The notes beneath the pieces are model-generated. The model did no database searches and was not told the origin of the DNA. It saw nothing but the letters and a program-made list of their open reading frames with translations. Below, one piece after another: positions 1-64,000 of a DNA stretch of 64,000 nt. Source of the DNA: Candidatus Poribacteria bacterium (GTDB lineage Bacteria > Poribacteria > WGA-4E > GCA-2687025); contig JAPPNK010000025.1 in NCBI GenBank assembly GCA_028818695.1, positions 62,001-126,000 on the forward strand, written 5' to 3'. Position 1 is the stretch's first letter, and every line of letters begins with the position of its first letter. A program made the translations under genes and the position numbers.

Positions 1-578
1 AGCCGCGTCGACGCTCGATAATGCGCCGCCTCGACCCCGACCCTGCCGGTTGCCGAAATCGTCCCTCCGCCGCCCATCTGTCCGGCTGTCGTCCCGCGCA
101 GCCTGTCCTGCTTGAACTTCTCGATCTTGCCGGTCAAGAGCGCGTCCGCGCCCAGATGCGCCGCAAGCCGTTTCCGCGCCTCCTCTTTTTTAAGATCTTT
201 TGGATTCAGCTTGAGCTCATCCAGCGCCGCGTTCATCTCTTCTGGGGAGATCGGCTCGTATCTGTAGGCGTTCTCCAGCGTTGTCGTCAGCATGTCGCGG
301 AAGCCTGCCGCAAGATCCCACCGCTCGCGCGCGCCGCGCGACCGTCCGAAGAGACGCTCCAACGGGCCCATCGGAATGCATCCGCACCCGCGCGGAGAAT
401 CGAACCCGGAGCTGTCTTGAAATTCAAGGACGGCAAACCGCTTATTGAACGACTCATCCTCCGACCATGCTGTCAAAAGCGAGGCGAAGAAAAACGCGCC
501 GACGGCAAAAAGCGCGCCTGTTCGAAAAACGCGCGCGGGATATGGGCGGGCAAATTTGAAAGAGAAAAAAAGAGGCAA
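1..578 (-). CDS. CsgG/LpoB-like secreted protein, 3' end beyond window
   Basis: Reading leftward from a TTG at 578, the frame stays open for about 190 codons to the window edge. A GGAG six bases upstream of the TTG supports this start; an in-frame TGA lies just before it at 593-591. The N-terminal ~45 residues end in a hydrophobic stretch (GALFAVGAFFFASLLTAW) that looks like a signal peptide or anchor. After it come FNKRFAVLEFQD, a helical segment, and LGADALLTGKIEKFKQD. This order (a 'AVLxF' strand, then 'GAD..LTGxI') is typical of the CsgG/LpoB/TolB-N-like fold of periplasmic or outer-membrane lipoproteins. A GCGC cysteine cluster near residue 70 is odd. It follows the MoaD-like gene by 23 bases and is probably cotranscribed with it. 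The family assignment is a motif-level inference; the C-terminus is not visible. Confidence 0.6.
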   Translation of the reverse strand, partial: MPLFFSFKFARPYPARVFRTGALFAVGAFFFASLLTAWSEDESFNKRFAVLEFQDSSGFDSPRGCGCIPMGPLERLFGRSRGARERWDLAAGFRDMLTTTLENAYRYEPISPEEMNAALDELKLNPKDLKKEEARKRLAAHLGADALLTGKIEKFKQDRLRGTTAGQMGGGGTISATGRVGVEAAHYRASTR

Positions 579-601
579 GGGTTGCTCCGTTCAGAGGCGC
601 G

Positions 602-865
602 TCATCCGCCGCCTATGGCAGGTATAAAATGTATCTCGCTGTCGGGCTGGACAGGTTGAATGAGACCCATCGTTTCCGTTTCGCCGTCGATAGAGGCGGC
701 GACGCCCGGCATGATCTGCCCGTCCTGCATGAGCCGCTGCTTGACGCCCGGAAAACGCTCCTCAAGCGCTTCAATAATCAGCCGAAGCGTCGCGCCTTCC
801 ACCTCCACCTGTTCGACGCCGCCTGTATGCCGCCGCATCAAAGGCGGTATAAACACGGTCGCCAT
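602..865 (-). CDS. MoaD/ThiS-family ubiquitin-like sulfur-carrier protein
   Basis: An 87-residue protein starting at an ATG preceded by AGAGGAGG at ideal spacing; a longer frame upstream has no such site. The pattern fits the beta-grasp MoaD/ThiS family: VFIPPLMRRHTGG, a hydrophobic helix (LRLIIEALEERFPG), then SEIHFIPAIGGG at the extreme C-terminus. In this family a terminal Gly-Gly is adenylated and thiocarboxylated to carry sulfur for molybdopterin or thiazole synthesis. The protein ends GGG, so the final residue would be the activated Gly. It is followed after 23 bases by the CsgG/LpoB-like gene. No MoaE, MoeB or ThiF lies nearby, so the acceptor pathway is unknown; thiG at 16736 has no thiS beside it, but a link is speculative. 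Confidence 0.8.
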   Translation of the reverse strand: MATVFIPPLMRRHTGGVEQVEVEGATLRLIIEALEERFPGVKQRLMQDGQIMPGVAASIDGETETMGLIQPVQPDSEIHFIPAIGGG

Positions 866-911
866 GTCGATCCTCCTCTGCGTTTGAGCTCTGAACAATG
901 CGCTGCACGGC

Positions 912-940
912 ATGATACTCCGCTTTGAGTCGAAGCGCAA
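912..940 (-). promoter_or_regulatory. Putative sigma70 promoter for the MoaD-like gene
   Basis: On the minus strand TTGCGC and TATCAT are separated by 17 bases. The predicted start of transcription is about 40 bases upstream of the ATG at 865. The -35 box matches only 4 of 6 consensus bases. Confidence 0.4.
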
Positions 941-1125
941 TGGAAGCGGCCATCGCCCGCCATTTTCCGCGCCGCAGAAGCTGGACGCGCCGTCTTGACG
1001 GCAGAGCGCGTTCAGGAGGTTGCGCCGCCGCGTCGTTTTGTTCATCATGACGCTCCCGCGGGAAAGCCGTCCGACGAAAACGGCTGAGCGGGCAACGCCG
1101 CTTGCGCCTAACAGAAAGAAGAAAA

Positions 1126-2724
1126 ATGAGCGCCGACCGCCGCCCAGCGACGACGCGAAACGCCGCCTTGTTGACGCTCGCTGCGCTTGCATGGGCGTCC
1201 GCCGCCTCCGAGATGCGTTTTGTGGACATCGCCGAAGAGGCGGGCATACATTTCCGCCACACAGACGGCAGAACCGGCGAACGCCGCTTCATAGAGACGA
1301 TCGGCTCCGGCGCCGCCCTTTTCGATTACAACAACGACGGACGGCTCGACATCTATCTCGTCAACGCTGGCGGAGCGCCCAACCGACTCTACCGAAACGA
1401 AGGCGCGCGATTCATCGACGCGACCGACGAAACAGGAACCGGACACACAGGTTACGGCGTCGGCGTCTGCGCCGCGGATGTGAACGGCGACGGATGGCAA
1501 GACCTGTTCATCGCCAACTGCGGCGAAAACGTCCTCTACATGAACCGAAACGGAACGCATTTTGAAAATGTGACCGAAGAATCAGGCGTCGCCGACAATC
1601 GATGGAGCGCCGCAGCCGCCTTTGGAGATGTCGACAAGGACGGCGACCTTGACCTGTATGTCGCTTACTACTGCGTCTGGGACCCTGACAATCAGCCTCG
1701 ATGCGCGCAGCAGGGCGTTCCGATCTACTGCGGTCCCGAAGAGATGACCGGAGAGCCGGACAAACTTTTTTTGAACGATGGAACGGGGCGTTTTGAAGAC
1801 GCGACGGAACGCGCCGGCCTCTCCGGCGCAAGAGGGAAGGGACTCGCCGCCGTCTTCTCCGACCTAGACGGCGACGGCGATCTAGACCTCTACGTCGCCA
1901 ACGACGCGATGCCCAACTTTCTTTATATAAACGACGGAAGCGGAACATTTGAAGAGACCGCATGGATGGCGGGAACCGACGGCGACAGCGGCGGCAATCC
2001 GCAAGGCAGCATGGGCATTGCCGTCGGGGATATGAACCGAGACGGCCGGTTCGACCTGTTTGTTACAAACTACCAACGGCAGTACAACGCGCTCTACCGC
2101 AACGACGGAAGCGGCTTTTTCAGCGACATTTCCTATGCGGCGGGAATGGGCGGCAGCTTGCCGCTTGTCAGCTGGGGTACGGCTTTCGTCGACTTTGACC
2201 AGGACGGCTGGCTCGATCTGTTTGCGGCGAACGGGCATATCCAAGACCGCATTGAGGCGTATGATCCCTCCTCCACATACGCCCAGCGCAACAGCCTTTA
2301 CCGGAACGAGGGCGGCGCGCGGTTTGTTGAGGCGGCGGGATTGCCGCCGGCGGCGGATGTGAGCCGAGGCGCGGCGTTCGGCGACATCGACAACGACGGA
2401 GACATCGATATTTTGGTGAACAACGCGAACGGGCCGCCGCAGCTCTTGCGCAACGATACGGACGGCGGGAACTGGCTAACGGTGATTCTGGAGGGTCGGA
2501 GCGTCGGGGCGGCGGCGAAGGCGCAGGCAGGCGGGGCGGCGCTTCTTCGAGAGGCGCGGGCGGGCGGCAGCTATGGATCCAGCGGCGACATGCGGCTTCA
2601 TTTCGGGCTGGGAACGGCAGAGAAGGCGGAGCTGGTGGAGGTCCGCTGGCTCTACGGCGGCGTCTCAAGGGCGGAGAATGTGAAGGCGAACCAGTTTCTG
2701 CTGATGCGCGAACCGACGCGCTGA
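1126..2724 (+). CDS. FG-GAP/VCBS repeat protein with ASPIC/UnbV C-terminus (CRTAC1-like)
   Basis: A 532-residue exported protein. The ATG at 1126 is preceded by AGAAAGAAG and opens a signal peptide ending near AWASAASE; a TTG 24 bases upstream is less likely. Seven calcium-binding FG-GAP loops are visible, for example DYNNDGRLDIYLVN, DVNGDGWQDLFIAN, DLDGDGDLDLYVAN, DFDQDGWLDLFAANG and DIDNDGDIDILVNN, consistent with a seven-bladed propeller. The last ~90 residues (NWLTVILEG to the end, with HFGLG and VRWLYGG) match the ASPIC/UnbV domain, shortened in the middle. Such proteins are abundant in Planctomycetes, Acidobacteria and Poribacteria, probably in adhesion or glycan binding; no enzymatic role is established. 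It converges on the WD40 pseudogene with 22 bases between stop codons. Confidence 0.9.
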   Translation: MSADRRPATTRNAALLTLAALAWASAASEMRFVDIAEEAGIHFRHTDGRTGERRFIETIGSGAALFDYNNDGRLDIYLVNAGGAPNRLYRNEGARFIDATDETGTGHTGYGVGVCAADVNGDGWQDLFIANCGENVLYMNRNGTHFENVTEESGVADNRWSAAAAFGDVDKDGDLDLYVAYYCVWDPDNQPRCAQQGVPIYCGPEEMTGEPDKLFLNDGTGRFEDATERAGLSGARGKGLAAVFSDLDGDGDLDLYVANDAMPNFLYINDGSGTFEETAWMAGTDGDSGGNPQGSMGIAVGDMNRDGRFDLFVTNYQRQYNALYRNDGSGFFSDISYAAGMGGSLPLVSWGTAFVDFDQDGWLDLFAANGHIQDRIEAYDPSSTYAQRNSLYRNEGGARFVEAAGLPPAADVSRGAAFGDIDNDGDIDILVNNANGPPQLLRNDTDGGNWLTVILEGRSVGAAAKAQAGGAALLREARAGGSYGSSGDMRLHFGLGTAEKAELVEVRWLYGGVSRAENVKANQFLLMREPTR

Positions 2725-2746
2725 TCTTCTTGAGGGACGCCTGCGT

Positions 2747-4640
2747 CTAGAGATTTGAGACCTCCCAAAGCAGAACAGTTCCATCACTGCTGGCGCTGGC
2801 GAGCGTCTTCCCGTCCGATGAATATCCGACCCAATTCACATTCCCCGTATGCCCCTCAAGCGTCTCAAGAAGCGTCCCTGTCTCCGCGTCCCAGATGCGA
2901 ACCGCGTTGTCGTTTCCGCCGCTGGCGATTTTTTTGCCGTTCGGAGAATACGCCGCGCAATTGATTCCGTCGGTATGTCCTGTTAGCGTCTTGAGACGCG
3001 CCCCCGTTTCCGCGTCCCAGATGCGAACAGTCTTATCCATGCTTCCGCTAACAATTTTCTTCCCGTCCGGCGAATACTCCGCCCACTTGACCTGATCCAA
3101 ATGCCCCTTAAGCGTTTTGAGAAGCGCTCCCTTCTCCGCATCCCAGATGCAAACGTCGCCGTCCGCGCTGGCGCTGACAACCGCTGTTCCGTTCGGCGAA
3201 AATTTCGCTGAATAGACCCGCATTTCATGCCCCTTCAACGTATGAATAAGCGCTCCCCTGTCGGCGTCCCAAACCCGTATTGTCTTGTCGTTGCCTGCGG
3301 ATGCGACCGTCTTTCCGTCGGGGGAAAACGCCGCAGCATGAACATACTCCGTGTGTCCCTTTAGCGCATGGACAGGCGTCCCAGTCTTCGCGTCCGCGAT
3401 ACGTATCGTTAAGTTGTTGTCCCCCACCCCGGCGATCCGCTTTCCGTCCGGCGAATACGCAGCCCTCCACAAACGGGCGTTGTCTTCTCCAAACGTATGG
3501 AGAACTGTTCCGGTGTCTGCGTTCCAGATATGCGGATGTCCTAAGCGTCGATTTTCGACGGCAATCTTCGCCCCGTCCGGCGAGAACGCCGCGATTTTAA
3601 CTTCCTCCGTATGCCCGCCAAACGAACGAATATGCGCGCCAAACTTGATCACCCAAATACGAATAGTCCCGTTGCATTCGGCGACGGCGATGTAATGTCC
3701 GTCCGGCGAAAAGGCAAGCGACGACCCTTCATCAGGCTCTCCAACATTGAACGGAGGAAGAGGCGACATGAAAGGAACTTTCCACATGCGAAACCCCCAA
3801 ACCCCACGCCTGCGAGAATTCTTCCGTCCGGCGAATATGCCAACGATTCGAGCCAATCCGCGCCAAGGGTTTTGAGAAGCGCGCCAGTTTTCGCGTCCCA
3901 TATCCGAACCTTATTCCAGTCGCAGCTGGCGATTGTTTTTCCGTCCGGCGAATAAATCGCCCTATAGACTTTCGCATAGCCTGTAAGGCCTTCAAGGGTT
4001 TTGAGAAGCGCGCCGGTTTCCGCGTCCCATATCCGAATATTCCCGCCAATGCTTTTGCTAGCGATTCGTTTCCCGTCCGGCGAATACGCCGCTGAATACA
4101 CTTCGCGCGTATGCCCCGTTAGCGTTTTGAGCTCCTTGCCCGAGCCGGCGTCCCAGATTCGAACCGTTTTATCCAAGCTGCCGCTAACGATTCGTTTTCC
4201 GTTCGGCGAATACGCTGCTGAATATACTTCGCGCGTATGCCCGTTAGCGTTTTGAGCTCCTTGCCCGAGCCGGCGTCCCAGATTCGAACCGTTTTGTCTC
4301 CGCTGCCGCTAACGATTCGCTTTCCGTCCGGCGAATACTCCGCCGACAGCACCAGCTCCGTATGTCCCCGAAGTAGCGCAATCTCCCTGCCAAAAAGCGC
4401 GTCGTATATCCACACGCCAATGCTCCCCGCAACGGCGAGGCGGCGTCCGTACGGGGAATATGCAAGCGAATTGATACGCCCCCTCCCGATGCGCAGCTTA
4501 GCTCCGTCGGGAAGCCCAAGCTGCGAAATAAACGGGGAGGGTGTAGGATCAGCCGAAGCCTCGAAGACGCAGCATACTATGAAGAAGAATGCGCAGATAT
4601 AATAAGAAAAACGCCGTTTCGCGCCGCGGGGGTAGCGCAT
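2747..4640 (-). pseudogene. Double-propeller WD40 repeat protein (14 repeats), broken by two frameshifts
   Basis: One WD40 gene is split over three frames. The start at 4640 has AGGAGG six bases upstream and a signal peptide (YYICAFFFIVCCVFEASA). Reading continues to about 4240, where one copy of a blade sequence has three Cs while its near-identical neighbour at about 4110 has four; the frame then shifts. A second shift lies in the C-rich stretch near 3790-3810, where restoring one base rejoins LAGVG to VWGFRMWKV. Both events look like single-base losses in homopolymers. The reassembled protein has 14 repeats of the AYSPDGKxIASG..VRIWDAxTG type, i.e. two seven-bladed propellers. The two blades at 4081-4205 and 4203-4330 are nearly identical, a recent internal duplication. 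Real inactivation, slippage-based switching and sequencing error all fit. Confidence 0.8.
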
Positions 4641-4671
4641 TAACTGCCTCCTGCTATAACCGCTCTGCTTT

Positions 4672-4700
4672 AGTTTAAGGAACGCCGGGCAGCGCGTCAA
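4672..4700 (-). promoter_or_regulatory. Putative sigma70 promoter for the broken WD40 gene
   Basis: Minus-strand TTGACG and TAAACT are separated by 17 bases, about 32 bases upstream of the ATG at 4640, which has its own good AGGAGG. Confidence 0.55.
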
Positions 4701-4718
4701 GCCGGCGGGCGCCTTCCG

Positions 4719-4747
4719 TTCACTTTTATTCTAAAAGGCGCTAACAT
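4719..4747 (+). promoter_or_regulatory. Possible promoter for the tolC-like operon
   Basis: TTCACT, 17 bases, TAACAT. It would give a leader of about 90 bases before the ATG at 4844. It is the weaker of the two divergent candidates in this intergenic region. Confidence 0.35.
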
Positions 4748-4843
4748 ACAGGATGGCGATTTTAAACAATCCAACCCGTAAAGCGTCTAACAACATACGC
4801 AAACGCTCATGCGCCCGACCATGACACGACCGAAAAGGTGGAT

Positions 4844-6193
4844 ATGGACATACGAAGATTGACGCGGTTGACATGCTGCTGGATCGCGGCGGCATGCGCT
4901 CTTGCCGCAAACGCGCAAAACGGCGCCGCCCCCGAGCCGCCCGACAACCTGAACGAAATACTCGGCATTGAGGAATGCATAGAGATCGGCCTCGAATACG
5001 CGGCGGCGATACGCGCTGCGAAGCTGTCGGAGAGCGCCAGCCGCCTCAGCCTACAAGACGCGCAATCCGCTTACATGCCGACGATCCAGACGCAAGGAGC
5101 CTACTTCGCCAACGACCGCATCGATTTCGACATCGAACGCGAAAATCTGGACTGGAGAATCACCGCCAACTACACCCTCTGGGACCATGGCCGTCGGCGC
5201 ATTCAGCTGAACCAAGCGCGCAACAGCCTCGAAAGCGCCCAAACAGACCTAGAACGCAACCGGCAAGACCTTGTGCTAGCCGTCGTCCAGGCATACTACA
5301 GGCAGCTCGAAGCGCAAAAGCTGGTGGAGCTGGACAAGTCGCTCCTAGAAGCGTCCCAGGAGAACGCTGAAAAGGTGCGCGCCTTCATGCTGATCGGAAA
5401 AACGGCGGTCGAAGCGGACGTCGCCGCCGCCGAAGTGCGCGTCGCCGCGGATGAGCTCGCCCTCCTGAACGATGAAAACGCGCTCTCCATCGCCCAAGCT
5501 CAACTCCCAAGAACGCTCGGCCTCCCTCCCGAACAGCCGATACAGATCGCGGACGACCCCGGTTTCACCCTTTACCAAGAAACAGGGCAATTTGAACGGT
5601 ACGCCAAAACGCTTGAAGAGACGGTCGCCGAGGCGATCCAAAAGCGGCCTGCCGTCAAGACGTCCGAGCTGGACCTGCGCTTCTTTGAGCTGGGCCTAAA
5701 ACGCGCGGCGCGCGAACGCCTGCCGCAACTGACCGCGCAAGCCAACTACGGCGTCGACCTACACAACTTTTTGCGCGAACGGGAAAACTTCAAGCAATTT
5801 CGATCCTGGGACGCCGCGGCGCGCCTCTCCTTTCCGATCTTCGATGCGGGTTACAGCCGCCGGCAGCTGGACCGCGCCAACATCAATCTGCTGCGGGCGC
5901 GAGAGCTGCATGACGACCTGAAACGCGGCATATCGCTGGACGCGACGCAAGCGTACTACAATCTCAAGCAGGCTGAAAAACGGCTCGACATCTCTGCGGT
6001 GCAGGTTCGAAACGCGCAGCTGAATCTGGACGTAACCGCCGAACAGTACGCGCAGGGGCTGGTGATTTTGCTTGAGCTGCTGGACGCGCAGACGCAATTT
6101 GGGCAGGCAAAAACAAATCAGGTCCGCGCCTACTACGACTACAAGATCGCGCAGCGTTCGCTGGAACGCTCCGTCGGAAAAGCGGCTCCTTAA
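4844..6193 (+). CDS. TolC-family outer-membrane efflux channel
   Basis: A 449-residue protein; ATG at 4844 with AAGGTGG upstream (a GTG six bases earlier is the alternative). A signal peptide ends near ALAANAQ. The body shows the duplicated TolC arrangement: IEECIEIGLEYAAAIRAAKL, long amphipathic helices rich in Ala/Gln/Glu, and the second half beginning near TVAEAIQKRPAVKTSELD, each contributing strands and helices of the trimeric channel. The end (LLDAQTQFGQAKTNQVRAYYDYKIAQ..LERSVGK) is characteristic of TolC/OprM. It heads an operon with the adaptor (58-base gap) and ATPase, forming the outer-membrane exit of a MacAB-TolC-like exporter. The exported substrate cannot be deduced. Confidence 0.92.
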   Translation: MDIRRLTRLTCCWIAAACALAANAQNGAAPEPPDNLNEILGIEECIEIGLEYAAAIRAAKLSESASRLSLQDAQSAYMPTIQTQGAYFANDRIDFDIERENLDWRITANYTLWDHGRRRIQLNQARNSLESAQTDLERNRQDLVLAVVQAYYRQLEAQKLVELDKSLLEASQENAEKVRAFMLIGKTAVEADVAAAEVRVAADELALLNDENALSIAQAQLPRTLGLPPEQPIQIADDPGFTLYQETGQFERYAKTLEETVAEAIQKRPAVKTSELDLRFFELGLKRAARERLPQLTAQANYGVDLHNFLRERENFKQFRSWDAAARLSFPIFDAGYSRRQLDRANINLLRARELHDDLKRGISLDATQAYYNLKQAEKRLDISAVQVRNAQLNLDVTAEQYAQGLVILLELLDAQTQFGQAKTNQVRAYYDYKIAQRSLERSVGKAAP

Positions 6194-6251
6194 CAAAAAC
6201 AGAAGCGGAACCTATCGGTAGACAGATCAACCGTCAACACAGATAAGGCTT

Positions 6252-8180
6252 ATGAACCGCAAGAAATGGATACTCATCGGAACGGCGGCGCTCATCGTTC
6301 TGAGCGCATGCGGAGGTTACTTCTTCTTAAAGCCCTCCAAAAGCGAAGAGGAGAAGCCGCGCACCGAGATTGTCCGCTCGGCTCCATTCATCGTCAAAAT
6401 ACGCGAAACGGGCAAGCTGCAGCCGCTCATCTCTGTCAACGTGAAATCGAACGTTGAGGGTGAAATTGCGCGCATCTTCGTCCGTGAAGGCGACAAGGTT
6501 CAGCAGGGCGACGCGCTCATCAAACTGGACGACGAACGCATACGGGAGGAGCAGATTCAGGCGAACGCGAACCTGGAGGCGGCTAAGGCGCAGCTTGATC
6601 AGTCGAAGCAGTCGGTTGAGTTGACGCGCATTCGTCAGAACGCGCAGCTGAAGTCGGCGGAAGACGGGGCGAGCATTGCAAAAGCGTCTCTGGACGCCGC
6701 CAAAAAATCGACCATTCAGCAGATACGTTCAGCGGAGCTGGAGCTGGCAAACGCCCGCGCCTATCTTGACCAGGACCTGATCGCGTTGAACCAGGCGCGC
6801 ATCACGGAGCGGCAGAGTCATCTGAGTTTGAGCCGCGCGAAGTCGCGCCTCGCCTCAACGCGCGTCAATCTCACGAACGCCGAGTCGGAGCTGACTCGTT
6901 CTAAAGAGCTGTATGAAAAAAAATATATCTCGCTGAGCGCGCTGGAAAACGCGCAAGCCGCCGAAGCCTCTGCCAGAACAACCTACGAGCAGACGGAGCA
7001 GGATGTGTCCGCCGCCGAGGAGTCGGTCAAATCTGCCGCGGAGTCGATCGCGTCGCGCGAGACCGGCATCGCCAGCCGGCGCGAGGCGATACGGGTTCAA
7101 GAAGCGAATCTGGAAACGCTCAAAGAATCGCGCAAGGCGATCGAGTATCAAGCGGAGCTGCAGCTTCAAACGGCGGAAACGGAGCTGAAACGTGTGCGCG
7201 ATTCGGCGGAGGCTGAAGTGAAAAACAGCGAATCGGCGCTGGCAATTGCGAACGCGAACTACATCCGCGCCGAAAGCGGACTCAAAAACGCGGAGGAGCG
7301 GCTTGAGTGGACGGAGATCACCGCGCCGCTCGCCGGCTCCATCATCGCGCTTGTAGTGGAGGAGGGGGAGATTGTCCAATCGGGCCGCTCCGCCTTCGCC
7401 CAGGGACCCGCCATCATGACGATCGCCGATCTGTCTCAGATGGTCATCAACACTTACATCAACGAGGTCGACATTCCGCGCATACAGGTTGACCAGAAGG
7501 CGGAGATACATCTCGGCGCCTATCCCGAAAAGGTGTTTGAAGGGCGCGTCAAGGAAATCTCGCCTCAAGGCATACCGCTGGAAAATGTCACCAAGTTTGA
7601 GGTTGTCATCGAAGCGCTTGGCTCCCCCGAAGAGCTGAAGCCTGGAATGAACGCCGATGTTGACATCATTGTCGCCGACCGGCAAGATGTGACGCAGCTG
7701 CCGATCGAGACGCTTATCGAAAAAACAAAGATGATTGTTCAGCTAGGGGTCGCCGGCTCCGACATGCAACAGCTGAGCATGGATCAAAGCGTTGATGTAG
7801 AGTCGCGTTCCGGCAAGCGTTACGGCGGGCGCATCGTCGCGTTCAACGAATCGGCAGAATACGCGGCGACGGTGTTTATCGATGAGACGGCGCCGGCGGG
7901 TCTTCGCGCCGGGATTCAGACCATGTCGCTGATTCTGAAAACGGACAGCGGCAAGAAGGAAGACGAGACCAAAATTGAAGACCTGCGCTGCCTCGTTGAG
8001 CGAGAACGAAAACAGCTGGTGCTGCTGCCGGTTGAAACGGAAGACAAGGACGAATCAAGCGACCGAGAAACCGCCATAAAAGTCGGATTGCGCAACGATA
8101 TGTCCTTTAAAATACTAGAAGGACTCAGCGTCGGAGACTCGGTTCTCGTGCCGGACCTCTCCAGGCTTATTGAAAGGTAG
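6252..8180 (+). CDS. HlyD/MacA-type periplasmic adaptor (membrane fusion protein)
   Basis: A 642-residue adaptor, longer than typical MacA (~370) because of an extended coiled-coil. The N-terminus IVLSACGGYFF has a lipobox-like LSAC, so it may be a lipoprotein; it could equally be a single-span anchor. The first lipoyl half (VNVKSNVEGEIARIFVREGDKV) is at about residues 60-85. A helical hairpin of roughly 260 residues follows, then the second lipoyl half (EWTEITAPLAGSIIALVVEEG), a beta-barrel segment (INTYINEVDIPRIQV) and a membrane-proximal domain. The long hairpin implies a long reach towards the TolC partner. It lies between the channel gene and the ATPase gene (3-base gap to the latter). 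Confidence 0.9.
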   Translation: MNRKKWILIGTAALIVLSACGGYFFLKPSKSEEEKPRTEIVRSAPFIVKIRETGKLQPLISVNVKSNVEGEIARIFVREGDKVQQGDALIKLDDERIREEQIQANANLEAAKAQLDQSKQSVELTRIRQNAQLKSAEDGASIAKASLDAAKKSTIQQIRSAELELANARAYLDQDLIALNQARITERQSHLSLSRAKSRLASTRVNLTNAESELTRSKELYEKKYISLSALENAQAAEASARTTYEQTEQDVSAAEESVKSAAESIASRETGIASRREAIRVQEANLETLKESRKAIEYQAELQLQTAETELKRVRDSAEAEVKNSESALAIANANYIRAESGLKNAEERLEWTEITAPLAGSIIALVVEEGEIVQSGRSAFAQGPAIMTIADLSQMVINTYINEVDIPRIQVDQKAEIHLGAYPEKVFEGRVKEISPQGIPLENVTKFEVVIEALGSPEELKPGMNADVDIIVADRQDVTQLPIETLIEKTKMIVQLGVAGSDMQQLSMDQSVDVESRSGKRYGGRIVAFNESAEYAATVFIDETAPAGLRAGIQTMSLILKTDSGKKEDETKIEDLRCLVERERKQLVLLPVETEDKDESSDRETAIKVGLRNDMSFKILEGLSVGDSVLVPDLSRLIER

Positions 8181-8183
8181 ATT

Positions 8184-8972
8184 ATGCTTAGATACCGCAA
8201 ACAATCGGCTGAAGAAGGCGGCGGATCGTCCAACGGCTCCCCGCCCGTCATTCAAGTGAGCGACCTGCATAAAACCTATGTGATGGGCGATGTGCAGGTG
8301 CATGCCCTTCGCGGCGTCAGCCTCAGCATCAGCCAAGGCGAGATGGTCGCCATCATGGGTCCGTCCGGCTCCGGCAAATCCACCTTTATGGACATACTCG
8401 GCTGCCTTTCCAAGCCGACACAGGGAAAATATGTACTGGAAGGCTCTCCCGTTGAAACGCTCAACGACAACCGCCTCGCCGAGATACGCAACCGCAAAAT
8501 CGGCTTTGTGTTTCAATCGTTCAACCTGCTGCCGCGCATGTCGGCGCTCCATAACGTTGAACTGCCGCTTATCTATGCCGGCGTCGGGAGGCGGGCGCGC
8601 CGGCGGCGCTCCATGGAGGCGCTGAAGTCGGTCAACCTAGAAGACAGGGCGCACCACCGCTCCAACGAACTCTCCGGCGGGCAGATACAGCGCGTCGCCA
8701 TCGCCAGGGCGCTCGTGACAAACCCGTCCATCATCTTCGCCGACGAGCCGACCGGCAATCTCGACACCAAAACGAGCGCCGAAATCATGAGCGTCTTCAC
8801 CGACCTGCATGAGCGGGGCAACACGCTCCTGCTGGTGACGCATGAGCCTGAAATCGCGTCTTACTGCCAGCGGATCATACGGCTGCGGGACGGGCTGGTG
8901 GAGGCGGACGAATGGATCAAAGAGAAATGCGATGCGCCGGAGTTCGAGGCGGTAGGCAATGAGCGCATGTGA
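8184..8972 (+). CDS. ABC transporter ATPase, MacB/LolD-type
   Basis: A 262-residue nucleotide-binding subunit; ATG with GAAAGG upstream. Walker [11 protein letters not shown]-loop [12 protein letters not shown], signature [15 protein letters not shown], Walker [13 protein letters not shown] and H-loop [10 protein letters not shown] are all intact, so it should hydrolyse ATP. The spacing around FNLLPRM and the DEPTGNLD form are typical of the MacB/LolD/FtsE group. No FtsX/MacB-type permease is fused or adjacent; the next gene is an acetyltransferase that overlaps it by 14 bases. The membrane subunit must therefore be encoded elsewhere, or this ATPase serves a distant permease. Confidence 0.92.
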
Positions 8973-9489
8973 GCTTCGCTTTGGAGCGGCGCGCCCCGGC
9001 GACATTGACGAGATGCGCCGCATTGAACGGCAGTCGTTTGCGTCGCCGTGGCCGCGCGCGTTTTTTGAAAAGGAACTGTCGGGCGAATTGCCGCAGTCCA
9101 GAACAACCGCTGCCTGGCTCAACGGCAAGCTCGCCGCGTACTGCATCGCATGGACGGCCGCGGACGAAACGCACATCGTCAACTTTGCCGTCCACCCAAA
9201 CCTGCGCCGTCAAGGAATCGGCAAGGCGCTTGTGCGGAATCTCTTCGCCGAAGCGCGCCGAAGCAAAGCCCCCCGCGTCACCCTAGAAGTCCGCGTCAGC
9301 AACCTTCCCGCAATCCGCCTCTATGAAAGCATGGGGTTCCAAATTGTCGCCGTACGCAAAGGCTACTATCTGGACAACGGGGAGAACGCCTACATCATGT
9401 GGGCAGACGCGCGCCATGAATCAACCTCAACAGAAAGCGTCAACGATGAATCCCAGAGAAGTCCGATGGGAGCGCATGTTCCCCGATGA
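8959..9489 (+). CDS. rimI: GNAT N-acetyltransferase, RimI-like
   Basis: A 176-residue GNAT protein. The acetyl-CoA loop is NLRRQGIGKALVRNLF (R-x-x-G-I-G). It is followed by the RimI-type ending LEVRVSNLPAIRLYESMGF and RKGYYLDNGENAYIMW, which closely matches enzymes that acetylate the N-terminal alanine of ribosomal protein S18. The usual family length is about 150 residues; the last 25 residues after YIMW are extra and lie in the overlap with the next gene. The canonical DA of ..EDA.. is replaced by ENA, so substrate specificity could differ. The start overlaps the end of the ATPase gene. Confidence 0.8.
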   Translation: MSACELRFGAARPGDIDEMRRIERQSFASPWPRAFFEKELSGELPQSRTTAAWLNGKLAAYCIAWTAADETHIVNFAVHPNLRRQGIGKALVRNLFAEARRSKAPRVTLEVRVSNLPAIRLYESMGFQIVAVRKGYYLDNGENAYIMWADARHESTSTESVNDESQRSPMGAHVPR

Positions 9490-10348
9490 ACTGGAAGCCG
9501 CCTTTCAAAACTGCCCTGTTCTCTATTTCGCCTACGGGCTGTGCGAGCCTCACGGACCGCAAAACGCCGTCGGGCTGGATGCGCTGAAGGCGCATGCGGT
9601 CGTATGCAAAGCGGCGCGGAAATACGGAGGGATCGCCGCGCCGCCGGACTACTGGCATATCCACGAACTGGGCGGATACGCCTATTGGGCGCACAGCTCC
9701 GTCGGAGAGGTCGAACGGCACTGGATGACCTCCGTTCCGCCATGGATCCATTTTAAAAACATCTGCTACCAGATACGGACGGCGGACGCGCTCGGATTTC
9801 GGGCGGCCGTTCTCCTGACAGGGCATTACGGGCCGAACTGGGAAGATCTCAAAACGTTGACCCAGTTGATTCAACCGTACGCAGCCGTCCGCCTCTACTC
9901 GCTGCCCGACTTTGAGGCGAATCTGCCCGGTATGGACGGCGCGACCGGCGACCACGCCGGGAAAGTCGAAACCTCGTTGCTGTGGGCGTTGGAGCCTGAT
10001 TGCGTCGACATGTCCAGGATGCCTGACAGAGACGACCATGGTCCCCACTTCGCTATGGGCGCGAACGCCTTCGAGGCTGACCGGCGCGTCGGGGAGCGCA
10101 TGGCGGAGGATGAGGCGCGGTTCTTGGGCGAAAAGGCGCGCGAGCTGCTCGAAGCGTATGAAGAGGCGCATCAGGGCAGGGAACCTGCAAACAGGCTGCG
10201 AACCTTCGACGATGCCGAGCGGGTCTGGGAAGAGGCGGTCCTGCCGGCGTTGGGCGAATTCAAGACGATGAACGGGCCGCCCGGTCAAGAGCCGCTGCCG
10301 TCTTCCTCCGTCTGGTCGGCGAATTCGCCCATACCCAAGCGCGGATAG
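9446..10348 (+). CDS. Creatininase-family metal-dependent amidohydrolase
   Basis: A 300-residue protein counted from ATG 9446; another ATG at 9416 would lengthen the overlap with rimI, and neither has a strong ribosome site. The creatininase family is recognised by YGLCEPHGPQNAVGLDA (family form GS.EQHGPHLP..D), LLTGHYGPNWE (GHGGN-type) and GDHAGKVETSLLW (AG..ETS). These carry the metal ligands Glu, His and Asp. Relatives hydrolyse cyclic amides (creatinine) or act in riboflavin/F420 and mycofactocin pathways. Several ligand-region residues deviate (CEPHG instead of EQHG), so the substrate is open. It converges on thuA with only 4 bases between stop codons. Confidence 0.8.
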   Translation: MNPREVRWERMFPDELEAAFQNCPVLYFAYGLCEPHGPQNAVGLDALKAHAVVCKAARKYGGIAAPPDYWHIHELGGYAYWAHSSVGEVERHWMTSVPPWIHFKNICYQIRTADALGFRAAVLLTGHYGPNWEDLKTLTQLIQPYAAVRLYSLPDFEANLPGMDGATGDHAGKVETSLLWALEPDCVDMSRMPDRDDHGPHFAMGANAFEADRRVGERMAEDEARFLGEKARELLEAYEEAHQGREPANRLRTFDDAERVWEEAVLPALGEFKTMNGPPGQEPLPSSSVWSANSPIPKRG

Positions 10349-10352
10349 CGGC

Positions 10353-10976
10353 TTAGCCGCCCGAAGCCCAGCGCGTTCCGTTGACGACCAGCTTCGCAAA
10401 CATTGGATGCTCGCAGGCGGACGGGTCATGCCCAAGCGCAATGTAGCAGACGCGCCCATCTCCGTGCGGCTTTGTCCAGACGACAGGGTGCGCCTCGCCC
10501 TTATGCAGCGCGCTTGCCAGCACCTGCACCCGCGAGTCGTAGTTCAGAATGTACTGCTCGTCCGTCACAAAAAATTCAGCGTCCACGCCGTTTGTGACGG
10601 GATGCTCAACGTTGGTCAGGCTCACCTGATACTGCCGGTAACGCGGGTGCGTCACAAAGTATCCGCCGACGATGTTGCGGTAGTCGGGGTCGCCGCGGAA
10701 TGAATCGGCGGCGCTGTGGATGCCGACATACCCTTTTCCAGAGGCGAGCCAGTTGGAGAGGCCCTCCCGCTGCGCCGGGGAGATATCGCCGACCGTGTAA
10801 TGAAACACGAGCGCGTCGTACGGCTTCAGGTTGTCTCCTTCGAAAACCGACAGATCCTCCTGCGCGGTTTCGATTTCGAAGCCGCCGTCCGCTTCCAACG
10901 CCGCGACCAGATGCGGCTGAATGCCCTTCCAGTCGTGTATGCCTCCGCCGCCGAACACTAGCGTTTTGATGCTCAT
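10353..10976 (-). CDS. ThuA-domain protein (class I glutamine amidotransferase-like)
   Basis: A 207-residue protein with GGAG eight bases before the ATG. It covers a complete ThuA fold: VFGGGGIHDW, YDALVFHYTVGDISPAQ, GKGYVGIHSAADSF, VGGYFVTHPRY, EHPVTNGVDAEF, DEQYIL and the final GRVCYIALGHDPSA. ThuA domains resemble glutamine amidotransferases, but the nucleophilic Cys position is replaced (GIHSA). The family is linked to trehalose and other sugar utilisation and is very common in Planctomycetes and Poribacteria-like genomes next to Gfo/Idh dehydrogenases. It is cytoplasmic, with no signal peptide. Its promoter lies within a palindrome at 11019-11034. Confidence 0.88.
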   Translation of the reverse strand: MSIKTLVFGGGGIHDWKGIQPHLVAALEADGGFEIETAQEDLSVFEGDNLKPYDALVFHYTVGDISPAQREGLSNWLASGKGYVGIHSAADSFRGDPDYRNIVGGYFVTHPRYRQYQVSLTNVEHPVTNGVDAEFFVTDEQYILNYDSRVQVLASALHKGEAHPVVWTKPHGDGRVCYIALGHDPSACEHPMFAKLVVNGTRWASGG

Positions 10977-11024
10977 CCGTATCGCTCCATATTCTGTTCA
11001 TGAAGAATGTTGATTGACGCGCTA

Positions 11025-11053
11025 TGTATAGCGCTTTCAGCCCTGCGCGTCAA
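11025..11053 (-). promoter_or_regulatory. Promoter of the thuA gene overlapped by a palindrome (11019-11034)
   Basis: Minus-strand TTGACG, 17 bases, TATACA. The -10 box sits inside GCGCTATACATAGCGC, an inverted repeat with two perfect 7-base arms around AC. A repressor bound there would cover the -10 and start site. Operator function is inferred from position and symmetry. Confidence 0.55.
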
Positions 11054-11098
11054 CGCCCTCATCCCCCATTCCAGCATAAAATGAGTACAGAAGCTGTC

Positions 11099-11126
11099 CG
11101 CGCGCCGTTCTTGCGCGGAGAATGAC
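11099..11126. repeat. Degenerate REP-like palindrome
   Basis: Read on the minus strand, this stretch resembles the REP core seen at 23311-23330 (GTCATTC..CGCGCAAG..), with several substitutions that weaken the hairpin. It is probably a decayed copy. Confidence 0.35.
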
Positions 11127-11160
11127 GGCAAGAAGGCGGGGCGGGTCCGAAACGCCGATA

Positions 11161-11189
11161 TAGACGCGCAGCCAGATTGGCGTTATAAT
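11161..11189 (+). promoter_or_regulatory. Promoter for the TonB-dependent receptor gene
   Basis: TAGACG, 17 bases, perfect TATAAT. It predicts a leader of about 50 bases with GAGAGGATG before the ATG at 11248. The leader is too short for a cobalamin riboswitch. Confidence 0.6.
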
Positions 11190-11247
11190 TCCCCATGTTG
11201 GAATCAGCTCATTTCGGGCGATCTACTGCTGGCTGAGAGGATGTCTC

Positions 11248-13782
11248 ATGAAGCGAACTGAATTATGGAAATGTGTCTTATGGACGGCGGCGTTCGCGTC
11301 ATTGCTCTTTGGCGCAGCTCTTCAAGCCGACCAGCATGAAGAAGAGGAACCAGCCGAAGAAACAGAATCTTCAACAGAAATGGAGCTAGACCCTGTCGTC
11401 ACGGTAGGGACGCGCGCTCCTGAACGCAGCCGACTCAACTCGCCCGCCCCTGTCGATGTCATCACCGAAGCGCAGATGCGGCAAACGGGGCATACCGAAC
11501 TGGGGCGCATCCTGCAAACGCTTGCGCCGTCTTTTAACTTCTCCAGCTCCTCCATCTCCGACGGAACGGACGCGCTCCGTCCGGCGACGCTGCGCGGGCT
11601 TGGGCCTGACCAGGCGCTGGTTCTTGTGAACGGAAAACGGCGCCACGGAAGCGCGCTCATCCATGTCAATACCTCCGTCGGACGCGGAACCGCCGGCGTC
11701 GATATGAACGCCATACCGGCAGCCGCCATCAAGCGCGTGGAGATTCTGCGCGACGGCGCCTCCGCTCAGTACGGCACCGACGCCATCGCCGGCGTCATGA
11801 ACATCGTCCTGAAAGACGACTTTACGGGCGGCTTTTCAACCTCTTACGGAATCACCCATGAAGGCGACGGCGCGACGACGCTTCTGAACGCCTACCACAG
11901 CCTGCGGCTTGGAAAAGAAGGTTCGCTGCATATCGCGGCGGAATTCCGCGACCGAGAAGCGACCAACCGCGCCGGACTCACCGGAAACGTTCAATTTCCA
12001 AGCACAACGCTTGTGGAAGGCAGCGATCCGCCGATGATCGAATCGGACCCCGGCAGCAAAGAGGCGAAATTTGACCGGCTCAACTTCCGACTGGGCGACG
12101 CCGCCTCGACGCAATACGCGCTCATGTTGAACGGCTCTATGCCTGTCAGCGGGTACGATGTGTACGGGTTCGTTGATATTTCCTCCCGAAACAACGAGAG
12201 CGCGGGCTTCTATCGGCGCGCCAACCAGCTCGATAGAAATCCTGAAGGCTCGCTCTATCCAGACGGCTTTCTTCCGCTCATCAATACGGACATCTTCGAT
12301 TATTCGATCGGTGTCGGGGCTAAAAAAGAGCTGGACAACGGCATGCGAATCGACGCAAGCCTTGTAACGGGGCTGAATACGTTCGACTTCAACATCAGCA
12401 ATTCGCACAACGCCTCGCGCGTCGCCGCCAACGGCGCGAACGCGGACGAAACCTCGGCGGACGCGGGCGGTCTTAGCCTAGCGCTGTCGACAGCGAATCT
12501 CGATTTCGCGTATCCGTTCATAGAAGCAGGGCATCTGGCTTGGGGCGCCGAATTCCGCCTCGATAGGTACCAAATTCAAGAGGGCGAGGAGCTGTCCTAT
12601 GAAGATTACGACGGCCCAGGCGGAGCCGCCGCCGGCATTCAGGTCTTCCCAGGGTTCCAACCCTCTAACATCGTGGACGAAAGCCGCACGGCAATCTCCG
12701 GATACGCCGACCTTGAGCTGAATTTGAGCGAGGCGTTTCTAATTAGCCCTGCCGTCCGCGTTGAAAATTACAGCGACTTCGGCGCGACCGCCAACGGCAA
12801 GATCGCCGCGCGGCTGGAGCTCACGGAGGAGCTTGCGTTCCGATCCTCTATCAGCACCGGCTTTCGGGCGCCGTCTATGCAGCAGCTGTACTTCAACAAT
12901 GTCAGCACGCAGTTCAACATTGACCCTGTGACGGGCGAAAACATTCCGCAGGAGATTGGCACCTTCCGCAACGACAGCGACATCGCAAAGGCGATCGGAA
13001 TACCGGAGCTGAGCGAAGAGACCGCCGTCAACATTGGCGGGGGCGTCATCATGCGTCCGCATGCGCAATTCACCGTGACGGCGGATGTGTACCGCATCGC
13101 CATTGAAGACCGCATCATCATCAGCGGCCGGGTTCAGGGCGGCGACGAGGCGGTACCCGCCAATGTGCGAACCGCGCTTGCGTCCGCCGGCGTCGCCGGG
13201 GCGCAGTTCTTCATGAACGCTGCGGACACCGAAACGAACGGCATGGATGTGGTGGCGACCTACATGCAGCCGGTCGGCGACAGCGGCGTTCTGACGTTGA
13301 GCGTCGCGGGCAATGTGACGGAGACGGAGATCACCGATGTGAACCTGCCCGCCGATCTGCCCGAATCGCTCTTTTCGGAGCAGGACCGCTCCATCATTGA
13401 AACGTGGCAGCCGAAAGATCGGTTCTCATGGTCGGCGCGGTATAGAGGCGCCGGGCTTGACATCGATCTTGCCGCGCACCGCTACGGCGAATACACTGTC
13501 ATTGACGGCGGAAGGAGCCAGACCTATTCGCCCAAGATCGTTACGGACGCCCAGATCGCCTTCAACATCAGCGATACGGCTCGGTTGAAATTCGGGGCGA
13601 ACAACCTTTTCAACGCGACGCCGGACGCGAACAAGATCGGGCAGGCGCGGGGCGGAACGATCCTTGACGCCAACGGCAATGCGATCGTCGATTCGCCGGG
13701 CGTTTTTGCGTATTCGCGCAGAGCCGCCCCGTTTGGTTTCAACGGCGCGCTTTACTATGTCGGCTGGGAGCTGGCATACTAA
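11248..13782 (+). CDS. TonB-dependent outer-membrane receptor
   Basis: An 844-residue protein with a signal peptide (VLWTAAFASLLFGAALQA). A Glu-rich TonB-box region follows, containing ELDPVVTVGTRAPERS. The plug domain spans about residues 55-190 (DVITEAQMRQTGHTELGRIL, LRGLGPDQALVLVNGKRRH, IPAAAIKRVEILRDGASAQYG, DAIAGVMNIVLK). The remainder is a barrel with the usual FRAPSMQQLYF and a terminal aromatic residue (YYVGWELAY). The plug motif VNGKRRH..ALIHVN is typical of receptors grouped with FepA/BtuB- and carbohydrate-type receptors; the ligand is undetermined. Cobalamin is conceivable because a cobalamin adenosyltransferase lies 300 bases downstream. TonB, ExbB and ExbD are not in the window. 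Confidence 0.93.
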   Translation: MKRTELWKCVLWTAAFASLLFGAALQADQHEEEEPAEETESSTEMELDPVVTVGTRAPERSRLNSPAPVDVITEAQMRQTGHTELGRILQTLAPSFNFSSSSISDGTDALRPATLRGLGPDQALVLVNGKRRHGSALIHVNTSVGRGTAGVDMNAIPAAAIKRVEILRDGASAQYGTDAIAGVMNIVLKDDFTGGFSTSYGITHEGDGATTLLNAYHSLRLGKEGSLHIAAEFRDREATNRAGLTGNVQFPSTTLVEGSDPPMIESDPGSKEAKFDRLNFRLGDAASTQYALMLNGSMPVSGYDVYGFVDISSRNNESAGFYRRANQLDRNPEGSLYPDGFLPLINTDIFDYSIGVGAKKELDNGMRIDASLVTGLNTFDFNISNSHNASRVAANGANADETSADAGGLSLALSTANLDFAYPFIEAGHLAWGAEFRLDRYQIQEGEELSYEDYDGPGGAAAGIQVFPGFQPSNIVDESRTAISGYADLELNLSEAFLISPAVRVENYSDFGATANGKIAARLELTEELAFRSSISTGFRAPSMQQLYFNNVSTQFNIDPVTGENIPQEIGTFRNDSDIAKAIGIPELSEETAVNIGGGVIMRPHAQFTVTADVYRIAIEDRIIISGRVQGGDEAVPANVRTALASAGVAGAQFFMNAADTETNGMDVVATYMQPVGDSGVLTLSVAGNVTETEITDVNLPADLPESLFSEQDRSIIETWQPKDRFSWSARYRGAGLDIDLAAHRYGEYTVIDGGRSQTYSPKIVTDAQIAFNISDTARLKFGANNLFNATPDANKIGQARGGTILDANGNAIVDSPGVFAYSRRAAPFGFNGALYYVGWELAY

Positions 13783-13810
13783 AGACGGGCATCAACATTG
13801 GGAGGAAGAA

Positions 13811-14092
13811 ATGAGCGCGAGCATCTTTGAAGAAGCGGCCTCTGAGTTTCTGTCCATCTTGCCGGAAGAGTTTGTCACACATCTCACGAACGCCAAGCGG
13901 GAGATCCTGTTGGGCGTGAAATCCTGCGTTGACGAGTGCGTCAACGAGGCGGTCCAGACCCTGGACGCTTGTGTCGAACTCTCTAAACAGAAACGCGCCC
14001 GCCGGTCGAAATCGTCCGAGGGAGAGCGGGTCGACATCGAAGAAGAGGGAGAAGAGGAAGCAGACGGCGAAACCGCCGAAACAGTCGCGTGA
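13811..14092 (+). CDS. Small acidic-tailed protein of unknown function
   Basis: A 93-residue protein; ATG 13811 is preceded by GGGAGGAAG at good spacing, so it is very likely translated. Residues 1-60 look helical with two cysteines (KSCVDECVNEAVQTLDACVEL adds a third, spaced like a helix). A basic patch (KQKRARRSK) and a strongly acidic tail (DIEEEGEEEAD) follow. I do not recognise a family. It sits 28 bases after the TonB receptor and its TGA overlaps the GTG of the cobalamin adenosyltransferase gene by four bases, so it is probably translationally coupled. The mix of helix, basic patch and acidic tail suggests a binding or chaperone role, but that is a guess. Confidence 0.6.
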   Translation: MSASIFEEAASEFLSILPEEFVTHLTNAKREILLGVKSCVDECVNEAVQTLDACVELSKQKRARRSKSSEGERVDIEEEGEEEADGETAETVA

Positions 14093-14649
14093 GTTCACAT
14101 CGGAAGATCTACACCAAGCGCGGCGACAGCGGACAGACCGATCTCTTCGGCGCGGGGCGAATCTCTAAAAGCTCGCCCCGCATGGAAGCGATTGGAGCCG
14201 TTGACGAGCTGAACGCCTTTCTTGGAGCGGCAGACGCGGAGCTGGACGCGCGAAACAGCGACCTGCTGGACATCCTGGCGGTTTCGCAAGCGCGCCTCTT
14301 TGAGCTGGGAGCCGACCTTGCCGCGCCGAAAAACGACTCGCCCATGATGGATGAGGACGCGGCGAGCGCCCTTGAGCGCGGCATAGACCTGCTTGAAAAG
14401 GAGCTTCCGCCGCTGAAGCAGTTCATTCTGCCGAGGGGGAACCGCGCCGCGGCGGCGTTTCATACAGCGCGGGCGGTCTGCCGGCGGGCGGAACGGCGCG
14501 TCGCGGCTCTTGTCGAAAAGGAGCCTGTCAACCCTACCGCGCTCATCTTCCTGAACCGCCTGTCCGATCTGCTTTTTGTTGCGGCGCGCGCTGTCGTTCT
14601 CCGAGACGGAAAAGATGAAACGGTATGGACGCCAAAGGAGAATCAATGA
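14089..14649 (+). CDS. PduO-type cob(I)alamin adenosyltransferase
   Basis: A 186-residue enzyme starting at GTG within GTGA, coupled to the preceding small gene. The family signature is clear: IYTKRGDSGQTDLFGAGR at the N-terminus (ATP binding), then RMEAIGAVDELNAFLGAA, a helical bundle, FILPRGNRAAAAFHTARAVCRRAER and FLNRLSDLLFVAARA. These correspond to the PduO/MMAB fold, which transfers adenosyl from ATP to Co(I) in cobalamin. The usual TGDxG is RGDSG here. Adenosylcobalamin-using enzymes are not in the window. The stop overlaps the next ATG (ATGA). Confidence 0.93.
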   Translation: MSSHRKIYTKRGDSGQTDLFGAGRISKSSPRMEAIGAVDELNAFLGAADAELDARNSDLLDILAVSQARLFELGADLAAPKNDSPMMDEDAASALERGIDLLEKELPPLKQFILPRGNRAAAAFHTARAVCRRAERRVAALVEKEPVNPTALIFLNRLSDLLFVAARAVVLRDGKDETVWTPKENQ

Positions 14650-15023
14650 CCGAAAGCAAAGGCAAACTGCTCATCATCGCGGACCTGTTCTTCTTTGCCA
14701 AACTGCTGGAAGGCGCCAAAGTCCTCGGATATGAGGCGACTGGGGCGGGAAATCTAGAGATTGCGCGGCGGCGCCTTAAAGAAAACGAATTCATCGCCGC
14801 GCTCGTCTCAATGGACAAGGACGGGTTTGACTGGGTCGGGTTCATCCAAGAGGTGAAGTCGGGACCGCTTGCCGACACGCTGCCGCTGCTCGCCTTCGGA
14901 AGCCATATGAACGTTGAAGCGTTTCGAAGAGCGGAGGAGCTTGGAGTCGACATCGTCGCTTCCAACTCGCGCGTCGCCTCCGAATTGCCGTATCTGATCG
15001 GAGCGTTGACCGACTACGCCTGA
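14646..15023 (+). CDS. Degenerate receiver-like (CheY-fold) protein
   Basis: A 125-residue single-domain protein coupled to the adenosyltransferase by ATGA. Predicted alternating strands and helices follow the response-regulator order: KLLIIADLFFFAKLLEGA, AALVSMDKDGFDW, LPLLAFGSHMNVEAFRRAEELG, DIVASNSRVASELP. An Asp (SMD) sits at the end of the third strand where the phosphoacceptor belongs. The acidic pair after strand 1 is reduced to one Asp, and the conserved Lys of strand 5 is replaced (ASNS). It is therefore probably a pseudo-receiver used for protein contacts. No kinase is nearby. It ends one base before the convergent sulfatase stop. Confidence 0.6.
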   Translation: MTESKGKLLIIADLFFFAKLLEGAKVLGYEATGAGNLEIARRRLKENEFIAALVSMDKDGFDWVGFIQEVKSGPLADTLPLLAFGSHMNVEAFRRAEELGVDIVASNSRVASELPYLIGALTDYA

Positions 15024-15024
15024 A

Positions 15025-16338
15025 TCATGCCGCCTTAATGACGGGCGCCGCCTCGCCCGCCTCAACCATGCGCCGAATGAGACGTTCGCGCATCTCCTCA
15101 GCCGCCGAACGCCAAGCGGGGCGGCCAATCAGATTCGTCAGCTCATACGGGTCGGCGTCCAGATCGTAAAGGTACTGCTCAACATACCTGTCGGAGCCTG
15201 AATCTCTGCCGCCGCTCTTGTCGGGCGCGTCCACGCCGTATTTCCAGCGATGCGTCCGCACGGCGCGCCCAACCTGCGCCTCGCTGATCTGGACGAACAT
15301 CTCCTCATGCCAGCTGTCAACCGCCTCCGCCTCTCCCCGCAGCAGCGGCAGAATCGACCGCCCCTGCATCGCGTCGGGAACGGGTATGCCGGCCCCGTCC
15401 AGCAGCGTCGGCGGAAGATCGATCAGGCTGACAAGCTGCGGAAGGCGCCCTCCGCCTTGAAAACCGGGTCCATGAAACGCCGTTGGGACGCGAATGGAGC
15501 TTTCATGGCAGGACCGCTTATACTCGCCGTTGCGCGTCTTAAAATGGCAGCCGTGATCCGATGTGAAGAGGAGAATCGTGTTGTCTAAAATGCCGAGGCT
15601 TTTGAGAGCGTCCAGCAAACGCCCCAGCGCTTCGTCCAACCGCTTCACCATGCCGTAATACCCGGCGAGATGCTGATGCGTTGAACCGCCCAGCGCCGCC
15701 AGATCGGGCGGCGTCCACCTGCCGGCGTAACGCTCCCGATACCCGTCCGGCGGCGGGTAGTCGTCCACCTGATTTTGATGATGCGGCTCCAGGTATGAGG
15801 TGAAGAGAAAGAACGGGCGGTCTCCCTGAACCGCGTCAATGTATCGAATCGCGGCGTCGGTCTGCGCGTCCACGCGGTATCCCGGCAGGCGGACCGGCTG
15901 ATCGTCGTTGTCGTACATGACCGTTTCATACGGCCAAGAGGTGAACTCCAGCACATTGGAGGCGAGCCAGTAATCGTATCCGAATCGTTTTGAGGCGGGA
16001 ACGGGACCCGCCCCTCCGCGGTCGTTTAGGTGCCATTTGCCGATGTAGCCCGTGTTGTAGCCGGCGTCTTTGAAGAGCGTCCCGAGCGTGACGGAGCCGT
16101 CCGGCAGAGGGATCCCGTTTCGGAAGCATCCCGTCGTTGTCGCGTAGAGGCCCGTTTGGAGGCATGAGCGGGCGGGACCGCACACCGGCTGGCATGTGAA
16201 CGAACGGGCGACATGCGTTCCGCGCGTCGCCATTCGGTCGAAATTCGGGGTGAGGTCTAGAGGGTTGCCATGCAGTCCTGAAGTGTCCCACCGCTGCTGG
16301 TCTGTAAAAAAGACGATGACGTTCGGGCGCTCGCTCAT
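15025..16338 (-). CDS. Cys-type arylsulfatase
   Basis: A 437-residue sulfatase with AAGGAG before the ATG. The N-terminal metal site is NVIVFFTDQQRWD. The maturation motif C53-G-P-A-R, in QPVCGPARSCLQTG, fits C-x-P-x-R, so the Cys should be converted to formylglycine. A second metal site is LLFTSDHGCHF. No signal peptide is visible, so it is predicted to be cytoplasmic or exported by an unseen route. Relatives desulfate polysaccharides, choline or phosphonate-type substrates; abundant sulfatases are typical of marine and sponge-associated heterotrophs. The formylglycine-generating enzyme is not in the window. Confidence 0.92.
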   Translation of the reverse strand: MSERPNVIVFFTDQQRWDTSGLHGNPLDLTPNFDRMATRGTHVARSFTCQPVCGPARSCLQTGLYATTTGCFRNGIPLPDGSVTLGTLFKDAGYNTGYIGKWHLNDRGGAGPVPASKRFGYDYWLASNVLEFTSWPYETVMYDNDDQPVRLPGYRVDAQTDAAIRYIDAVQGDRPFFLFTSYLEPHHQNQVDDYPPPDGYRERYAGRWTPPDLAALGGSTHQHLAGYYGMVKRLDEALGRLLDALKSLGILDNTILLFTSDHGCHFKTRNGEYKRSCHESSIRVPTAFHGPGFQGGGRLPQLVSLIDLPPTLLDGAGIPVPDAMQGRSILPLLRGEAEAVDSWHEEMFVQISEAQVGRAVRTHRWKYGVDAPDKSGGRDSGSDRYVEQYLYDLDADPYELTNLIGRPAWRSAAEEMRERLIRRMVEAGEAAPVIKAA

Positions 16339-16636
16339 CCGTTTCTCCTTAGGGGTTGGCAGCGCATTCTATCGCATACGGACGCAGGGATCAAACGCTG
16401 TATGATAAAGGCATTCTTTACAAACGATGATATGCGAAAATCCTGTTCAAATCGGATACATCGTCACTCCTCGAAAGCCATGTCCTCGTGAAAACGGGGA
16501 ACGAGGAGGGAATCCAGAGTTCTTCCAGACAGACTCCACATTACAAACGGCTCTAAAATCAAATCATCGTATGTAGAGACTGCCGCTTCGCCGCTCTCCT
16601 TGCAAAAACGCTTTCAATAGAGAATAATATAGAGGC
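16339..16636. other. 298-base spacer between sulfatase and tRNA-Lys
   Basis: It holds the sulfatase promoter and, close to the tRNA, TTGCAA (16600) and TAATAT (16625) at a 19-base spacing, a weak tRNA promoter candidate. I see no open frame with a ribosome site and no THI-box-like element. Confidence 0.5.
16366..16394 (-). promoter_or_regulatory. Promoter for the sulfatase gene
   Basis: Minus-strand TTGATC, 17 bases, TAGAAT, about 28 bases upstream of the ATG. Confidence 0.6.
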
Positions 16637-16711
16637 GCGTCGTTAGCTCAATGGTAGAGCCGCGGACTCTTAATCCGTTGGTTGAAGGTTCGAGTCCTTC
16701 ACGGCGCACCA
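16637..16711 (+). tRNA. tRNA-Lys (anticodon CTT)
   Basis: A full cloverleaf can be drawn. The acceptor GCGTCGT pairs with ACGGCGC (one G-U). The D arm is GCTC..GAGC and the anticodon stem GCGGA/TCCGT encloses CTCTTAA. The T arm GAAGG-TTCGAGT-CCTTC is perfect. The anticodon CTT reads AAG (Lys). The discriminator base is A and CCA is encoded at 16709-16711. thiG starts 24 bases later, so the tRNA is probably cut from a shared transcript. Confidence 0.95.
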
Positions 16712-16735
16712 ACCAAACGCAGGCAGTAAAGAGCC

Positions 16736-17515
16736 ATGAACAACGACACGTTCCAGATCGCCGGCCAAGAATATGAATCGCGGCTGCTTCTCGGCTCCGC
16801 GCAGTATCCGAGCCAGCAGATCGCGCTGGACGCCATCGACGCGAGCGGAGCCGAGATCGTCACCGCCGCCGTTCGCCGAGTCGACCTAAACGACGCGAGC
16901 GGACAGGGTCTGATCGCCGCTCTGCGCGAACGCGGGAAGACGATACTTCCCAACACCGCCGGATGCTACACCGCAAAAGACGCCGTCCTGACCGCCCAGC
17001 TCGCCCGCGAGGCGCTGGAAACAGACCTCATCAAGCTGGAGGTGGTCGGAGACGAGCGGACGCTTTTTCCAGACATTGAACAGCTGCTCAAAGCGGCTGA
17101 GGAGTTGGTTGCGGACGGATTTACCGTGCTGCCCTACACGAACGACGACCCGATCGCCGCGCAGAGGTTGGAGGACATCGGGTGCGCCGCCGTGATGCCT
17201 CTTGGGGCGCCGATCGGCTCTGGGCTTGGGATACGCAACCCGCACAATATCTCCATCATCCGCGAGATGATCTCCGTCCCAATGATTGTGGACGCGGGGG
17301 TCGGCGCCGCCTCGGACGCGGCGGTCGCAATGGAACTCGGCTGCGACGCCGTTTTGACGAACACCGCAGTGGCGGGCGCGCGCCTCCCCATTCAGATGGC
17401 GCAGGCGATGAAACTCGCCATTGAAGCGGGCCGTCTCTCCTATCTTTCGGGGCGCATACCGAAGCGGCTTTACGCCCAGGCGTCCAGCCCGCTTAAAGGC
17501 CTTGTCGGCGAATGA
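16736..17515 (+). CDS. thiG: Thiazole synthase ThiG
   Basis: A 259-residue TIM-barrel enzyme that joins deoxyxylulose 5-phosphate, a glycine/tyrosine-derived imine and ThiS-bound sulfur to form the thiazole of thiamin. Motifs in order: [39 protein letters not shown], the Schiff-base Lys K100 in [42 protein letters not shown] and [15 protein letters not shown]. Length is normal. The start codon lies 24 bases after tRNA-Lys. The stop overlaps thiE (ATGA). thiS, thiF, thiO/thiH and thiC are not adjacent; the only beta-grasp carrier in the window is the MoaD-like protein at 602-865. No TPP riboswitch was recognised upstream. Confidence 0.95.
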
Positions 17516-18189
17516 GCGGCGGCAAGCGGAGGGGCGCCGTTCAGCTGCGCCCAAGAGACCGCGTCTGCTTCATTGCGGCGCCTGAGCAGGCGCGCTGTCC
17601 GTTGACGCAGACGGTCCGCCAAACGGCGCAGGGAGGAGCTGGACTGATTCAGCTGCGCGATAAAACGTCTCCCGCCGATGCGCTCAAGCTCCTTGCCGAA
17701 AATCTGCGCGCCGCCCTCCGTCCGACAGGCGCGCGCCTCATCGTGAACGGAAACATTGAGGTCGCCGAGGCGGTTGAAGCGGATGGGGCGCATCTGCCGG
17801 AGCGCGCGTCTATAGAGCAAGCGCGGGCGCGGCTTGGCAAAACGGCTCTCATCGGTTATTCCGCCCATTCCGTCGATGGACTGCGCCGAGCCGAAGACGC
17901 GGGCGCCGATTACGCCTTTCTTTCCCCCGTTTTTCCGACGCGCAGCAAGCCGGGCGCCGCTCCGCTTGGATTGAAACGGTTTGAGCGCGCCGCGTCCCAA
18001 ACCGCCCTGCCGGTGTACGCCCTTGGCGGAATTCAGCCCGACAACGCGCGCTTGTGCCTTGAAGCGGGGGCGTTTGGCGTCGCGGCGTTGTCCGCTTTTT
18101 CTGACTCGAACGACGCCGCCGACGCCGCCCGCCGATTTCTGAACGTCTTAGAAGCCTACGACCAAAGCGCATCAACAAAAGAAGGATGA
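17512..18189 (+). CDS. thiE: Thiamine-phosphate synthase ThiE (or TenI-like paralogue)
   Basis: A 225-residue TIM-barrel protein coupled to thiG. Motifs: [15 protein letters not shown] (pyrimidine-PP/Mg site), [41 protein letters not shown] and PVYALGGI. These fit the enzyme that couples HMP-PP to thiazole phosphate. The usual NDR..LA at the second Mg site reads NGNIEVA here, losing one Asp, and VHLGQ is AHLPE. Thiazole tautomerase TenI, a close relative often encoded with thiG, is therefore a real alternative. Confidence 0.82.
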
Positions 18190-18194
18190 CCTAG

Positions 18195-19031
18195 ATGAAC
18201 CGTCAAAATCGAGACGCCGAATACACAATGGGCAGAACCGAATCCGAAACGGAACGACTCATTAAGCAATCGCACCTGTACGACGACATCACGCGCCGCT
18301 TTCTTCTCCGCTGCGGAATCGAGAACGGAATGCATGTGTTGGACATCGGCAGCGGGGCGGGGGATGTCGCGCTTGCGCTGGCTGACGCTGTCGGGCAGGA
18401 AGGCAGCGTGACAGGCGTCGATGTGAACGGGGATATTCTGGAAACTGCCCAGCAGCGCGCCCAGGAGGCGGGACATGAAAATGTGCAGTTCATCGCCGGG
18501 GACGCGCGGGAGGTCAACCTGCCGGGCGGTTATGACGCGATTGTCGGCCGGCTGGTGCTGATGTACATGGGCGACCCGACCGAAGCGCTGCGGCAGCTAA
18601 AAGATCTTCTGCGCCCGAACGGGACGGCAGCGTTTCAGGAGGTCGATTTTCGACCCTACAACGCTTTCCTTCACCCTTCGACCCCTCTTACGAACAATCT
18701 GATCGAGTGGGCGCGCAGCGTGTTTGACCGCTCCGGCGCGCGGCTTGAAATGGGCAGAGAGCTGTACCAGACATTCGTAGACGCAGGTTTGCCGGAGCCT
18801 GTCATGCATTTTGAAGCGCCGATGGGCGGATCAGCCGACTGGCCAGGATACGATTTCGTCGCCAGCAGCTTCCGCAGCCTGTCCCCCCTGCTCGACTCGT
18901 ACGGCATCGTTTCGCCTGAAGAGCTGGATGTCGACACGCTCGCCGATCGGCTGCGCGCCGAAGTGGGGCGCTCAAAACGCCCGTTCGTACTTCCTCCGCA
19001 CATCACCGCGCACGCGAGAATGAAAGCGTAA
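18195..19031 (+). CDS. SAM-dependent methyltransferase (class I)
   Basis: A 278-residue protein with the Rossmann motifs VLDIGSGAGDVALALA (motif I), GVDVNGDILETAQQRA (motif II), QFIAGDARE and YDAIVGRLVLMYMGD (motif IV), and LLRPNGTAAFQEVDF. This is the UbiE/Methyltransf_11/25 type acting on small molecules. The C-terminal ~120 residues (FEAPMGGSADWPGYDF, LRAEVGRSKRPFVLPPHI) are shared with the next gene. It follows thiE by 5 bases and probably belongs to the same transcript. The substrate is unknown; a thiamin role would be guilt by association only. Confidence 0.87.
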   Translation: MNRQNRDAEYTMGRTESETERLIKQSHLYDDITRRFLLRCGIENGMHVLDIGSGAGDVALALADAVGQEGSVTGVDVNGDILETAQQRAQEAGHENVQFIAGDAREVNLPGGYDAIVGRLVLMYMGDPTEALRQLKDLLRPNGTAAFQEVDFRPYNAFLHPSTPLTNNLIEWARSVFDRSGARLEMGRELYQTFVDAGLPEPVMHFEAPMGGSADWPGYDFVASSFRSLSPLLDSYGIVSPEELDVDTLADRLRAEVGRSKRPFVLPPHITAHARMKA

Positions 19032-19032
19032 A

Positions 19033-19887
19033 ATGGGACGGCGCGGCATCGACTACGCCCTAGGGCGCGGCGCGCATGAGACCTCCCGCCTGATCGAGCA
19101 GTCGCGCATATACAACGGCTCAACGCGGCGGATGCTTCAAGAGGCGGGCATCTCCGAAGGCATGCGCGTCCTTGAGATCGGAAGCGGCGCAGGCGATGTC
19201 GCGCTCATGCTCGCCGAGATGGTCGGACCGGAAGGGCATGTTGTCGGCGTCGATATGAACGCTTCGATACTGGAAACAGCGCGCGCCCGCGTCCGAGAAT
19301 TGGGGCTGCTGAACGTCGAGTTCATCGCCGAGGATGCCCTCGCGTTGACAGCGAAGCGCGGGGTTTTCGATAGCCCGTTCGACGCTGTCGCCGGTCGATT
19401 CGTGTTAATGTACACGCCCGACCCGGCGGAGACGCTAGCCCGACTGGCAACACATTTGAAGCCTGGCGGAATCGCCGCGTTTCAGGAGCCGGAATACACC
19501 TTATACAAGGCGCTGTCGAGCGAGGGCGCGCCGTTGATGCGCCAGCTCATCGAGTGGATTGTGAGCGCATTTGAGCGTTCGGGCGCGCATCTGGACGCCG
19601 GGCTGGCTCTCCTGCGCGCCTTTGTGGAGGCGGGCTTCTCTCCGCCTTCAATGCGCCTTGAAGCGCCGATCGGAGCCGCAAAAGAGTGGGCGGGGTATCA
19701 GTATATGTCGACGATCTTCCAGAGCCTATTGCCGCGCTTGGAGCGGTACGGCGTCGCGTCGGCGCGGAAAGTGGACGCCGAGACGCTTGCCGAGAGGCTG
19801 CGCGCCGAGGTCCTGTCGTCCAAACGCCCTTTCTTCTTGCCGCCGCACATCTTGGCGCATGCCGCTCTCAAAAAACAACCCGCATGA
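19033..19887 (+). CDS. SAM-dependent methyltransferase, tandem paralogue
   Basis: A 284-residue protein collinear over its whole length with the preceding gene and starting 1 base after its stop. Shared blocks include VLEIGSGAGDVALMLAEMVG, GRFVLMYTPDP, GIAAFQEPEYTLY, LIEWIVSAFERSGAHLD, and the unusual ending LRAEVLSSKRPFFLPPHILA. The two clearly arose by tandem duplication followed by considerable divergence. The SAM site is intact. The shared KRPF.LPPHI tail is not part of the core fold and may define this subfamily. The end overlaps the next gene (ATGA). Confidence 0.87.
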   Translation: MGRRGIDYALGRGAHETSRLIEQSRIYNGSTRRMLQEAGISEGMRVLEIGSGAGDVALMLAEMVGPEGHVVGVDMNASILETARARVRELGLLNVEFIAEDALALTAKRGVFDSPFDAVAGRFVLMYTPDPAETLARLATHLKPGGIAAFQEPEYTLYKALSSEGAPLMRQLIEWIVSAFERSGAHLDAGLALLRAFVEAGFSPPSMRLEAPIGAAKEWAGYQYMSTIFQSLLPRLERYGVASARKVDAETLAERLRAEVLSSKRPFFLPPHILAHAALKKQPA

Positions 19888-21059
19888 ATGGACTTACGAT
19901 GAAACCCCCCTCTGCCAAAAATCAAAAAGGCGTCTCGCAGCTGATCAGCTTCGTTTTATGCTGCGCCATGTGGACGGCAGCCCATTTCGCCGGCGCCAAG
20001 CCGACCTACCGCGTCGTCCATGACGAGAAGGGGCCGTGGGCGGTTCATATCGTCGAGATCGACCGCGCGGATGCGTCGTATCAGCTCGCGGCGGCTTTGG
20101 GCGGCGAGACGGTTTACGGGCGGGAGCCGCTTGACGCGACCGTTCAACGGCTGACGCAACAGGGGCGTTCCGTCGCCGCAGCTCTGAACGCTGATTTTTT
20201 TGAAAGGCGCAACCGCCCCTTCGACGGAGACCCGGACGGCTTGTGCGTCATTAACGGAGAGCTGGTGAGCGAACCGATGGAGCGCGCCGCTTTTCTTATT
20301 TTAAAAGACGGCAGCTTCCGCATTGCGCAGGCGCGCTTTTCGGCGTCGCTGCATCTTGACGGACGCTCGCGCCGCATCGACGGCGTCAACGAAGCATGCG
20401 GCGAAAACGGCGTCGTTCTCTACACCTCCCGCTTCGACGACTCCTCGCGTCCGTATGCGTCGGGGGTTCAGCTGCTGGCGGGACCGTTGGGGGAGCCGCT
20501 TCAGCTGGGCGACTCGCCTGCATTAAAAGTGGAGGCGGTTCTGACGGGGACGGGCGCCTTCGCGCTGACGGACGGCTCAATTGCGCTGGCAGGAAGGGGA
20601 GAGGGCGCCGCCTTTCTAAAACAAGCGGCGGTCGGCGACTCGATACGATGGGAGTGCGCGTTGAACCCGCCTGTTGAGGGCGTCGCGCATGCGGTCGGCG
20701 GGGCGTTCGTTCTGGCGAAGGAGGGGCGGTCTGCGGACGTCTTACAGGAAGGGAGCGCGCCCGGCTTCAGCGACAGCTTTGTGAAGGCGCGCCATCCGCG
20801 TTCGGCGGTCGGGTATAACGCCGAGACGGTCTTTCTTGTCGCGGTGGACGGACGGCAGCCCGGTTACAGCGTCGGGATGAGCCTGCCGGAGCTGGCGGAG
20901 CTGATGATCAGCCTCGGCGCGTCGGAGGCGCTGAATCTAGACGGCGGCGGCTCCACAACGCTCTGGGCGGAAGGGAAGGTTCAAAACCGCCCGTCGGACG
21001 GCTTTCCGCGCCCCATCGCCAACTCGCTCGTACTTTACCGCGCGCCTTCTTCCCCTTAA
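19884..21059 (+). CDS. Phosphodiester glycosidase (NAGPA/DUF2233 domain), exported
   Basis: A 391-residue protein starting in ATGA overlap with the methyltransferase gene; ATG 19899 is an alternative. A signal sequence (ISFVLCCAMWTAAHFAGA) leads into the NAGPA domain: ALNADFFERRNRPFDGDPDG, DGSFRIAQ, the central AVGGAFVLAKEG, RHPRSAVGYNAETVFLVAVDG, and LNLDGGGSTTLWAEGKVQNRPSDG. The last block is the family hallmark. Homologues remove GlcNAc from phosphodiesters (human uncovering enzyme) or act on teichoic-acid and exopolysaccharide phosphodiesters. It probably works in the periplasm on sugar phosphodiesters. Confidence 0.88.
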   Translation: MNGLTMKPPSAKNQKGVSQLISFVLCCAMWTAAHFAGAKPTYRVVHDEKGPWAVHIVEIDRADASYQLAAALGGETVYGREPLDATVQRLTQQGRSVAAALNADFFERRNRPFDGDPDGLCVINGELVSEPMERAAFLILKDGSFRIAQARFSASLHLDGRSRRIDGVNEACGENGVVLYTSRFDDSSRPYASGVQLLAGPLGEPLQLGDSPALKVEAVLTGTGAFALTDGSIALAGRGEGAAFLKQAAVGDSIRWECALNPPVEGVAHAVGGAFVLAKEGRSADVLQEGSAPGFSDSFVKARHPRSAVGYNAETVFLVAVDGRQPGYSVGMSLPELAELMISLGASEALNLDGGGSTTLWAEGKVQNRPSDGFPRPIANSLVLYRAPSSP

Positions 21060-21104
21060 GGCGCCGTCCCTTTGACCGTTCCGCGTCTGTCAAGGGCGCA
21101 GGCG

Positions 21105-21133
21105 TTGCATCCGCCCGCTCGCGCTGTTACCTT
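21105..21133 (+). promoter_or_regulatory. Promoter of first tandem WD40 gene
   Basis: TTGCAT, 17 bases, TACCTT. It is followed by AAAGCG..GGGGAGGCGTCC, a leader shared almost base for base with the second WD40 gene (22175-22193). Confidence 0.5.
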
Positions 21134-21159
21134 AAAGCGCGGGGAGGCGTCCATGAGGC

Positions 21160-22149
21160 ATGTTTAAACGATTGATCATCGGTTCGGCGATCGTTTTGAT
21201 TGCCGTTGCCGCTTCTTTTCTGTTAATGCGCGGCGCTAAGACGCAGGCGGTTAAGCCTCGCATCGTCTTGCCTGGGCATGCCGTCCGCGCCTGGTCTGCC
21301 GCTTTTTTCCCTGACGGCAGCAGGATCGCCACTGCGGGCGATGACGGCGTTCATATCTGGGACATCTACTCTGGTCGGCTTCTCCATACGATGAATTACA
21401 GCGGCGCCCACTGCGCGGCGGTTTCGCACGACGGGAAAACGATCGCGGTCGCCGGGGGCAGCCCAGGTTTATACCTGTGGAATGTTGAGAACGGACAAAC
21501 TTTCACACAGGTCGCCCGACCGTACAGATCAAGCGCGGCGCTTTCGTCGGACGGACAGAAAGTCGCCGCGGCGAATGGGCTTCCCGCAAATTCGATCTCT
21601 ATTTGGGATGTTAAAACAAGCGCGCTGCTTCATACGCTCCATGGAGTTGCAGAATACGGCGATCGTCAAATTCAGGTCGCATTTTCTCCGGATGGAACGA
21701 CGATCGCAGCCGTAGACGGCTCCCGCTCGGTCAAGATATGGGATGTCAAAACTGGCGCGCCGCTTCATACGCTCCAGAACCCTTTCTTCGTCGCTTTTTC
21801 GGCGGCGTATTCGCCGGACGGAACGAAACTTGCCAGCGCATCCTTTGATGAGGCAGTCTGGATATGGGATGTCAAAACAGGCGCGCTGCTTCAGAAGTTT
21901 GACCCGCATCAAGAATATCTCCATTCTGCCTCATATTTGCCGGACGGAAAGAGACTCGTCAGCGGAGGAGAGAAAACCATTAAGATATGGGATGTCAAAA
22001 CAGGCGCGCTGCTTCAAACGCTTCATAATCCATTGGGTACCATCAGCTTCATTCCGATTGCGGTTTCCCCTGACGGCAGGGCGGTCGCCGCATTTTCCAA
22101 TAACGAGGTTCTGATTTGGGACATTAATGACGCCGCGCCGGCGCCTTGA
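21160..22149 (+). CDS. Membrane-anchored WD40 seven-blade propeller, copy 1
   Basis: A 329-residue protein. The ATG at 21160 follows GGGGAGG; the ATG at 21153 used in the next copy's layout runs into a stop here. An N-terminal membrane segment (IIGSAIVLIAVAASFLLM) anchors a single propeller of seven repeats of the type AYSPDGTKLASAS..VWIWDVKTGALLQ. The propeller probably faces the periplasm. No catalytic domain is attached, so it is presumably a protein-interaction platform. Copies 2 and 3 follow, each with its own promoter. Confidence 0.87.
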   Translation: MFKRLIIGSAIVLIAVAASFLLMRGAKTQAVKPRIVLPGHAVRAWSAAFFPDGSRIATAGDDGVHIWDIYSGRLLHTMNYSGAHCAAVSHDGKTIAVAGGSPGLYLWNVENGQTFTQVARPYRSSAALSSDGQKVAAANGLPANSISIWDVKTSALLHTLHGVAEYGDRQIQVAFSPDGTTIAAVDGSRSVKIWDVKTGAPLHTLQNPFFVAFSAAYSPDGTKLASASFDEAVWIWDVKTGALLQKFDPHQEYLHSASYLPDGKRLVSGGEKTIKIWDVKTGALLQTLHNPLGTISFIPIAVSPDGRAVAAFSNNEVLIWDINDAAPAP

Positions 22150-22174
22150 CGCTTGCCCCCGCCGTTGTTAGCAT
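22146..22174 (+). promoter_or_regulatory. Promoter of second tandem WD40 gene
   Basis: TTGACG, 17 bases, TAGCAT, beginning inside the stop codon of copy 1. It is nearly identical to the box pair at 23201-23229. Confidence 0.6.
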
Positions 22175-22193
22175 AAAGCGCAGGGAGGCGTCC

Positions 22194-23204
22194 ATGAGCA
22201 AACTTGAGCATAAGATCGCGATCGGCATAGCGGCGGTTTTGATAGCGGGCGCCGCAGCGCTGTTCTTGGCGCTTAGAGCGAACGACGAGGGGCGGCCTCG
22301 GCTAGTCTTGCGGGGCTATCCAGGCCATGTCAGATCGCTCGCCTTTTTTCCCGACAGCAAGACGATCGCCGCAACGGGAAACGCCGGCGTCGGTCTCTGG
22401 GACGCCGAATCTGGACAGCTTCTCAATATAGAAGCCTCTCTCAACAAATATGCGGGAGCGGTCGCGGTTTCGCCGGACGGCAAAAAGATCGCTCTCGGAG
22501 GTTCTAGAAGCGATTTTGTCCTGTGGACCATCTCAACAGGCATGATGGAAACGTACCATGTGTCGAGAGGCGAGTCGTTCTATAAAGCCGCGTTCTCGCC
22601 CGACGGTAAAACGGTCGCCGCAAGCGTCTTAGAAAACGCCGCATGTTCAATCCGTATCTGGGATATGGAGACGGCTGCGCTTCTTCATACGCTGGATGAA
22701 AAGGCTCCGATTCCAATTCCGTTCGCGTATTCCCCGGACTCCAGCCAGATCGCCGGCGGCGGCTTGGAGGTCAAGATCTGGGATGTGAAAACAGGCGCCC
22801 TGCTTCATACGCTCAAAGGGCATCGATACAGCGTCCATTCTGTCGCGTATTCGCCGGACGGAAAGAGGCTTGCCAGCGCCAGCGGTGACAGGACCGTCAA
22901 GATATGGGACGCGCATACAGGCTCCCTGCTTCAAACGCTGAAGGAGCATCGGGAGCGTCTCCGCTTTGCCGCATATTTGCCGGACGGAGAGCGGGTGGCA
23001 AGCGGCGGCGCAGACGAGATCAAGATATGGGATGTGAAAACGGGCGCGCTGCTTCAAACGCTTAAAAATCGGCATGGATATATCATGGACGCTGCCACAG
23101 CTGTCTCCTCAGACGGACGTTTTGCCGCCGCCGCGGCTGTCGTCAGCGCCACTGGTACCGCCGTCCTGGTTTGGGACATTGACGAGGCGCCGCCCGCGCC
23201 TTGA
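22194..23204 (+). CDS. Membrane-anchored WD40 seven-blade propeller, copy 2
   Basis: A 336-residue protein with GGGAGG before the ATG at 22194. An N-terminal anchor (IAIGIAAVLIAGAAALFLAL) is followed by seven WD40 repeats, ending VLVWDIDEAPPAP, nearly the same tail as copy 1 (LIWDINDAAPAP). Blades 4-6 have the regular SPDGKRLASASGDRTVKIWD form; blades 1-3 are divergent. The shared tail, shared leader and shared promoter show that the whole transcription unit was duplicated, not only the coding part. Confidence 0.87.
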   Translation: MSKLEHKIAIGIAAVLIAGAAALFLALRANDEGRPRLVLRGYPGHVRSLAFFPDSKTIAATGNAGVGLWDAESGQLLNIEASLNKYAGAVAVSPDGKKIALGGSRSDFVLWTISTGMMETYHVSRGESFYKAAFSPDGKTVAASVLENAACSIRIWDMETAALLHTLDEKAPIPIPFAYSPDSSQIAGGGLEVKIWDVKTGALLHTLKGHRYSVHSVAYSPDGKRLASASGDRTVKIWDAHTGSLLQTLKEHRERLRFAAYLPDGERVASGGADEIKIWDVKTGALLQTLKNRHGYIMDAATAVSSDGRFAAAAAVVSATGTAVLVWDIDEAPPAP

Positions 23205-23229
23205 CGCTTGCCCCCGCCTTTGTTAACAT
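23201..23229 (+). promoter_or_regulatory. Promoter of third tandem WD40 gene, separated from it by an inserted repeat element
   Basis: TTGACG, 17 bases, TAACAT. In copy 2 the matching promoter lies 19 bases from the ATG; here the ATG is 168 bases away because the element at 23241-23387 intervenes. Confidence 0.55.
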
Positions 23230-23240
23230 TCGACCTCATG

Positions 23241-23387
23241 CCTAAAGTTGGGATGTTCGAATGAACAAAGCCTTTATGGATGGGAAAAAAGCGTCGCCGA
23301 CCGGATCGTCATTCCCGCGCAAGCGGGAATCTAGAGGCGCCGCAGACGACGTCCGCGTTCACATTCAGCGTTGTCCCAGCTCTAAGG
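23241..23387. mobile_element. MITE-like element, copy A (147 bases)
   Basis: It starts CCTAAAGTTGGGATGTT and ends TTGTCCCAGCTCTAAGG, imperfect terminal inverted repeats. In the middle (23311-23330) is ATTCCCGC-GCAA-GCGGGAAT, a perfect 8-base stem with a GCAA loop. Copy B at 30003-30171 has the same ends and hairpin. There is no coding capacity, so mobility would depend on a transposase elsewhere. The stretch between promoter and ATG of WD40 copy 3 is replaced by this element, removing the GGGAGG site present in copy 2. Confidence 0.6.
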
Positions 23388-23397
23388 GTAAGATCAG

Positions 23398-24513
23398 ATG
23401 AACAAGCTTGAAAAATGGCTGCTGATCAGTTTTGCGGCGGCGTTGGCTGCGGTTGGCGCTGTGTGGCTTCTGTCGCGCAGAGGGGCGGAGGGGGCGGAGG
23501 TTCAGCTGCGCACGGTCTTGCCAGGGCATACCGGCCGCGTCATCTCACTCGCTTTTTTTCCAGACGGAAAAACGATCGTCAGCGCAGGGATGGATGACCA
23601 CTCCATTCATCTCTGGGACGCCGAATCTGGACAGCTGCTTTTCCAAATAAAGACCGTCCCCATCGGCTCCGTTGCGGTATCGCCCAATGGTCAAAAGGTC
23701 TTTGTAGGCGGCCGCGGCGGCGATTATCGTCTGTGGGATGTTTCGACAGGGGAATTGAAAACCCTCGTATCAAGTCCACAAACAGGCTATACAGGCGTTG
23801 AGTTTTCTCCCAATGGTCAAACGGTCGCCGCGCTCATTGGTTCTCCCTCCCGTTCGATTTCTATTTGGGATGTCAAGACGGGAGATCGCATTCTAACAAC
23901 AAACGGAATCTCGTTCATGTATTCGCCAGACGGAAAACAGTTTGCCAGCTCCAGCATGGACGGGGCTGTCAAGGTATGGAACGCCGAGACAGGCGCTTTG
24001 ATTCATACGCTCCGAGGGCATGGCGGCAAGGCGAACCTTGCAGCGTTTTCGCCGGATGGCAAACGAATCGTCAGCGCCGGCGATGACAATACCGTCAAGA
24101 TATGGAACGCCGACAACGGCTCGCTGATCCATACGCTCAAAGAACATCGCGGCAAGGTCAGGGGAGCTGCATATTCGCCGGACGGCAAAACGATCTCCAG
24201 CGTCGGAGAGTACGATGTCAAGATATGGGACGCAGAAACGGCAGTCCAGATTCACACCATCAACGAGCAGATCAACTTTTATCTGTTGCATCTGTTTTCG
24301 CCCGGCGGCAAATATATCGTCAAGAGCGTCCCGAACGCTGTCAAGATATGGGACGCGGCAACAGGCGAGCCTCTTTATACCCTTCGCCATTCGTCTGAAC
24401 ATATCTACAGGATCGCGCATTCTCCAGACGGAAGCGCAACCGAAGGGACGATTGCCGCCGCCGATGAAAAAGGCGAGATTTTGATTTGGAACCTCAACGA
24501 CGCCGCGCCTTGA
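23398..24513 (+). CDS. Membrane-anchored WD40 propeller, copy 3
   Basis: A 371-residue protein. The N-terminal anchor (WLLISFAAALAAVGAVWLLS) precedes about eight WD40 repeats. The best preserved are SPDGKRIVSAGDDNTVKIWN and SPDGKTISSVGEYDVKIWD; the tail LIWNLNDAAP matches copies 1 and 2. The ATG at 23398 lies 11 bases after the repeat element and has only a weak GGGTAAGAT upstream, so expression may have changed after the insertion. One extra blade compared with copies 1-2 may reflect a permuted closing blade. Confidence 0.85.
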   Translation: MNKLEKWLLISFAAALAAVGAVWLLSRRGAEGAEVQLRTVLPGHTGRVISLAFFPDGKTIVSAGMDDHSIHLWDAESGQLLFQIKTVPIGSVAVSPNGQKVFVGGRGGDYRLWDVSTGELKTLVSSPQTGYTGVEFSPNGQTVAALIGSPSRSISIWDVKTGDRILTTNGISFMYSPDGKQFASSSMDGAVKVWNAETGALIHTLRGHGGKANLAAFSPDGKRIVSAGDDNTVKIWNADNGSLIHTLKEHRGKVRGAAYSPDGKTISSVGEYDVKIWDAETAVQIHTINEQINFYLLHLFSPGGKYIVKSVPNAVKIWDAATGEPLYTLRHSSEHIYRIAHSPDGSATEGTIAAADEKGEILIWNLNDAAP

Positions 24514-24545
24514 CGCCTACTTTCCGTCTCGATGCGGGAGGCGTC
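24512..24545. terminator. Possible bidirectional terminator hairpin
   Basis: GACGCCT at 24512-24518 pairs with AGGCGTC at 24539-24545 around a 20-base loop, exactly between two convergent stop codons. There is no T-run, so termination activity is uncertain. Confidence 0.35.
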
Positions 24546-27500
24546 TAATACGGCAGACCCAGCCGCGCCCATAGCCGCATGCCCCGCCCGCCGTCTTCGT
24601 CCGCGGATGTGAGCGGATACGCCGCTTCCAGCCGTATCGTCTCCGGAATCAAGTCCCCGCTCAACAGCCCCGCTCCAACCAACCCTGGCTCTTTCATCCG
24701 CCAGCCGAACGACATGCCCGCCGCCCGTTCCGAACGTCTGTAGTCGCCGCCTCCCGCCGACCAGACGCTTCCGCTGTCCACAAAGGCGCCCGCCATGAAA
24801 TCGCCAAACTGCGCCCGCAGCTCCGCCGACGCGGCAAATCCGTTGTCGCCCGTCAGGTCGTTGCGCGATCGGCTTCGCAGAAGCGAGTCAGGCCCAATGG
24901 ACGCCTGGAGCTGCGCAGGCAGCGCGCCTCCCGTCCACTGACCGACCGCGCGCGCCGACAGATGCAAAACGGAGCCGAGAGGCATATACGCCCGCGCGTC
25001 CGCCCAAACGCGCCCGTACGTCCAGTCGCCTCGGCGCTTCAGGCTGACGCCTTCAAGGGCGTCAAAGCGTCCGCGTTCAAGCGACAGCGAAACCCAAACG
25101 CCCCGCCGCGCCAGCAACGACGGACGCGGCGCAAGATACATCCCCCGCCGAAGGTACAACGGCGCCTCGCTGCGCAGGTCCAGGCTGAACGACGCGCGCG
25201 CGTAGAGGCGGCGTCCGTCTGTCATGGGGCGGTTGGGCGGCGCCATGATCCATGCGTCTGCGTCTGTCCAGTATGCCTGCGCCAGAGCCGAATCATGCGC
25301 CGATCCGATACGCGCCTCCGACGCGAAACGTTTTCCAAAACGTTTTTGAAAAAAAAGCAGCCCCTCCTCCGTGTGGAAGTAGTCGGCGGCGAGGGACGGC
25401 GGCGACCCGCTTTCCTGCCAAGCATGAGCGCGCGTCCGTTTAGACCATTCCGCGCCGATGCGCAGCCCGTCCACCGACGGGAAAAAACCCGCCGCGCCGA
25501 GGCGGTAATGTATCGGGGACGGATCGGCGCGCAAGGCTCGCGTTCGGGCGGCATACGACAGGTCTAAAAAAATCTGCGCGTTTGTTTGGCGTCCGCGGTG
25601 CGTGAAAACCGAGCCGCCCAGCGCAAACCCATGGATATGCGACACATGAACCGCCGGCGCAAACGCAAACTGCAGCGGGGGGCGCTCCACCACATGCGCC
25701 GTCCAGACGCGCAGCGGTCCCTGCCGTTCCGTTCCTCCATCCTCAAGCCGTTCAAAGCTGCGGTACCGCTCCGACAGCGTTTTGGATGCCGCCTCCAGCG
25801 CCTCGGCGACGCGTTCCGTTTGATAGGCGCGCCCGACCTGCCGCATCAACAGCTTGGACACCTCCTCCTCCGGTATCGTTTCGATGCCCGTTACGACTAG
25901 CTTGGCGACAAAGCCCTCGTCCACGCGTACGATGGCGTTTCCGCTGTCATGCAGGACGCGCGCGGAGGCGTAGCGATATCCAAGCCCGCGGTAAATGTTT
26001 TCGGTCAACAGGCGCCGCCGTTCCAGCTGCGCTTCGGATGTCCACCCTGCCGCCCATCCGATTCGTTCGATCAGTTCCTGTTTCGGTATAGAGCTGGCGC
26101 CGACGATGTCGACCGCTTTGAGTTCAAACGCGGACGGTTCGGTCAGGCGCGCTGCCGCCTGCGGAACGCCGCCTTCGGTCAACGGCTCCTCCAGCGCGAC
26201 CTCCGCCTTCTGGAACCAGCCCAGCATGCGCAGCCGTTTCTCAACGGCGGCTAGATTCTCCACCCGTACGCCGCCCTGCAACGGCAAACCGGCCGCTTCC
26301 AGAACAACCGCCTCGGGGATGCCGCCTAAACCGACAAAAGAGAGCGGAACGCGCGGCGAAACGGCGGCGTCCAAACGCGGAAGAAGACGCGCTATGCCCC
26401 CTTCAACCGCCCATTCGATCCAGCGCTGTTGCGCCGGCCGCCCGCGGGAAGCGAACAGGCGTACCGCCTCTCCATTGTTGTCCATGTCCCATCCCAGCGA
26501 CTCCAGCGGAATCGCCGCCTCCGCCGTCCATGCGTTCGGGTAGAGGGCTGTTTTGACCAGCGCCCCGCTCTCCCAGCTCAGGTCGTCCGATCCGTCCGGC
26601 AGAACCCGCGCGTCCAGAAGAGCGCCCGTTAGATTGAACGCGATGCGGAAACTGCTCGCGTCCAGCTCCGCCGCCAGTTGAAAGATGTCGTCCTCGTCGA
26701 TGAGCGGGTCGTCCTTTTCGCGCGCTCGCGCGCGCAGCGATTCCCAGTCGCTTTCATTCAACAGGAGGCTGATGTAAAGCCGTTGATCGTCGCGCATGAG
26801 CCGCATTTCGAACCCGTCCGCTTCCTCAAAATCGATGGAGCGATGAACAGGCGCCTCCAGCCATTGCGCTTCCAGAACGCCGTCGATATGGGGCGGGAGC
26901 GCGGCGTACGCGATGAGCGCCGTTGTGTCCGATTGCTGCGCCGGCGCGAACTCTTCTAGCGAGGCAATGTAGATGTTGCCGTTCCCCGCCTCCATCGACA
27001 GCGGCGGGCCGCCTCCGCCGAGAGAGCCTTCCAGCGCGGAGCCTTTTTCAAAACGAGAGCCGGTTGAACGCGCCTCAAGCGGAAGCTGGCTCTGGACGAC
27101 GCCATCGGGCGCGCGGGCGGTCAACGCGGCGCCGTAATAGGGCGAGAAAGCGGCGCGGATGTCCCCCTCGTCTGCAATCAGGGTGAGCGGTTTGGAAAGG
27201 TTGTCTAAGACGAAGACGCGCAGGTCGCCGCGCCCCACTTTAAAGGAGCTGGCTCCGTTCAAAAAAATGTTCGCGTCGATGGAGCCAACCTCCACCGACG
27301 CTTGAAACGCGCCCCGCGCCCCTTCCAGACGGACGCTTCCGTTCTGAACGCGGACGCGCGCGTCGCCGTAGGTGCGGCTGAAACGGCAGACGCCTTCTTC
27401 AAGCGCGATCTCGACGCGCATGTCTTCGGGGACGGCGATCTCAATCGGGGAACCGTCTGAATCAGCAGAGCGGACGAAGCGAACGACGCCCCCCTCCGAC

Positions 27501-27724
27501 GACGCCTCCACTTGCAATCCGCGCGCCACGATTTCGCTCGGCGGTCCTGAGACAACGTGGACATCGCCGCGCTGGGCGGTGTAATGGACTGCGCGGACGC
27601 CGGCGGCAGAAATGCGAAGGGAGCCTTCAGCGTCGGCGTCCGAGACGAATGCCGTCCACAGCAGAAGAGCCGCCGACAAAAACAACAAACCCGTACCTTG
27701 ACGCCGCAATCGGCGGAATCTCAA
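24545..27724 (-). CDS. DUF4097-like / CBM9-like / POTRA / Omp85 barrel fusion protein
   Basis: A 1059-residue outer-membrane protein. After a signal peptide (residues ~12-32), residues ~35-260 resemble the DUF4097 beta-helix ([44 protein letters not shown]). Residues ~268-445 look like a CBM9/DOMON-type sandwich ([45 protein letters not shown]). Residues ~455-690 hold two to three POTRA units ([49 protein letters not shown]). The last ~360 residues are a BamA/TamA/ShlB-type barrel ending ARLGLPY. The start is a TTG in TTGA overlap with the nuoB stop and has no clear ribosome site; TTG 27709 is an alternative. The barrel implies protein insertion or secretion across the outer membrane. I know of no named protein with this order of domains. 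Confidence 0.75.
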
Positions 27725-28260
27725 CCGCGCGGCGCCAGCGGCGGAACGTTGCGCGTCTTCTCCACAAAGAGCGGATCGACCCGTTTGCCGCGCGGCGTGT
27801 GTCCGTCGTCGATGAACTTCTGAATGTAACGCACCGCGTCGATCAGGTCTTCGGGGCGCGGCGGGCAGCCTGGAATGTACACATCAACGGGGATGAACTG
27901 ATCGACGCCCTGAACGAGCGTGTAGGTGTCGAAGACGCCGCCGGTGGACGCGCAGGCTCCCATCGAAATAACCCATTTCGGTTCGGGCATCTGGTCGTAG
28001 ATGCGTTTGAGAACGGGCATCATTTTGATGGAGATGCGCCCCGATACGATGAGCAGGTCGGACTGTCGGGGGGAGAAGCGTATCGCCTCGGCTCCGAACC
28101 GCGCGAGGTCGTATTTGGTAGCGAGCGTCGCCATCATTTCGATGGCGCAGCATGCCGTTCCGAACGGCATCGGCCAGAGGGCGTTTCGCCGGCTCCAGCG
28201 CACAAACCGGTCGATCTTGGTCGTGATAAAGTCGAATGTTCCGCTTTTTTCAGGCTGCAT
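27721..28260 (-). CDS. nuoB: NADH-quinone oxidoreductase subunit B (orphan)
   Basis: A 179-residue subunit carrying the N2 [4Fe-4S] cluster that passes electrons to quinone in complex I. The four ligands are visible: C37 and C38 in [12 protein letters not shown]103 in SMGACAS, C132 in IPGCPPRPE. The ATG at 28260 has AAGGGAGG at ideal spacing; upstream codons in the same frame are outside the family. nuoA, nuoC and nuoD are absent; the flanking genes are an unknown protein and the Omp85 fusion. It may supply complex I made from a split cluster or belong to a related group 4 hydrogenase-type complex. Confidence 0.93.
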
Positions 28261-28287
28261 GGCGTAGCCTCCCTTCGCGCATATAAA

Positions 28288-28316
28288 AGTATAGCGCGAT
28301 GCTACGGAGCTTACAA
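28288..28316 (-). promoter_or_regulatory. Promoter of nuoB
   Basis: Minus-strand TTGTAA, 17 bases, TATACT, followed by a short leader with AAGGGAGG. Confidence 0.6.
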
Positions 28317-28342
28317 CATAAATCTCCGCCTGCGACATCGTC

Positions 28343-28379
28343 ATTCCCGAGGAAGCGGACGCGGTAACTTCAGGAATCT
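28343..28379. repeat. Degenerate REP-like sequence
   Basis: GTCATTCCCGAGGAAGCGG resembles the first half and loop of the REP core at 23311-23330; the second arm is displaced and broken. It lies just beyond the end of the unknown gene pair. Confidence 0.3.
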
Positions 28380-28402
28380 TCCCTTTTTTCAGCGCTTCCG
28401 CT

Positions 28403-29422
28403 TCAATCCGATTGCTCAGACGGTCGAGGAACAAGTTTCAGCGTTGGAAGAACGCCTTCGCCGACAAACTCGGCGTCGTCAATGTAGGGCGGGGCAGACA
28501 GGACCTCCACATCTTCCCCCTTCTCAGAACGAACGATGGAATCCCGCCATTTCTTGTATGCATTGCCTAAAAGATCAAACCGCGCCTCAAACCAAACATG
28601 CTTTGGGAACCAGTAAACCTTATTGGAAATCTTATTGGCATACTTAATGCCAAATTTTTTCTGGAGCTCTTGCTGCGTCATGTGCTTCCAAAGCGGATGT
28701 CCTGTAAGTCCGGGATTCTGAATCATTTTTCGCGTCGCTTTCCTTAAACTCTCTTCCATCGCATCATCGAGGTCGGAGGGCCGCTTACCAGGGTACCGTT
28801 GTTTAAACAGAGTCGCGCAGTAAGCCTTGCGAAAATCACGGAGTTGTTTGGAAAACGCAACGCATTCAGCGATGTTGACTCTCCCTTCAACGCTTACGCC
28901 GAGCGGATCGAAGAAAGGGGATAGGAAACATGTCACTTGCAATTCGAAGCAGCCCCCCGTTGACGACGCAATCCCTAAACTATGAGACGCCCGCACTCTG
29001 AAACTTATTCCTCCTCTGATGAAATCGCCGCCCATAAAGACGTCAGAGCGCCATGGTTCTTCTACAAGTTGAGCGACATGGGAGTCCAGAAATTCGGAAA
29101 GCTGGACCAACCCACCGGATGGAGCTATAAACGGCGCGGCTATTGGCGTCGGCTCCAGTAGTTGCCGTCCGCCAACCTCTTTGGCGCGATCCGCTGCCTT
29201 TAAAGCCCACCCTGCCGGATCGCAGCCAAGGGGGGGCCGCTCAACGTTTTCAGCTCGCCTTTCAGCGTCCAGCGCCGCAATAGACATGCTGCCATGAATG
29301 CACGGATAGCCGTCCAGACTCAACCTTTCGAATCGAAGAATCCATTCAAAACGGTGCGCTTGAAGAGCGACCTTATAGGGCGGCGCAATATCAAAATCGA
29401 GATTGTCTTTTTGCGTTCTCAA
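28403..29422 (-). CDS. Unknown protein, 339 residues
   Basis: I do not recognise a family. No signal peptide or membrane segment is visible. Residues 1-60 are strand-rich ([27 protein letters not shown]). The middle contains [20 protein letters not shown] and a cysteine-containing stretch ([19 protein letters not shown]). The C-terminal third is helical and basic ([34 protein letters not shown]). The start overlaps the end of the 107-residue gene upstream by four bases, so the two form a coupled pair. Base composition is visibly more A+T-rich than flanking housekeeping genes, and the pair sits between nuoB and rpmH with REP-like debris on both sides, consistent with acquisition. A role cannot be assigned. 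Confidence 0.65.
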
Positions 29423-29742
29423 ACTGCGGCTCCTTGAAGCCTAAGCCATTTTGTATACACCTTCTTTATGACGTCTTTGTCAACGCTGAACCATGCAGCG
29501 CAATCCTCAGAGGAAAGAAAGCTGCCATGACATATTGCCATGACCCCGTTGAGCGCTCCCGCGACACACGGATTCGAATCGTCAATCTCCGGCCATTTTT
29601 CAATGAGTTTATAAAGCATGTCTCGCTCCATACTTGCTCGGTACCTGAGTCCTCCCGTGTGAATAAAAGGGCCCTTAGCGATTGCGCACAAGCAAGCGAA
29701 AACGATCTTCTTTTCCTGGTGGGTCAGTTGTTCAAGGTACAT
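29419..29742 (-). CDS. Unknown small helical protein, 107 residues
   Basis: The ATG is preceded by AAGGAGGAACG, a strong ribosome site. The protein is predicted largely helical (LTHQEKKIVFACLCAIAKG, MLYKLIEKWPEID, KDVIKKVYTKWLRL) with five cysteines and a likely domain boundary at PEIDDSNPCVAGAL. No membrane segment or known DNA-binding signature stands out. It is the first gene of a two-gene unit. The arrangement (small protein, then a larger unknown coupled by ATGA) is seen in toxin-antitoxin and small accessory modules, but nothing in either sequence proves that. Confidence 0.65.
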   Translation of the reverse strand: MYLEQLTHQEKKIVFACLCAIAKGPFIHTGGLRYRASMERDMLYKLIEKWPEIDDSNPCVAGALNGVMAICHGSFLSSEDCAAWFSVDKDVIKKVYTKWLRLQGAAV

Positions 29743-30002
29743 CGTTCCTCCTTATGGACATAAACCAAAAGCTAAATAATCGTCGAGTCCACTGCGACAC
29801 AAGCGCCTCCCGCATCGCAGATTAGCGAAAAGGTTGGGGTTTTATGCCATTCTGTTATGGCTGCGCCACGTCGTTTCAGGCTGCCCGACAGCTTTTGTGT
29901 TTCGGTATTGCGGATGGTCGCTTGCCGCGTCAAATCGTCCAGTTTCATATCAATCTTAACCCGTCGCTCGTCAGGCGTCAAGGTAAGATCTTTGGCCTCA
30001 TG
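29743..30002. other. Spacer with no convincing gene
   Basis: The part of the 552-base gap before the MITE-like element. A minus-strand frame ending at 29772 could encode a ~58-residue peptide from an ATG at 29948 but lacks a ribosome site and recognisable features. The rest of the gap is the repeat element and the rpmH promoter region. Confidence 0.5.
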
Positions 30003-30171
30003 CCTAAAGTAGGGACATCGTCGCGAAAAAGAACCGCTATGGCTAGGGGAAAGGCCGCCGCGCCCCCTTTTCGTCATTCTCGCGCCCCCTTTTCGTCATT
30101 CCCGCGCAAGCGGGAATCTAAGGCGTTGCGGACGCCGTACGCATTCGCCAAGCGGAATGTCCCAATTAAAG
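30003..30171. mobile_element. MITE-like element, copy B (169 bases)
   Basis: It starts CCTAAAGTAGGGACAT and ends ATGTCCCAATTAAAG, inverted relative to each other with a few mismatches. It contains the same perfect hairpin as copy A (30098-30117). It also has a 22-base tandem duplication (GCGCCCCCTTTTCGTCATTC repeated at about 30059-30102) that exactly accounts for being 22 bases longer than copy A. It lies 24 bases upstream of the rpmH -35 box. Confidence 0.6.
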
Positions 30172-30194
30172 CGGTAAGGTCAGAGACGGGCGGC

Positions 30195-30223
30195 TTGACT
30201 TATGCGCGAATTCAAACTATCAT
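30195..30223 (+). promoter_or_regulatory. Promoter of rpmH
   Basis: TTGACT, 17 bases, TATCAT. Predicted transcription starts near 30230, giving a leader of about 65 bases. Confidence 0.65.
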
Positions 30224-30294
30224 CACCCTTAGAGTTAAACAACGCTGCATACGCGCCGAGGATAGACATTTCAGATGGAGACGGGAGACGAGAC

Positions 30295-30444
30295 GTGAAA
30301 CGCACCTATCAACCGCACAATCGGAAGCGGCGAAACAAGCACGGGTTCCGCCGACGTATGAGAACCTCTAAAGGACGGCAAACGATCCAGCGGCGCCGCC
30401 GCAAAGGGCGAGTCAGCCTCTCTGTTTCCCGCGGTCTGAAATAG
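30295..30444 (+). CDS. rpmH: 50S ribosomal protein L34
   Basis: A 49-residue protein, [38 protein letters not shown], unmistakable L34, binding 23S rRNA in the large subunit. The start is GTG at 30295 with GGGAG upstream. In most bacteria rpmH is followed by rnpA, yidD and yidC and lies near dnaA/oriC. Here the next gene, 8 bases on, is transketolase, and no replication-origin genes are present. Confidence 0.97.
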
Positions 30445-30452
30445 GAATGAAC

Positions 30453-32288
30453 ATGCGCGCTCTTGAAAATTTATCGCGGCTCGTTCGGCGCAATTGCCTC
30501 GCTTCCACCACAAAGGCAGGCTCTGGACATCCCACAACAGCCCTTTCAGCGACCGACCTGATGGTGAATCTCATGTTCGGGGGGCATTTCAAAGCGGACC
30601 TGGACAATCCAGCCCATCCCAACAACGACCGCCTCGTCTTCTCAAAGGGGCATGCCGCGCCGCTGCTCTACGCCCTTTACCATGCCGCCGGCAAACTGAC
30701 CGACGACGAACTCATGAGCCTGCGCGAGTTCGGCAGCCCGCTGGAAGGACATCCGACGCTCGCCTTTCCCTACACCGAAGCTCCCACCGGCTCGCTAGGG
30801 CAGGGTCTCTCAATCGGTTTCGGCATCGCGCTGAACGCGAAAATTGACCAGTTGCCCTACCGCTCCTTTGTGCTGATGGGCGACAGCGAAACGGCGGAAG
30901 GCGCCGTCTGGGAAGCAATGGCTCTCGCCTCACATTACAAACTGGACAATCTCACCGCCGTTCTCGATGTCAACCGGTTTGGGCAGTGCGGCCCGACGAT
31001 GCTCGAACGTGACCTGGAAACCTATCGGCAACGCGCCGAGGCGTTCGGTTGGAGAACGTTTTTGCTGGACGGGCATTGCCATGAGGAGATCAACGCCGCC
31101 TATCAAGCCGCTTTAGAGGTTGAGGGCGGGCCCTCCATGCTCATCGCCAAAACGTTCAAGGGCAAGGGCGCTTCGCTTGTTGAAAACGAGGACAACTGGC
31201 ACGGCAAGCCGCTGTCGCAAGAGCAGTGCGAGCAGGCGATTCAAGAGCTGGGGAAGATTGACGACGCAGCCCGCGGCTCTGTACCGCTCCCCGCGGCTCT
31301 GGACGCGCCGAAGAGCGCGCCGAAGCCTGTAGAAACCGTCCAGTACCAGCTCGGAGACAGGGCGGCGACGCGGCAGGCGTACGGCAACGCGCTCGCCCGC
31401 ATCTATCCCGACCATCCGAATATCGTCGCGCTGGACGCCGAGACGAGCAACTCGACCTATGCGCAAACCTTCCAAAAAGGGTATCCCGACCGGTTTTTTG
31501 AAATGTATATCGCCGAGCAGAACATGGTCGGCGCGGCGATCGGTCTCTCTCGGCGCGGAAAGACGCCGTTTGTGTCCACCTTCGCCGCCTTTTTCTCCCG
31601 CGCGTTCGACCAGATACGCATGAGCCAGTACTCTGGCTGCAACATTAAGTACGTCGGCTCGCACGCGGGCGTCTCCATCGGCGAGGACGGAGCGTCGCAG
31701 ATGGGTCTGGAAGACATTGCGATGTTTAGAACGCTGCTCGACTCGGTCGTATTATACCCGTCCGATCCCGTTCAGACCGATCAGTTGGTGGAGCTGGCGG
31801 CGCGGCATGAGGGCAACGTGTATATGCGGACGACGCGGATGTCGACGCCTGTTCTCTACGATCCGAGCGAGACGTTCCGCATCGGCGGGAGCAAGACGCT
31901 GCGGAAGTCGGACGAGGACGCGGCGGCGCTCGTCGGGGCGGGCGTGACGCTCCATGAGGCGCTGAAGGCGGCGGACGCGCTCGCCGAGGAAGGCGTCCGC
32001 GTTCGCGTTATCGACCTTTACAGCGTCAAGCCGCTTGACAGGGAAACGCTGCTGAAAGCCGCGCGCGAGACGAAAGCGGTCATCGTGGCGGAGGACCATT
32101 TTGCGGAGGGCGGCATCGGCGAAGCGGTGCGCAGCGCTCTCGGCGAAGAGCTGGGAGCGGATTCCTGCCGCGTGATCTCGCTCGCTGTGCGCAAAATGCC
32201 GCAAAGCGGACCGCCCGACGAGCTGCTGGACTATGAAGGCATCTCGGCAGGGGCGATTGCCGCAACGGTGAGAGAGGCGGTTCTTTGA
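30453..32288 (+). CDS. tkt: Transketolase
   Basis: A 611-residue enzyme of the pentose-phosphate pathway, moving two-carbon units with thiamin diphosphate. The AGGA before 30447 would touch the ATG there, so the ATG at 30453 is preferred. Thiamin-PP domain: GSGHPTTALSATDLM, FSKGHAAPLLYAL, MGDSETAEGAVWEAMALAS, VLDVNRFGQ. Pyrimidine domain: MYIAEQNMVGAAIGLSRRG (activating Glu in IAEQNM) and FAAFFSRAFDQIRMSQ. The C-terminal domain has VRVIDLYSVKPLD and VIVAEDHFAEGGIG. The length and motif form match the shorter archaeal/vertebrate-like transketolases rather than the ~660-residue enterobacterial type. It is in one operon with rpmH. Confidence 0.94.
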   Translation: MRALENLSRLVRRNCLASTTKAGSGHPTTALSATDLMVNLMFGGHFKADLDNPAHPNNDRLVFSKGHAAPLLYALYHAAGKLTDDELMSLREFGSPLEGHPTLAFPYTEAPTGSLGQGLSIGFGIALNAKIDQLPYRSFVLMGDSETAEGAVWEAMALASHYKLDNLTAVLDVNRFGQCGPTMLERDLETYRQRAEAFGWRTFLLDGHCHEEINAAYQAALEVEGGPSMLIAKTFKGKGASLVENEDNWHGKPLSQEQCEQAIQELGKIDDAARGSVPLPAALDAPKSAPKPVETVQYQLGDRAATRQAYGNALARIYPDHPNIVALDAETSNSTYAQTFQKGYPDRFFEMYIAEQNMVGAAIGLSRRGKTPFVSTFAAFFSRAFDQIRMSQYSGCNIKYVGSHAGVSIGEDGASQMGLEDIAMFRTLLDSVVLYPSDPVQTDQLVELAARHEGNVYMRTTRMSTPVLYDPSETFRIGGSKTLRKSDEDAAALVGAGVTLHEALKAADALAEEGVRVRVIDLYSVKPLDRETLLKAARETKAVIVAEDHFAEGGIGEAVRSALGEELGADSCRVISLAVRKMPQSGPPDELLDYEGISAGAIAATVREAVL

Positions 32289-32307
32289 ACGCATTAGAAA
32301 GCGAGTT

Positions 32308-35300
32308 ATGGCGTCAGACTATGAGTTGATTCGTAAAGATCATCAGGATCGGTATGGGTGGGATATAAAGTCGCGCCGCATCTATAAGCGGCTTTACAGT
32401 GACAAGACGCATTTTGTTGATGAGCTCATCCAGAACGCCGACGACAGCGACAGCCTCGAGCTTGTGCTGCATCTGGATTCAGACGCGCTAACGGTTTGGA
32501 ATAACGGCCGACTGTTCGATGAAAAGGATGTACGCGGGATTTGCTCGCTTGGTTTAAGCGATAAGGATCTGACGCATATCGGCACATTTGGCATCGGCTT
32601 CAAATCGGTTTATAATTACACAGACTGCCCTGAAATTTATTCTGACGATGAGCGTTTTCGCATCCGCGATTTCGTTAAACCTGAGGGAATTCAAGAGACG
32701 CCGCCCGAAGTAGAGCAGTTGATTAAGGCCGGCAATACTGTCTTTCGGCTGCCTTTCAAAAACAGTCTTAAGTCGGGCGATGTTGACGGCTTGAAAAATC
32801 GGCTCTGCAATTTATCAAAAGAGCGGACTCTGTTGTTCCTTCGCCATCTTGAAAAGGTGGAATGGCTGGACAAGCGCAATGGGCAAAAAGGCGTTTATTC
32901 CTGTCACCGCCGTCCGTATGACAACATCCAGGATGTTCCAAAGAATGTGTCGGTTGAGCGCGTAGAATTGACCGCTTCGCTCAACGGCGGCGATCCGTCG
33001 TCCGAGAAATTCCTCGTTTTTTCTAAGAAAGCTCGCCCTCCAAAAGCCGTAATAGACTGGGCTTTGGAACAAGCAGAGGATAACGATGACCGACAACGTG
33101 TACAAAGGTCTAAGAAGGAGCCGCAGACGATTGAGGTCGCGTTCAAATTGGAGGAGGGCAAAATCGCCGCGATGGACGACGACAGCGCGCTCTTCGCCTA
33201 CCTTCCTACCCAGATGGTCACGCGCCTAAGATTCTTGATTCAGGCGCGGTATCAGACGACGCCCCCCCGCGACAATATTGCAAAACCGAAGGACAGCCGA
33301 TGGAACGAATGGCTGATTCAAGAAACCGCCGATCTTCTGCCCGAAACGCTGGAAATGTTAAAGACGGGCGGGTTGCTTGAGCCGGCATTCTTTAATGCGT
33401 TGCCTCTTCAGAAGGGGGATAATGAGGGGGATAATGTGCCTGAGGAGTTTGAGCGTATTGTCTGGGTGCTGGAAAAGGCGATGAAAGAGAGGGAGCTGGT
33501 CCCGACGCACCGCAAGGAGTATATGAAGGCGGAGAATGTGTTTTATCCCGACAGCCAGGGGTTGTGGGAGCTGTTAAATGACGCCGGTTGGCTGCCTCCA
33601 GAATGCGGTTGGCTTCATCCGGACATACAAGATAACAAAGCGTATCGACGAAGCTTCGAAACGATGCAGGCGGCCGGCGTCAAAACAGTCGGAATTGACA
33701 ATGCGTTGAGTTGGCTGAAGGAGCAGGACGCTGAATGGTTTGAAAAAAGACAGGATGACTGGATCCGCCGCTTATACGCCTATTTGGAAAAAAACGAATC
33801 CAAAATTGAGCGCGTTAAAACGCTCCCGCTGATTCGGCTTAAAAACGGGAAGCATGTATGCGCTGACAAAAAACTTGCGTTTTTTCTGCCGGACGCCGAA
33901 GAAGAGCGCGAAGGACTTAAGCCGTTCCTGAACGAACTGCCCATTTTACAAGCGTCTCTGCTGGACGGCGACCAGCATGGGAGGGTCAAGCTCTTTCTGA
34001 AGAATCTAGGGGTCCGGGAGCTGAAGCCCGAAAATGTGATCCGCGAATGGATTCTTCCCCTATATCCACAGTACAGCCAAGAGAAACCTTCCATAGAGCG
34101 AAACCGCCTACATATCCGGTATCTACGGGAGTTCTGGGATAAACTTTCCGGATATGAACATGGACAATTGAGGACAAAAGTCAGCGATACTCCGATCTTG
34201 CGCGCCTACAAGGGCGTCCAGCCGGAAGCCTTTGATTTTGTAAAGCCGTACAGCGTCTACTTGCCTGAGGCATATACGGGCGCCGCCGATTTGGAAACCT
34301 ATTTTGCGGCGGCGAACGACGATGTCTGGTTTGTAGACAGCTCATATATGAAGGGCGATTCCGAGCGGAAATCTTGGCTCTCGTTTTTGAAAAAGATGGG
34401 CGCAACTGACGCGCCTCGCGTGATAATAAAGCGGATCTATACAAGCGTTGGCAGAACGGATTTTGACAAAGAGCTTGCGAAGAGAAGCCTTAAATGGGCG
34501 GAAACTAATCGGCCAGATGAAGTGTTTATTGCGGACCGCGATATCCGCGCACTACAAACCATATTGTCTCATATTAAGGCGAACAAGGACATAAATCTCG
34601 CGCACGCCTTATGGAGCCTCTTAATAAACGCTTCTTCAAGATCGAATAATTACTTTCAAGGCACATATCATTGGCGGCCCCCTCATCATAGGTCTTTGGT
34701 CTTTACGGGATTTGAGGCAGACTTCTATAGTCAATTGAAAGAGACGCCATGGCTCCCTGACAAGCAGGACAATTTCCGTTGTCCATCCGAGCTCTTTGCG
34801 CCGACTTCGGAGAATAGCGATGTGTTGGGGGACAGCGTCGCTTATCTACACCCGGATTTTGACGTTAGCACAGGCAATGAAGACGCGCGTCGGCTAGCTG
34901 AAAAACTAGGGGCGCATTTGAATGCCCACACAGACAGCGTCCTCAAATACCTTGAATCCTTGAGCAAGAAGGACGCGGCGGAATCAAGCGTGGAGAAGGT
35001 TGAGCCAATCTACCGTTTTCTTGCCGAGGCCGTGCAGGACGAACCCCAAATCTATGAATTCTTCAAGGAAAATCGGCTCATCTTCACTTCCGACCCTGAG
35101 CCGCGCTGGTGGACATCTGATCAGGCGTTTTGGGAGGATCAAAGCGTCGTCTTCGGCAACCGCCGCGGTTATCTCAAAAATAATTACGCCCGTTATGAGC
35201 AAACGCTAAAGCCATTTTTCTTGGCCCTGGAAGTTTCGGATCGCGCCGAGTTCTCGGACTACGCCAGAGTCATTCGAGAGATTGCGTCTAAGGAACGAGC

Positions 35301-36666
35301 CGAGGACGATGAGGTTCGCGGTCGCGTTGAGACTCTTTACCGCCATATCATGCCGAACCTGCATAAAGGCAGCGAATCGATGGAGGATGAATGGGAACAA
35401 ATGCGCAGCGGCAAATGCTGGCTTGGCAAGAAAGGCGATACTTGGGACTTTTTCTCTTCGCAAGAATTGGTTTGGGAAGACGATAAGCATCGCTCGGAAC
35501 TTTTTGCGGGCAAAGTTCCGTTTTGGGCGTTTAACGACGATTTGTTGGTACTCGCAAAACGTCTGGAGATAAAAGGCTGCCGTCAGGCGTCGGTTGCCAA
35601 ATTTGACAAGGTCGGACCGCGACCAGAAGTCGAGACATGGTCTGAGGAGGCGCGCCTCCTGTACCCATACATCTATGACTTCCTCAATTCGCCGTGGCGG
35701 CGCCAAAGATACGATGAGGAAAAATCTGCTGAATTTCTAAAGCGGCTCTCGGTCTTCCGCGCCGAAAAGATAACGGCGAAATATGAACTGAACGGACTGA
35801 ACAAAGTTTCCGTTGACGACCCAAATCCGCGCCAAAGTTTCCTGGATAAAGAAAATAAGAGGCTCTGGTTAGGCGGCGCGAATGAGAGAGCGTATCTCGA
35901 CCTCATCGGCGACGCCTTGCAAGACTACTTCGGTGTCAGCGGACTCCGCGAGTTCGTCAAAGACTTGCTGACATCAGGCGGCGATGCTGTCCTGCCGAGA
36001 TGGGAACAGCGCGGCTTTGTGCCTAAACGTTGTTTGTCGTCTCCAGCCCCCACGCCAGACCCAGATACTGTGCCAGAACCGGATCCCACGCCAATACCTG
36101 TCCCCACACCTGAACTGGATCCCACGCCAATTCCTGTCCCCACACCTGAACTGGATCCCACGCCAATTCCTATCCCCATCCCGTCTAATGGAGGCAAACG
36201 GAATGGCGGCGGGACAGGACATGGCAGCGGACGATGGCATCAACATCAGCATGTAGGTGGAAGCGGCAGTGGTGGCGGTGGCGGCGGAGAAGGCGATGAC
36301 CATTGGAATTTAAAGATTTATCTGGCAAATAATCCCGCTCTACTTGGCCCAGGGTTAGTACGAGCCGGCATTGAGTATGAATTTGGGTCGGGCGACCACG
36401 TGGATATTTTACTGAAGGATCGTTTTGGAAATCCTGTGACCGTGGAAGTAAAAGCGTATCGTATTCCATCTACAAACCGTGATGAGATGTGGCAAGCCGT
36501 AAAATATAAGCATCTTGCCGCTGTTCAATTTGGTCGGGTGTGTAAAGATGTCCGCAGCATTCTTGCGGCGCCGTCGATTCCTGACGGTGTTAAGAGAGAA
36601 TGCAAGCGACGCGGAGTTGAGCCTTTCGAGATTCCTGAATCGATCATGAAGGAGGCATTAGGTTGA
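32308..36666 (+). CDS. Sacsin-type GHKL ATPase fused to NucS-like PD-(D/E)XK nuclease
   Basis: A 1452-residue cytoplasmic protein. Residues ~1-240 are a sacsin/HSP90-like GHKL ATPase: N-box FVDELIQNADDSD (36-48), VWNNGRLFDEKDVRGICSLG (63-82) and the lid HIGTFGIGFKSVYNYTD (90-106). A ~1000-residue middle has no recognised domain and is rich in W/F/K. Residues ~1250-1293 are a Pro-rich linker with tandem repeats (TPELDPTPIPVP), then a Gly/His-rich stretch. Residues ~1335-1452 form a nuclease fold: LKIYLANNPALL, D1366 in HVDILLKD, E1380-V-K1382 in VTVEVKAY, and a downstream helix with Q (MWQAVKYKHL). This arrangement, with an ATP-driven sensor-like part and a terminal nuclease, is typical of antiphage effectors. 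The stop overlaps the SDR start. Confidence 0.8.
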   Translation: MASDYELIRKDHQDRYGWDIKSRRIYKRLYSDKTHFVDELIQNADDSDSLELVLHLDSDALTVWNNGRLFDEKDVRGICSLGLSDKDLTHIGTFGIGFKSVYNYTDCPEIYSDDERFRIRDFVKPEGIQETPPEVEQLIKAGNTVFRLPFKNSLKSGDVDGLKNRLCNLSKERTLLFLRHLEKVEWLDKRNGQKGVYSCHRRPYDNIQDVPKNVSVERVELTASLNGGDPSSEKFLVFSKKARPPKAVIDWALEQAEDNDDRQRVQRSKKEPQTIEVAFKLEEGKIAAMDDDSALFAYLPTQMVTRLRFLIQARYQTTPPRDNIAKPKDSRWNEWLIQETADLLPETLEMLKTGGLLEPAFFNALPLQKGDNEGDNVPEEFERIVWVLEKAMKERELVPTHRKEYMKAENVFYPDSQGLWELLNDAGWLPPECGWLHPDIQDNKAYRRSFETMQAAGVKTVGIDNALSWLKEQDAEWFEKRQDDWIRRLYAYLEKNESKIERVKTLPLIRLKNGKHVCADKKLAFFLPDAEEEREGLKPFLNELPILQASLLDGDQHGRVKLFLKNLGVRELKPENVIREWILPLYPQYSQEKPSIERNRLHIRYLREFWDKLSGYEHGQLRTKVSDTPILRAYKGVQPEAFDFVKPYSVYLPEAYTGAADLETYFAAANDDVWFVDSSYMKGDSERKSWLSFLKKMGATDAPRVIIKRIYTSVGRTDFDKELAKRSLKWAETNRPDEVFIADRDIRALQTILSHIKANKDINLAHALWSLLINASSRSNNYFQGTYHWRPPHHRSLVFTGFEADFYSQLKETPWLPDKQDNFRCPSELFAPTSENSDVLGDSVAYLHPDFDVSTGNEDARRLAEKLGAHLNAHTDSVLKYLESLSKKDAAESSVEKVEPIYRFLAEAVQDEPQIYEFFKENRLIFTSDPEPRWWTSDQAFWEDQSVVFGNRRGYLKNNYARYEQTLKPFFLALEVSDRAEFSDYARVIREIASKERAEDDEVRGRVETLYRHIMPNLHKGSESMEDEWEQMRSGKCWLGKKGDTWDFFSSQELVWEDDKHRSELFAGKVPFWAFNDDLLVLAKRLEIKGCRQASVAKFDKVGPRPEVETWSEEARLLYPYIYDFLNSPWRRQRYDEEKSAEFLKRLSVFRAEKITAKYELNGLNKVSVDDPNPRQSFLDKENKRLWLGGANERAYLDLIGDALQDYFGVSGLREFVKDLLTSGGDAVLPRWEQRGFVPKRCLSSPAPTPDPDTVPEPDPTPIPVPTPELDPTPIPVPTPELDPTPIPIPIPSNGGKRNGGGTGHGSGRWHQHQHVGGSGSGGGGGGEGDDHWNLKIYLANNPALLGPGLVRAGIEYEFGSGDHVDILLKDRFGNPVTVEVKAYRIPSTNRDEMWQAVKYKHLAAVQFGRVCKDVRSILAAPSIPDGVKRECKRRGVEPFEIPESIMKEALG
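36084..36180 (+). repeat. 36-base tandem repeats coding a Pro-rich linker
   Basis: A 36-base unit (containing CCCACGCCAATTCCTGTCC) occurs about 2.5 times in frame, giving repeats of PTPELDPTPIPV. Array length could vary between strains without shifting frame. Confidence 0.8.
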
Positions 36667-37463
36667 GCGCAGCCGACACAAGCTTGTCGCATGAGGGGCG
36701 GGCAGTCGTTGTTTCCGGCGGATTGCGCGGCATCGGGCGCGTCTTGACGGAGGCGTTTATAAAGGCGGGGGCGCGGGCGTACGCCTTCCACCGCGGACAT
36801 TCAGACCAGGCGCGCGCGGCGGAACAAGAGATGCGCAGCCTATACCCCCCAGAACAGCTCCGCATGTCGCGCGCCGATCTCGTCAACCCTGAAGACAGAG
36901 CGCGCGTTCTGCGCGAAACGGCAGACGCCTTCGGACGAATCGACATACTCATCAACAACGCGGGCGTCTGTTACCGCGACGAGCTGACGCCGGAGCGGAT
37001 TGCCGAGCAGCAGGCGATCAACGCGGACGCCCCGCTGCAGTTTGCCCGCGAAGCGGCGCCGTATCTCCGCCAAAACGCCCATGCGTCCGACGAAACGCCG
37101 ACGCGCGGCTCCGTCGTCGGAATCTCATCGTATGTGACGGAGTGGGAAGAGTTGAGCTCGGAGTATCTTCGGCATTACGCGGAATCGAAGCGGCGCATGG
37201 AGCGCGGGATGCTTACGCTGGCGCGGGAGCTGCGCCCCGACAACATCAACGTGAATGTCATCGCCGTCGGGGTGGTTTATGCCGGCATGGGCATGGCGAC
37301 CATCGAACGCAAGGAGGAGGCGCTGCGCAGAGGGGAATTGCCTGTCGCCAAGTTTGCGTCGGCAGACGCGGTCGCGTTTGAGGCGCTGTGCTTGACGCAT
37401 CCGCGCGCGCATTACAAAACGGGGCGGATTGAAGTCCTGGACGGCGGGTGGAACCTGTTTTAA
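36663..37463 (+). CDS. Short-chain dehydrogenase/reductase (SDR)
   Basis: A 266-residue classical SDR. The start is TTG at 36663 in TTGA overlap with the ATPase/nuclease gene; GAAGGAGG seven bases upstream supports it. Cofactor loop VSGGLRGIGR (GxxxGxG-type), DLVNPEDR (adenine contact), NNAG (structural), and the catalytic Y-x-x-x-K as HYAESK after a Ser in VGISSYVTEW. C-terminal IEVLDGGWNLF matches the tetramer tail of FabG-like enzymes. It uses NAD(P)H on an unknown alcohol or ketone. Coupling to the large ATPase/nuclease is unusual for an SDR. Confidence 0.9.
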   Translation: MSAADTSLSHEGRAVVVSGGLRGIGRVLTEAFIKAGARAYAFHRGHSDQARAAEQEMRSLYPPEQLRMSRADLVNPEDRARVLRETADAFGRIDILINNAGVCYRDELTPERIAEQQAINADAPLQFAREAAPYLRQNAHASDETPTRGSVVGISSYVTEWEELSSEYLRHYAESKRRMERGMLTLARELRPDNINVNVIAVGVVYAGMGMATIERKEEALRRGELPVAKFASADAVAFEALCLTHPRAHYKTGRIEVLDGGWNLF

Positions 37464-37553
37464 CCCGCTCTTGACGCTCAAACGACGAATGCGTCGGCGC
37501 GTTATGATTGAAGCGCCGCCGTATGCCCAGAGCGCGCGCCGACGCGCCCCAGC

Positions 37554-37582
37554 TTGACAGAACCCGACGCGTACGGCATCAT
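37554..37582 (+). promoter_or_regulatory. Promoter of the DUF805/PQQ operon
   Basis: Perfect TTGACA, 17 bases, CATCAT, about 20 bases upstream of the ATG at 37604. Confidence 0.55.
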
Positions 37583-37603
37583 GAAAACGTTGAATTTAGG
37601 CGA

Positions 37604-38101
37604 ATGAACAGCAGGATGGTACGGCTTAGCGCGTTTTATTTCTCATTTAGAGGGAGCATCGGCTGGGCGCAGTGGCTCCTAGGCTGCGTTTCGCTTTGCG
37701 CCGGCTATGTGGGTCTTGGGATCGTCTCGGCGTTAGCCGACGATTATCCATCGACAAAAGACCTGTGGGTCGCCGCCCTTATTGTCGGAGCGGTTCTCTG
37801 TCTCTGGTCGGCAACAGCCCTGACGCTGAAGGGGCTGCGCGGGCTATGGAACGGACGGATCCTGCGCTTTTTCTTTTCATTTGAAAGGCGCATCGGCTGG
37901 GGGAGTCTGCTCTTGGGCTGCGTCTCGATCTGCGCCGGTTACGCCGCGCTTCTCAACATCTCCAGCTGGGGCCGCAACATCTGGTGGATTCATGCGCTCT
38001 GGATAATTATTTTGACGGGCGCGGGTCTGCTCGCTCTCTGGTCAGCCGCCGCCTTGACGGTCAAACGCCGGCGCGGTATGCGCTCTCGGACGCGCCCATG
38101 A
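37604..38101 (+). CDS. DUF805-like membrane protein with internal duplication
   Basis: A 165-residue protein with four membrane segments arranged as two copies of an ~80-residue unit. Copy 1: FYFSFRGSIGWAQWLLGCVS ... LCLWSATALTLKGLRGLW. Copy 2: FFFSFERRIGWGSLLLGCVS ... LLALWSAAALTVKRRRG. The SF-x-R-x-IGW start and the tryptophan/Arg-flanked ends are reminiscent of DUF805 (YhaH-like) inner-membrane proteins of unknown function, which normally have one unit of ~120 residues. The start is ATG 37604 with only a weak AGG. It is the first gene after the promoter; the next gene overlaps or follows closely. Confidence 0.6.
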   Translation: MNSRMVRLSAFYFSFRGSIGWAQWLLGCVSLCAGYVGLGIVSALADDYPSTKDLWVAALIVGAVLCLWSATALTLKGLRGLWNGRILRFFFSFERRIGWGSLLLGCVSICAGYAALLNISSWGRNIWWIHALWIIILTGAGLLALWSAAALTVKRRRGMRSRTRP

Positions 38102-38136
38102 AACGTCGACCTCAACCCGAACGGAAACAGAACCGT

Positions 38137-40587
38137 ATGCCTACAAAACGACCGCTCTATTGGATATACTTCGCCGCTTGGACCGCTCTTCTCGCCTTCG
38201 CGCTGCCAGCGGCTCCCGCATTTGCCGACACTCATAACGAGATGGACGCCCCCTGGCCGCACTGGCGCGGACATGCCCAGAACGGCTCTTCAACCGAGAC
38301 GGGACTCCCGGATTCTTGGGAGATGAACGGCAAGAACCATCTTTGGACAGCCGACATCGTTCTCCGATCGACGCCTGTCGTCATGAACGGGCGCGTCTAT
38401 GTGATCGGGCGAACGGGGATGGACATCTCCGAGCAGGAGCGCGTCGCCTGCTTTGACGCGAAAACGGGCGATCTCGTCTGGGAGGACACATTTAACATCT
38501 ATCTGACGACGATACCTTTCACGCGCGGCGGATGGGCAAATCCCGCCGGCGATCCTGAAACGGGAAACATCTATACGCACGGCGTCGGCGGCGTCTTCCG
38601 CGCATATGACAAGGACGGCAACATTCTCTGGTCAAAGTCGCTCACAGAGCTCTACGGGCGCATCTCCGGTTACGGCGGGCGCACGAACACTCCAGTCATC
38701 GTCGACGATCTCGTCGTCCTTAGTTATCTGAACTCCAGCTGGGGCGGACAGATTCCGCGGCATCGGTTCTGGGCGTTTGACAAAAAAACGGGAAGCCTTG
38801 CCTGGATAACGACCCTGCCCAACCCCCCGTATGACACGACCTACAGCGTTCCCGTCGTCGCGGACATCAATGGGCAGCGGCTGATTGTCACCGGCGGAGC
38901 GGACGGCTCCATTTACGCGCTTCAGGCTTCGACCGGCAAGATCGTCTGGTCATTCGCGCTCAGCAAACGCGGGATCAACGCCTCCGTCGTCGTCGACGGC
39001 GATAAGGTGTATGCCGCGCACAGCGAAGAAAACATCGGCTCCAGCGAGATGGGATCGGTCGTCTGCATCGATGGAACGGGCGAAGGGGACATCACCCAAA
39101 GCGGCGCTCTCTGGCGGCGCGACGGTTTCAGCGCCGGTTACGCCAGTCTTGCGGTTCACAACGGCGTCGTCTATGCGGTTGAAAACGCTTCAAACCTGAT
39201 CGCGATGGACGGCGAGACAGGGGACCCGCTCTGGACGCACAGCCTCGGGACGGTCGGCAAAGGCTCGCCCGTCATCGCCGACGGCAAAATCTACGCCCCC
39301 GAAGTGAACGGGCTGATCCATATCCTGAAATTGACCGAAAACGGCGTTGAAACGCTGGATGTCGACAAGCTCCTGCTAGGCGACCGACCCGCTGAAATCT
39401 ACGGCTCCCCCGCTGTCGGGTATCGGCGCGTCTATATTCCGACCGAGACGGGGCTTTACTGCATTGGAACGGACGCGGACGCTTCAACGAAGGTTTCGTC
39501 GCCTCCGATGCTGGGTCCGCGTCCTGAATCGGCGGATGAGAAGGTTGCGCAGCTGCAGATTCGTCCGGCGGAGGTTCTGTTGAAGCCGGGCGAATCGGTT
39601 CAGTTTACCGCTTACGCCTTCGCGGCGAACGGGCGGCTCATCGGCGCAAAAGAGGTTATATGGTCGGTCACAGGCGCGCAAGGCTCCGTCAACTACGCCG
39701 GCATGTTTCAAACGCATTCGGCGGCGGCAGCAAGCGCAGGCATCGTCACCGCGGAAGAGGTGGCACCGCCCGGCCTTGACCGTCCGCTCCGTTCCCCGTC
39801 CGATTTTCAGCGGGCGATCGGGTACGCTGTCAGCCTGCTCCGCCGAAAAGCGGGCAGCCCCGACGCGGAGCTCGTCAAAGGCTTCGTCGAGTCGGTTGAT
39901 GAGAACGCCCTGACACTCGAGGACAGAAACGGGCAGCTCATTTCAACAAATATGAAAGCGGTCATCGGCGGCAAGTTCGACGGAATGCAGGCGGTCGGCC
40001 GCATCCGAATTTCGCCCAACCTGCCGTACTATGAGGATTTGACCGATGTTGCGGACGGACAGGCTCCAGGCTTCTGGATCGGCTCCGCCGGCAAATTCAA
40101 AACAATAGAGAGGGGCGGCGAACGGGTCTTGCATAAAGGGCGAGTCGCTCGAGGGCTTGACCGCTCCTACGTTTATATCGGCGCGCCGGACGCATCGGGC
40201 TATACCGTTCAAGCCGACCTGATGGGAACGCGGCCCCGACGCAGCATGCCCGATATGGGGCTGATTGCCAACCGGTATGTGCTGACCCTGGAAGGGAACC
40301 ATCAGGCGCTGCATATCTTCTCGTGGGCGTCCGACCTGCGCATGGCAAAACAGGTGCCGTTCAAATGGGAACCGGATGTCTGGTACCGCATGGAGCTGCG
40401 AGTCGACATAGAGGACGGCGAAGCGGTCGTTCGAGGCAAGGTGTGGAAACGCGTCAACCCTAAACCGGACGCCTGGACCATTGAAGCGGTCGACCCGTAT
40501 CCGAACCTTGAAGGAAGCGCCGGCATCTACGGATTCTCCTATGCCGACATCTACTACGACAACATTACCGTTAGGAAAAGCGAATAA
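38137..40587 (+). CDS. Exported PQQ-like beta-propeller protein with Ig-like and lectin-like C-terminal domains
   Basis: An 816-residue protein. ATG 38137 gives a standard signal peptide (AAWTALLAFALPAAPAFA); ATG 38098, in ATGA overlap with the previous stop, would add 13 residues. Residues ~35-445 form a PQQ/BamB-type propeller (PWPHWRGHAQNG, CFDAKTGDLVWED, AFDKKTGSLAWIT, ALQASTGKIVWSFA, AMDGETGDPLWTHS). Residues ~465-530 look like a BIG2/Ig-like domain (LLKPGESVQFTAYAFAANG). The last ~150 residues resemble a concanavalin-type sandwich (SDLRMAKQVPFKWEPDVWY, EGSAGIYGFSYADIYYDN). The family is common in Planctomycetes-like genomes. No PQQ-dehydrogenase Ca/Asp site is evident, so it is likely structural or binding. 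Confidence 0.87.
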   Translation: MPTKRPLYWIYFAAWTALLAFALPAAPAFADTHNEMDAPWPHWRGHAQNGSSTETGLPDSWEMNGKNHLWTADIVLRSTPVVMNGRVYVIGRTGMDISEQERVACFDAKTGDLVWEDTFNIYLTTIPFTRGGWANPAGDPETGNIYTHGVGGVFRAYDKDGNILWSKSLTELYGRISGYGGRTNTPVIVDDLVVLSYLNSSWGGQIPRHRFWAFDKKTGSLAWITTLPNPPYDTTYSVPVVADINGQRLIVTGGADGSIYALQASTGKIVWSFALSKRGINASVVVDGDKVYAAHSEENIGSSEMGSVVCIDGTGEGDITQSGALWRRDGFSAGYASLAVHNGVVYAVENASNLIAMDGETGDPLWTHSLGTVGKGSPVIADGKIYAPEVNGLIHILKLTENGVETLDVDKLLLGDRPAEIYGSPAVGYRRVYIPTETGLYCIGTDADASTKVSSPPMLGPRPESADEKVAQLQIRPAEVLLKPGESVQFTAYAFAANGRLIGAKEVIWSVTGAQGSVNYAGMFQTHSAAAASAGIVTAEEVAPPGLDRPLRSPSDFQRAIGYAVSLLRRKAGSPDAELVKGFVESVDENALTLEDRNGQLISTNMKAVIGGKFDGMQAVGRIRISPNLPYYEDLTDVADGQAPGFWIGSAGKFKTIERGGERVLHKGRVARGLDRSYVYIGAPDASGYTVQADLMGTRPRRSMPDMGLIANRYVLTLEGNHQALHIFSWASDLRMAKQVPFKWEPDVWYRMELRVDIEDGEAVVRGKVWKRVNPKPDAWTIEAVDPYPNLEGSAGIYGFSYADIYYDNITVRKSE

Positions 40588-42086
40588 TGCGAACCGCACA
40601 TTTAAGTTGGATCGCCGTCATCATCTTTAGCGCCGGCGTCTTGGCGCATGGCTCCTCTCACTTGCCCAGCGAACAAGACGCGACGATGTGGGGATTCACC
40701 CTCGGACGCAACATGGTCTCGCACGAAAAGAACCTCCCCGCCGAATGGGACCCCGCGACCGGCATGAACATCAAATGGACGGCAGAACTCGGCTCTCAAA
40801 GTTACGCTGGACCAGTTCTGCATGGAGGAAAGGTGTTTGTCGGCACCAACAACGAATCGTTCAAACAGCCCGTTCTGACCGGCGACCGCGGGAACATCAT
40901 GGCGTTCCGTGAAGAAGACGGCGAATTTCTATGGCAGACGACGCACACCAAACTGACGGCGGGGCGCGTGAACGACTGGCCCTACCAGGGCGTCTGCTCC
41001 GCGCCGTATATTGAAGGCGACCGGCTCTACTATGTCTCCAACCGCTGCACCGTCGTCTGCGTCGATACCGAAGGCTTTTACGACAGCCAAAACGACGGTC
41101 CCTACATTGGCGAAACCGACGTCACGATGCAGCATGGCGACATCGTCTGGGAATACGACATGATTGAGCAGCTGGAAGTGTTTCCGCACAACCTCGCTGT
41201 CTGCAGTCCGATCGCGGTCGGCGACCTGCTGTTTATCGTGACAGGAAACGGCGTGGACGAGGGGCATATCAACATTCCGTCCCCCTTTGCGCCGAGTTTC
41301 ATTGCGCTCAACAAGAAGACGGGCGCGCTCGTTTGGGAAGACGCTTCGCCCGGGCAGAATATTCTTCACGGGCAATGGTCGAACCCGGCATACGGCGAAG
41401 CGGGCGGACGCGGACAGGTCATCTTCCCCGGCGGCGACGGATGGATCTATGCGCTGGATCCGAAAACGGGCGAACTGATCTGGAAATTCGACTGCAATCC
41501 GAAAGACTCGATCTGGGAGCTGGGCGGCGGAGGGACGCGCAACAACATCGTTTCAACCCCCGTTTTCCATGACGGCGTCGTCTATATCGGCGTCGGTCAA
41601 GACCCTGAACACGGCGAGGGCGAAGGGCATCTCTACGCCATCGACGCGACGAAGACGGGCGACATCACCGAAACGGGCGCCATATGGCATGTGTTCGGCG
41701 ACGACGAAACGGCGAAAAGCGACAATCCGTTTGTGAAGAAAAAGAAATTCTACCGCACCATCTCCACCGTCTCCATCCATGACGGGCTTGTCTACGCCGC
41801 CGATCTGAACGGATATGTGTACTGCTTCGATGCGAAGACAGGCGAGAAAAAATGGAAGCATGACATGGAGGCGGCTGTCTGGGGTTCCACGCTCGTGGCG
41901 GACGGAAAGGTGTATATCGGCGACGAGGACGGAGATATGGTTGTCCTGAAGGAGGGGCCGGAGCTGGAGGTTCTGTTTGAGGTGAACATGGGCAGCAGCA
42001 TGTACACGACGCCTGTGCCGAAGGACGGAACGATCTATCTCGTCAGCCGAAATCGGCTCTTTGCGGTGGAAGCAGCCGCCGAATGA
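40587..42086 (+). CDS. Exported PQQ-like beta-propeller protein
   Basis: A 499-residue protein with a signal peptide (LSWIAVIIFSAGVLAHG), beginning in TAATG overlap with the preceding propeller gene. Repeats such as IMAFREEDGEFLWQT, ALNKKTGALVWEDASPG, ALDPKTGELIWKFDCNP, AIDATKTGDITETGAIW and CFDAKTGEKKWKHDMEAA give a seven- or eight-bladed PQQ-type fold. It is related to the previous gene but lacks the extra C-terminal domains. The pairing of two secreted propellers with an ANL enzyme recurs in this operon only; their joint role is unknown. Confidence 0.87.
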   Translation: MRTAHLSWIAVIIFSAGVLAHGSSHLPSEQDATMWGFTLGRNMVSHEKNLPAEWDPATGMNIKWTAELGSQSYAGPVLHGGKVFVGTNNESFKQPVLTGDRGNIMAFREEDGEFLWQTTHTKLTAGRVNDWPYQGVCSAPYIEGDRLYYVSNRCTVVCVDTEGFYDSQNDGPYIGETDVTMQHGDIVWEYDMIEQLEVFPHNLAVCSPIAVGDLLFIVTGNGVDEGHINIPSPFAPSFIALNKKTGALVWEDASPGQNILHGQWSNPAYGEAGGRGQVIFPGGDGWIYALDPKTGELIWKFDCNPKDSIWELGGGGTRNNIVSTPVFHDGVVYIGVGQDPEHGEGEGHLYAIDATKTGDITETGAIWHVFGDDETAKSDNPFVKKKKFYRTISTVSIHDGLVYAADLNGYVYCFDAKTGEKKWKHDMEAAVWGSTLVADGKVYIGDEDGDMVVLKEGPELEVLFEVNMGSSMYTTPVPKDGTIYLVSRNRLFAVEAAAE

Positions 42087-43156
42087 GCTTAGAGGCAAAA
42101 GTTGCGGAGGCGCAGCGGCGTCTAGACGCGCATGTGCGCGAGATGATTCAGTGGCATTTTAGCCCCGAAACGGGCGCGCCGTTCTGGATCGACTACGCGC
42201 GCCGTCTCGACTTCGATCCGCGCAAGGAGATTGGCGGCTTCGACGACCTGCATGCGCTCGGACCGTTCCAAGACGAATGGCTGCGCGGCGGACCGGTGCG
42301 CCGGTGGGTGCCGAAAGCGTACGAAAACAGCCCAGTCTATGTGTTTGAAACGGGCGGATCAACAGGGCTGCCGAAAAACCGCATCAGCGTCCGCGATTTT
42401 CAAATCGACTATGAGATGTTCAGCGACTCGCTCTCGGAGGAGGGCTTCCCGCGCGGGGCAGACTGGCTCATGCTCGGCCCGACGGGACCGCGCCGGCTGC
42501 GCCTTGCGGTTGAGCATCTGGCGCAAACGCGCGGCGGCGTCTGTTTCCATGTCGACATGGACCCGCGCTGGGTGAACCAGCTGATACGCGACGGCAAGCG
42601 CATGGAGATGGAGGCGTATAAACGGCATGTGGTTGATCAGGGGCTGAAGATACTGCGCGCCCATGAGAGCGTCGCCTGCCTCTTCACAACGCCGAAACTG
42701 CTGGAGGCGCTGTGCGAAAAAATATCGCTGCAGCAGGCGGGCGTCAAGGGCATCTTCTGCGGCGGAACGGAGATGAACGCGCAGTTCAACCGCTTCGCGC
42801 GCGAGGAGCTGATCGCCGGCATTGAGTTTGTGCCGACCTACGGCAACACGCTCATGGGCTTGGCGATGTCGAAGCCGTTCGATCCCGCCGACGAGTATGC
42901 GATCACCTACTATCCGCCGCTGCCGCGCGCCTATATTGAGCTGCTTGATCCGTCCGACACGACGCGGCGAGTAGATTACGGCGAGACGGGGCGCGTCGCG
43001 CTGACGACGCTCACCAAAGAGTTCTTTATGCCGCGCTTTCTGGAGCGGGACGAGGCGGAACGCGCCGAGCCGATCGATCTATACCCTTGGGACGGCGTCG
43101 AGAATCTGCGGCTGTTGACGGAGCTGCATGATACGGTGGTGGTGGGGGTGTATTGA
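42083..43156 (+). CDS. ANL-superfamily adenylating enzyme, PaaK-like
   Basis: A 357-residue protein coupled by ATGA. The phosphate-binding loop VFETGGSTGLPKN matches the A3 motif of adenylate-forming enzymes; FCGGTEMNAQF, TYGNTLMGLAM (A5-like) and YGETGRVALTTLT (A7-like) follow in order. These features fit phenylacetate-CoA ligase-like enzymes, which activate a carboxylic acid with ATP. The protein ends soon after A8, so the small mobile C-terminal domain with the A10 Lys is missing or minimal. It may activate without CoA transfer or need a partner. It is the last gene of the operon, 25 bases from a convergent gene. Confidence 0.78.
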   Translation: MSLEAKVAEAQRRLDAHVREMIQWHFSPETGAPFWIDYARRLDFDPRKEIGGFDDLHALGPFQDEWLRGGPVRRWVPKAYENSPVYVFETGGSTGLPKNRISVRDFQIDYEMFSDSLSEEGFPRGADWLMLGPTGPRRLRLAVEHLAQTRGGVCFHVDMDPRWVNQLIRDGKRMEMEAYKRHVVDQGLKILRAHESVACLFTTPKLLEALCEKISLQQAGVKGIFCGGTEMNAQFNRFAREELIAGIEFVPTYGNTLMGLAMSKPFDPADEYAITYYPPLPRAYIELLDPSDTTRRVDYGETGRVALTTLTKEFFMPRFLERDEAERAEPIDLYPWDGVENLRLLTELHDTVVVGVY

Positions 43157-43181
43157 GCAGGCGCGTTCGGAATTGCCATGC

Positions 43182-44159
43182 CTATTCGCCTTTTCTGTAT
43201 TCATCTCTGAAATAATTCACACCGCCATGCCTCTTCCATCTACCTTTATGATGCTCAATGTCTATGGGTTCGAACCCTAGAGCTTCCAGATCCGGAGGCG
43301 GACTCACCTTAAATGTCTCCGATTTGCCGTTTTTAAAGTTCAAGAATACTTTGCGCGTAAGGGAGCCGTCTTTCTCTCGATAATAGAAGATTTCAAAATT
43401 CTCGGTCATGTAACCGACGGATCCGCCGCCGGTGTATGCAATGGTCGGCTCCTCTCGCATTCCGCCTTTATTCAGCAGAATATCCTCCGCCAACAAGACG
43501 TCAAAGCGGGCGACAAAGCTCCTCGCCACATAGGCGACATCGTCGCCTTCGCCAAATTCCCGCTTGACATATCCTTCTCTAGGCTCGCCAATAATCAACC
43601 CTTTTTCGATGGCGGCGTTCTGCTCATTCTCAATTTCTTTGCTCCGTTGGCGCGTCTCTTCAGAGGGTCTGTAAACGAGGGCTGTAGCGCCTTTAACCCG
43701 CTCCATGATTCCGACTTCTTCCAAAGGTCTGTGCCAATGCCATGTGTCCCAATGGGAGTAATCGGGCTTCCATCCTTCTGGAGGCTCGCCGATCTGCCCG
43801 TTGTCGTCGTATTCTCGGGCGGCGGCGTCCAAATCGTTGACAGAAGCCTCCGCGCCGACGGACGCCCGCCCGTTTTCATTGCCAGATCCGCCTTCCATAT
43901 CGGCTGCTTTGGACGTCTGCCCAGTTTCAGACGCCGCGCCGTTCGCTGCCTTGGAGAAGGAGCGCAAGCGCGGAGATTGCTCGGCTTCATCCAAAGAGAA
44001 GACTGTCTCGACATCTTTGCCTGTATCGAAGACGCCGCGATGAAAGAGAAATGCGACCGCAACGATCGCAAGCGCCGTGAGTCCTGCGATGATCCAAAAG
44101 ATTTGCTTGGTCTGTTTCACTCTTCCAATCTCCTTATCATCCGCTGTCTCACTTGGCAT
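43182..44159 (-). CDS. Single-pass membrane protein of unknown function
   Basis: A 325-residue protein. A promoter five bases upstream of the ATG at 44159 suggests a leaderless mRNA; longer upstream codons would lie inside the promoter. A membrane segment at ~19-38 (IFWIIAGLTALAIVAVAFLF) is followed by a Ser/Glu/Gly-rich linker to ~110 and a soluble domain, probably periplasmic. The domain has YSHWDTWHWHRPLEEVGIME, a helix rich in Glu/Gln, VAYVARSFVARFDVLLAED, EIFYYREKDGSLTRKVFLNF and RGGVNYF-like ends. I do not recognise the family. The Trp/His cluster WDTWHWHR could bind a metal or ligand, a guess only. Confidence 0.6.
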   Translation of the reverse strand: MPSETADDKEIGRVKQTKQIFWIIAGLTALAIVAVAFLFHRGVFDTGKDVETVFSLDEAEQSPRLRSFSKAANGAASETGQTSKAADMEGGSGNENGRASVGAEASVNDLDAAAREYDDNGQIGEPPEGWKPDYSHWDTWHWHRPLEEVGIMERVKGATALVYRPSEETRQRSKEIENEQNAAIEKGLIIGEPREGYVKREFGEGDDVAYVARSFVARFDVLLAEDILLNKGGMREEPTIAYTGGGSVGYMTENFEIFYYREKDGSLTRKVFLNFKNGKSETFKVSPPPDLEALGFEPIDIEHHKGRWKRHGGVNYFRDEYRKGE

Positions 44160-44163
44160 ACGC

Positions 44164-44192
44164 ATCATAACGCAGAATTGTGTTGAGCGCAA
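44164..44192 (-). promoter_or_regulatory. Promoter of the 43182-44159 gene, placing the transcript start at the ATG
   Basis: Minus-strand TTGCGC, 17 bases, TATGAT. The -10 ends five bases before the ATG at 44159, so little or no leader is possible from this promoter. Confidence 0.5.
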
Positions 44193-44264
44193 GCTTCGCT
44201 TAATGCGCGGCTAAGATTTCCGCATGCGCGGGAGTATCGGTGTCCAAATGCTGCCATAAGGCGT

Positions 44265-44293
44265 TTGCATCCGCCGCCCATTGAATGTATGAT
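44265..44293 (+). promoter_or_regulatory. Promoter of the M16 peptidase operon
   Basis: TTGCAT, 17 bases, TATGAT. Predicted transcription starts near 44300, leaving a 20-base leader with GGAGAGG for the ATG at 44320. Confidence 0.6.
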
Positions 44294-44319
44294 GCGTCCG
44301 TATGGAAACGGAGAGGTAT

Positions 44320-45849
44320 ATGATAGGCAATCGGTTCGTTCGCTTCGCCGCCCCGCTGATCTCCGCATGCGTCGCCTTGTGCTTGACCGCCTCGGCGCAA
44401 AACCTAGAGGAGCGGGTCGTCGAACACACGCTCGACAACGGAATGAAACTGCTCCTGATGCGCCGAGCGCAGTCGCCGACCGTCGCGCTGCATATTTGGG
44501 TCAAAGCAGGCTCCGTCGACGAACCGATCGACCGAACGGGCATTGCGCATATGCTGGAACATATGCTCTTTAAAGGAACCCGCCAGCTCGGCGCTCTCAA
44601 CTACGAAGCGGAGAAGCCGCTGCTTGACAAACTGGACGAGCTCCATGCCCAGTACGATCCGCTCAAAGTCGCCGACGATCTCTCTGAGGAGCAAGCCGCC
44701 CTGCGCGACAGCCTCAAGGCGGAAATCGAGCGGGTTCAGGAGCAGGCGCGGGAGCTGGTTGTTCCAAGCCAAGTTTCAGAACTCTACGAATACGAAGGCG
44801 CCATTGGGCTGAACGCCGGCACCGGAACCGACTTCACGAACTATGTCGTCTCCCTTCCCGCCAACAAGATTGAGCTGTGGATGCGCATCGAAGCGGAGCG
44901 GATGCGCGACCCTGTGCTGCGCGAATTCTACACGGAGCGCGATGTTGTCATGGAGGAGCGGAAGCAGCGGTATGAAGCGAGCTCGTTTGGACGTTTGAGC
45001 GACGCGCTGCTCACAACCGCGTTCAAGGCGCACCCCTACGGAACGCCTATCATCGGCTGGGAATCGGACATTGAACGGCTCAAACGGCCGGAAGCGGAGC
45101 TTTTCTTTAAGACGTATTACGCGCCGAACAACGCCGTCGTGACGATCGTCGGCGACATTGACATCGAGTGGGTCATTGAGCGTATGACGCAGTATTTTAG
45201 CGACATACCCGCCCAGGAGATACCGCCGCGCATCGGCACAAAAGAGCCGAAACAGATTGGCGAACGGCGCGTCTATGTGAAATTTGCCGCGGAGCCGCGC
45301 CTGCAGGTCGCCTACCATAAACCGACCATTCCGTCCTACGACGATTTTGTCTTTGACGTTATCAACAGTCTGCTCACATCGGGGCGCACCGCGCGTCTGT
45401 ATAAGGCTCTGGTTGAAGAGCGGCAGGTCGCCTCGAGCGTCCGTTCGGTGAACGGATATCCAGGCGCGCGTTTTCCGAACCTGTTCATGATCGACATTGT
45501 TCCGCGCAGCCCGCACACGCCGACGCAGGTTGAGCGGGCTTTGTACGCCGAACTGGAACGGCTTAAAAATGAGCCGGTCAGCGATCGGGAACTGCAAAAA
45601 GTGCGCAACCAGTTTCAAGCCGACTTCATCCGCGGGCTTAATTCGAACGCGGGGATGGCGAGTCAGCTGGGCTACTATGAGCTGATCGCCGGGTCGTGGC
45701 GTTATACGCAGACGCTTTTAGACACGGTGAACCGCATCGATGCGGAGGATATTCAGCGGGTCGCGCGGGAGTATTTAACATGGGAAAATCGGACGGTCGC
45801 TGTTCTGGTTCGAGAGGCGCCGGCAGCGCAGGAGGAGGCGGGCAAATGA
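44320..45849 (+). CDS. M16-family zinc metallopeptidase, catalytic subunit
   Basis: A 509-residue periplasmic peptidase. ATG 44320 is chosen over 44302 because GGAGAGG precedes it and the signal peptide (FAAPLISACVALCLTASAQ) then has normal length. The inverted zinc motif H77-M-L-E80-H81 lies in GIAHMLEHMLFKGT, with the distal acidic region VVMEERKQRYEASS. The second M16 half contains YYAPNNAVVTIVGDID, AYHKPTIPSYDDFVFDVIN and TSGRTARLYKALVEE. The paired gene downstream encodes the non-catalytic half, as in bacterial two-subunit M16B proteases. The substrate is probably peptides in the periplasm. Confidence 0.93.
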   Translation: MIGNRFVRFAAPLISACVALCLTASAQNLEERVVEHTLDNGMKLLLMRRAQSPTVALHIWVKAGSVDEPIDRTGIAHMLEHMLFKGTRQLGALNYEAEKPLLDKLDELHAQYDPLKVADDLSEEQAALRDSLKAEIERVQEQARELVVPSQVSELYEYEGAIGLNAGTGTDFTNYVVSLPANKIELWMRIEAERMRDPVLREFYTERDVVMEERKQRYEASSFGRLSDALLTTAFKAHPYGTPIIGWESDIERLKRPEAELFFKTYYAPNNAVVTIVGDIDIEWVIERMTQYFSDIPAQEIPPRIGTKEPKQIGERRVYVKFAAEPRLQVAYHKPTIPSYDDFVFDVINSLLTSGRTARLYKALVEERQVASSVRSVNGYPGARFPNLFMIDIVPRSPHTPTQVERALYAELERLKNEPVSDRELQKVRNQFQADFIRGLNSNAGMASQLGYYELIAGSWRYTQTLLDTVNRIDAEDIQRVAREYLTWENRTVAVLVREAPAAQEEAGK

Positions 45850-47276
45850 ATCGACATCAACGATGGACGGGAGCGCGCGCGCTTCTCGTTGCGTTCGCAG
45901 GTTTCATGGCGGGGCTGGCGCACGGGCAGCTGCCGATTTTGGAGGGGCTTGAGTATCCGCCGCTGAACGCGAATCCGCCGAAAGCGGAAAAGGTTGTCCT
46001 GAAAAACGGGATGCGCCTCTTTCTGCTGGAAGACCATGAGCTCCCGATCTTGAACATCACCGCCTACATCAAGACGGGCGAAATATACGACCCGCCCGGC
46101 AAAACGGGACTCGCCGGCATGACCGCAGCCGTCATGCGCAACGGAGGCGCCGCGGCGCGTACGCCCGACGAGATCAACGAGGCGCTGGAGTTCATCGCCG
46201 GCTCCATTGAGGTCGGCATGTCCGATGAGTACGGAACGGCAAGCCTGAACGTTCTCGTCAAAGACGCGGATATGGGCGTTCAGCTGTTTGCGGACATACT
46301 GATGAACCCCGCCTTTCAAGAGGAGAAAGTGGAGCTTCAGCGCGGGCAGCTCATCGAAGCGATACGGCGGCGGAACGACAGCCCGCTGCAGACCGCGTTT
46401 CGAGAGATGCAGGTTCGCCTCTACGGCGATCATCCGTATGCGCGGTATTCGACGATGGAGTCTGCCATGGCGATTGGCCGGGAGGATATGATCGCGTTCC
46501 ATCGGGAGCATTTTCACCCTGAAGGAATCTGGATGGCCGTTTCAGGCGATTTTCAAACAGACGATATTGTTCAGAAAATTGAGAAGGCGTTTGAAGGATG
46601 GAACCCGCCGGCGGTTGAGCGTCCTGAAACGCCCGCCCCGCAGTTCAAACCGGGCGGCATTTACCACATTGAGAAAGAGATTGGGCAAACCTTCATCGTC
46701 TTTGGACATGCGGGCATTCAACGGACAAACCCCGATTGGCACTCGATACTTGTCATGAACGACATTCTCGGCGGTTCCGGCTTTTCCTCAAGGCTGATGC
46801 GGAAGATACGGGTGGAGCGCGGGTTGACTTACGGCATTTCGACCAACTTTTTCCGTAAGAACCTGGACGGCTTCTTTTTCGGGTATGCGAGTACGCAGCA
46901 TCAAAATGTCGTTGAGCTGATTGAGCTGGCGAAGGAGACCATGGCGGGGATGCGCGCCAACCCGGTGAACGATCTGGAGCTGGCTTTGGTGAAAAATCAG
47001 AACATCAACTCGTTCGTTTTTCTGTACACATCCAGCGCGCAGATCGCCGCGCAGAGCCTCGTTTACCAGTTTCTCGGTTATCCGGAGGAGTATCTTGAGA
47101 ACTGGACGAGCAACATCGCCGCCGTGACAAAGGAGTCGGTACTTGCCGCCGCGCAGAAGTATCTGAACCCGGACGAAATGGTTATTGTCACCGTTGGTCA
47201 ACGGGAGAAGTTCGGCCGTCCGCTTGAGGAGTTGGGGGAGGTGAAAGAGATTCGGCTTGAATCTCCAGAAAAATAA
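45846..47276 (+). CDS. M16-family peptidase homologue, non-catalytic partner
   Basis: A 476-residue secreted protein in ATGA overlap with the catalytic subunit. The overall M16 fold is clear (VVLKNGMRLFLLEDHELPIL, GKTGLAGMTAAVMRNGGA, REHFHPEGIWMAVSGDFQTD, NDILGGSGFSSRLMRKIRVERGLTYGIS). At the place of HxxEH it reads GMTAAVM, so zinc cannot be bound. The R..GLTYGI substrate-binding block in the C-terminal half is kept, as in the inactive subunits of M16B heterodimers and mitochondrial processing peptidase alpha. It should complete the chamber with the active partner. Confidence 0.92.
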   Translation: MNRHQRWTGARALLVAFAGFMAGLAHGQLPILEGLEYPPLNANPPKAEKVVLKNGMRLFLLEDHELPILNITAYIKTGEIYDPPGKTGLAGMTAAVMRNGGAAARTPDEINEALEFIAGSIEVGMSDEYGTASLNVLVKDADMGVQLFADILMNPAFQEEKVELQRGQLIEAIRRRNDSPLQTAFREMQVRLYGDHPYARYSTMESAMAIGREDMIAFHREHFHPEGIWMAVSGDFQTDDIVQKIEKAFEGWNPPAVERPETPAPQFKPGGIYHIEKEIGQTFIVFGHAGIQRTNPDWHSILVMNDILGGSGFSSRLMRKIRVERGLTYGISTNFFRKNLDGFFFGYASTQHQNVVELIELAKETMAGMRANPVNDLELALVKNQNINSFVFLYTSSAQIAAQSLVYQFLGYPEEYLENWTSNIAAVTKESVLAAAQKYLNPDEMVIVTVGQREKFGRPLEELGEVKEIRLESPEK

Positions 47277-47316
47277 CCTGTTTCGCTTCGTTGTGCGCAT
47301 TTTTTCCACTTTGTGT

Positions 47317-47345
47317 TTGACATCGTTTATGTCCTATGTTAGAAT
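47317..47345 (+). promoter_or_regulatory. Strong sigma70 promoter of the DUF2089/DUF4097 operon
   Basis: Perfect TTGACA, 17 bases, TAGAAT. It is the best consensus match in the window and the region around it is A/T-rich. Confidence 0.75.
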
Positions 47346-47386
47346 ATGGCATAGACAGGTTCGATAATCGATAGATGGAGCGATTG

Positions 47387-47809
47387 ATGCGTTTGAAAAC
47401 ACGACCCGAAACCTCTTCATGTTTTTCCTGCGGCGGCGAGCTGGTAATTCGGCAGTATGAATGCCCCGACTGCGGCGTTTCGATCGCCGGCTCTTTTGAG
47501 CGGAACCGTTTCACAAAGCTCTCCTCAGACGCGCAGAGTTTTCTGCTGCTGTTTATCAAGAACCGCGGAAATCTCCGCGAGGTGGAGCGCGAACTCGACA
47601 TCTCTTATCCGACGGTGCGGAATCGGTTGAACCGCATCATTCGGGATCTGGGTCTGGCGGTCGATCAAAAATGGTCTCCCAGCGAGATCGCTTCGGAGCG
47701 CTCTGCCATCGTACAGGAGCTGAACGACGGAAAATTGACGCCCGACGAAGCCGAAGAACTTCTGAATGCGCTCAACAAGGTTCAATCTGACGAAGGAGAA
47801 GAAGCATGA
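47387..47809 (+). CDS. DUF2089-family zinc-ribbon/HTH protein with SHOCT-like tail
   Basis: A 140-residue protein; ATG 47387 has GGAG six bases upstream and is preferred to the ATG at 47375. The order is a zinc ribbon (CFSCGGEL...CPDCG), then a helix-turn-helix core typical of DUF2089 (AQSFLLLFIKNRGNLREVE, DISYPTVRNRLNRIIRDLG). It ends with a SHOCT-like motif (ELNDGKLTPDEAEELLNAL). DUF2089 proteins are thought to be transcription regulators that sit in front of membrane or DUF4097 genes. It is first in an operon, so autoregulation is plausible. The same tail motif opens the next two genes. Confidence 0.85.
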   Translation: MRLKTRPETSSCFSCGGELVIRQYECPDCGVSIAGSFERNRFTKLSSDAQSFLLLFIKNRGNLREVERELDISYPTVRNRLNRIIRDLGLAVDQKWSPSEIASERSAIVQELNDGKLTPDEAEELLNALNKVQSDEGEEA

Positions 47810-48138
47810 CCCAAGAACGAATTCTGATTTTGAAAATGGTGAGCGAGGGCAAGTTGACGCCCGAAGAGGGCGAGCGGCTGATTGCGGCGCTGGAAGGCGG
47901 CGGCGGAGCCAACGGCCAAGCCGCCCGAATCAACTCCATTCAAAACCTGTTGAGCCAAGCGTCCAGAGATGTGCAGAAAGGCCTCAAAAAAGCGGGCGAA
48001 ATCCTGCGCAATCGGCAGCGCGATCTGCGTAAGCATATCGAAAATCTGACGCGCAAAAAAGGCGAGACGGAATCGAACGTCCATCGAACCATCACCATCG
48101 AAGTGGAAGAAGAAGGGACGGATCATGACTCCAAATGA
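47806..48138 (+). CDS. Small SHOCT-like motif protein
   Basis: A 110-residue protein coupled by ATGA to the DUF2089 gene. Residues 4-30 (RILILKMVSEGKLTPEEGERLIAAL) repeat the motif that closes the DUF2089 protein and opens the DUF4097 protein. After a Gly-rich hinge there is a long basic amphipathic helix (SQASRDVQKGLKKAGEILRNRQRDLRKHIENLTRKK) and a short strand-rich end (VHRTITIEVEEEG). It may bridge regulator and effector through the shared motif and coiled coil. No enzyme signature is present. It overlaps the next gene by 14 bases. Confidence 0.7.
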   Translation: MTQERILILKMVSEGKLTPEEGERLIAALEGGGGANGQAARINSIQNLLSQASRDVQKGLKKAGEILRNRQRDLRKHIENLTRKKGETESNVHRTITIEVEEEGTDHDSK

Positions 48139-49096
48139 ACGCATTCTTGTCCTTGAGCTTCTCAAAGAAGGCAAAATATCGACTGAAGCGGCAGAAAAAC
48201 TGCTTTCAGCGTTGAGCCGAGAAAATGACGGCGGACGGGGCATGAACCCCCGCAAGCGATTTGAAGAGGCGTTTCAGCGGGTGGAGCGCGAATTTCGCGC
48301 CATCGACCTGAGCGACTTTGAAAAGAAAATGAACGGGTTTTTTGAAGAGATGCGCAGGCGGTTTCCCGATATGCAGGGGAAAACGAAGCGCGGCGGCGCA
48401 TCCGAAAAGAGCGAAAGCGGCGGCCTTTACCATGTTTCCAAAAACGCCTCGCTCAATATAGCGCAAAAAGGCGGCTCGATTCGGCTCTTCGGCGCCAATG
48501 GCGACCAGATCCGCGTCGACAGCCCCGGCGCAAGCGTTGAGACCTCGCAGGACGGCGCGCGCATTGAGATCGAGTCGATCGGCGGAACGCTAGAGATCGG
48601 GATACCGAACGGCTTGCGGCGCGTTTACATTGATGCGTCAGGGGCGCAGATTGAAGCGGTTGACGCGGCGCCGAAGGAGTTCACCGCCCGTTCCTCCGGC
48701 GCCGGCATCCGCGTCAAGGGCGTTGGAGGAATCCTGCGGCTCAGCGTTGTCGGCGGCGGCATTCACATTGAGCGTCCGACATCGGAAAACATTGACGCTG
48801 AAACGAACGGGGGCGGCGTCAAGGCGCGCCTCGGCAACCGGACGCAGGGCGTTTACAAGTTCCGATCTGCCGGCGGGAGCGTCGAGATGGAGCTTGGCTC
48901 CGATTCCGAGTTTGAGCTGGAGTACGACGTCGCAGGCGGCATGTTTGAATCGAACTGGGAGGCGGAGGCGGTCGGCGACAATCGGCTGCGCGTCGGACAG
49001 GGCGGCGCGACATTGAGAGCGTCCGCTATCGGCGGCTCCGTCGCGCTGCTCCGCGCGGACAGCGCGAATCAACAGGAAGGGGGCGGCGATGCTTAA
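48125..49096 (+). CDS. DUF4097 beta-helix protein with SHOCT-like N-terminus (YvlB-like)
   Basis: A 323-residue protein. Residues 5-31 (RILVLELLKEGKISTEAAEKLLSAL) carry the operon's shared motif, followed by a helical linker (EEAFQRVEREFRAIDLSDFEKKMNGFFEEM). From ~100 on, repeating short strands (GGSIRLFGANGDQIRVDSPG, GGTLEIGIPNG, FTARSSGAGIRVKGVGG, GGGIHIERP, AGGSVEMELGSD) form the DUF4097 beta-helix. B. subtilis YvlB has the same layout and belongs to an envelope-stress regulon. There is no signal peptide, so it should be cytoplasmic or peripheral. A DUF4097-like region also opens the Omp85 fusion at 24545-27724. Confidence 0.85.
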   Translation: MTPNERILVLELLKEGKISTEAAEKLLSALSRENDGGRGMNPRKRFEEAFQRVEREFRAIDLSDFEKKMNGFFEEMRRRFPDMQGKTKRGGASEKSESGGLYHVSKNASLNIAQKGGSIRLFGANGDQIRVDSPGASVETSQDGARIEIESIGGTLEIGIPNGLRRVYIDASGAQIEAVDAAPKEFTARSSGAGIRVKGVGGILRLSVVGGGIHIERPTSENIDAETNGGGVKARLGNRTQGVYKFRSAGGSVEMELGSDSEFELEYDVAGGMFESNWEAEAVGDNRLRVGQGGATLRASAIGGSVALLRADSANQQEGGGDA

Positions 49097-49322
49097 GAAA
49101 ATCAGCGGCAGCGTTCTCATTCTTCTTCTGGGCTGCATTGGGCTGCTTCTGCTTGAGCAGGCGCTCATCGCGGCGGCCGGGGTGATTCCAGCGGCGCTTC
49201 CGTTTCTGTTTTACGGCGGCGCCGTTGCGGGAGCCGTCTTTGCCGGGACTCTCGTCTATCAAAAAATGCTCGCGCATCCGAAGGAGCCGAAAAAAATCCT
49301 ACAAGGAAAGGAAGACACATGA
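49089..49322 (+). CDS. Small two-span membrane protein
   Basis: A 77-residue protein overlapping the DUF4097 gene by 8 bases. Two hydrophobic segments (VLILLLGCIGLLLLEQALI and LPFLFYGGAVAGAVFAGTLV) with a positively charged N-terminus and a Lys-rich cytoplasmic tail (KMLAHPKEPKKILQ) predict a hairpin in the inner membrane with both ends inside. Family not recognised. Its position suggests that it anchors or signals for the DUF2089/DUF4097 proteins, as small PspC/YvlC/YvlD-like proteins do in comparable operons. Confidence 0.65.
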   Translation: MLKKISGSVLILLLGCIGLLLLEQALIAAAGVIPAALPFLFYGGAVAGAVFAGTLVYQKMLAHPKEPKKILQGKEDT

Positions 49323-49516
49323 ACGGCTTTAAAAAAATACTTCTCTGGGCTGCAATTCTCATTCTGGGATATTTCGCGCTCCAGAAAGTCGCCGCAATCA
49401 TTTTTGGGACGTTGACGCTTCTCTGGTATCTAGCGCTTCTGATCTTTTGGGCGGCGGTACTTCTGGGCGTTGTCAGCCTAATCCGCGTTCTCTACCGCAA
49501 GACGCAAGAGAAGTAG
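49319..49516 (+). CDS. Small membrane protein
   Basis: A 65-residue protein in ATGA overlap with the previous one. It is almost entirely two membrane spans (ILLWAAILILGYFALQKVAAI and LLWYLALLIFWAAVLLGVV) ending in a basic tail (RVLYRKTQEK). No known family. It is the fifth gene of the unit and 7 bases before the DUF92 gene. Confidence 0.6.
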   Translation: MNGFKKILLWAAILILGYFALQKVAAIIFGTLTLLWYLALLIFWAAVLLGVVSLIRVLYRKTQEK

Positions 49517-49523
49517 CGGACGC

Positions 49524-50201
49524 ATGCAATGGGCGTTGGGCGCGGCGTTCAGCCTTGCGTTTGGGCTGGCTGCGCTCGCGCTCAAAGCGGTCGACAAACG
49601 CGGCATGGCGGCGGGAGTTTGCGTCGGAACGGCGGCGTATGCAGGCTTTGGATTCAGCGGTTTTGCGCTGTTGATTCTCTTTGTCGCTCTCGGTTCGCTG
49701 CGTTGGAAGCGGGGGAAGAAGCGCGTACGCCGTTCCGCGCGCCACGCTTTGGCGAACGGGGCGGTCGGCGCGTTGTTAGGTTTGACAGCGGCCGCGCTGC
49801 CGACTCCGCCTTCGGCGTTAACGGCCGCTTTTGCGGGTTCGTTCGCCGCGGCCGCGGCAGACACCGTCTCTGGCGAGGTTGGACAGGCTTGGGGCGGATG
49901 CCCCGTTCTGATCTCCACATTTCGCCCCGTCGCGAAAGGGGAAAACGGCGGGGTCACATGGGTCGGTTTTATAGCGGGGGCGGCGGCGGCGGGAGTCATG
50001 GGGCTGACAGCGGCCGCGCTGGGTATGAACGTTTCATTTGAGGCGGTTTTGGCGGGCGGCGCCGCTGGGAATATCGCCGACAGCCTCCTCGGCGCGACCC
50101 TTGAACGGCGGGGACTCATCGGCAACAGCGCTGTGAACTTCGCATGCGCGGGCGTTGGCGCCGCCGTCTCCGCCTTATTGTCCATGAGCATGTTAGGTTA
50201 A
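49524..50201 (+). CDS. DUF92 (TIGR00297) polyprenyl/phytyl-phosphate kinase-like membrane protein
   Basis: A 225-residue protein with about six membrane segments. The DUF92 signature is present: AAADTVSGEVGQAWGGCPVLI, RPVAKGENGGVTWVGF, AGNIADSLLGATLERRG and NSAVNFACAGVG. Plant and cyanobacterial members (VTE6) phosphorylate phytyl phosphate, and archaeal and bacterial members probably act on related polyprenyl phosphates. It ends the operon that begins with DUF2089. A lipid-phosphate enzyme would fit an envelope role for the operon. The substrate here is inferred. Confidence 0.85.
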   Translation: MQWALGAAFSLAFGLAALALKAVDKRGMAAGVCVGTAAYAGFGFSGFALLILFVALGSLRWKRGKKRVRRSARHALANGAVGALLGLTAAALPTPPSALTAAFAGSFAAAAADTVSGEVGQAWGGCPVLISTFRPVAKGENGGVTWVGFIAGAAAAGVMGLTAAALGMNVSFEAVLAGGAAGNIADSLLGATLERRGLIGNSAVNFACAGVGAAVSALLSMSMLG

Positions 50202-50242
50202 TGGGGACAGCTCCTGTGGATTCTCGACCTGCCGGGCGGCGG

Positions 50243-50271
50243 TTGACCTGTCGCCCGCAACGCGTTACCAT
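50243..50271 (+). promoter_or_regulatory. Promoter of the TauE/SafE gene, implying a leaderless transcript
   Basis: TTGACC, 17 bases, TACCAT. The -10 ends 7 bases before the ATG at 50279 and no ribosome site can fit between. Confidence 0.6.
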
Positions 50272-50278
50272 CCTTTGA

Positions 50279-51031
50279 ATGAGCGCATCCATCTTACCGC
50301 CTTTATCGGACCTTGCCGCTGTGAGCGCCGTCTTTTTGATAGCGTCGCTGCTGCAGGGAACGACAGGCTTCGGCTTCGGCATGCTTCCGATGGCGCTGCT
50401 GCCGTTCTTGATGTCCGTTAGGTACGCCAGCGTTCTCGTCGCGATGCTCGCCGTCTTCAACGCGGCTTATCTCGTATGGTCGCTTCGAAAGTCGATACCA
50501 TGGGGCGTTTTGTTTCGCCTGCTGATTGGCTCTGTTGTCGGGCTTCCGCTCGGCGTGTATCTGCTGAAAGCGGCGCCTGAGTCGTTTATCAAGCGAATCG
50601 TCGGCGTCATGGTGATTGTTTATTCCGTTTACCATGTCGTCAACCAGCGCAGGCGAGACAAAAAGGCTAAATTGCTGCCTCTGTGGTGGAGCTATCCGAC
50701 GGGGGCGGTTGCCGGGTCGTTGGCTGGGGCGGCGAATGTCGCCGGTCCGCCGCTCATCTTCTACCTGTATAGTCAACCGTTGGGGCGGGATGTTCTCCGC
50801 TCCGCCTTGGCGAGCTACTTTCTCGTCGCCTCTTTCGCCAAAAGCGGATTGTCGATTGCTGTCGGCCTCGCAGAATGGAGTATGATTGCGTATGCTGTCG
50901 TTTTGCCGTTTATCTGGATCGGGGCTAAAATAGGGTTGGAGTTGGGAACGCGCTTGAATAGGGATATGTTTGCGAACGTAGTTCTGGTAACATTAGCCAT
51001 ACTCGGAATCATTCTGGTGGTGAAAGGTTAG
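50279..51031 (+). CDS. TauE/SafE-family sulfite/organic-anion exporter
   Basis: A 250-residue protein with about eight membrane segments in two related halves. The N-terminal half has IASLLQGTTGFGFGMLPMALLPFLM and the C-terminal half has TGAVAGSLAGAANVAGPPLIFYLYSQ, the repeated G-x-x-x-G-F-G / G-x-x-G-PP signature of the family. Members export sulfite, sulfoacetate or related C2 anions. A sulfatase lies in the same window, but 34 kb away, so a shared sulfur pathway is speculation. It appears to be transcribed from its own promoter with the ATG at the transcript end. Confidence 0.9.
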   Translation: MSASILPPLSDLAAVSAVFLIASLLQGTTGFGFGMLPMALLPFLMSVRYASVLVAMLAVFNAAYLVWSLRKSIPWGVLFRLLIGSVVGLPLGVYLLKAAPESFIKRIVGVMVIVYSVYHVVNQRRRDKKAKLLPLWWSYPTGAVAGSLAGAANVAGPPLIFYLYSQPLGRDVLRSALASYFLVASFAKSGLSIAVGLAEWSMIAYAVVLPFIWIGAKIGLELGTRLNRDMFANVVLVTLAILGIILVVKG

Positions 51032-51041
51032 AAAGGTTCAC

Positions 51042-52055
51042 ATGAAATCAGCCCTTCTCGGTTGCGGCGGACGCGCCCGCGGACACGCCGACGCCTATCA
51101 ACATGTAACAAAAGGGGAGCTGGCGGCAGTCTGCGACCTCGACGAACAGCGGCTCCATGGACTGGCCGACCATTTCGGCATCGAGACGCGCTACACGGAC
51201 GTTCATAAGATGCTGGACGAGGTGAAGCCGGATCTGCTGCACATCGTCACGCAGCCGCATCTGCGCGTTCAGCTTCTGACGCTCGCGCATGAGCATAACG
51301 TTCCCGCCGTTCTTGTGGAGAAGCCGATCGCGCTTCAAGGCGAGGATTACAATCAGCTGGTGAAACTGGAAGCTGAATCGGACACGAAGTTTGCGGTCAA
51401 CCATCAGCTCCATTTCCACAAAAAATCGCTGGAGCTCCAAGAAGCGGCGGAGAGCGGCGCCATCGGCGAGCGACGGTTCATTGACGCCAGCGCGCGGCTG
51501 AACCTGGCTGGGCAGGGGACGCACGTTTTGGAGCTGGTCTCCGCTTTCAACTCCAACTCGGCGCCGACATCGGTCTTTGGGCAGGTTTCGGGTGGGGGAG
51601 GCATCGGCGGCGGCGGACATTCCGCCCCCGAGCAGTGCGTCGCGATCATCAACTATGAAAACGGAACGCAGGCGCAGCTGTTGTGCGGCACAAACGCGCG
51701 CCCCATCAACGACGACGGGACGCAGCACATGCACAAGCGCATCGCTGTTTACGGCACAAAAGGCGTCGTCCACTGGACAATGGCGTACTGGGAACGGACG
51801 CTTTCGAACGGCGATCTCGAGCGCGGCGACCACAGCTACTGGGCGGAAGATGTGATCGGCCAGGCGGGGCTGACGGACGCCATGTTTGAATGGGCGGCAG
51901 ACGACGACAAGCCTTGCCCGACAAACCTGTCCAACTCGCTGAGTCAATTCAACATCATTCTCGGCATCTACATGAGCGCGCTGCAGCATCGGCCGATCGA
52001 TCTGCCGGTTGAGCCGGACGAGAATCTGCTGAACCAGCTCAAAGAGCGTCTGTAG
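51042..52055 (+). CDS. Gfo/Idh/MocA-family oxidoreductase
   Basis: A 337-residue NAD(P)-dependent sugar or polyol dehydrogenase. The dinucleotide loop is ALLGCGGRARGHADAY, then AAVCDLDEQRL, DLLHIVTQPHLR and the family hallmark VEKPIAL (Glu-Lys-Pro). The catalytic-domain helix FAVNHQLHFHKKSLELQEA and the Gly/His-rich loop GGGIGGGGHSAPEQC differ from well-known members. There is no TAT or Sec signal, so it is cytoplasmic. A GAAAGG site precedes the ATG. Such dehydrogenases often accompany ThuA proteins, but the ThuA gene here is at 10353 and separate. Confidence 0.9.
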   Translation: MKSALLGCGGRARGHADAYQHVTKGELAAVCDLDEQRLHGLADHFGIETRYTDVHKMLDEVKPDLLHIVTQPHLRVQLLTLAHEHNVPAVLVEKPIALQGEDYNQLVKLEAESDTKFAVNHQLHFHKKSLELQEAAESGAIGERRFIDASARLNLAGQGTHVLELVSAFNSNSAPTSVFGQVSGGGGIGGGGHSAPEQCVAIINYENGTQAQLLCGTNARPINDDGTQHMHKRIAVYGTKGVVHWTMAYWERTLSNGDLERGDHSYWAEDVIGQAGLTDAMFEWAADDDKPCPTNLSNSLSQFNIILGIYMSALQHRPIDLPVEPDENLLNQLKERL

Positions 52056-52072
52056 ATCGAAAGGAGAGCGGA

Positions 52073-52654
52073 ATGAGCGGAAGCCCTGTCCGAGACGCCC
52101 TGCGCAATCGGCGCACCGTCTTTCAGTTTAAGAAGGAATCGATCCCCAGGGACGATCTGCTCAAAATACTGGAGGCAGGCACCTGGGGACCGAACCATCA
52201 TCTGACGCAGCCTTGGCGGTTCACCGTCGTCGGTCCGAAGACGAATGAGATTCTCGCTGAACGGTACCGCGAGATTCAGATGGCGAAGGTGAGGGGGAAG
52301 GTTCCTGTCGATATACTGGCAATCGCGGGGCAAAAAGGGGTGGATAAATGGAAATCGAAACCGACCGTCGTGTTCGTTTCGTGCCGTCAAGAAGGGGACG
52401 AGCAGGAGAAGCGGGAAGATTACGCGGCTGCATGCTGCGCGATGCTTGGGATACAGCTCGCCGCAGCGGAGATTGGCGTCGGCCTTCAGTGGAGCACCGG
52501 CCCGATCACGATGGAAGACGCCGCCTACAAGCTGCTGGGCATCGATCCTGAAAATGAGTACATCATCGGGTTGCTTTACATGGGCTACCCTGAAGAGTTC
52601 AAAGAGCCGACGCCGCGCATGGGCGTTGAAGAGGTGACGCGCTGGACGGATTGA
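52073..52654 (+). CDS. Nitroreductase-family FMN oxidoreductase
   Basis: A 193-residue protein with AAAGGAGAGCGG before the ATG. N-terminal FMN motif (DALRNRRTVFQF), ILEAGTWGPNHHLTQPWRF, a central VFVSCRQ and CCAMLGIQLAAAEIGVGLQWSTG, and LLYMGYPEE near the end fit the two-domain-swapped homodimer family, which reduces nitro groups, quinones or unsaturated bonds using NAD(P)H. The three adjacent Ala/Cys residues (AACCA) in the dimer helix are uncommon. The stop overlaps or abuts the PorU-like gene. Confidence 0.9.
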   Translation: MSGSPVRDALRNRRTVFQFKKESIPRDDLLKILEAGTWGPNHHLTQPWRFTVVGPKTNEILAERYREIQMAKVRGKVPVDILAIAGQKGVDKWKSKPTVVFVSCRQEGDEQEKREDYAAACCAMLGIQLAAAEIGVGLQWSTGPITMEDAAYKLLGIDPENEYIIGLLYMGYPEEFKEPTPRMGVEEVTRWTD

Positions 52655-52662
52655 AGATTGAG

Positions 52663-55600
52663 ATGACGATTCTGCGCCTTTTGGCATGCGCGGTTCTCTC
52701 GGCGGGCGTCAGCGGAGGGGCTGAAGAAAGTCGAGTCGCCGAGCCGGCGATTCAGCTGCTCCACGCGGACGAGTCGGGCGTTACGTTTCGGGTTGAGTTT
52801 CCCGCCGTTGAAGCCGCGCCGCTGGACGAATCGGGGAGCGTTCTGCTCTCTTTCTCAGGGAGTTATCCTATCGGGCGGGTTGGGGAGCCGCAGCTGCCGG
52901 CGTCGTCGGTCGCCCTCGGCGCGCCTCATGACGCGCAGATTCACGTTCGGGCGTCTCCTGGGCATGTGACCGAGCTGAGCGGATGGCGTCCCGCGCCGGT
53001 TCCGCTCGCCGTCAATGAGCGGCCTGTTTATCGAGAAAATGCGGAGGCGTACCGTTCGAACAAGTATCTCCCCGCCCAGTGGGCTGAAATCGTCTCGGAC
53101 GGGCTGATCCGAGATCGGCGCGTCGTTCAGATTGAGATGCGCCCCGTGCGCTTTCAAGCCTCAACAGGGCGGGCGCGGCAATGCGCATCGATGACGGTGC
53201 GCGTCGATTTTATGCGTCCGCCTTCCGCTTCGTTCTCTTTTTCTGGCTCCGCCGCCCCGAAGGCGAGGTATGAATCGCCGACGTTTCAACGCTACTTTGA
53301 ACGGCATCTTCTGAACGAAGAGGCGTCTCGCGCTTGGCGCGCGCCGGCGGCTCCGAACAGCGATGAGGGCGGCGACTCTGAAACGCGGCGATTCGCTGTC
53401 AAGATGCATGTCGCCGAAGAGGGCGTTTGCCGAATCACAGGGGCGCAGCTGCAAGCGTTGGGCGTTGATCTTGACGCGGCGCTGCCGAGCCGTCTCCGCA
53501 TAGAATGGAACGGCAAGGAGCTGCCTGCGTATGTGTCCGGCGCGCAGGACGGGCGTTTTGACCCTGAAGATTATGTCGATTTTTTGGCAACGACGCCCGA
53601 ATCGCATTACTCGCGTTACAATGTGTATTGGCTCATTGCGGGCGAGAGGCGCGGTCTGCGGCCCGCGGAGCTGGAAGGCGCCGTTCAAACCTCGCTAGCG
53701 GCGACGGCTCCGGCGTTTCGCTCCAAGATCAAGCTGGAGGAAAATCTGCTCCATACGCGGCTTCAAGAATCGCCGCCAAAAGCGGAACCGCCCGAAGACC
53801 CGCATACATGGTACGACAACCGCAACCATTGGCTATGGTTCGGCGTCCAAAACGGCTCGATTAACACCATCCCAAATAAAGCGTCGCGCGAGTTTCCGAT
53901 TTACGATCCCGCCAAATCGCTCGATTTTGCCCGTGTAGATGTCGCGTTGCAGGGCGGAACGCCTGTTGAGCATGAAGCGATTGTCATGTTCAACGGCCTC
54001 CTCATCGGGCGGGCGCTGGAGGACTGGTATGATCAGGAGCCGCTTCAAATGGGCAGGACGATCCGCATGGAGCATCTGATCGATCCTGTGGACGGGTTGA
54101 ACACGCTGGAAATCACGCGCGTGGACGACAACGGAGACAGCGGACAGGACGGAGATGTGAGCAACATCGACCTTTACCCCTACCATATGTATGTCGACAG
54201 CCTTGAGATCGAATACACGCGGCTATACCGCGCTGTATCCGACTCTCTCTTTGCGTCGTCGCCTCCTTCTAAGGCGCCTCTTGCAGATCGGCAGCTGCGG
54301 ACGCTTCAATACGACGTCTCCGATTTTTTGAACCCGAACATTGCGGTGTATGAACATGACGGGCTTGGGCTGACGGCGCGGCTTCGGAATGTTGAGACGC
54401 GCTCGGCGCCGCTGGATCAGGAGGCGCGGGAGCGTCTGTTGGCGATTCAAGCCGCGCAGGGAAAAACGGAGCCGCTGCCCGACGCGACCTACGCCGCCCG
54501 TTTTCAGATGCGCGACAACAGGGATTGGAGCTTCATCGCTGTGTCGGACGACGGCGTCATTCAACCCGACCGGCTGGAGTTGGACACACCCTCCAATCTG
54601 AAAGATCCGGCGAACGGCGCCGACTGGATCGTCATCTACCATTCGCGGTATGAGGAGAACGCGCGTCGTCTGCGCGATTGGCGGACGACCGCGAAGGGAG
54701 GCGGACACCGCGCCTTCATGGCGAATATCGACGACATCTACGACGAATTTTCGCATGGCGCCGTCTCGCCGTGGGCGGTCAAGGCGTTTTTGACGCATGC
54801 CTATGTTCACTGGAGCGGCGCGCCTGTCACGCATGTTGTCATTCTGGGAGACGGCACATACGATTTATACGGCGTTGACACGGAACGTTACCCTGAAGCG
54901 CCGGAGTTTTTGGGTTATATTCCGACGCATTATGTGTGGTCGTATTACGGGGAGACGGGGATTGATCACTGGTATGCGACGGTGAGCGGCATTGACGCGC
55001 TGCCCGATCTGTTTCTTGGGCGGATACCGGTTGAAAATCCCGACGAGGCGCGCGCCGCCGTTGAGAAGATCGTCCGCTACGAGGAGCGGCCGCCCAACGG
55101 AACATGGCGGCGGCAGATCATCTCCATCGCGGACGACGATACGACGAATTCGGGCGATTTCATCTTTAAAAAAAGCCTGACCGAGATCAGCCAGAACCAC
55201 ACCCTGCTCGGTTATGTGACGAACAAAATTTTTCTGTCCGACTATTTGGAAGAACACAACGACAACATACCGCAGGCGTCTAGGGCAGCGCGGCGGGCGA
55301 TCATGGACGCGCTCAACCAAGGCGCCGTTATCTCGCAATACGCCGGGCATGGCGGACGGCTTGTCTGGGCGCATGAGATTATCTTTGACAACATCGGCAT
55401 TCGCGGGCTTTCCGAGACGGACCGGCTCTCGCTCATGTTTGTCTTGAGCTGCAACAACGCCTACTTCGACGCGCCCGCCGAGCCGAGCATGGGCGAATTG
55501 CTGATGCGCATCGAAAACAGGGGCATCGTCGGCATGATCGCGGCGACGCGGTACACCTTCGGCGCCGGAAATGATGCGCTCGCCAAGATCATCTTCGACG

Positions 55601-58569
55601 ACATCTTCAAGCGCAATGTGCGGGGCTTTGGCGAAATCGCCTTCAATCCGAAGACGCAGCTGCTGTTGGAACGCAGCCTCGGACATCTGGACGTCATGCA
55701 GCAGTACCTGCTCTTCGGCGATCCAGCGACCCAGCTGTATACGGCGAAATACGAGGCGCATCCGATACTGGAAGCTCGGTCTATTGAGCCGGGCGGAACG
55801 CTGCGCATTCAGCCTGGCAGCGTTCTGAAATCGACCTACGACCCGAAAACGCGCGAGAAAACCTACGCGCCTGTGTCGAGTTTCAACGGGCGGCTCTTTG
55901 CGACAGCGCAATTTGTCGACAAAGAAAGCGGATCGATGATTGAAAAAACGGCGGAAGCGGACGCTGTGAACGGGCGGTACCCCGCCTTGACGCTTCCCGT
56001 GCCGATGAACGCGCAGAAAGGGCGCGCGCAGGTGGAGCTGTACATTCAATCCAGCTCCGATCTAGCCGTTGGAGGCAGCGGATTTGCGGTTTCAGAGCCG
56101 GTCATTGAGGAGATCGACATCGCCGAGAAGGACGGAAATGTTGAGATCGCGCTGAAAGTGACGGACGACGGGGCGGTAGAGAGCGTCGTGTTGGAATGGC
56201 AGCAATATGATGACGAGGATCGCTCAGAGTGGCTCTCGGCGCCGATGGTTCCCGACGCAGAGAAAGGCGCTGGATGGTACCGGCAGAGCCAGACGATACC
56301 GGCTCCGGACGCGGGCGATCGATTTCGTTACAGCGCGGTCGTAACGGACGCGGACGGAAACGAAACGAAGACAGAGACGTTCTCCATCGCGTTCCATTCC
56401 GCTCCCGACTGGAGCGTCGCTATCGATCATGAAACAGGCGATCCGATGATCCGATACGGGTACGACAGCGCGCGCGGATGGGGGTTCCATTTGCGCATTG
56501 AAAACGAGAATGAAGCGCAGGCTGAAACGCCCGTGAAAGTCGTTCTGTATCTTGGAAACCCTGACCTGAACGGGGACGACGCGTCGGACGAGGACGCCAA
56601 AACGATTGGAGAGGCGGTTGTAAAGCCGTCTGAATGGACGCGCCTCAATCCGCTTCTTGACAGCACGGACGGCGAGAATCGGCTCCGCGATCCGAATACG
56701 CCCCTGAATCTGAACTGGACGGCGGAGGCGTTTGCGCCGTACCGGCTGGAGGACGGCGCCTACTGGATCGCCGCATGGACCGACCCGGACGGCGAGACGG
56801 CGGAGACGGAGAACCTGCGTAGGGACAACCTGTCGCATCGGCGTATACAGGTGAACGAAACGCGCCCCGGCGCCTCTCCCGTCGATCTTCAGACGCGGGA
56901 CGGGGCGATAACCGCCACTCTGAGTCGTCAGACGCTGGGCGGCGCCTACACCGCGCGTCTCTCGGCCGAGGAGGCGTCTCTGCCTGCGCAGGCGTCGCTG
57001 ACTCCGCTTCCTTGGCTGAATACGGACGCGGCGGCGCTGACTATAGCGGCTGACGGACTCCCTTCCGACGGCTCGTTGAACGAACCGGCGCCCATTCAGG
57101 TACGCTTCGACCTGGACGCCGTTCGCAGAGCGATTGAGCAGGCGAATAAAGACAAGGAAGATGAAGAGGAGAATGATCTGGACGCGTCTTTGATTAACTT
57201 GCTGACTTCGGCAGGCGTCTATGAATGGCGCCCGCAGTTGGAGCGGTGGAGGCGTCTACGCGACAGCGGCTTCGCCAAAAACGCGCAGCGGCAACCGCAA
57301 ACGTTCGCCGTGTTGGCCGAGCCAACCGCGCCAAAATTTCGAGCTGACGCCAGATGGGTGTTCGACCCCGCCTCCGTGGAGCGCGGGCGGTATTTCGCTT
57401 TCGTTGTGGACGCGAGAACCTACGATCTATACCGCCTAGACCAGAGCAGCAGAACGCTCGAGCGCGTGCTGGAAAGCCAGCAATCGCGCCCCGTCTATGA
57501 GCCGCTGCCGGCCGAGGCGGACCTGCGCTACCCGTATCTTCGAAACGGGCTGTCGGCGCTGCAGTTTGGAGAAGTATGGGAAGCGAACCTGAACTTCACT
57601 CAGACAGGCGAGACGGGGGTTGTGAACGCATATCTTGGAAACTCCGGCGGCGGAGTCGTCCAACCTTCTCTGACGGGGGATGAGATTGAGGAGGATGCGT
57701 GGACGGTTATGTTCATCAGCCGGCGCGAATTTGAGGTGCGCCGCCGATCCCGCCCCGGCGAATCGCCCCGTCTCGGCTCCATTGTTGACGGATGGACAAG
57801 CGCAGATGGAACGCTGCGCATTGAAGCGTTGTCAGGAAAGAAACCGTTTGAGCCGGGCGACGCGATACGGTTTGAGACGCGCCATGTCGGAGCTCTGAAC
57901 GGGACAACGCCGCGGCTTGGAACCTTCGCCGCCTTTTACACCAACGACGAGAGCGCTCCCGAAATCAGCTTTGCGGTTGAGGGACAGGACTTTGCGGACG
58001 GGGACGCCGTCTCTCCGAAGCCGGCAATTGCGCTCGTCGTGTCGGACGACAGCGGGGTTGACCCGTTGGATGTGTCGCTCTCCTTGACCCGCGACGGGCA
58101 GCCCGCCCCGCCGATTGACGCCTCCGATCTGCGGGTTCATGCCGCGCCCGGTTCTAACAAACTTCTCATCAACTACGCGCCGGAGCTGGAGCCTGGAAGC
58201 TACCGACTCAAGGCGTCCGCAGCCGATCTGGACGGGAACGAAGCGAGCAGAGAAATCCGCTTCAACGTTTCGCAGTCTGTCGAGCTCATCAGCGTATTGA
58301 ACTATCCGAACCCGTTTCGAACGGAGACGGACATCGCCGTTGAAGCGGCTGGCGAAATTGAGACGTTGGACATCGCCGTTTATTCGCTTCAGGGGCGTGT
58401 CGTTCGGCGGCTCCAGCATCCGCCGTCGGCAGGTTTTGTTCGCGTCCGCTGGGACGGACGGGACGCGGACGGGCGCGAGGTTGCCAACGGAGTTTATTAC
58501 GCTGTCGTCAAAATGACCGCGCGCGGGGAGACGCGGTCGCAAACCTTGAAGCTGTTGAAACTGAAATAA
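52663..58569 (+). CDS. porU: PorU-like C25 (gingipain-type) cysteine peptidase with FlgD-like C-terminus
   Basis: A 1968-residue exported protein; ATG 52663 gives a signal peptide (LRLLACAVLSAGVSGGA), while TTG 52651 overlapping the upstream TGA is possible. Residues ~40-230 resemble the gingipain propeptide/PorU N-domain. The C25 core has GAPVTHVVILGDGTYDLYG, LFLGRIPVENPDEARAAVEK, the catalytic His896 in SQYAGHGGRLVW and Cys930 in FVLSCNNAYFD. The remainder is several Ig/CARDB-like beta domains. The end is YPNPFRTETDIAVEA and VRWDGRDADGREVANGVYY, a FlgD-Ig/T9SS-type C-terminal domain. PorU is the type IX secretion sortase that removes such C-terminal domains and attaches cargo to the cell surface. 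The porV gene follows after one base. Confidence 0.88.
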   Translation: MTILRLLACAVLSAGVSGGAEESRVAEPAIQLLHADESGVTFRVEFPAVEAAPLDESGSVLLSFSGSYPIGRVGEPQLPASSVALGAPHDAQIHVRASPGHVTELSGWRPAPVPLAVNERPVYRENAEAYRSNKYLPAQWAEIVSDGLIRDRRVVQIEMRPVRFQASTGRARQCASMTVRVDFMRPPSASFSFSGSAAPKARYESPTFQRYFERHLLNEEASRAWRAPAAPNSDEGGDSETRRFAVKMHVAEEGVCRITGAQLQALGVDLDAALPSRLRIEWNGKELPAYVSGAQDGRFDPEDYVDFLATTPESHYSRYNVYWLIAGERRGLRPAELEGAVQTSLAATAPAFRSKIKLEENLLHTRLQESPPKAEPPEDPHTWYDNRNHWLWFGVQNGSINTIPNKASREFPIYDPAKSLDFARVDVALQGGTPVEHEAIVMFNGLLIGRALEDWYDQEPLQMGRTIRMEHLIDPVDGLNTLEITRVDDNGDSGQDGDVSNIDLYPYHMYVDSLEIEYTRLYRAVSDSLFASSPPSKAPLADRQLRTLQYDVSDFLNPNIAVYEHDGLGLTARLRNVETRSAPLDQEARERLLAIQAAQGKTEPLPDATYAARFQMRDNRDWSFIAVSDDGVIQPDRLELDTPSNLKDPANGADWIVIYHSRYEENARRLRDWRTTAKGGGHRAFMANIDDIYDEFSHGAVSPWAVKAFLTHAYVHWSGAPVTHVVILGDGTYDLYGVDTERYPEAPEFLGYIPTHYVWSYYGETGIDHWYATVSGIDALPDLFLGRIPVENPDEARAAVEKIVRYEERPPNGTWRRQIISIADDDTTNSGDFIFKKSLTEISQNHTLLGYVTNKIFLSDYLEEHNDNIPQASRAARRAIMDALNQGAVISQYAGHGGRLVWAHEIIFDNIGIRGLSETDRLSLMFVLSCNNAYFDAPAEPSMGELLMRIENRGIVGMIAATRYTFGAGNDALAKIIFDDIFKRNVRGFGEIAFNPKTQLLLERSLGHLDVMQQYLLFGDPATQLYTAKYEAHPILEARSIEPGGTLRIQPGSVLKSTYDPKTREKTYAPVSSFNGRLFATAQFVDKESGSMIEKTAEADAVNGRYPALTLPVPMNAQKGRAQVELYIQSSSDLAVGGSGFAVSEPVIEEIDIAEKDGNVEIALKVTDDGAVESVVLEWQQYDDEDRSEWLSAPMVPDAEKGAGWYRQSQTIPAPDAGDRFRYSAVVTDADGNETKTETFSIAFHSAPDWSVAIDHETGDPMIRYGYDSARGWGFHLRIENENEAQAETPVKVVLYLGNPDLNGDDASDEDAKTIGEAVVKPSEWTRLNPLLDSTDGENRLRDPNTPLNLNWTAEAFAPYRLEDGAYWIAAWTDPDGETAETENLRRDNLSHRRIQVNETRPGASPVDLQTRDGAITATLSRQTLGGAYTARLSAEEASLPAQASLTPLPWLNTDAAALTIAADGLPSDGSLNEPAPIQVRFDLDAVRRAIEQANKDKEDEEENDLDASLINLLTSAGVYEWRPQLERWRRLRDSGFAKNAQRQPQTFAVLAEPTAPKFRADARWVFDPASVERGRYFAFVVDARTYDLYRLDQSSRTLERVLESQQSRPVYEPLPAEADLRYPYLRNGLSALQFGEVWEANLNFTQTGETGVVNAYLGNSGGGVVQPSLTGDEIEEDAWTVMFISRREFEVRRRSRPGESPRLGSIVDGWTSADGTLRIEALSGKKPFEPGDAIRFETRHVGALNGTTPRLGTFAAFYTNDESAPEISFAVEGQDFADGDAVSPKPAIALVVSDDSGVDPLDVSLSLTRDGQPAPPIDASDLRVHAAPGSNKLLINYAPELEPGSYRLKASAADLDGNEASREIRFNVSQSVELISVLNYPNPFRTETDIAVEAAGEIETLDIAVYSLQGRVVRRLQHPPSAGFVRVRWDGRDADGREVANGVYYAVVKMTARGETRSQTLKLLKLK

Positions 58570-58570
58570 C

Positions 58571-59569
58571 GTGAAGATACGCATCGCCCTTGCTGTCATG
58601 GCTTTCTTGATTTTGCCCCTGCGCCCCTGCGCTGCGGAGCCGTTTGCGGGCGAGTTTTTGACCCTTGGGGCGGGCGCGCGCGCGATCGGGATGGGGGGCG
58701 CCTATTCCGCGCTCGCGGACGACGCCTCCGCCGCATACTGGAACCCCGCCGGCCTCGCCCAAGTGGATCGAACGCAGGCAGCCTTCATGCACTCGACGCT
58801 CCATGGGCTGGACGCCTACGATTATTTCAACGCGGCGCATCCTGTCGGCGGCGGCGTATGGAGCCTCTCATGGCTGCGCGTCGCTATTGACGATATTCGG
58901 CTCACCTCGACGCCGAATTCGCAGCCTGTCAGCTCGGTCAACCGGCCGACGGTTCGGGCGGAAGGGTCCGTGTCGAACAACGCCTTCACGCTTGCATGGG
59001 GGACGCGCGCCTTTGAGAAAGATCGGCTCGCCGCGTATGTCGGTCTTGCCGGGAAGTTCATTTTCATCGCGGCGCCGGAAGGCAACAACGCGTTTGGCGT
59101 CGGGGCGGACGCTGCGGCTCTGGGCGCGTATCGTCTTTCTGACGAAGCCCAGCTGCGCGCCGCCGCGAACCTGCAGGACGCGACCGAGACGAAAATTTAT
59201 TGGAACACCGTCCCGAAGAGCGGCGAATCGTCTCACCGAGACGTTATTGATCAGAACCTGAAACTTGGACTTGCGCTCGCGCATTCCGTTCCGCCGGGGG
59301 AGAATTCGTCCTTTACGATCGCCGCTGAAGTGAACTCAAAATACGATTTTGAGAAAAACTTTGGCGCGGAATGGAACCTCGGCAACGCGCTTGCGCTGCG
59401 CGTCGGATTGATGGAGCGCAAATCTGCCGCCGAGACGCTGCGCGACATCTCCGCCGGCGCCGGCTTCAGGCTTGGATTCACCGGCGGGCAGTCGTTTGCG
59501 GTCGATTACGCCTTCACGAACGGCGAGATCGGCGGCAGCCACAGGCTATCGATCGCCGTCGGGCTGTAA
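58571..59569 (+). CDS. porV: PorV/PorQ-family outer-membrane barrel
   Basis: A 332-residue protein starting at GTG one base after the PorU-like stop; no strong ribosome site, so it is probably coupled. A signal peptide (LAVMAFLILPLRPCAA) precedes the family hallmark FLTLGAGARAIGMGGAYSALADDASAAYWNPAGLAQ (split here for length: ARAIGMGGAYSALADD, then ASAAYWNPAGLA). The rest is a FadL-like barrel ending LSIAVGL. In type IX secretion PorV shuttles cargo from the translocon to PorU. Its last 24 bases overlap the convergent nucleoside hydrolase gene. Confidence 0.88.
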   Translation: MKIRIALAVMAFLILPLRPCAAEPFAGEFLTLGAGARAIGMGGAYSALADDASAAYWNPAGLAQVDRTQAAFMHSTLHGLDAYDYFNAAHPVGGGVWSLSWLRVAIDDIRLTSTPNSQPVSSVNRPTVRAEGSVSNNAFTLAWGTRAFEKDRLAAYVGLAGKFIFIAAPEGNNAFGVGADAAALGAYRLSDEAQLRAAANLQDATETKIYWNTVPKSGESSHRDVIDQNLKLGLALAHSVPPGENSSFTIAAEVNSKYDFEKNFGAEWNLGNALALRVGLMERKSAAETLRDISAGAGFRLGFTGGQSFAVDYAFTNGEIGGSHRLSIAVGL

Positions 59570-60499
59570 ACTTAAGACGCGCGATTTCAACAGGGCGAGA
59601 ATGCGCGCTTCGTCCGCTTCAAACGCGGCGCGCGCGTTCGGAGTTCCGCCCGCCTCATGGTAGGTTCTCCCTAAAGACGCTCCCTCCGCCGTCTCCACCC
59701 GCGCGCAGACATGCTCCAACCGAAACAGGCTCTCGTCTAGGAGATAGGCGATGACGAGAGCGTCATGGACGTGCATGCCGTTGACGCCCGCCGCTTTTTG
59801 TGTGAACGCCAGCAGTTGAGCCGAGATGTCGCGCGTGAAGCGTCCCAGAGAGCCGCGCGCTTCCGCCAGCGTTTGCGGGGTCAGCAGAACAGAGCTTGTC
59901 GCGTCCAGCGGAATGAAGGTCAGCTGCAAGCCCGCCGCCAAAACCTCTTGAAGCGCATGCGGGTCGGCATATACGTTAAATTCTGCCTGCGGCGTGACGT
60001 TGCCCGATGTCCGAAACGCCCCGCCCATGACGACCAGCTCTGCGTATCGGCGCATCTTGCGGGCGTCGGCGCGTACGGCGAGCGCGACGTTGGTGAGCGG
60101 GCCGAGCGCCGCGAGGACGGTCTCTTCGTCTGCCGCGTCTAAGATGAGATCGACCGCATGGCGCTGGTCGAGCGGCGTCTCGGAGGGCGGATAACGCAGG
60201 CTTCCGTTTTGACCGCGCAGCTCGGTCGCGCCGCCGAGGCCGTCTCCGCCATGCACATGTTCCGCTCCGACGCGCGGGCGGGAGAGCGGCTGATCCGCCC
60301 CCTTCGCTACGGGCGGACGGGGCGACGGGTTCAACACATCCAGGATGCGAAGCGCGTTCGCGGCGGCTTTTTCGACAGAGGCGTTGCCGTTCACTGCGCA
60401 GACAGCGACAGGGGAGAGTTCCGGGGAACGAAGCGCCAGCGCGAGAGCTAGGGCGTCGTCCACGCCTGGGTCGGCGTCTATGAGGATGCGGCGGGGCAT
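59546..60499 (-). CDS. Inosine-uridine preferring nucleoside hydrolase
   Basis: A 317-residue enzyme. The calcium-binding N-terminus LIDADPGVDDALALALAL is diagnostic, with VCAVNGNASVEKAAANALRIL, LAALGPLTNVALAVR, ELVVMGGAFRTSGNVTPQAEFNVYADP and VHDALVIAYL (last Ca ligand Asp). It hydrolyses the N-glycosidic bond of ribonucleosides for base salvage. Its C-terminal codons overlap those of porV on the other strand by 24 bases. A fragment of its 5' end is duplicated 661 bases upstream. Confidence 0.92.
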   Translation of the reverse strand: MPRRILIDADPGVDDALALALALRSPELSPVAVCAVNGNASVEKAAANALRILDVLNPSPRPPVAKGADQPLSRPRVGAEHVHGGDGLGGATELRGQNGSLRYPPSETPLDQRHAVDLILDAADEETVLAALGPLTNVALAVRADARKMRRYAELVVMGGAFRTSGNVTPQAEFNVYADPHALQEVLAAGLQLTFIPLDATSSVLLTPQTLAEARGSLGRFTRDISAQLLAFTQKAAGVNGMHVHDALVIAYLLDESLFRLEHVCARVETAEGASLGRTYHEAGGTPNARAAFEADEARILALLKSRVLSLQPDGDR

Positions 60500-60534
60500 G
60501 TGTTATCTTCCACCTTACCGCCAGCGCGTCGCGC

Positions 60535-60939
60535 TTAGAGGTCTTTTTCCAGGTTCTGCAGCATTGCGTCAAATTCGGGTTGGCTTCGTAAGTCGTCCCA
60601 AAGGGCTTCAGATTCCCGCTCAGCCTGCATAATCGGCTCAAAGATTTCTATGTAGAAGTCGGGATTGAGGGAAATAGCCCAGTAAATGTCCTCGTGCGCG
60701 TCGTCTGACTCGCCTCTTTCTCGGTGAAGAAGTCCTTTTAAGAGATATGCTTCGGCGTATTTAGGGCTTATCTCAATTGCTTTCTCAAAACTCTGAATTG
60801 CCTCATCCGACGCGCCGACTCGCCAATACGCGCCTCCCAAGAGTACATAGATCTCCGCGAGCGGCGACAAGTCGTTTCCTTTCCGTGTATGGAGCGCACT
60901 CAAGAAGCCGCGCCCTTCCCATTCGCCTTCAGTGACCAT
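60535..60939 (-). CDS. Tetratricopeptide-repeat protein
   Basis: A 134-residue protein counted from ATG 60939 (a TTG at 60969 would add ten residues). Two TPR units are clear: AEIYVLLGGAYWRVGASDEAIQSFEKAIEISP and KYAEAYLLKGLLHRERGESDDAHEDIYWAISLNP, here quoted by their cores GAYWRVGASDEAI and GLLHRERGESDDA. A helical acidic tail follows (AERESEALWDDLRSQPEFD). There is no signal peptide. TPRs mediate protein contacts; the partner is unknown. The gene lies between the nucleoside hydrolase gene and a broken copy of that gene's 5' end, so it probably entered this position during a rearrangement. Confidence 0.75.
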   Translation of the reverse strand: MVTEGEWEGRGFLSALHTRKGNDLSPLAEIYVLLGGAYWRVGASDEAIQSFEKAIEISPKYAEAYLLKGLLHRERGESDDAHEDIYWAISLNPDFYIEIFEPIMQAERESEALWDDLRSQPEFDAMLQNLEKDL

Positions 60940-61044
60940 ATCATACCGCCAGCCTTTCGATAACTGCAACGCGGTTTCCGTTTTATTTTATGTCGCCCGG
61001 AATAGACTCCTTTTGACGCGATCCGGTCCGCGTAGATCAACGGC

Positions 61045-61160
61045 TTGCCGACCATGCGCAGACAGCGGCTGGTCTAAGAGTTCAGGGAACGAAACGCCAG
61101 CGCGAGAGCTAGGGCGTCGTCCACGCCTGGGCCGGCGTCTATGAGGATGCGGCGGGGCAT
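61045..61160 (-). pseudogene. Truncated duplicate of the nucleoside hydrolase 5' end
   Basis: About 65 bases (61094-61160) are almost identical to 60433-60499, including the start codon. Translation gives MPRRILIDAGPGVDDALALA and then stops after 28 residues (TAG at 61076-61074). The calcium-binding DADPG has become DAGPG. Weaker similarity continues to about 61045 (GCGCAGACAGCG). It begins 4 bases after the stop of the triple-HRDC gene. Confidence 0.8.
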
Positions 61161-61164
61161 GGGT

Positions 61165-62010
61165 CTATCTCCTGAGCCATTCTAGCAATTCTTGCAGGCT
61201 GGGTTCAACGCGGTCATATGAGATGCCGTTTTCTCTGCAAAACTCGCGTATGATTGGCAAAAACCTGTTAGCATATCGTTCCGTTTTCCAGGGCCCGATC
61301 CTATCGATTTCTAAAAATTCTTCTTCTGTTTGCGGGAGATAAATCGCCATCTGCTTCAGTGTTCTGTCCCAAAAAACTTGAAACGCATCGACCTTCTCCT
61401 CAGCGGCAATCCGATTGCGCTCATCCTTTAGCAGTTCGTACAGCCTGGGAGCGTACTCGCTTGGGTCTGCGTACTGCTGCCCTTTGGCGACGGAGATAGC
61501 AGGCGGATGTCCTTGCTTCTCACAGTAGTCTTTAATAATTTTCAGAAATATATCGGCGTACCTTTCAGTTTTCACTGGACCAATGCCATGAATTTGTCTG
61601 AATTCTGCTTCGGTTTGCGGTAGCAGGCTGGACATTTCTCTCAGTATTCTGTGAGTAAATATCCCTCCCCCCTCCTTTTTTGCCAACTCACGATTCTTTT
61701 CGAGAAGGAGGTCGTAAAGTTTGGGATGTTTCATATTCTGATCTCCAAAGGTCTGTTTGTTGCTTATGATATTGCGCTCCTCACAGTATTGGCGAATCGC
61801 GTCTAAAAACTCATCAACATACCGCTCCGCCATTGGGGCGGAGGTACCCCAAATCCGCAGAAACTCTTCTCTGTCTCGGGGTCTATTTTCCGCCATCTCC
61901 TGCAGCGCGCGGTCTAAGAATACCTGATATTGCATAATCCCGTCTCTCTCGGCGATTGCTCTCCGCATTTCTCTCAGATATTCATACAGCTCTGCAGACA
62001 TATTAGGCAT
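61165..62010 (-). CDS. Protein consisting of three HRDC domains
   Basis: A 281-residue protein in which the same ~70-residue fold occurs three times: about residues 5-80, 96-165 and 188-260. Repeats 2 and 3 are the clearest: LYDLLLEKNRELAKKEG..ILREMSSLLPQTEAEFRQI-HGIGPVKTERYADIF and LYELLKDERNRIAAEEK..TLKQMAIYLPQTEEEFLEI-DRIGPWKTERYANRF. HRDC domains bind single-stranded or forked DNA and are usually single C-terminal modules of RecQ helicases and RNase D; a stand-alone triple array is unusual. The start overlaps the DNA methyltransferase stop by 8 bases. There is no nuclease or helicase motif. Confidence 0.8.
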   Translation of the reverse strand: MPNMSAELYEYLREMRRAIAERDGIMQYQVFLDRALQEMAENRPRDREEFLRIWGTSAPMAERYVDEFLDAIRQYCEERNIISNKQTFGDQNMKHPKLYDLLLEKNRELAKKEGGGIFTHRILREMSSLLPQTEAEFRQIHGIGPVKTERYADIFLKIIKDYCEKQGHPPAISVAKGQQYADPSEYAPRLYELLKDERNRIAAEEKVDAFQVFWDRTLKQMAIYLPQTEEEFLEIDRIGPWKTERYANRFLPIIREFCRENGISYDRVEPSLQELLEWLRR

Positions 62011-62872
62011 AAACCGCGCTCTCTATTCGCGCTTGCGCGCTTGCGGCAGTTTCCGCCTCAATCTCATAACCGATAAAGGCGCGCCCTTCGCGCTTCGCCG
62101 CCACTCCCGTAGAGCCTGACCCCGCAAATGCGTCCAACACCAGCGACCCTGGCGCCGAAAAGATGCGTATGAGATGCTGAAGCAGCGCGACAGGTTTCGG
62201 CGTCAGATGCCCATGCCGCTTCTTCGGCTTAGAAACCGGTATGACGGAGCCAGGAAACTGATCAGGGTTGATGAGCGGCGAGCTGACATCGATCAAGCCG
62301 GTCTCCCAGCGGTCCCAGTTGTCGACCAGCGTACCCTCGACCGGCGCCTGCCCTAGAATAATCATCTCCCCCTGCGGTTTCAGCTGCGCCGTTTTGCGTC
62401 CGCCCAGTTTGCGTATCAGCCGCCTCTTTTCGGCGTCCGGCAGCTTCCGTTTCCGCACCCAATGCTCCTGCGAAAACGCCTTCGCCTGCCCCTCATACCG
62501 CCAGAGCAGGACGTCGCGTATCTCAAAGCGCGCTTCTTCCAGCGCAACCGCCGTCCGATGCGCCAAGCGGTTCTGGCTAAACACGAGGCAGAAGCCGCCG
62601 GGGCGAATGACGCGCATCCACTCGCAAGCGACGGGCGTCAAGAACCGCTGCAGATCAAGCCCCTGCTGCGCCGAAAACTTCATTCCCGCCGGCAAGGAGC
62701 CGACGACGCCTTTTTTGACGCGCCGCTTCAACTTTGCCGCGTCCCAGTCGTCGCCCATGCCGTCCATGAAATAGGGCGGGTCGGTCAAAATGAGCGAGAC
62801 GGAATTGTCAGCCAGACGCTTCATCCCGACGCGGCAATCCTCGTTCTCGATATGGACGTTCGATCTGCTCAT
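62003..62872 (-). CDS. DNA methyltransferase, beta-class (N6-adenine or N4-cytosine)
   Basis: A 289-residue enzyme. Catalytic motif IV DPPYFMDGMGDDWD (residues 31-44) precedes the SAM motif I DAFAGSGSTGVAA (247-259), so motif order is that of beta-class enzymes. GHLTPKPVALLQHLIRIFSAPG (motif X region) supports this. The middle (residues ~120-200) is the variable target-recognition part, basic (HWVRKRKLPDAEKRRLIRK). There is no restriction endonuclease gene on either side; upstream is an iron/manganese regulator in ATGA overlap and downstream the triple-HRDC protein. It could be an orphan regulatory methylase or the modification half of a novel system. Confidence 0.9.
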   Translation of the reverse strand: MSRSNVHIENEDCRVGMKRLADNSVSLILTDPPYFMDGMGDDWDAAKLKRRVKKGVVGSLPAGMKFSAQQGLDLQRFLTPVACEWMRVIRPGGFCLVFSQNRLAHRTAVALEEARFEIRDVLLWRYEGQAKAFSQEHWVRKRKLPDAEKRRLIRKLGGRKTAQLKPQGEMIILGQAPVEGTLVDNWDRWETGLIDVSSPLINPDQFPGSVIPVSKPKKRHGHLTPKPVALLQHLIRIFSAPGSLVLDAFAGSGSTGVAAKREGRAFIGYEIEAETAASAQARIESAVYA

Positions 62873-63594
62873 CCGTTTCCGTTCATACAGCGTTTCGGCG
62901 CGGCGCGCTCCACGTAGACGCCCTCCGCCAGGACGCTCTCCATCTCTTGGGGGCTGCCGGCGACGCGCATCTGCAGCCGCCCCGCTTCAAACGCCAGCAC
63001 ATGAACGCTCCTGCCGGGAAACAGCCCCAGATCGCCAAAACGGCGCAGACGGCATGAATCGCGGTCGGAGACGCGGCGGACGACGGCGCGTTCCCCCGCT
63101 TCGATCTGGTCTAAAGGGGTGTAGAGCGCGTTGTCGCGTATATGCCCCTCGCGGGACGGAATCGGATGCCCGTGCGGGTCGGTGTCGGGGTAGCCGAGCA
63201 GGGCATCAATGCGCGCCTCAAACGCCTCCGAGATCACATGCTCCAGCGCCTCCGCTTCGGCGTCCACCTCGTCCCACGAATAACCCATCCGCTCCGCCAG
63301 ATACAGCTCCAGGAGCCGATGATGGCGGATGATTTCCAGCGCGATGCATCGCCCCGTCTCGGTCAGCTCCGCGCCCTGATACGGTTCATAGAGCGCCAGA
63401 TCGAACCGCGCCAGGCGTTTTAGCATTTTTGTTACAGACGCCGCGGAGACCTGCATTCGATTCGCGATCAGAACCGTTGTCGCCCTGCCATGACGACGCT
63501 GCGCCTTGTAGATCGCTTTGATGTAATCCTCCATCGATGTTGTCAAGATGGGGGACATCGCTTGGCGGGCTGCGGACATGTCCGATGAGCGCAT
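62869..63594 (-). CDS. DtxR/MntR-family metal-dependent regulator
   Basis: A 241-residue repressor. ATG 63594 overlaps the dapF stop (ATGA) and has GGAG six bases upstream; a GTG at 63606 is less likely. The N-terminal winged helix reads TSMEDYIKAIYKAQ, VLIANRMQVSAASVTKMLKRLARFDL and GAELTETGRCIALEIIRHHRLLELYL. The metal-binding/dimer part is WDEVDAEAEALEHVIS and PDTDPHGHPIPS. A C-terminal FeoA/SH3-like domain follows (DSCRLRRFGDLGLFPGRSVHVLA). It senses Fe(II) or Mn(II). No transporter is adjacent, which is unusual for this family. Confidence 0.93.
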   Translation of the reverse strand: MRSSDMSAARQAMSPILTTSMEDYIKAIYKAQRRHGRATTVLIANRMQVSAASVTKMLKRLARFDLALYEPYQGAELTETGRCIALEIIRHHRLLELYLAERMGYSWDEVDAEAEALEHVISEAFEARIDALLGYPDTDPHGHPIPSREGHIRDNALYTPLDQIEAGERAVVRRVSDRDSCRLRRFGDLGLFPGRSVHVLAFEAGRLQMRVAGSPQEMESVLAEGVYVERAAPKRCMNGNG

Positions 63595-64000
63595 CAGTAG
63601 CTCCACGCTTCTTTGCTTAATTCGCCTGTGAAAACGACGCGGGCGTCTCCTTCCAAGCGAATATCGCTCGCCGCCCCGTCGTTCAGTTCAAAATGGACGA
63701 TGAGATCGAATCCGCCCCGGACGCGCACCGTGACGGGCGGACGCGCCTTTCCGCGCAGGGCTGCCGTCACCGCCGAGGCGACGGCTCCCGTGCCGCACGC
63801 TAAGGTTTCATCTTCGACGCCGCGCTCATAGGTTCGCGTCCGCAGGAGCTGTTCGCTCTCGACGCGGACAAAGTTGGCGTTGGCGCCCGCCTGTCCGAAC
63901 GCTTCATGGTAACGCATCTCGCGTCCCGCCGCCGGCACATCAACAGAATCGATCTCGTCCATGAAACGCACAGCATGCGGAACGCCTGTGTTGGCAAACG
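63594..64000 (-). CDS. dapF: Diaminopimelate epimerase, C-terminal part (5' end beyond window)
   Basis: The frame is open to the right edge and gives about 134 C-terminal residues: FANTGVPHAVRFMDEID, RYHEAFGQAGANANFVRVE, RTYERGVEDETLACGTGAVASA and a final GELSKEAWSY. The catalytic Cys of the second half (ACGTGAVASA) and the substrate-binding ERGVEDET are intact. DapF converts LL- to meso-diaminopimelate for lysine and peptidoglycan synthesis. It is the first visible gene of the operon leading to the regulator, methylase and HRDC protein. Confidence 0.95.
   Translation of the reverse strand, partial: FANTGVPHAVRFMDEIDSVDVPAAGREMRYHEAFGQAGANANFVRVESEQLLRTRTYERGVEDETLACGTGAVASAVTAALRGKARPPVTVRVRGGFDLIVHFELNDGAASDIRLEGDARVVFTGELSKEAWSY

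Follow-up and report, generated by a model that had tools for sequence, protein, structure and literature searches.

The gene and its setting

The window analysed here, a 64,000-nucleotide stretch of DNA from Candidatus Poribacteria, carries a gene for a protein of 1452 amino acids that joins a sacsin-like GHKL ATPase to a predicted NucS-type nuclease. Its features are as follows.

32308..36666, forward strand: whole gene, 1452 aa, sacsin-like GHKL ATPase and NucS-type PD-(D/E)XK nuclease
32413..32907, forward strand: GHKL (Bergerat-fold) ATPase domain, residues 36-200 (Pfam SACS; sacsin SR1 fold match)
32422..32445, forward strand: N-box E39-xxx-N43-xx-D46, invariant in 12 close homologues and 34 diverse relatives
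32581..32598, forward strand: ATP-lid glycine motif G92-xx-G95-x-G97, invariant in 34 diverse relatives
32905..33477, forward strand: Hsp90-like transducer/middle region, residues 200-390, with invariant R321 (Hsp90, MORC and GyrB alignments)
33481..33732, forward strand: repeat R1, residues 392-475 (profile-profile comparison, R1-R4 E = 1.3e-10, R1-R2 E = 1.1e-5)
33814..34047, forward strand: repeat R2, residues 503-580 (R2-R3 E = 1e-5, R2-R4 E = 1.4e-5)
34174..34422, forward strand: repeat R3, residues 623-705 (R3-R4 E = 4e-5)
34735..34962, forward strand: repeat R4, residues 810-885 (profile-profile comparison)
35050..35307, forward strand: weaker repeat R5, residues 915-1000 (R4-R5 E = 3e-4)
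35395..35592, forward strand: weaker repeat R6, residues 1030-1095 (R4-R6 E = 5e-4)
36040..36297, forward strand: Pro-rich then Gly-rich linker, residues 1245-1330 (from the sequence)
36076..36178, forward strand: 36-base tandem repeat in the Pro-rich linker, 2.9 copies, 95% match
36301..36627, forward strand: NucS-type PD-(D/E)XK nuclease domain, residues 1332-1440 (Pfam NucS_C; AlphaFold model match)
36403..36405, forward strand: predicted catalytic D1366, invariant in A2
36445..36453, forward strand: E1380-x-K1382; the E is unchanged throughout A2, and several homologues have E at the K position
36493..36495, forward strand: Q1396, invariant (homologue comparison including A2)

The gene starts with ATG, 19 bases beyond the end of tkt (30447-32288), and its 3' end overlaps the TTG start codon of an SDR gene by 4 bases, coordinates that confirm the position between these two genes given in an earlier sequence-only reading. 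In none of five family relatives does the SDR orthologue lie next to tkt, and there is therefore no clean empty tkt/SDR site. The GC content of the gene is 0.51, against 0.60 for the window, and its GC3 is also low, both of which count towards a role in defence. The copy is solitary, in that no defence gene was recognised in its flanks within the window; the same flanks hold no adjacent methyltransferase and no adjoining hmaA, hmaB or hmaC, and a Pfam scan of 28403-29742 returned no family. The sole C5 methyltransferase of its own genome sits on another contig.

ATPase head, repeat body and linker

The protein is a sacsin-like GHKL ATPase by its N-box, aspartate and glycine motifs and by its sacsin SR1 fold. 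Pfam SACS matches residues 30-119 (E = 5.8e-18), the structure match to sacsin SR1 covers 166 residues (Z = 14.9, rmsd 3.0), and the ATP-site motifs are unchanged across 34 relatives. E39, N43, D46, D74 and G92/G95/G97 are all present at the positions at which an intact sacsin/HSP90-like N-box and lid had been read from the sequence. MORC proteins align over a longer stretch (Z about 13), and membership in that family was rejected because sacsin SR1 is the best GHKL match by both sequence and fold.

The earlier description of the middle of the protein, as some 1000 residues in which no domain could be recognised, needs correction: it contains an Hsp90-like region (to about residue 460), with alignments to Hsp90, MORC and GyrB that extend to residues 350-460, and four to six tandem repeats. 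These repeats, of about 80 residues each, number at least four and probably six; their detection was weak with the 12 close homologues alone, and R1-R4 became clear once distant ones were added. The full-length model of the core reaches a pLDDT of only 76 and a pTM of 0.50. Foldseek/VIA match lists for the core were taken up by its GHKL part. The linker is Pro/Gly-rich with tandem repeats, as had been noted; the 36-base repeat occurs only in the window copy, and relatives carry other low-complexity linkers.

A NucS-type nuclease tail

Pfam NucS_C matches residues 1337-1440 (E = 3e-5) with a score of 24.4, barely over the gathering score of 24. The match is nevertheless more than chance, because conservation of the tail extends across Poribacteria, Latescibacteria, Armatimonadetes and Nitrospinae and because its AlphaFold model, mostly at pLDDT 96-98 in the tail blocks, matches EndoMS/NucS (Foldseek E = 2e-8, Z = 16.3). 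The proposed PD-(D/E)XK core is in place, with D1366 and E1380-x-K1382 correctly numbered, and the predicted C-terminal fold retains a nuclease site. NCBIfam NucS models match only residues 1334-1439, with scores of 34.5 and 16.5 against cut-offs of 216 and 252, and neither Pfam nor NCBIfam matched a NucS N-terminal domain; the protein would accordingly be NucS-type in its tail domain only, not a NucS equivalog as a whole.

Tail exchange and genomic neighbourhoods

Homologues were found by an alignment-based scan of genome contigs, a single-sequence scan having returned none. A close relative, L035, carries a NOV_C (NO VEIN, DUF3883) tail on the same core. The swap between NucS and NOV_C tails on sister cores has 100/100 support, and a mosaic of nucleotide identity between core and tail shows exchange of tails between cores. 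The nuclease tail is a shuffled, exchangeable cassette. Copies broken by transposons also occur.

In one Poribacteria genus the gene is present in 11 of 38 genomes, counts that share ancestry, at a hotspot whose flanks occur without it in other genomes of the genus. The alternative cargo of this hotspot comprises HindVP restriction-modification, PIN/antitoxin-like genes and the defence-candidate pair PDC-M56AB. Here the gene usually adjoins a cytosine methyltransferase whose own restriction enzyme has been lost: it is found at six of seven loci with such an orphan (the exception being G049), on the same strand and, at four of the six, across a gap of 9 bp. The orphan methyltransferase remains intact and shares 87-95% identity with HindVP-linked ones; HindVP is also retained at three loci. 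In the stretches read, no methyltransferase accompanies the window copy, L033, L034, L037, L041 or L045. An Armatimonadota (Armatimonadetes) homologue lies inside an Hma operon, in the order HmaA-[homologue]-HmaB-SLFN-HmaC. Overall, the survey found homologues that are patchy and in defence contexts rather than vertically inherited in non-defence ones.

Proposed function and alternatives

A defence role is well supported by these neighbourhoods, the pattern of gain and loss, tail shuffling and the predicted nuclease fold. Matches of the core to PADLOC TmtA models add to this, although those models are broad. Because its relatives are found in islands of anti-virus genes and exchange their tails, we regard the protein as most likely anti-phage, and probably as an ATP-gated nuclease, encoded by a single gene, that belongs broadly with sacsin-like/TmtA proteins. 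Its Hsp90-like head, together with the repeat body, would detect some cue related to an invader and, with ATP, dimerise or change shape; the NucS-type domain, tethered by the flexible Pro/Gly linker, would then cut DNA, the tail acting as an exchangeable effector cassette, and the outcome may be phage clearance or abortive infection. Where a DNA methyltransferase lies alongside, methylation may mark self DNA. Counting against this reading are the solitary state of the window copy, the E found in place of K1382 in some homologues, the breadth of the TmtA models, the common ancestry behind the hotspot counts and the modest confidence of the full-length core model.

Among the alternatives, abortive infection is a tentative one, in which a phage protein or stress frees the nuclease to degrade host and phage nucleic acid, be it DNA or RNA. 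Such a sensor-effector toxin would be in keeping with interchangeable effector tails, with a gene that stands alone and with the protein-binding activity of sacsin/Hsp90-like heads in known relatives, but the closest structures to the tail are DNA endonucleases. Sacsin itself has been discussed as a chaperone (PMC3710099). It seems unlikely that the protein is instead the ATP-dependent restriction part of a two-gene unit, cutting DNA that lacks the partner's methylation, with the partner of the window copy lost or elsewhere. The close same-strand pairing with an intact, HindVP-like methyltransferase and the Hma operon with its HmaB methylase speak for this; against it stand the window copy and the five other loci without a methyltransferase in the stretches read, the confinement of the association in the Poribacteria genus to one syntenic hotspot, the retention of HindVP and the orphan methyltransferase that has no sacsin-like gene. 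A more specific scenario is similarly doubtful, namely that the fusion took the place of the ordinary HindVP enzyme and, paired with the orphan C5 methyltransferase next to it, restricts DNA according to methylation in an ATP-driven way, the tail cassette being swapped to escape phage counter-measures.

Some true PD-(D/E)XK enzymes, for example BamHI, have E instead of K, which weighs against the improbable reading that, in some members of the family at least, the tail binds DNA without being catalytic. This reading draws on K1382, which is E in 5 of the 14 close homologues compared and in L084 and L113; the window copy, however, has K, D1366, E1380 and Q1396 are invariant or nearly so, and tails with E are under purifying selection (dN/dS 0.13-0.19), as are tails generally (0.10-0.19 for most pairs). 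The same low dN/dS, and the logical parallel of a GHKL ATPase with a NucS-type nuclease, would fit a housekeeping factor, either a chaperone or a mismatch-repair protein in which a MutL-like ATPase drives a NucS-like nuclease within one chain. We consider this highly improbable and rejected both roles, given the patchy presence, transposon-broken copies, defence neighbours and NOV_C replacement of the tail in a sister; moreover, the NucS N-terminal domain went unmatched in Pfam and NCBIfam.

Sacsin-like GHKL proteins occur widely among prokaryotes, with sacsin and plant NO VEIN as eukaryotic cousins, and this branch offers a tractable handle on them: its nuclease tail is defined and can be expressed separately, tails are swapped naturally between related cores, the active site varies naturally between K and E, and a methyltransferase recurs as a partner. 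In combination, these features make it directly testable what the head senses and whether the tail decides the outcome.

Comparison with known systems

Tiamat (TmtA) is reportedly a single-gene system of PADLOC/DefenseFinder, going back to Millman et al. 2022. Its mechanism is listed as unknown (PMC12926258, PMC10482375). The window protein resembles it as a large protein with a sacsin-like GHKL head, a long body and a TmtA profile match over most of its length: seven PADLOC TmtA models reach E <= 2e-34, with PDLC03972 in first place (E = 1.9e-118, residues 25-925), and the match to PDLC03968 spans residues 23-1204. In their best stretch, the two top-scoring models leave 270-400 positions at the C-terminal end unmatched. 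The TmtA models also match all 34 diverse sacsin-like proteins tested (E <= 1e-20), which makes the label a weak one, and identity with Tiamat from the PADLOC match alone was downgraded.

The window copy does not have the layout of a type II restriction-modification system, in that no cognate methyltransferase lies alongside. MORC/MutL-type GHKL ATPases occur in restriction-modification operons (Iyer et al. 2008, PMC2292703), likewise alongside methylases and RE-fold nucleases; here, by contrast, the ATPase is of the sacsin-like branch, the nuclease is in cis and most loci have no helicase. With Hma the link is the Armatimonadetes homologue placed between hmaA and hmaB, although a TmtA-like gene is not among the three Hma genes and most homologues have no Hma neighbours. 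EndoMS/NucS shares the fold of the catalytic domain and its D, E-x-K and Q residues, whereas a GHKL ATPase and repeats here replace its N-terminal DNA-binding domain.

The nearest parallel in layout is given by NOV_C-tailed sacsin-like GHKL proteins, which likewise have a SACS head, a long body and, at the C-terminus, a domain of PD-(D/E)XK type, but whose nuclease family is NOV_C rather than NucS_C. DUF3883 has been termed a novel REase domain (PMC3710099). As a NOV_C tail is present in 20 of the 33 distant sacsin-like relatives scanned, fusions of GHKL ATPases with nucleases were already known, and the family is not new as a broad kind. The suggestion of a new defence-type ATPase-nuclease hence stands as regards defence and only in part as regards novelty, which is reduced by the TmtA match along the core and by how common NOV_C-tailed proteins are: the NucS-type tail is the unusual part of an otherwise known GHKL-nuclease architecture.

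A sacsin-like ATPase with a NucS-type tail

The gene at 32308-36666 (+) is an uninterrupted ORF of 1,452 aa, the only sacsin-NucS gene in its genome, with an ATG 19 bases 3' of tkt and a stop overlapping the SDR gene's TTG start codon. Its GC (0.512) and GC3 (0.562) are low against window means of 0.595 (SD 0.040) and 0.690 (SD 0.074), which is consistent with acquisition from elsewhere. The window also carries two overlapping ORFs without a Pfam family (28403-29422 and 29419-29742, both minus strand; 339 and 107 aa, GC 0.52), the 339-aa protein having several paralogues in its own genome (contigs C35, C28, C16 and C29) and none in the five family relatives. The ORF at 61165-62010 (-), with the lowest GC of the window (0.473; GC3 0.518), was possibly acquired recently.

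Pfam places SACS at residues 30-119 and NucS_C at 1337-1440, NCBIfam reports a sacsin ATP-binding domain and a partial NucS, and the motifs picked out by the sequence-only reading (N-box and lid at residues 36-106, D1366 and E1380-x-K1382) all lie where it had put them, the N-box residues being E39, N43 and D46. By both sequence and fold searches, the best relative of the head is human/lizard sacsin SR1 (phmmer E=4e-6, profile E=6e-19, Z=14.9). Hsp90, MORC and GyrB align with it too, as far as residues 350-460, and the transducer/middle region is therefore Hsp90-like. The model of the 1200-residue core is of modest confidence (pLDDT 76, pTM 0.50). Although the same reading had found no recognisable domain in the middle of the protein, splitting the body into segments and comparing these profile to profile uncovered tandem repeats:

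Residues 392-475: repeat R1
Residues 503-580: repeat R2
Residues 623-705: repeat R3
Residues 810-885: repeat R4

These four are mutually similar, in register and over nearly their full length (E=1e-4 to 1e-10), and two further segments, R5 and R6, resemble other repeats more weakly; control segments from the ATPase part gave E of at least 0.006.

The AlphaFold model of the tail (residues 1310-1452; pLDDT around 97 across most of the domain) matches DNA-bound EndoMS (5gke) at E=2e-8 and 1.8 A, with Z=16.3 (120 residues, rmsd 3.0), and Can2/Card1 and restriction-enzyme folds score clearly below this (Z 8-11). The tail likely cleaves DNA. D1366, E1380 and Q1396 are invariant in an alignment of homologues and position K1382 is K or E, with E-x-E in 5 of 14 compared tails (L033, L034, L042, L043, L045) and likewise in L084 and L113. 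In BamHI, E can stand for K in the PD-(D/E)XK fold. As dN/dS is about 0.10-0.19 in most tail pairs and 0.13-0.19 between E-type tails, both types are maintained by selection; the L038-L041 pair gives 0.32 and is very close, with a dS of only 0.09.

Distribution and tail exchange

A search of 145 related genomes returned a patchy set of full-length or near full-length relatives (44-54% identity), which named records identify as Candidatus Poribacteria. Among the five family relatives of the window genome no full-length homologue was present, and only one (G002) matched, through a short sacsin-head match. Latescibacteria (48%), Armatimonadetes (35%) and Nitrospinae (27%) likewise have NucS-tailed forms.

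L035 (genome G027) has the core of the NucS-tailed relatives, sister to that of NucS-tailed L036 (support 100/100), but its tail is NOV_C/DUF3883 (E=6e-24). Exchange of this kind is also seen among NucS tails when nucleotide identity is followed along pairs of genes. L041 and L043 share 95-97% of bases across residues 14-315 and 55-74% in their tails; for L041 and L038 the core gives 55-80% and the tail 96%, and for L036 and L031 identity climbs from 53-80% in the core to 87-89% over the last 150 residues. Three tail types (EVKPP, EVKPY and EVE-GF) run across the core tree. The pattern is that expected of effector cassettes swapped by recombination. At L038:8169-8780, beside HindVP-Dcm, lies a separate NOV_C (DUF3883) fragment that has a linker of its own, apparently the severed tail of an earlier sacsin-like gene.

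Genomic context

In one Poribacteria genus (38 genomes surveyed), the gene occupies a hotspot between a putative GH32-type enzyme gene and an oxidoreductase-like gene present in almost all members; it is found in 11 genomes, and in others these flanks enclose different cargo or none. A 37-residue NucS tail remnant adjoining HindVP-Dcm in G038 (L167; C68:11280-11390) is a decayed copy. Among the cargo are a HindVP-type restriction enzyme with a cytosine methyltransferase, PIN/antitoxin-like genes, and a pair made up of an AAA ATPase and a small partner, identified by PADLOC as PDC-M56A/B (E=6e-158 and 5e-45). This pair recurs in the hotspot (L031:3158-4767 and equivalents) and adjoins two nearly always present genes, one NUDIX-like and the other for a putative M90/ATLF-like metallopeptidase. 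The methyltransferase occurs in 14 genomes and HindVP in 7, never without it. The sacsin-NucS gene is present, beside the methyltransferase, in six of the seven methyltransferase loci without HindVP (9 bp away in four of the six), compared with presence in 3/24 genomes lacking both (Fisher p=0.0007, with sequences that are not independent).

In an independent context, the Armatimonadetes homologue (L085) is the second gene in the order HmaA-[homologue]-HmaB-SLFN/AlbA-HmaC, with gaps of 3 and 29 bp. Transposase-like genes interrupt the copies in L044 and L084. Two plasmids, one archaeal and one a conjugative plasmid of Ensifer, carry more distant sacsin-like proteins next to helicase genes. In a Poribacterium (L046, 7077-13818), a different sacsin-like protein of 1208 aa (30% identical, nuclease tail not recognised) forms a tandem with a DrmD-like SNF2 helicase; such a pair, also on plasmids (L178, L179), is a possible two-gene defence unit.

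Relation to known systems

TmtA, the Tiamat profile models, matched all 34 sacsin-like proteins assembled for comparison, query included, so the label marks a broad class and is not proof of Tiamat, for which PMC12926258 and PMC10482375 give the mechanism as unknown. All 34 carry SACS, 20 NOV_C, four AAA/SF1-helicase and one HNH, and the query alone matches the NucS_C model at E<=0.001. PMC3710099 describes DUF3883 as a novel REase domain, and restriction-modification operons are known to include GHKL ATPases of the MORC type (PMC2292703); our literature search found no paper on a sacsin-NucS fusion. We infer that ATP gates the protein in response to a cue. A role in defence is quite probable, and we place the protein, as one that acts in defence, in the known sacsin-like/TmtA class, within which its NucS-type effector is rare.
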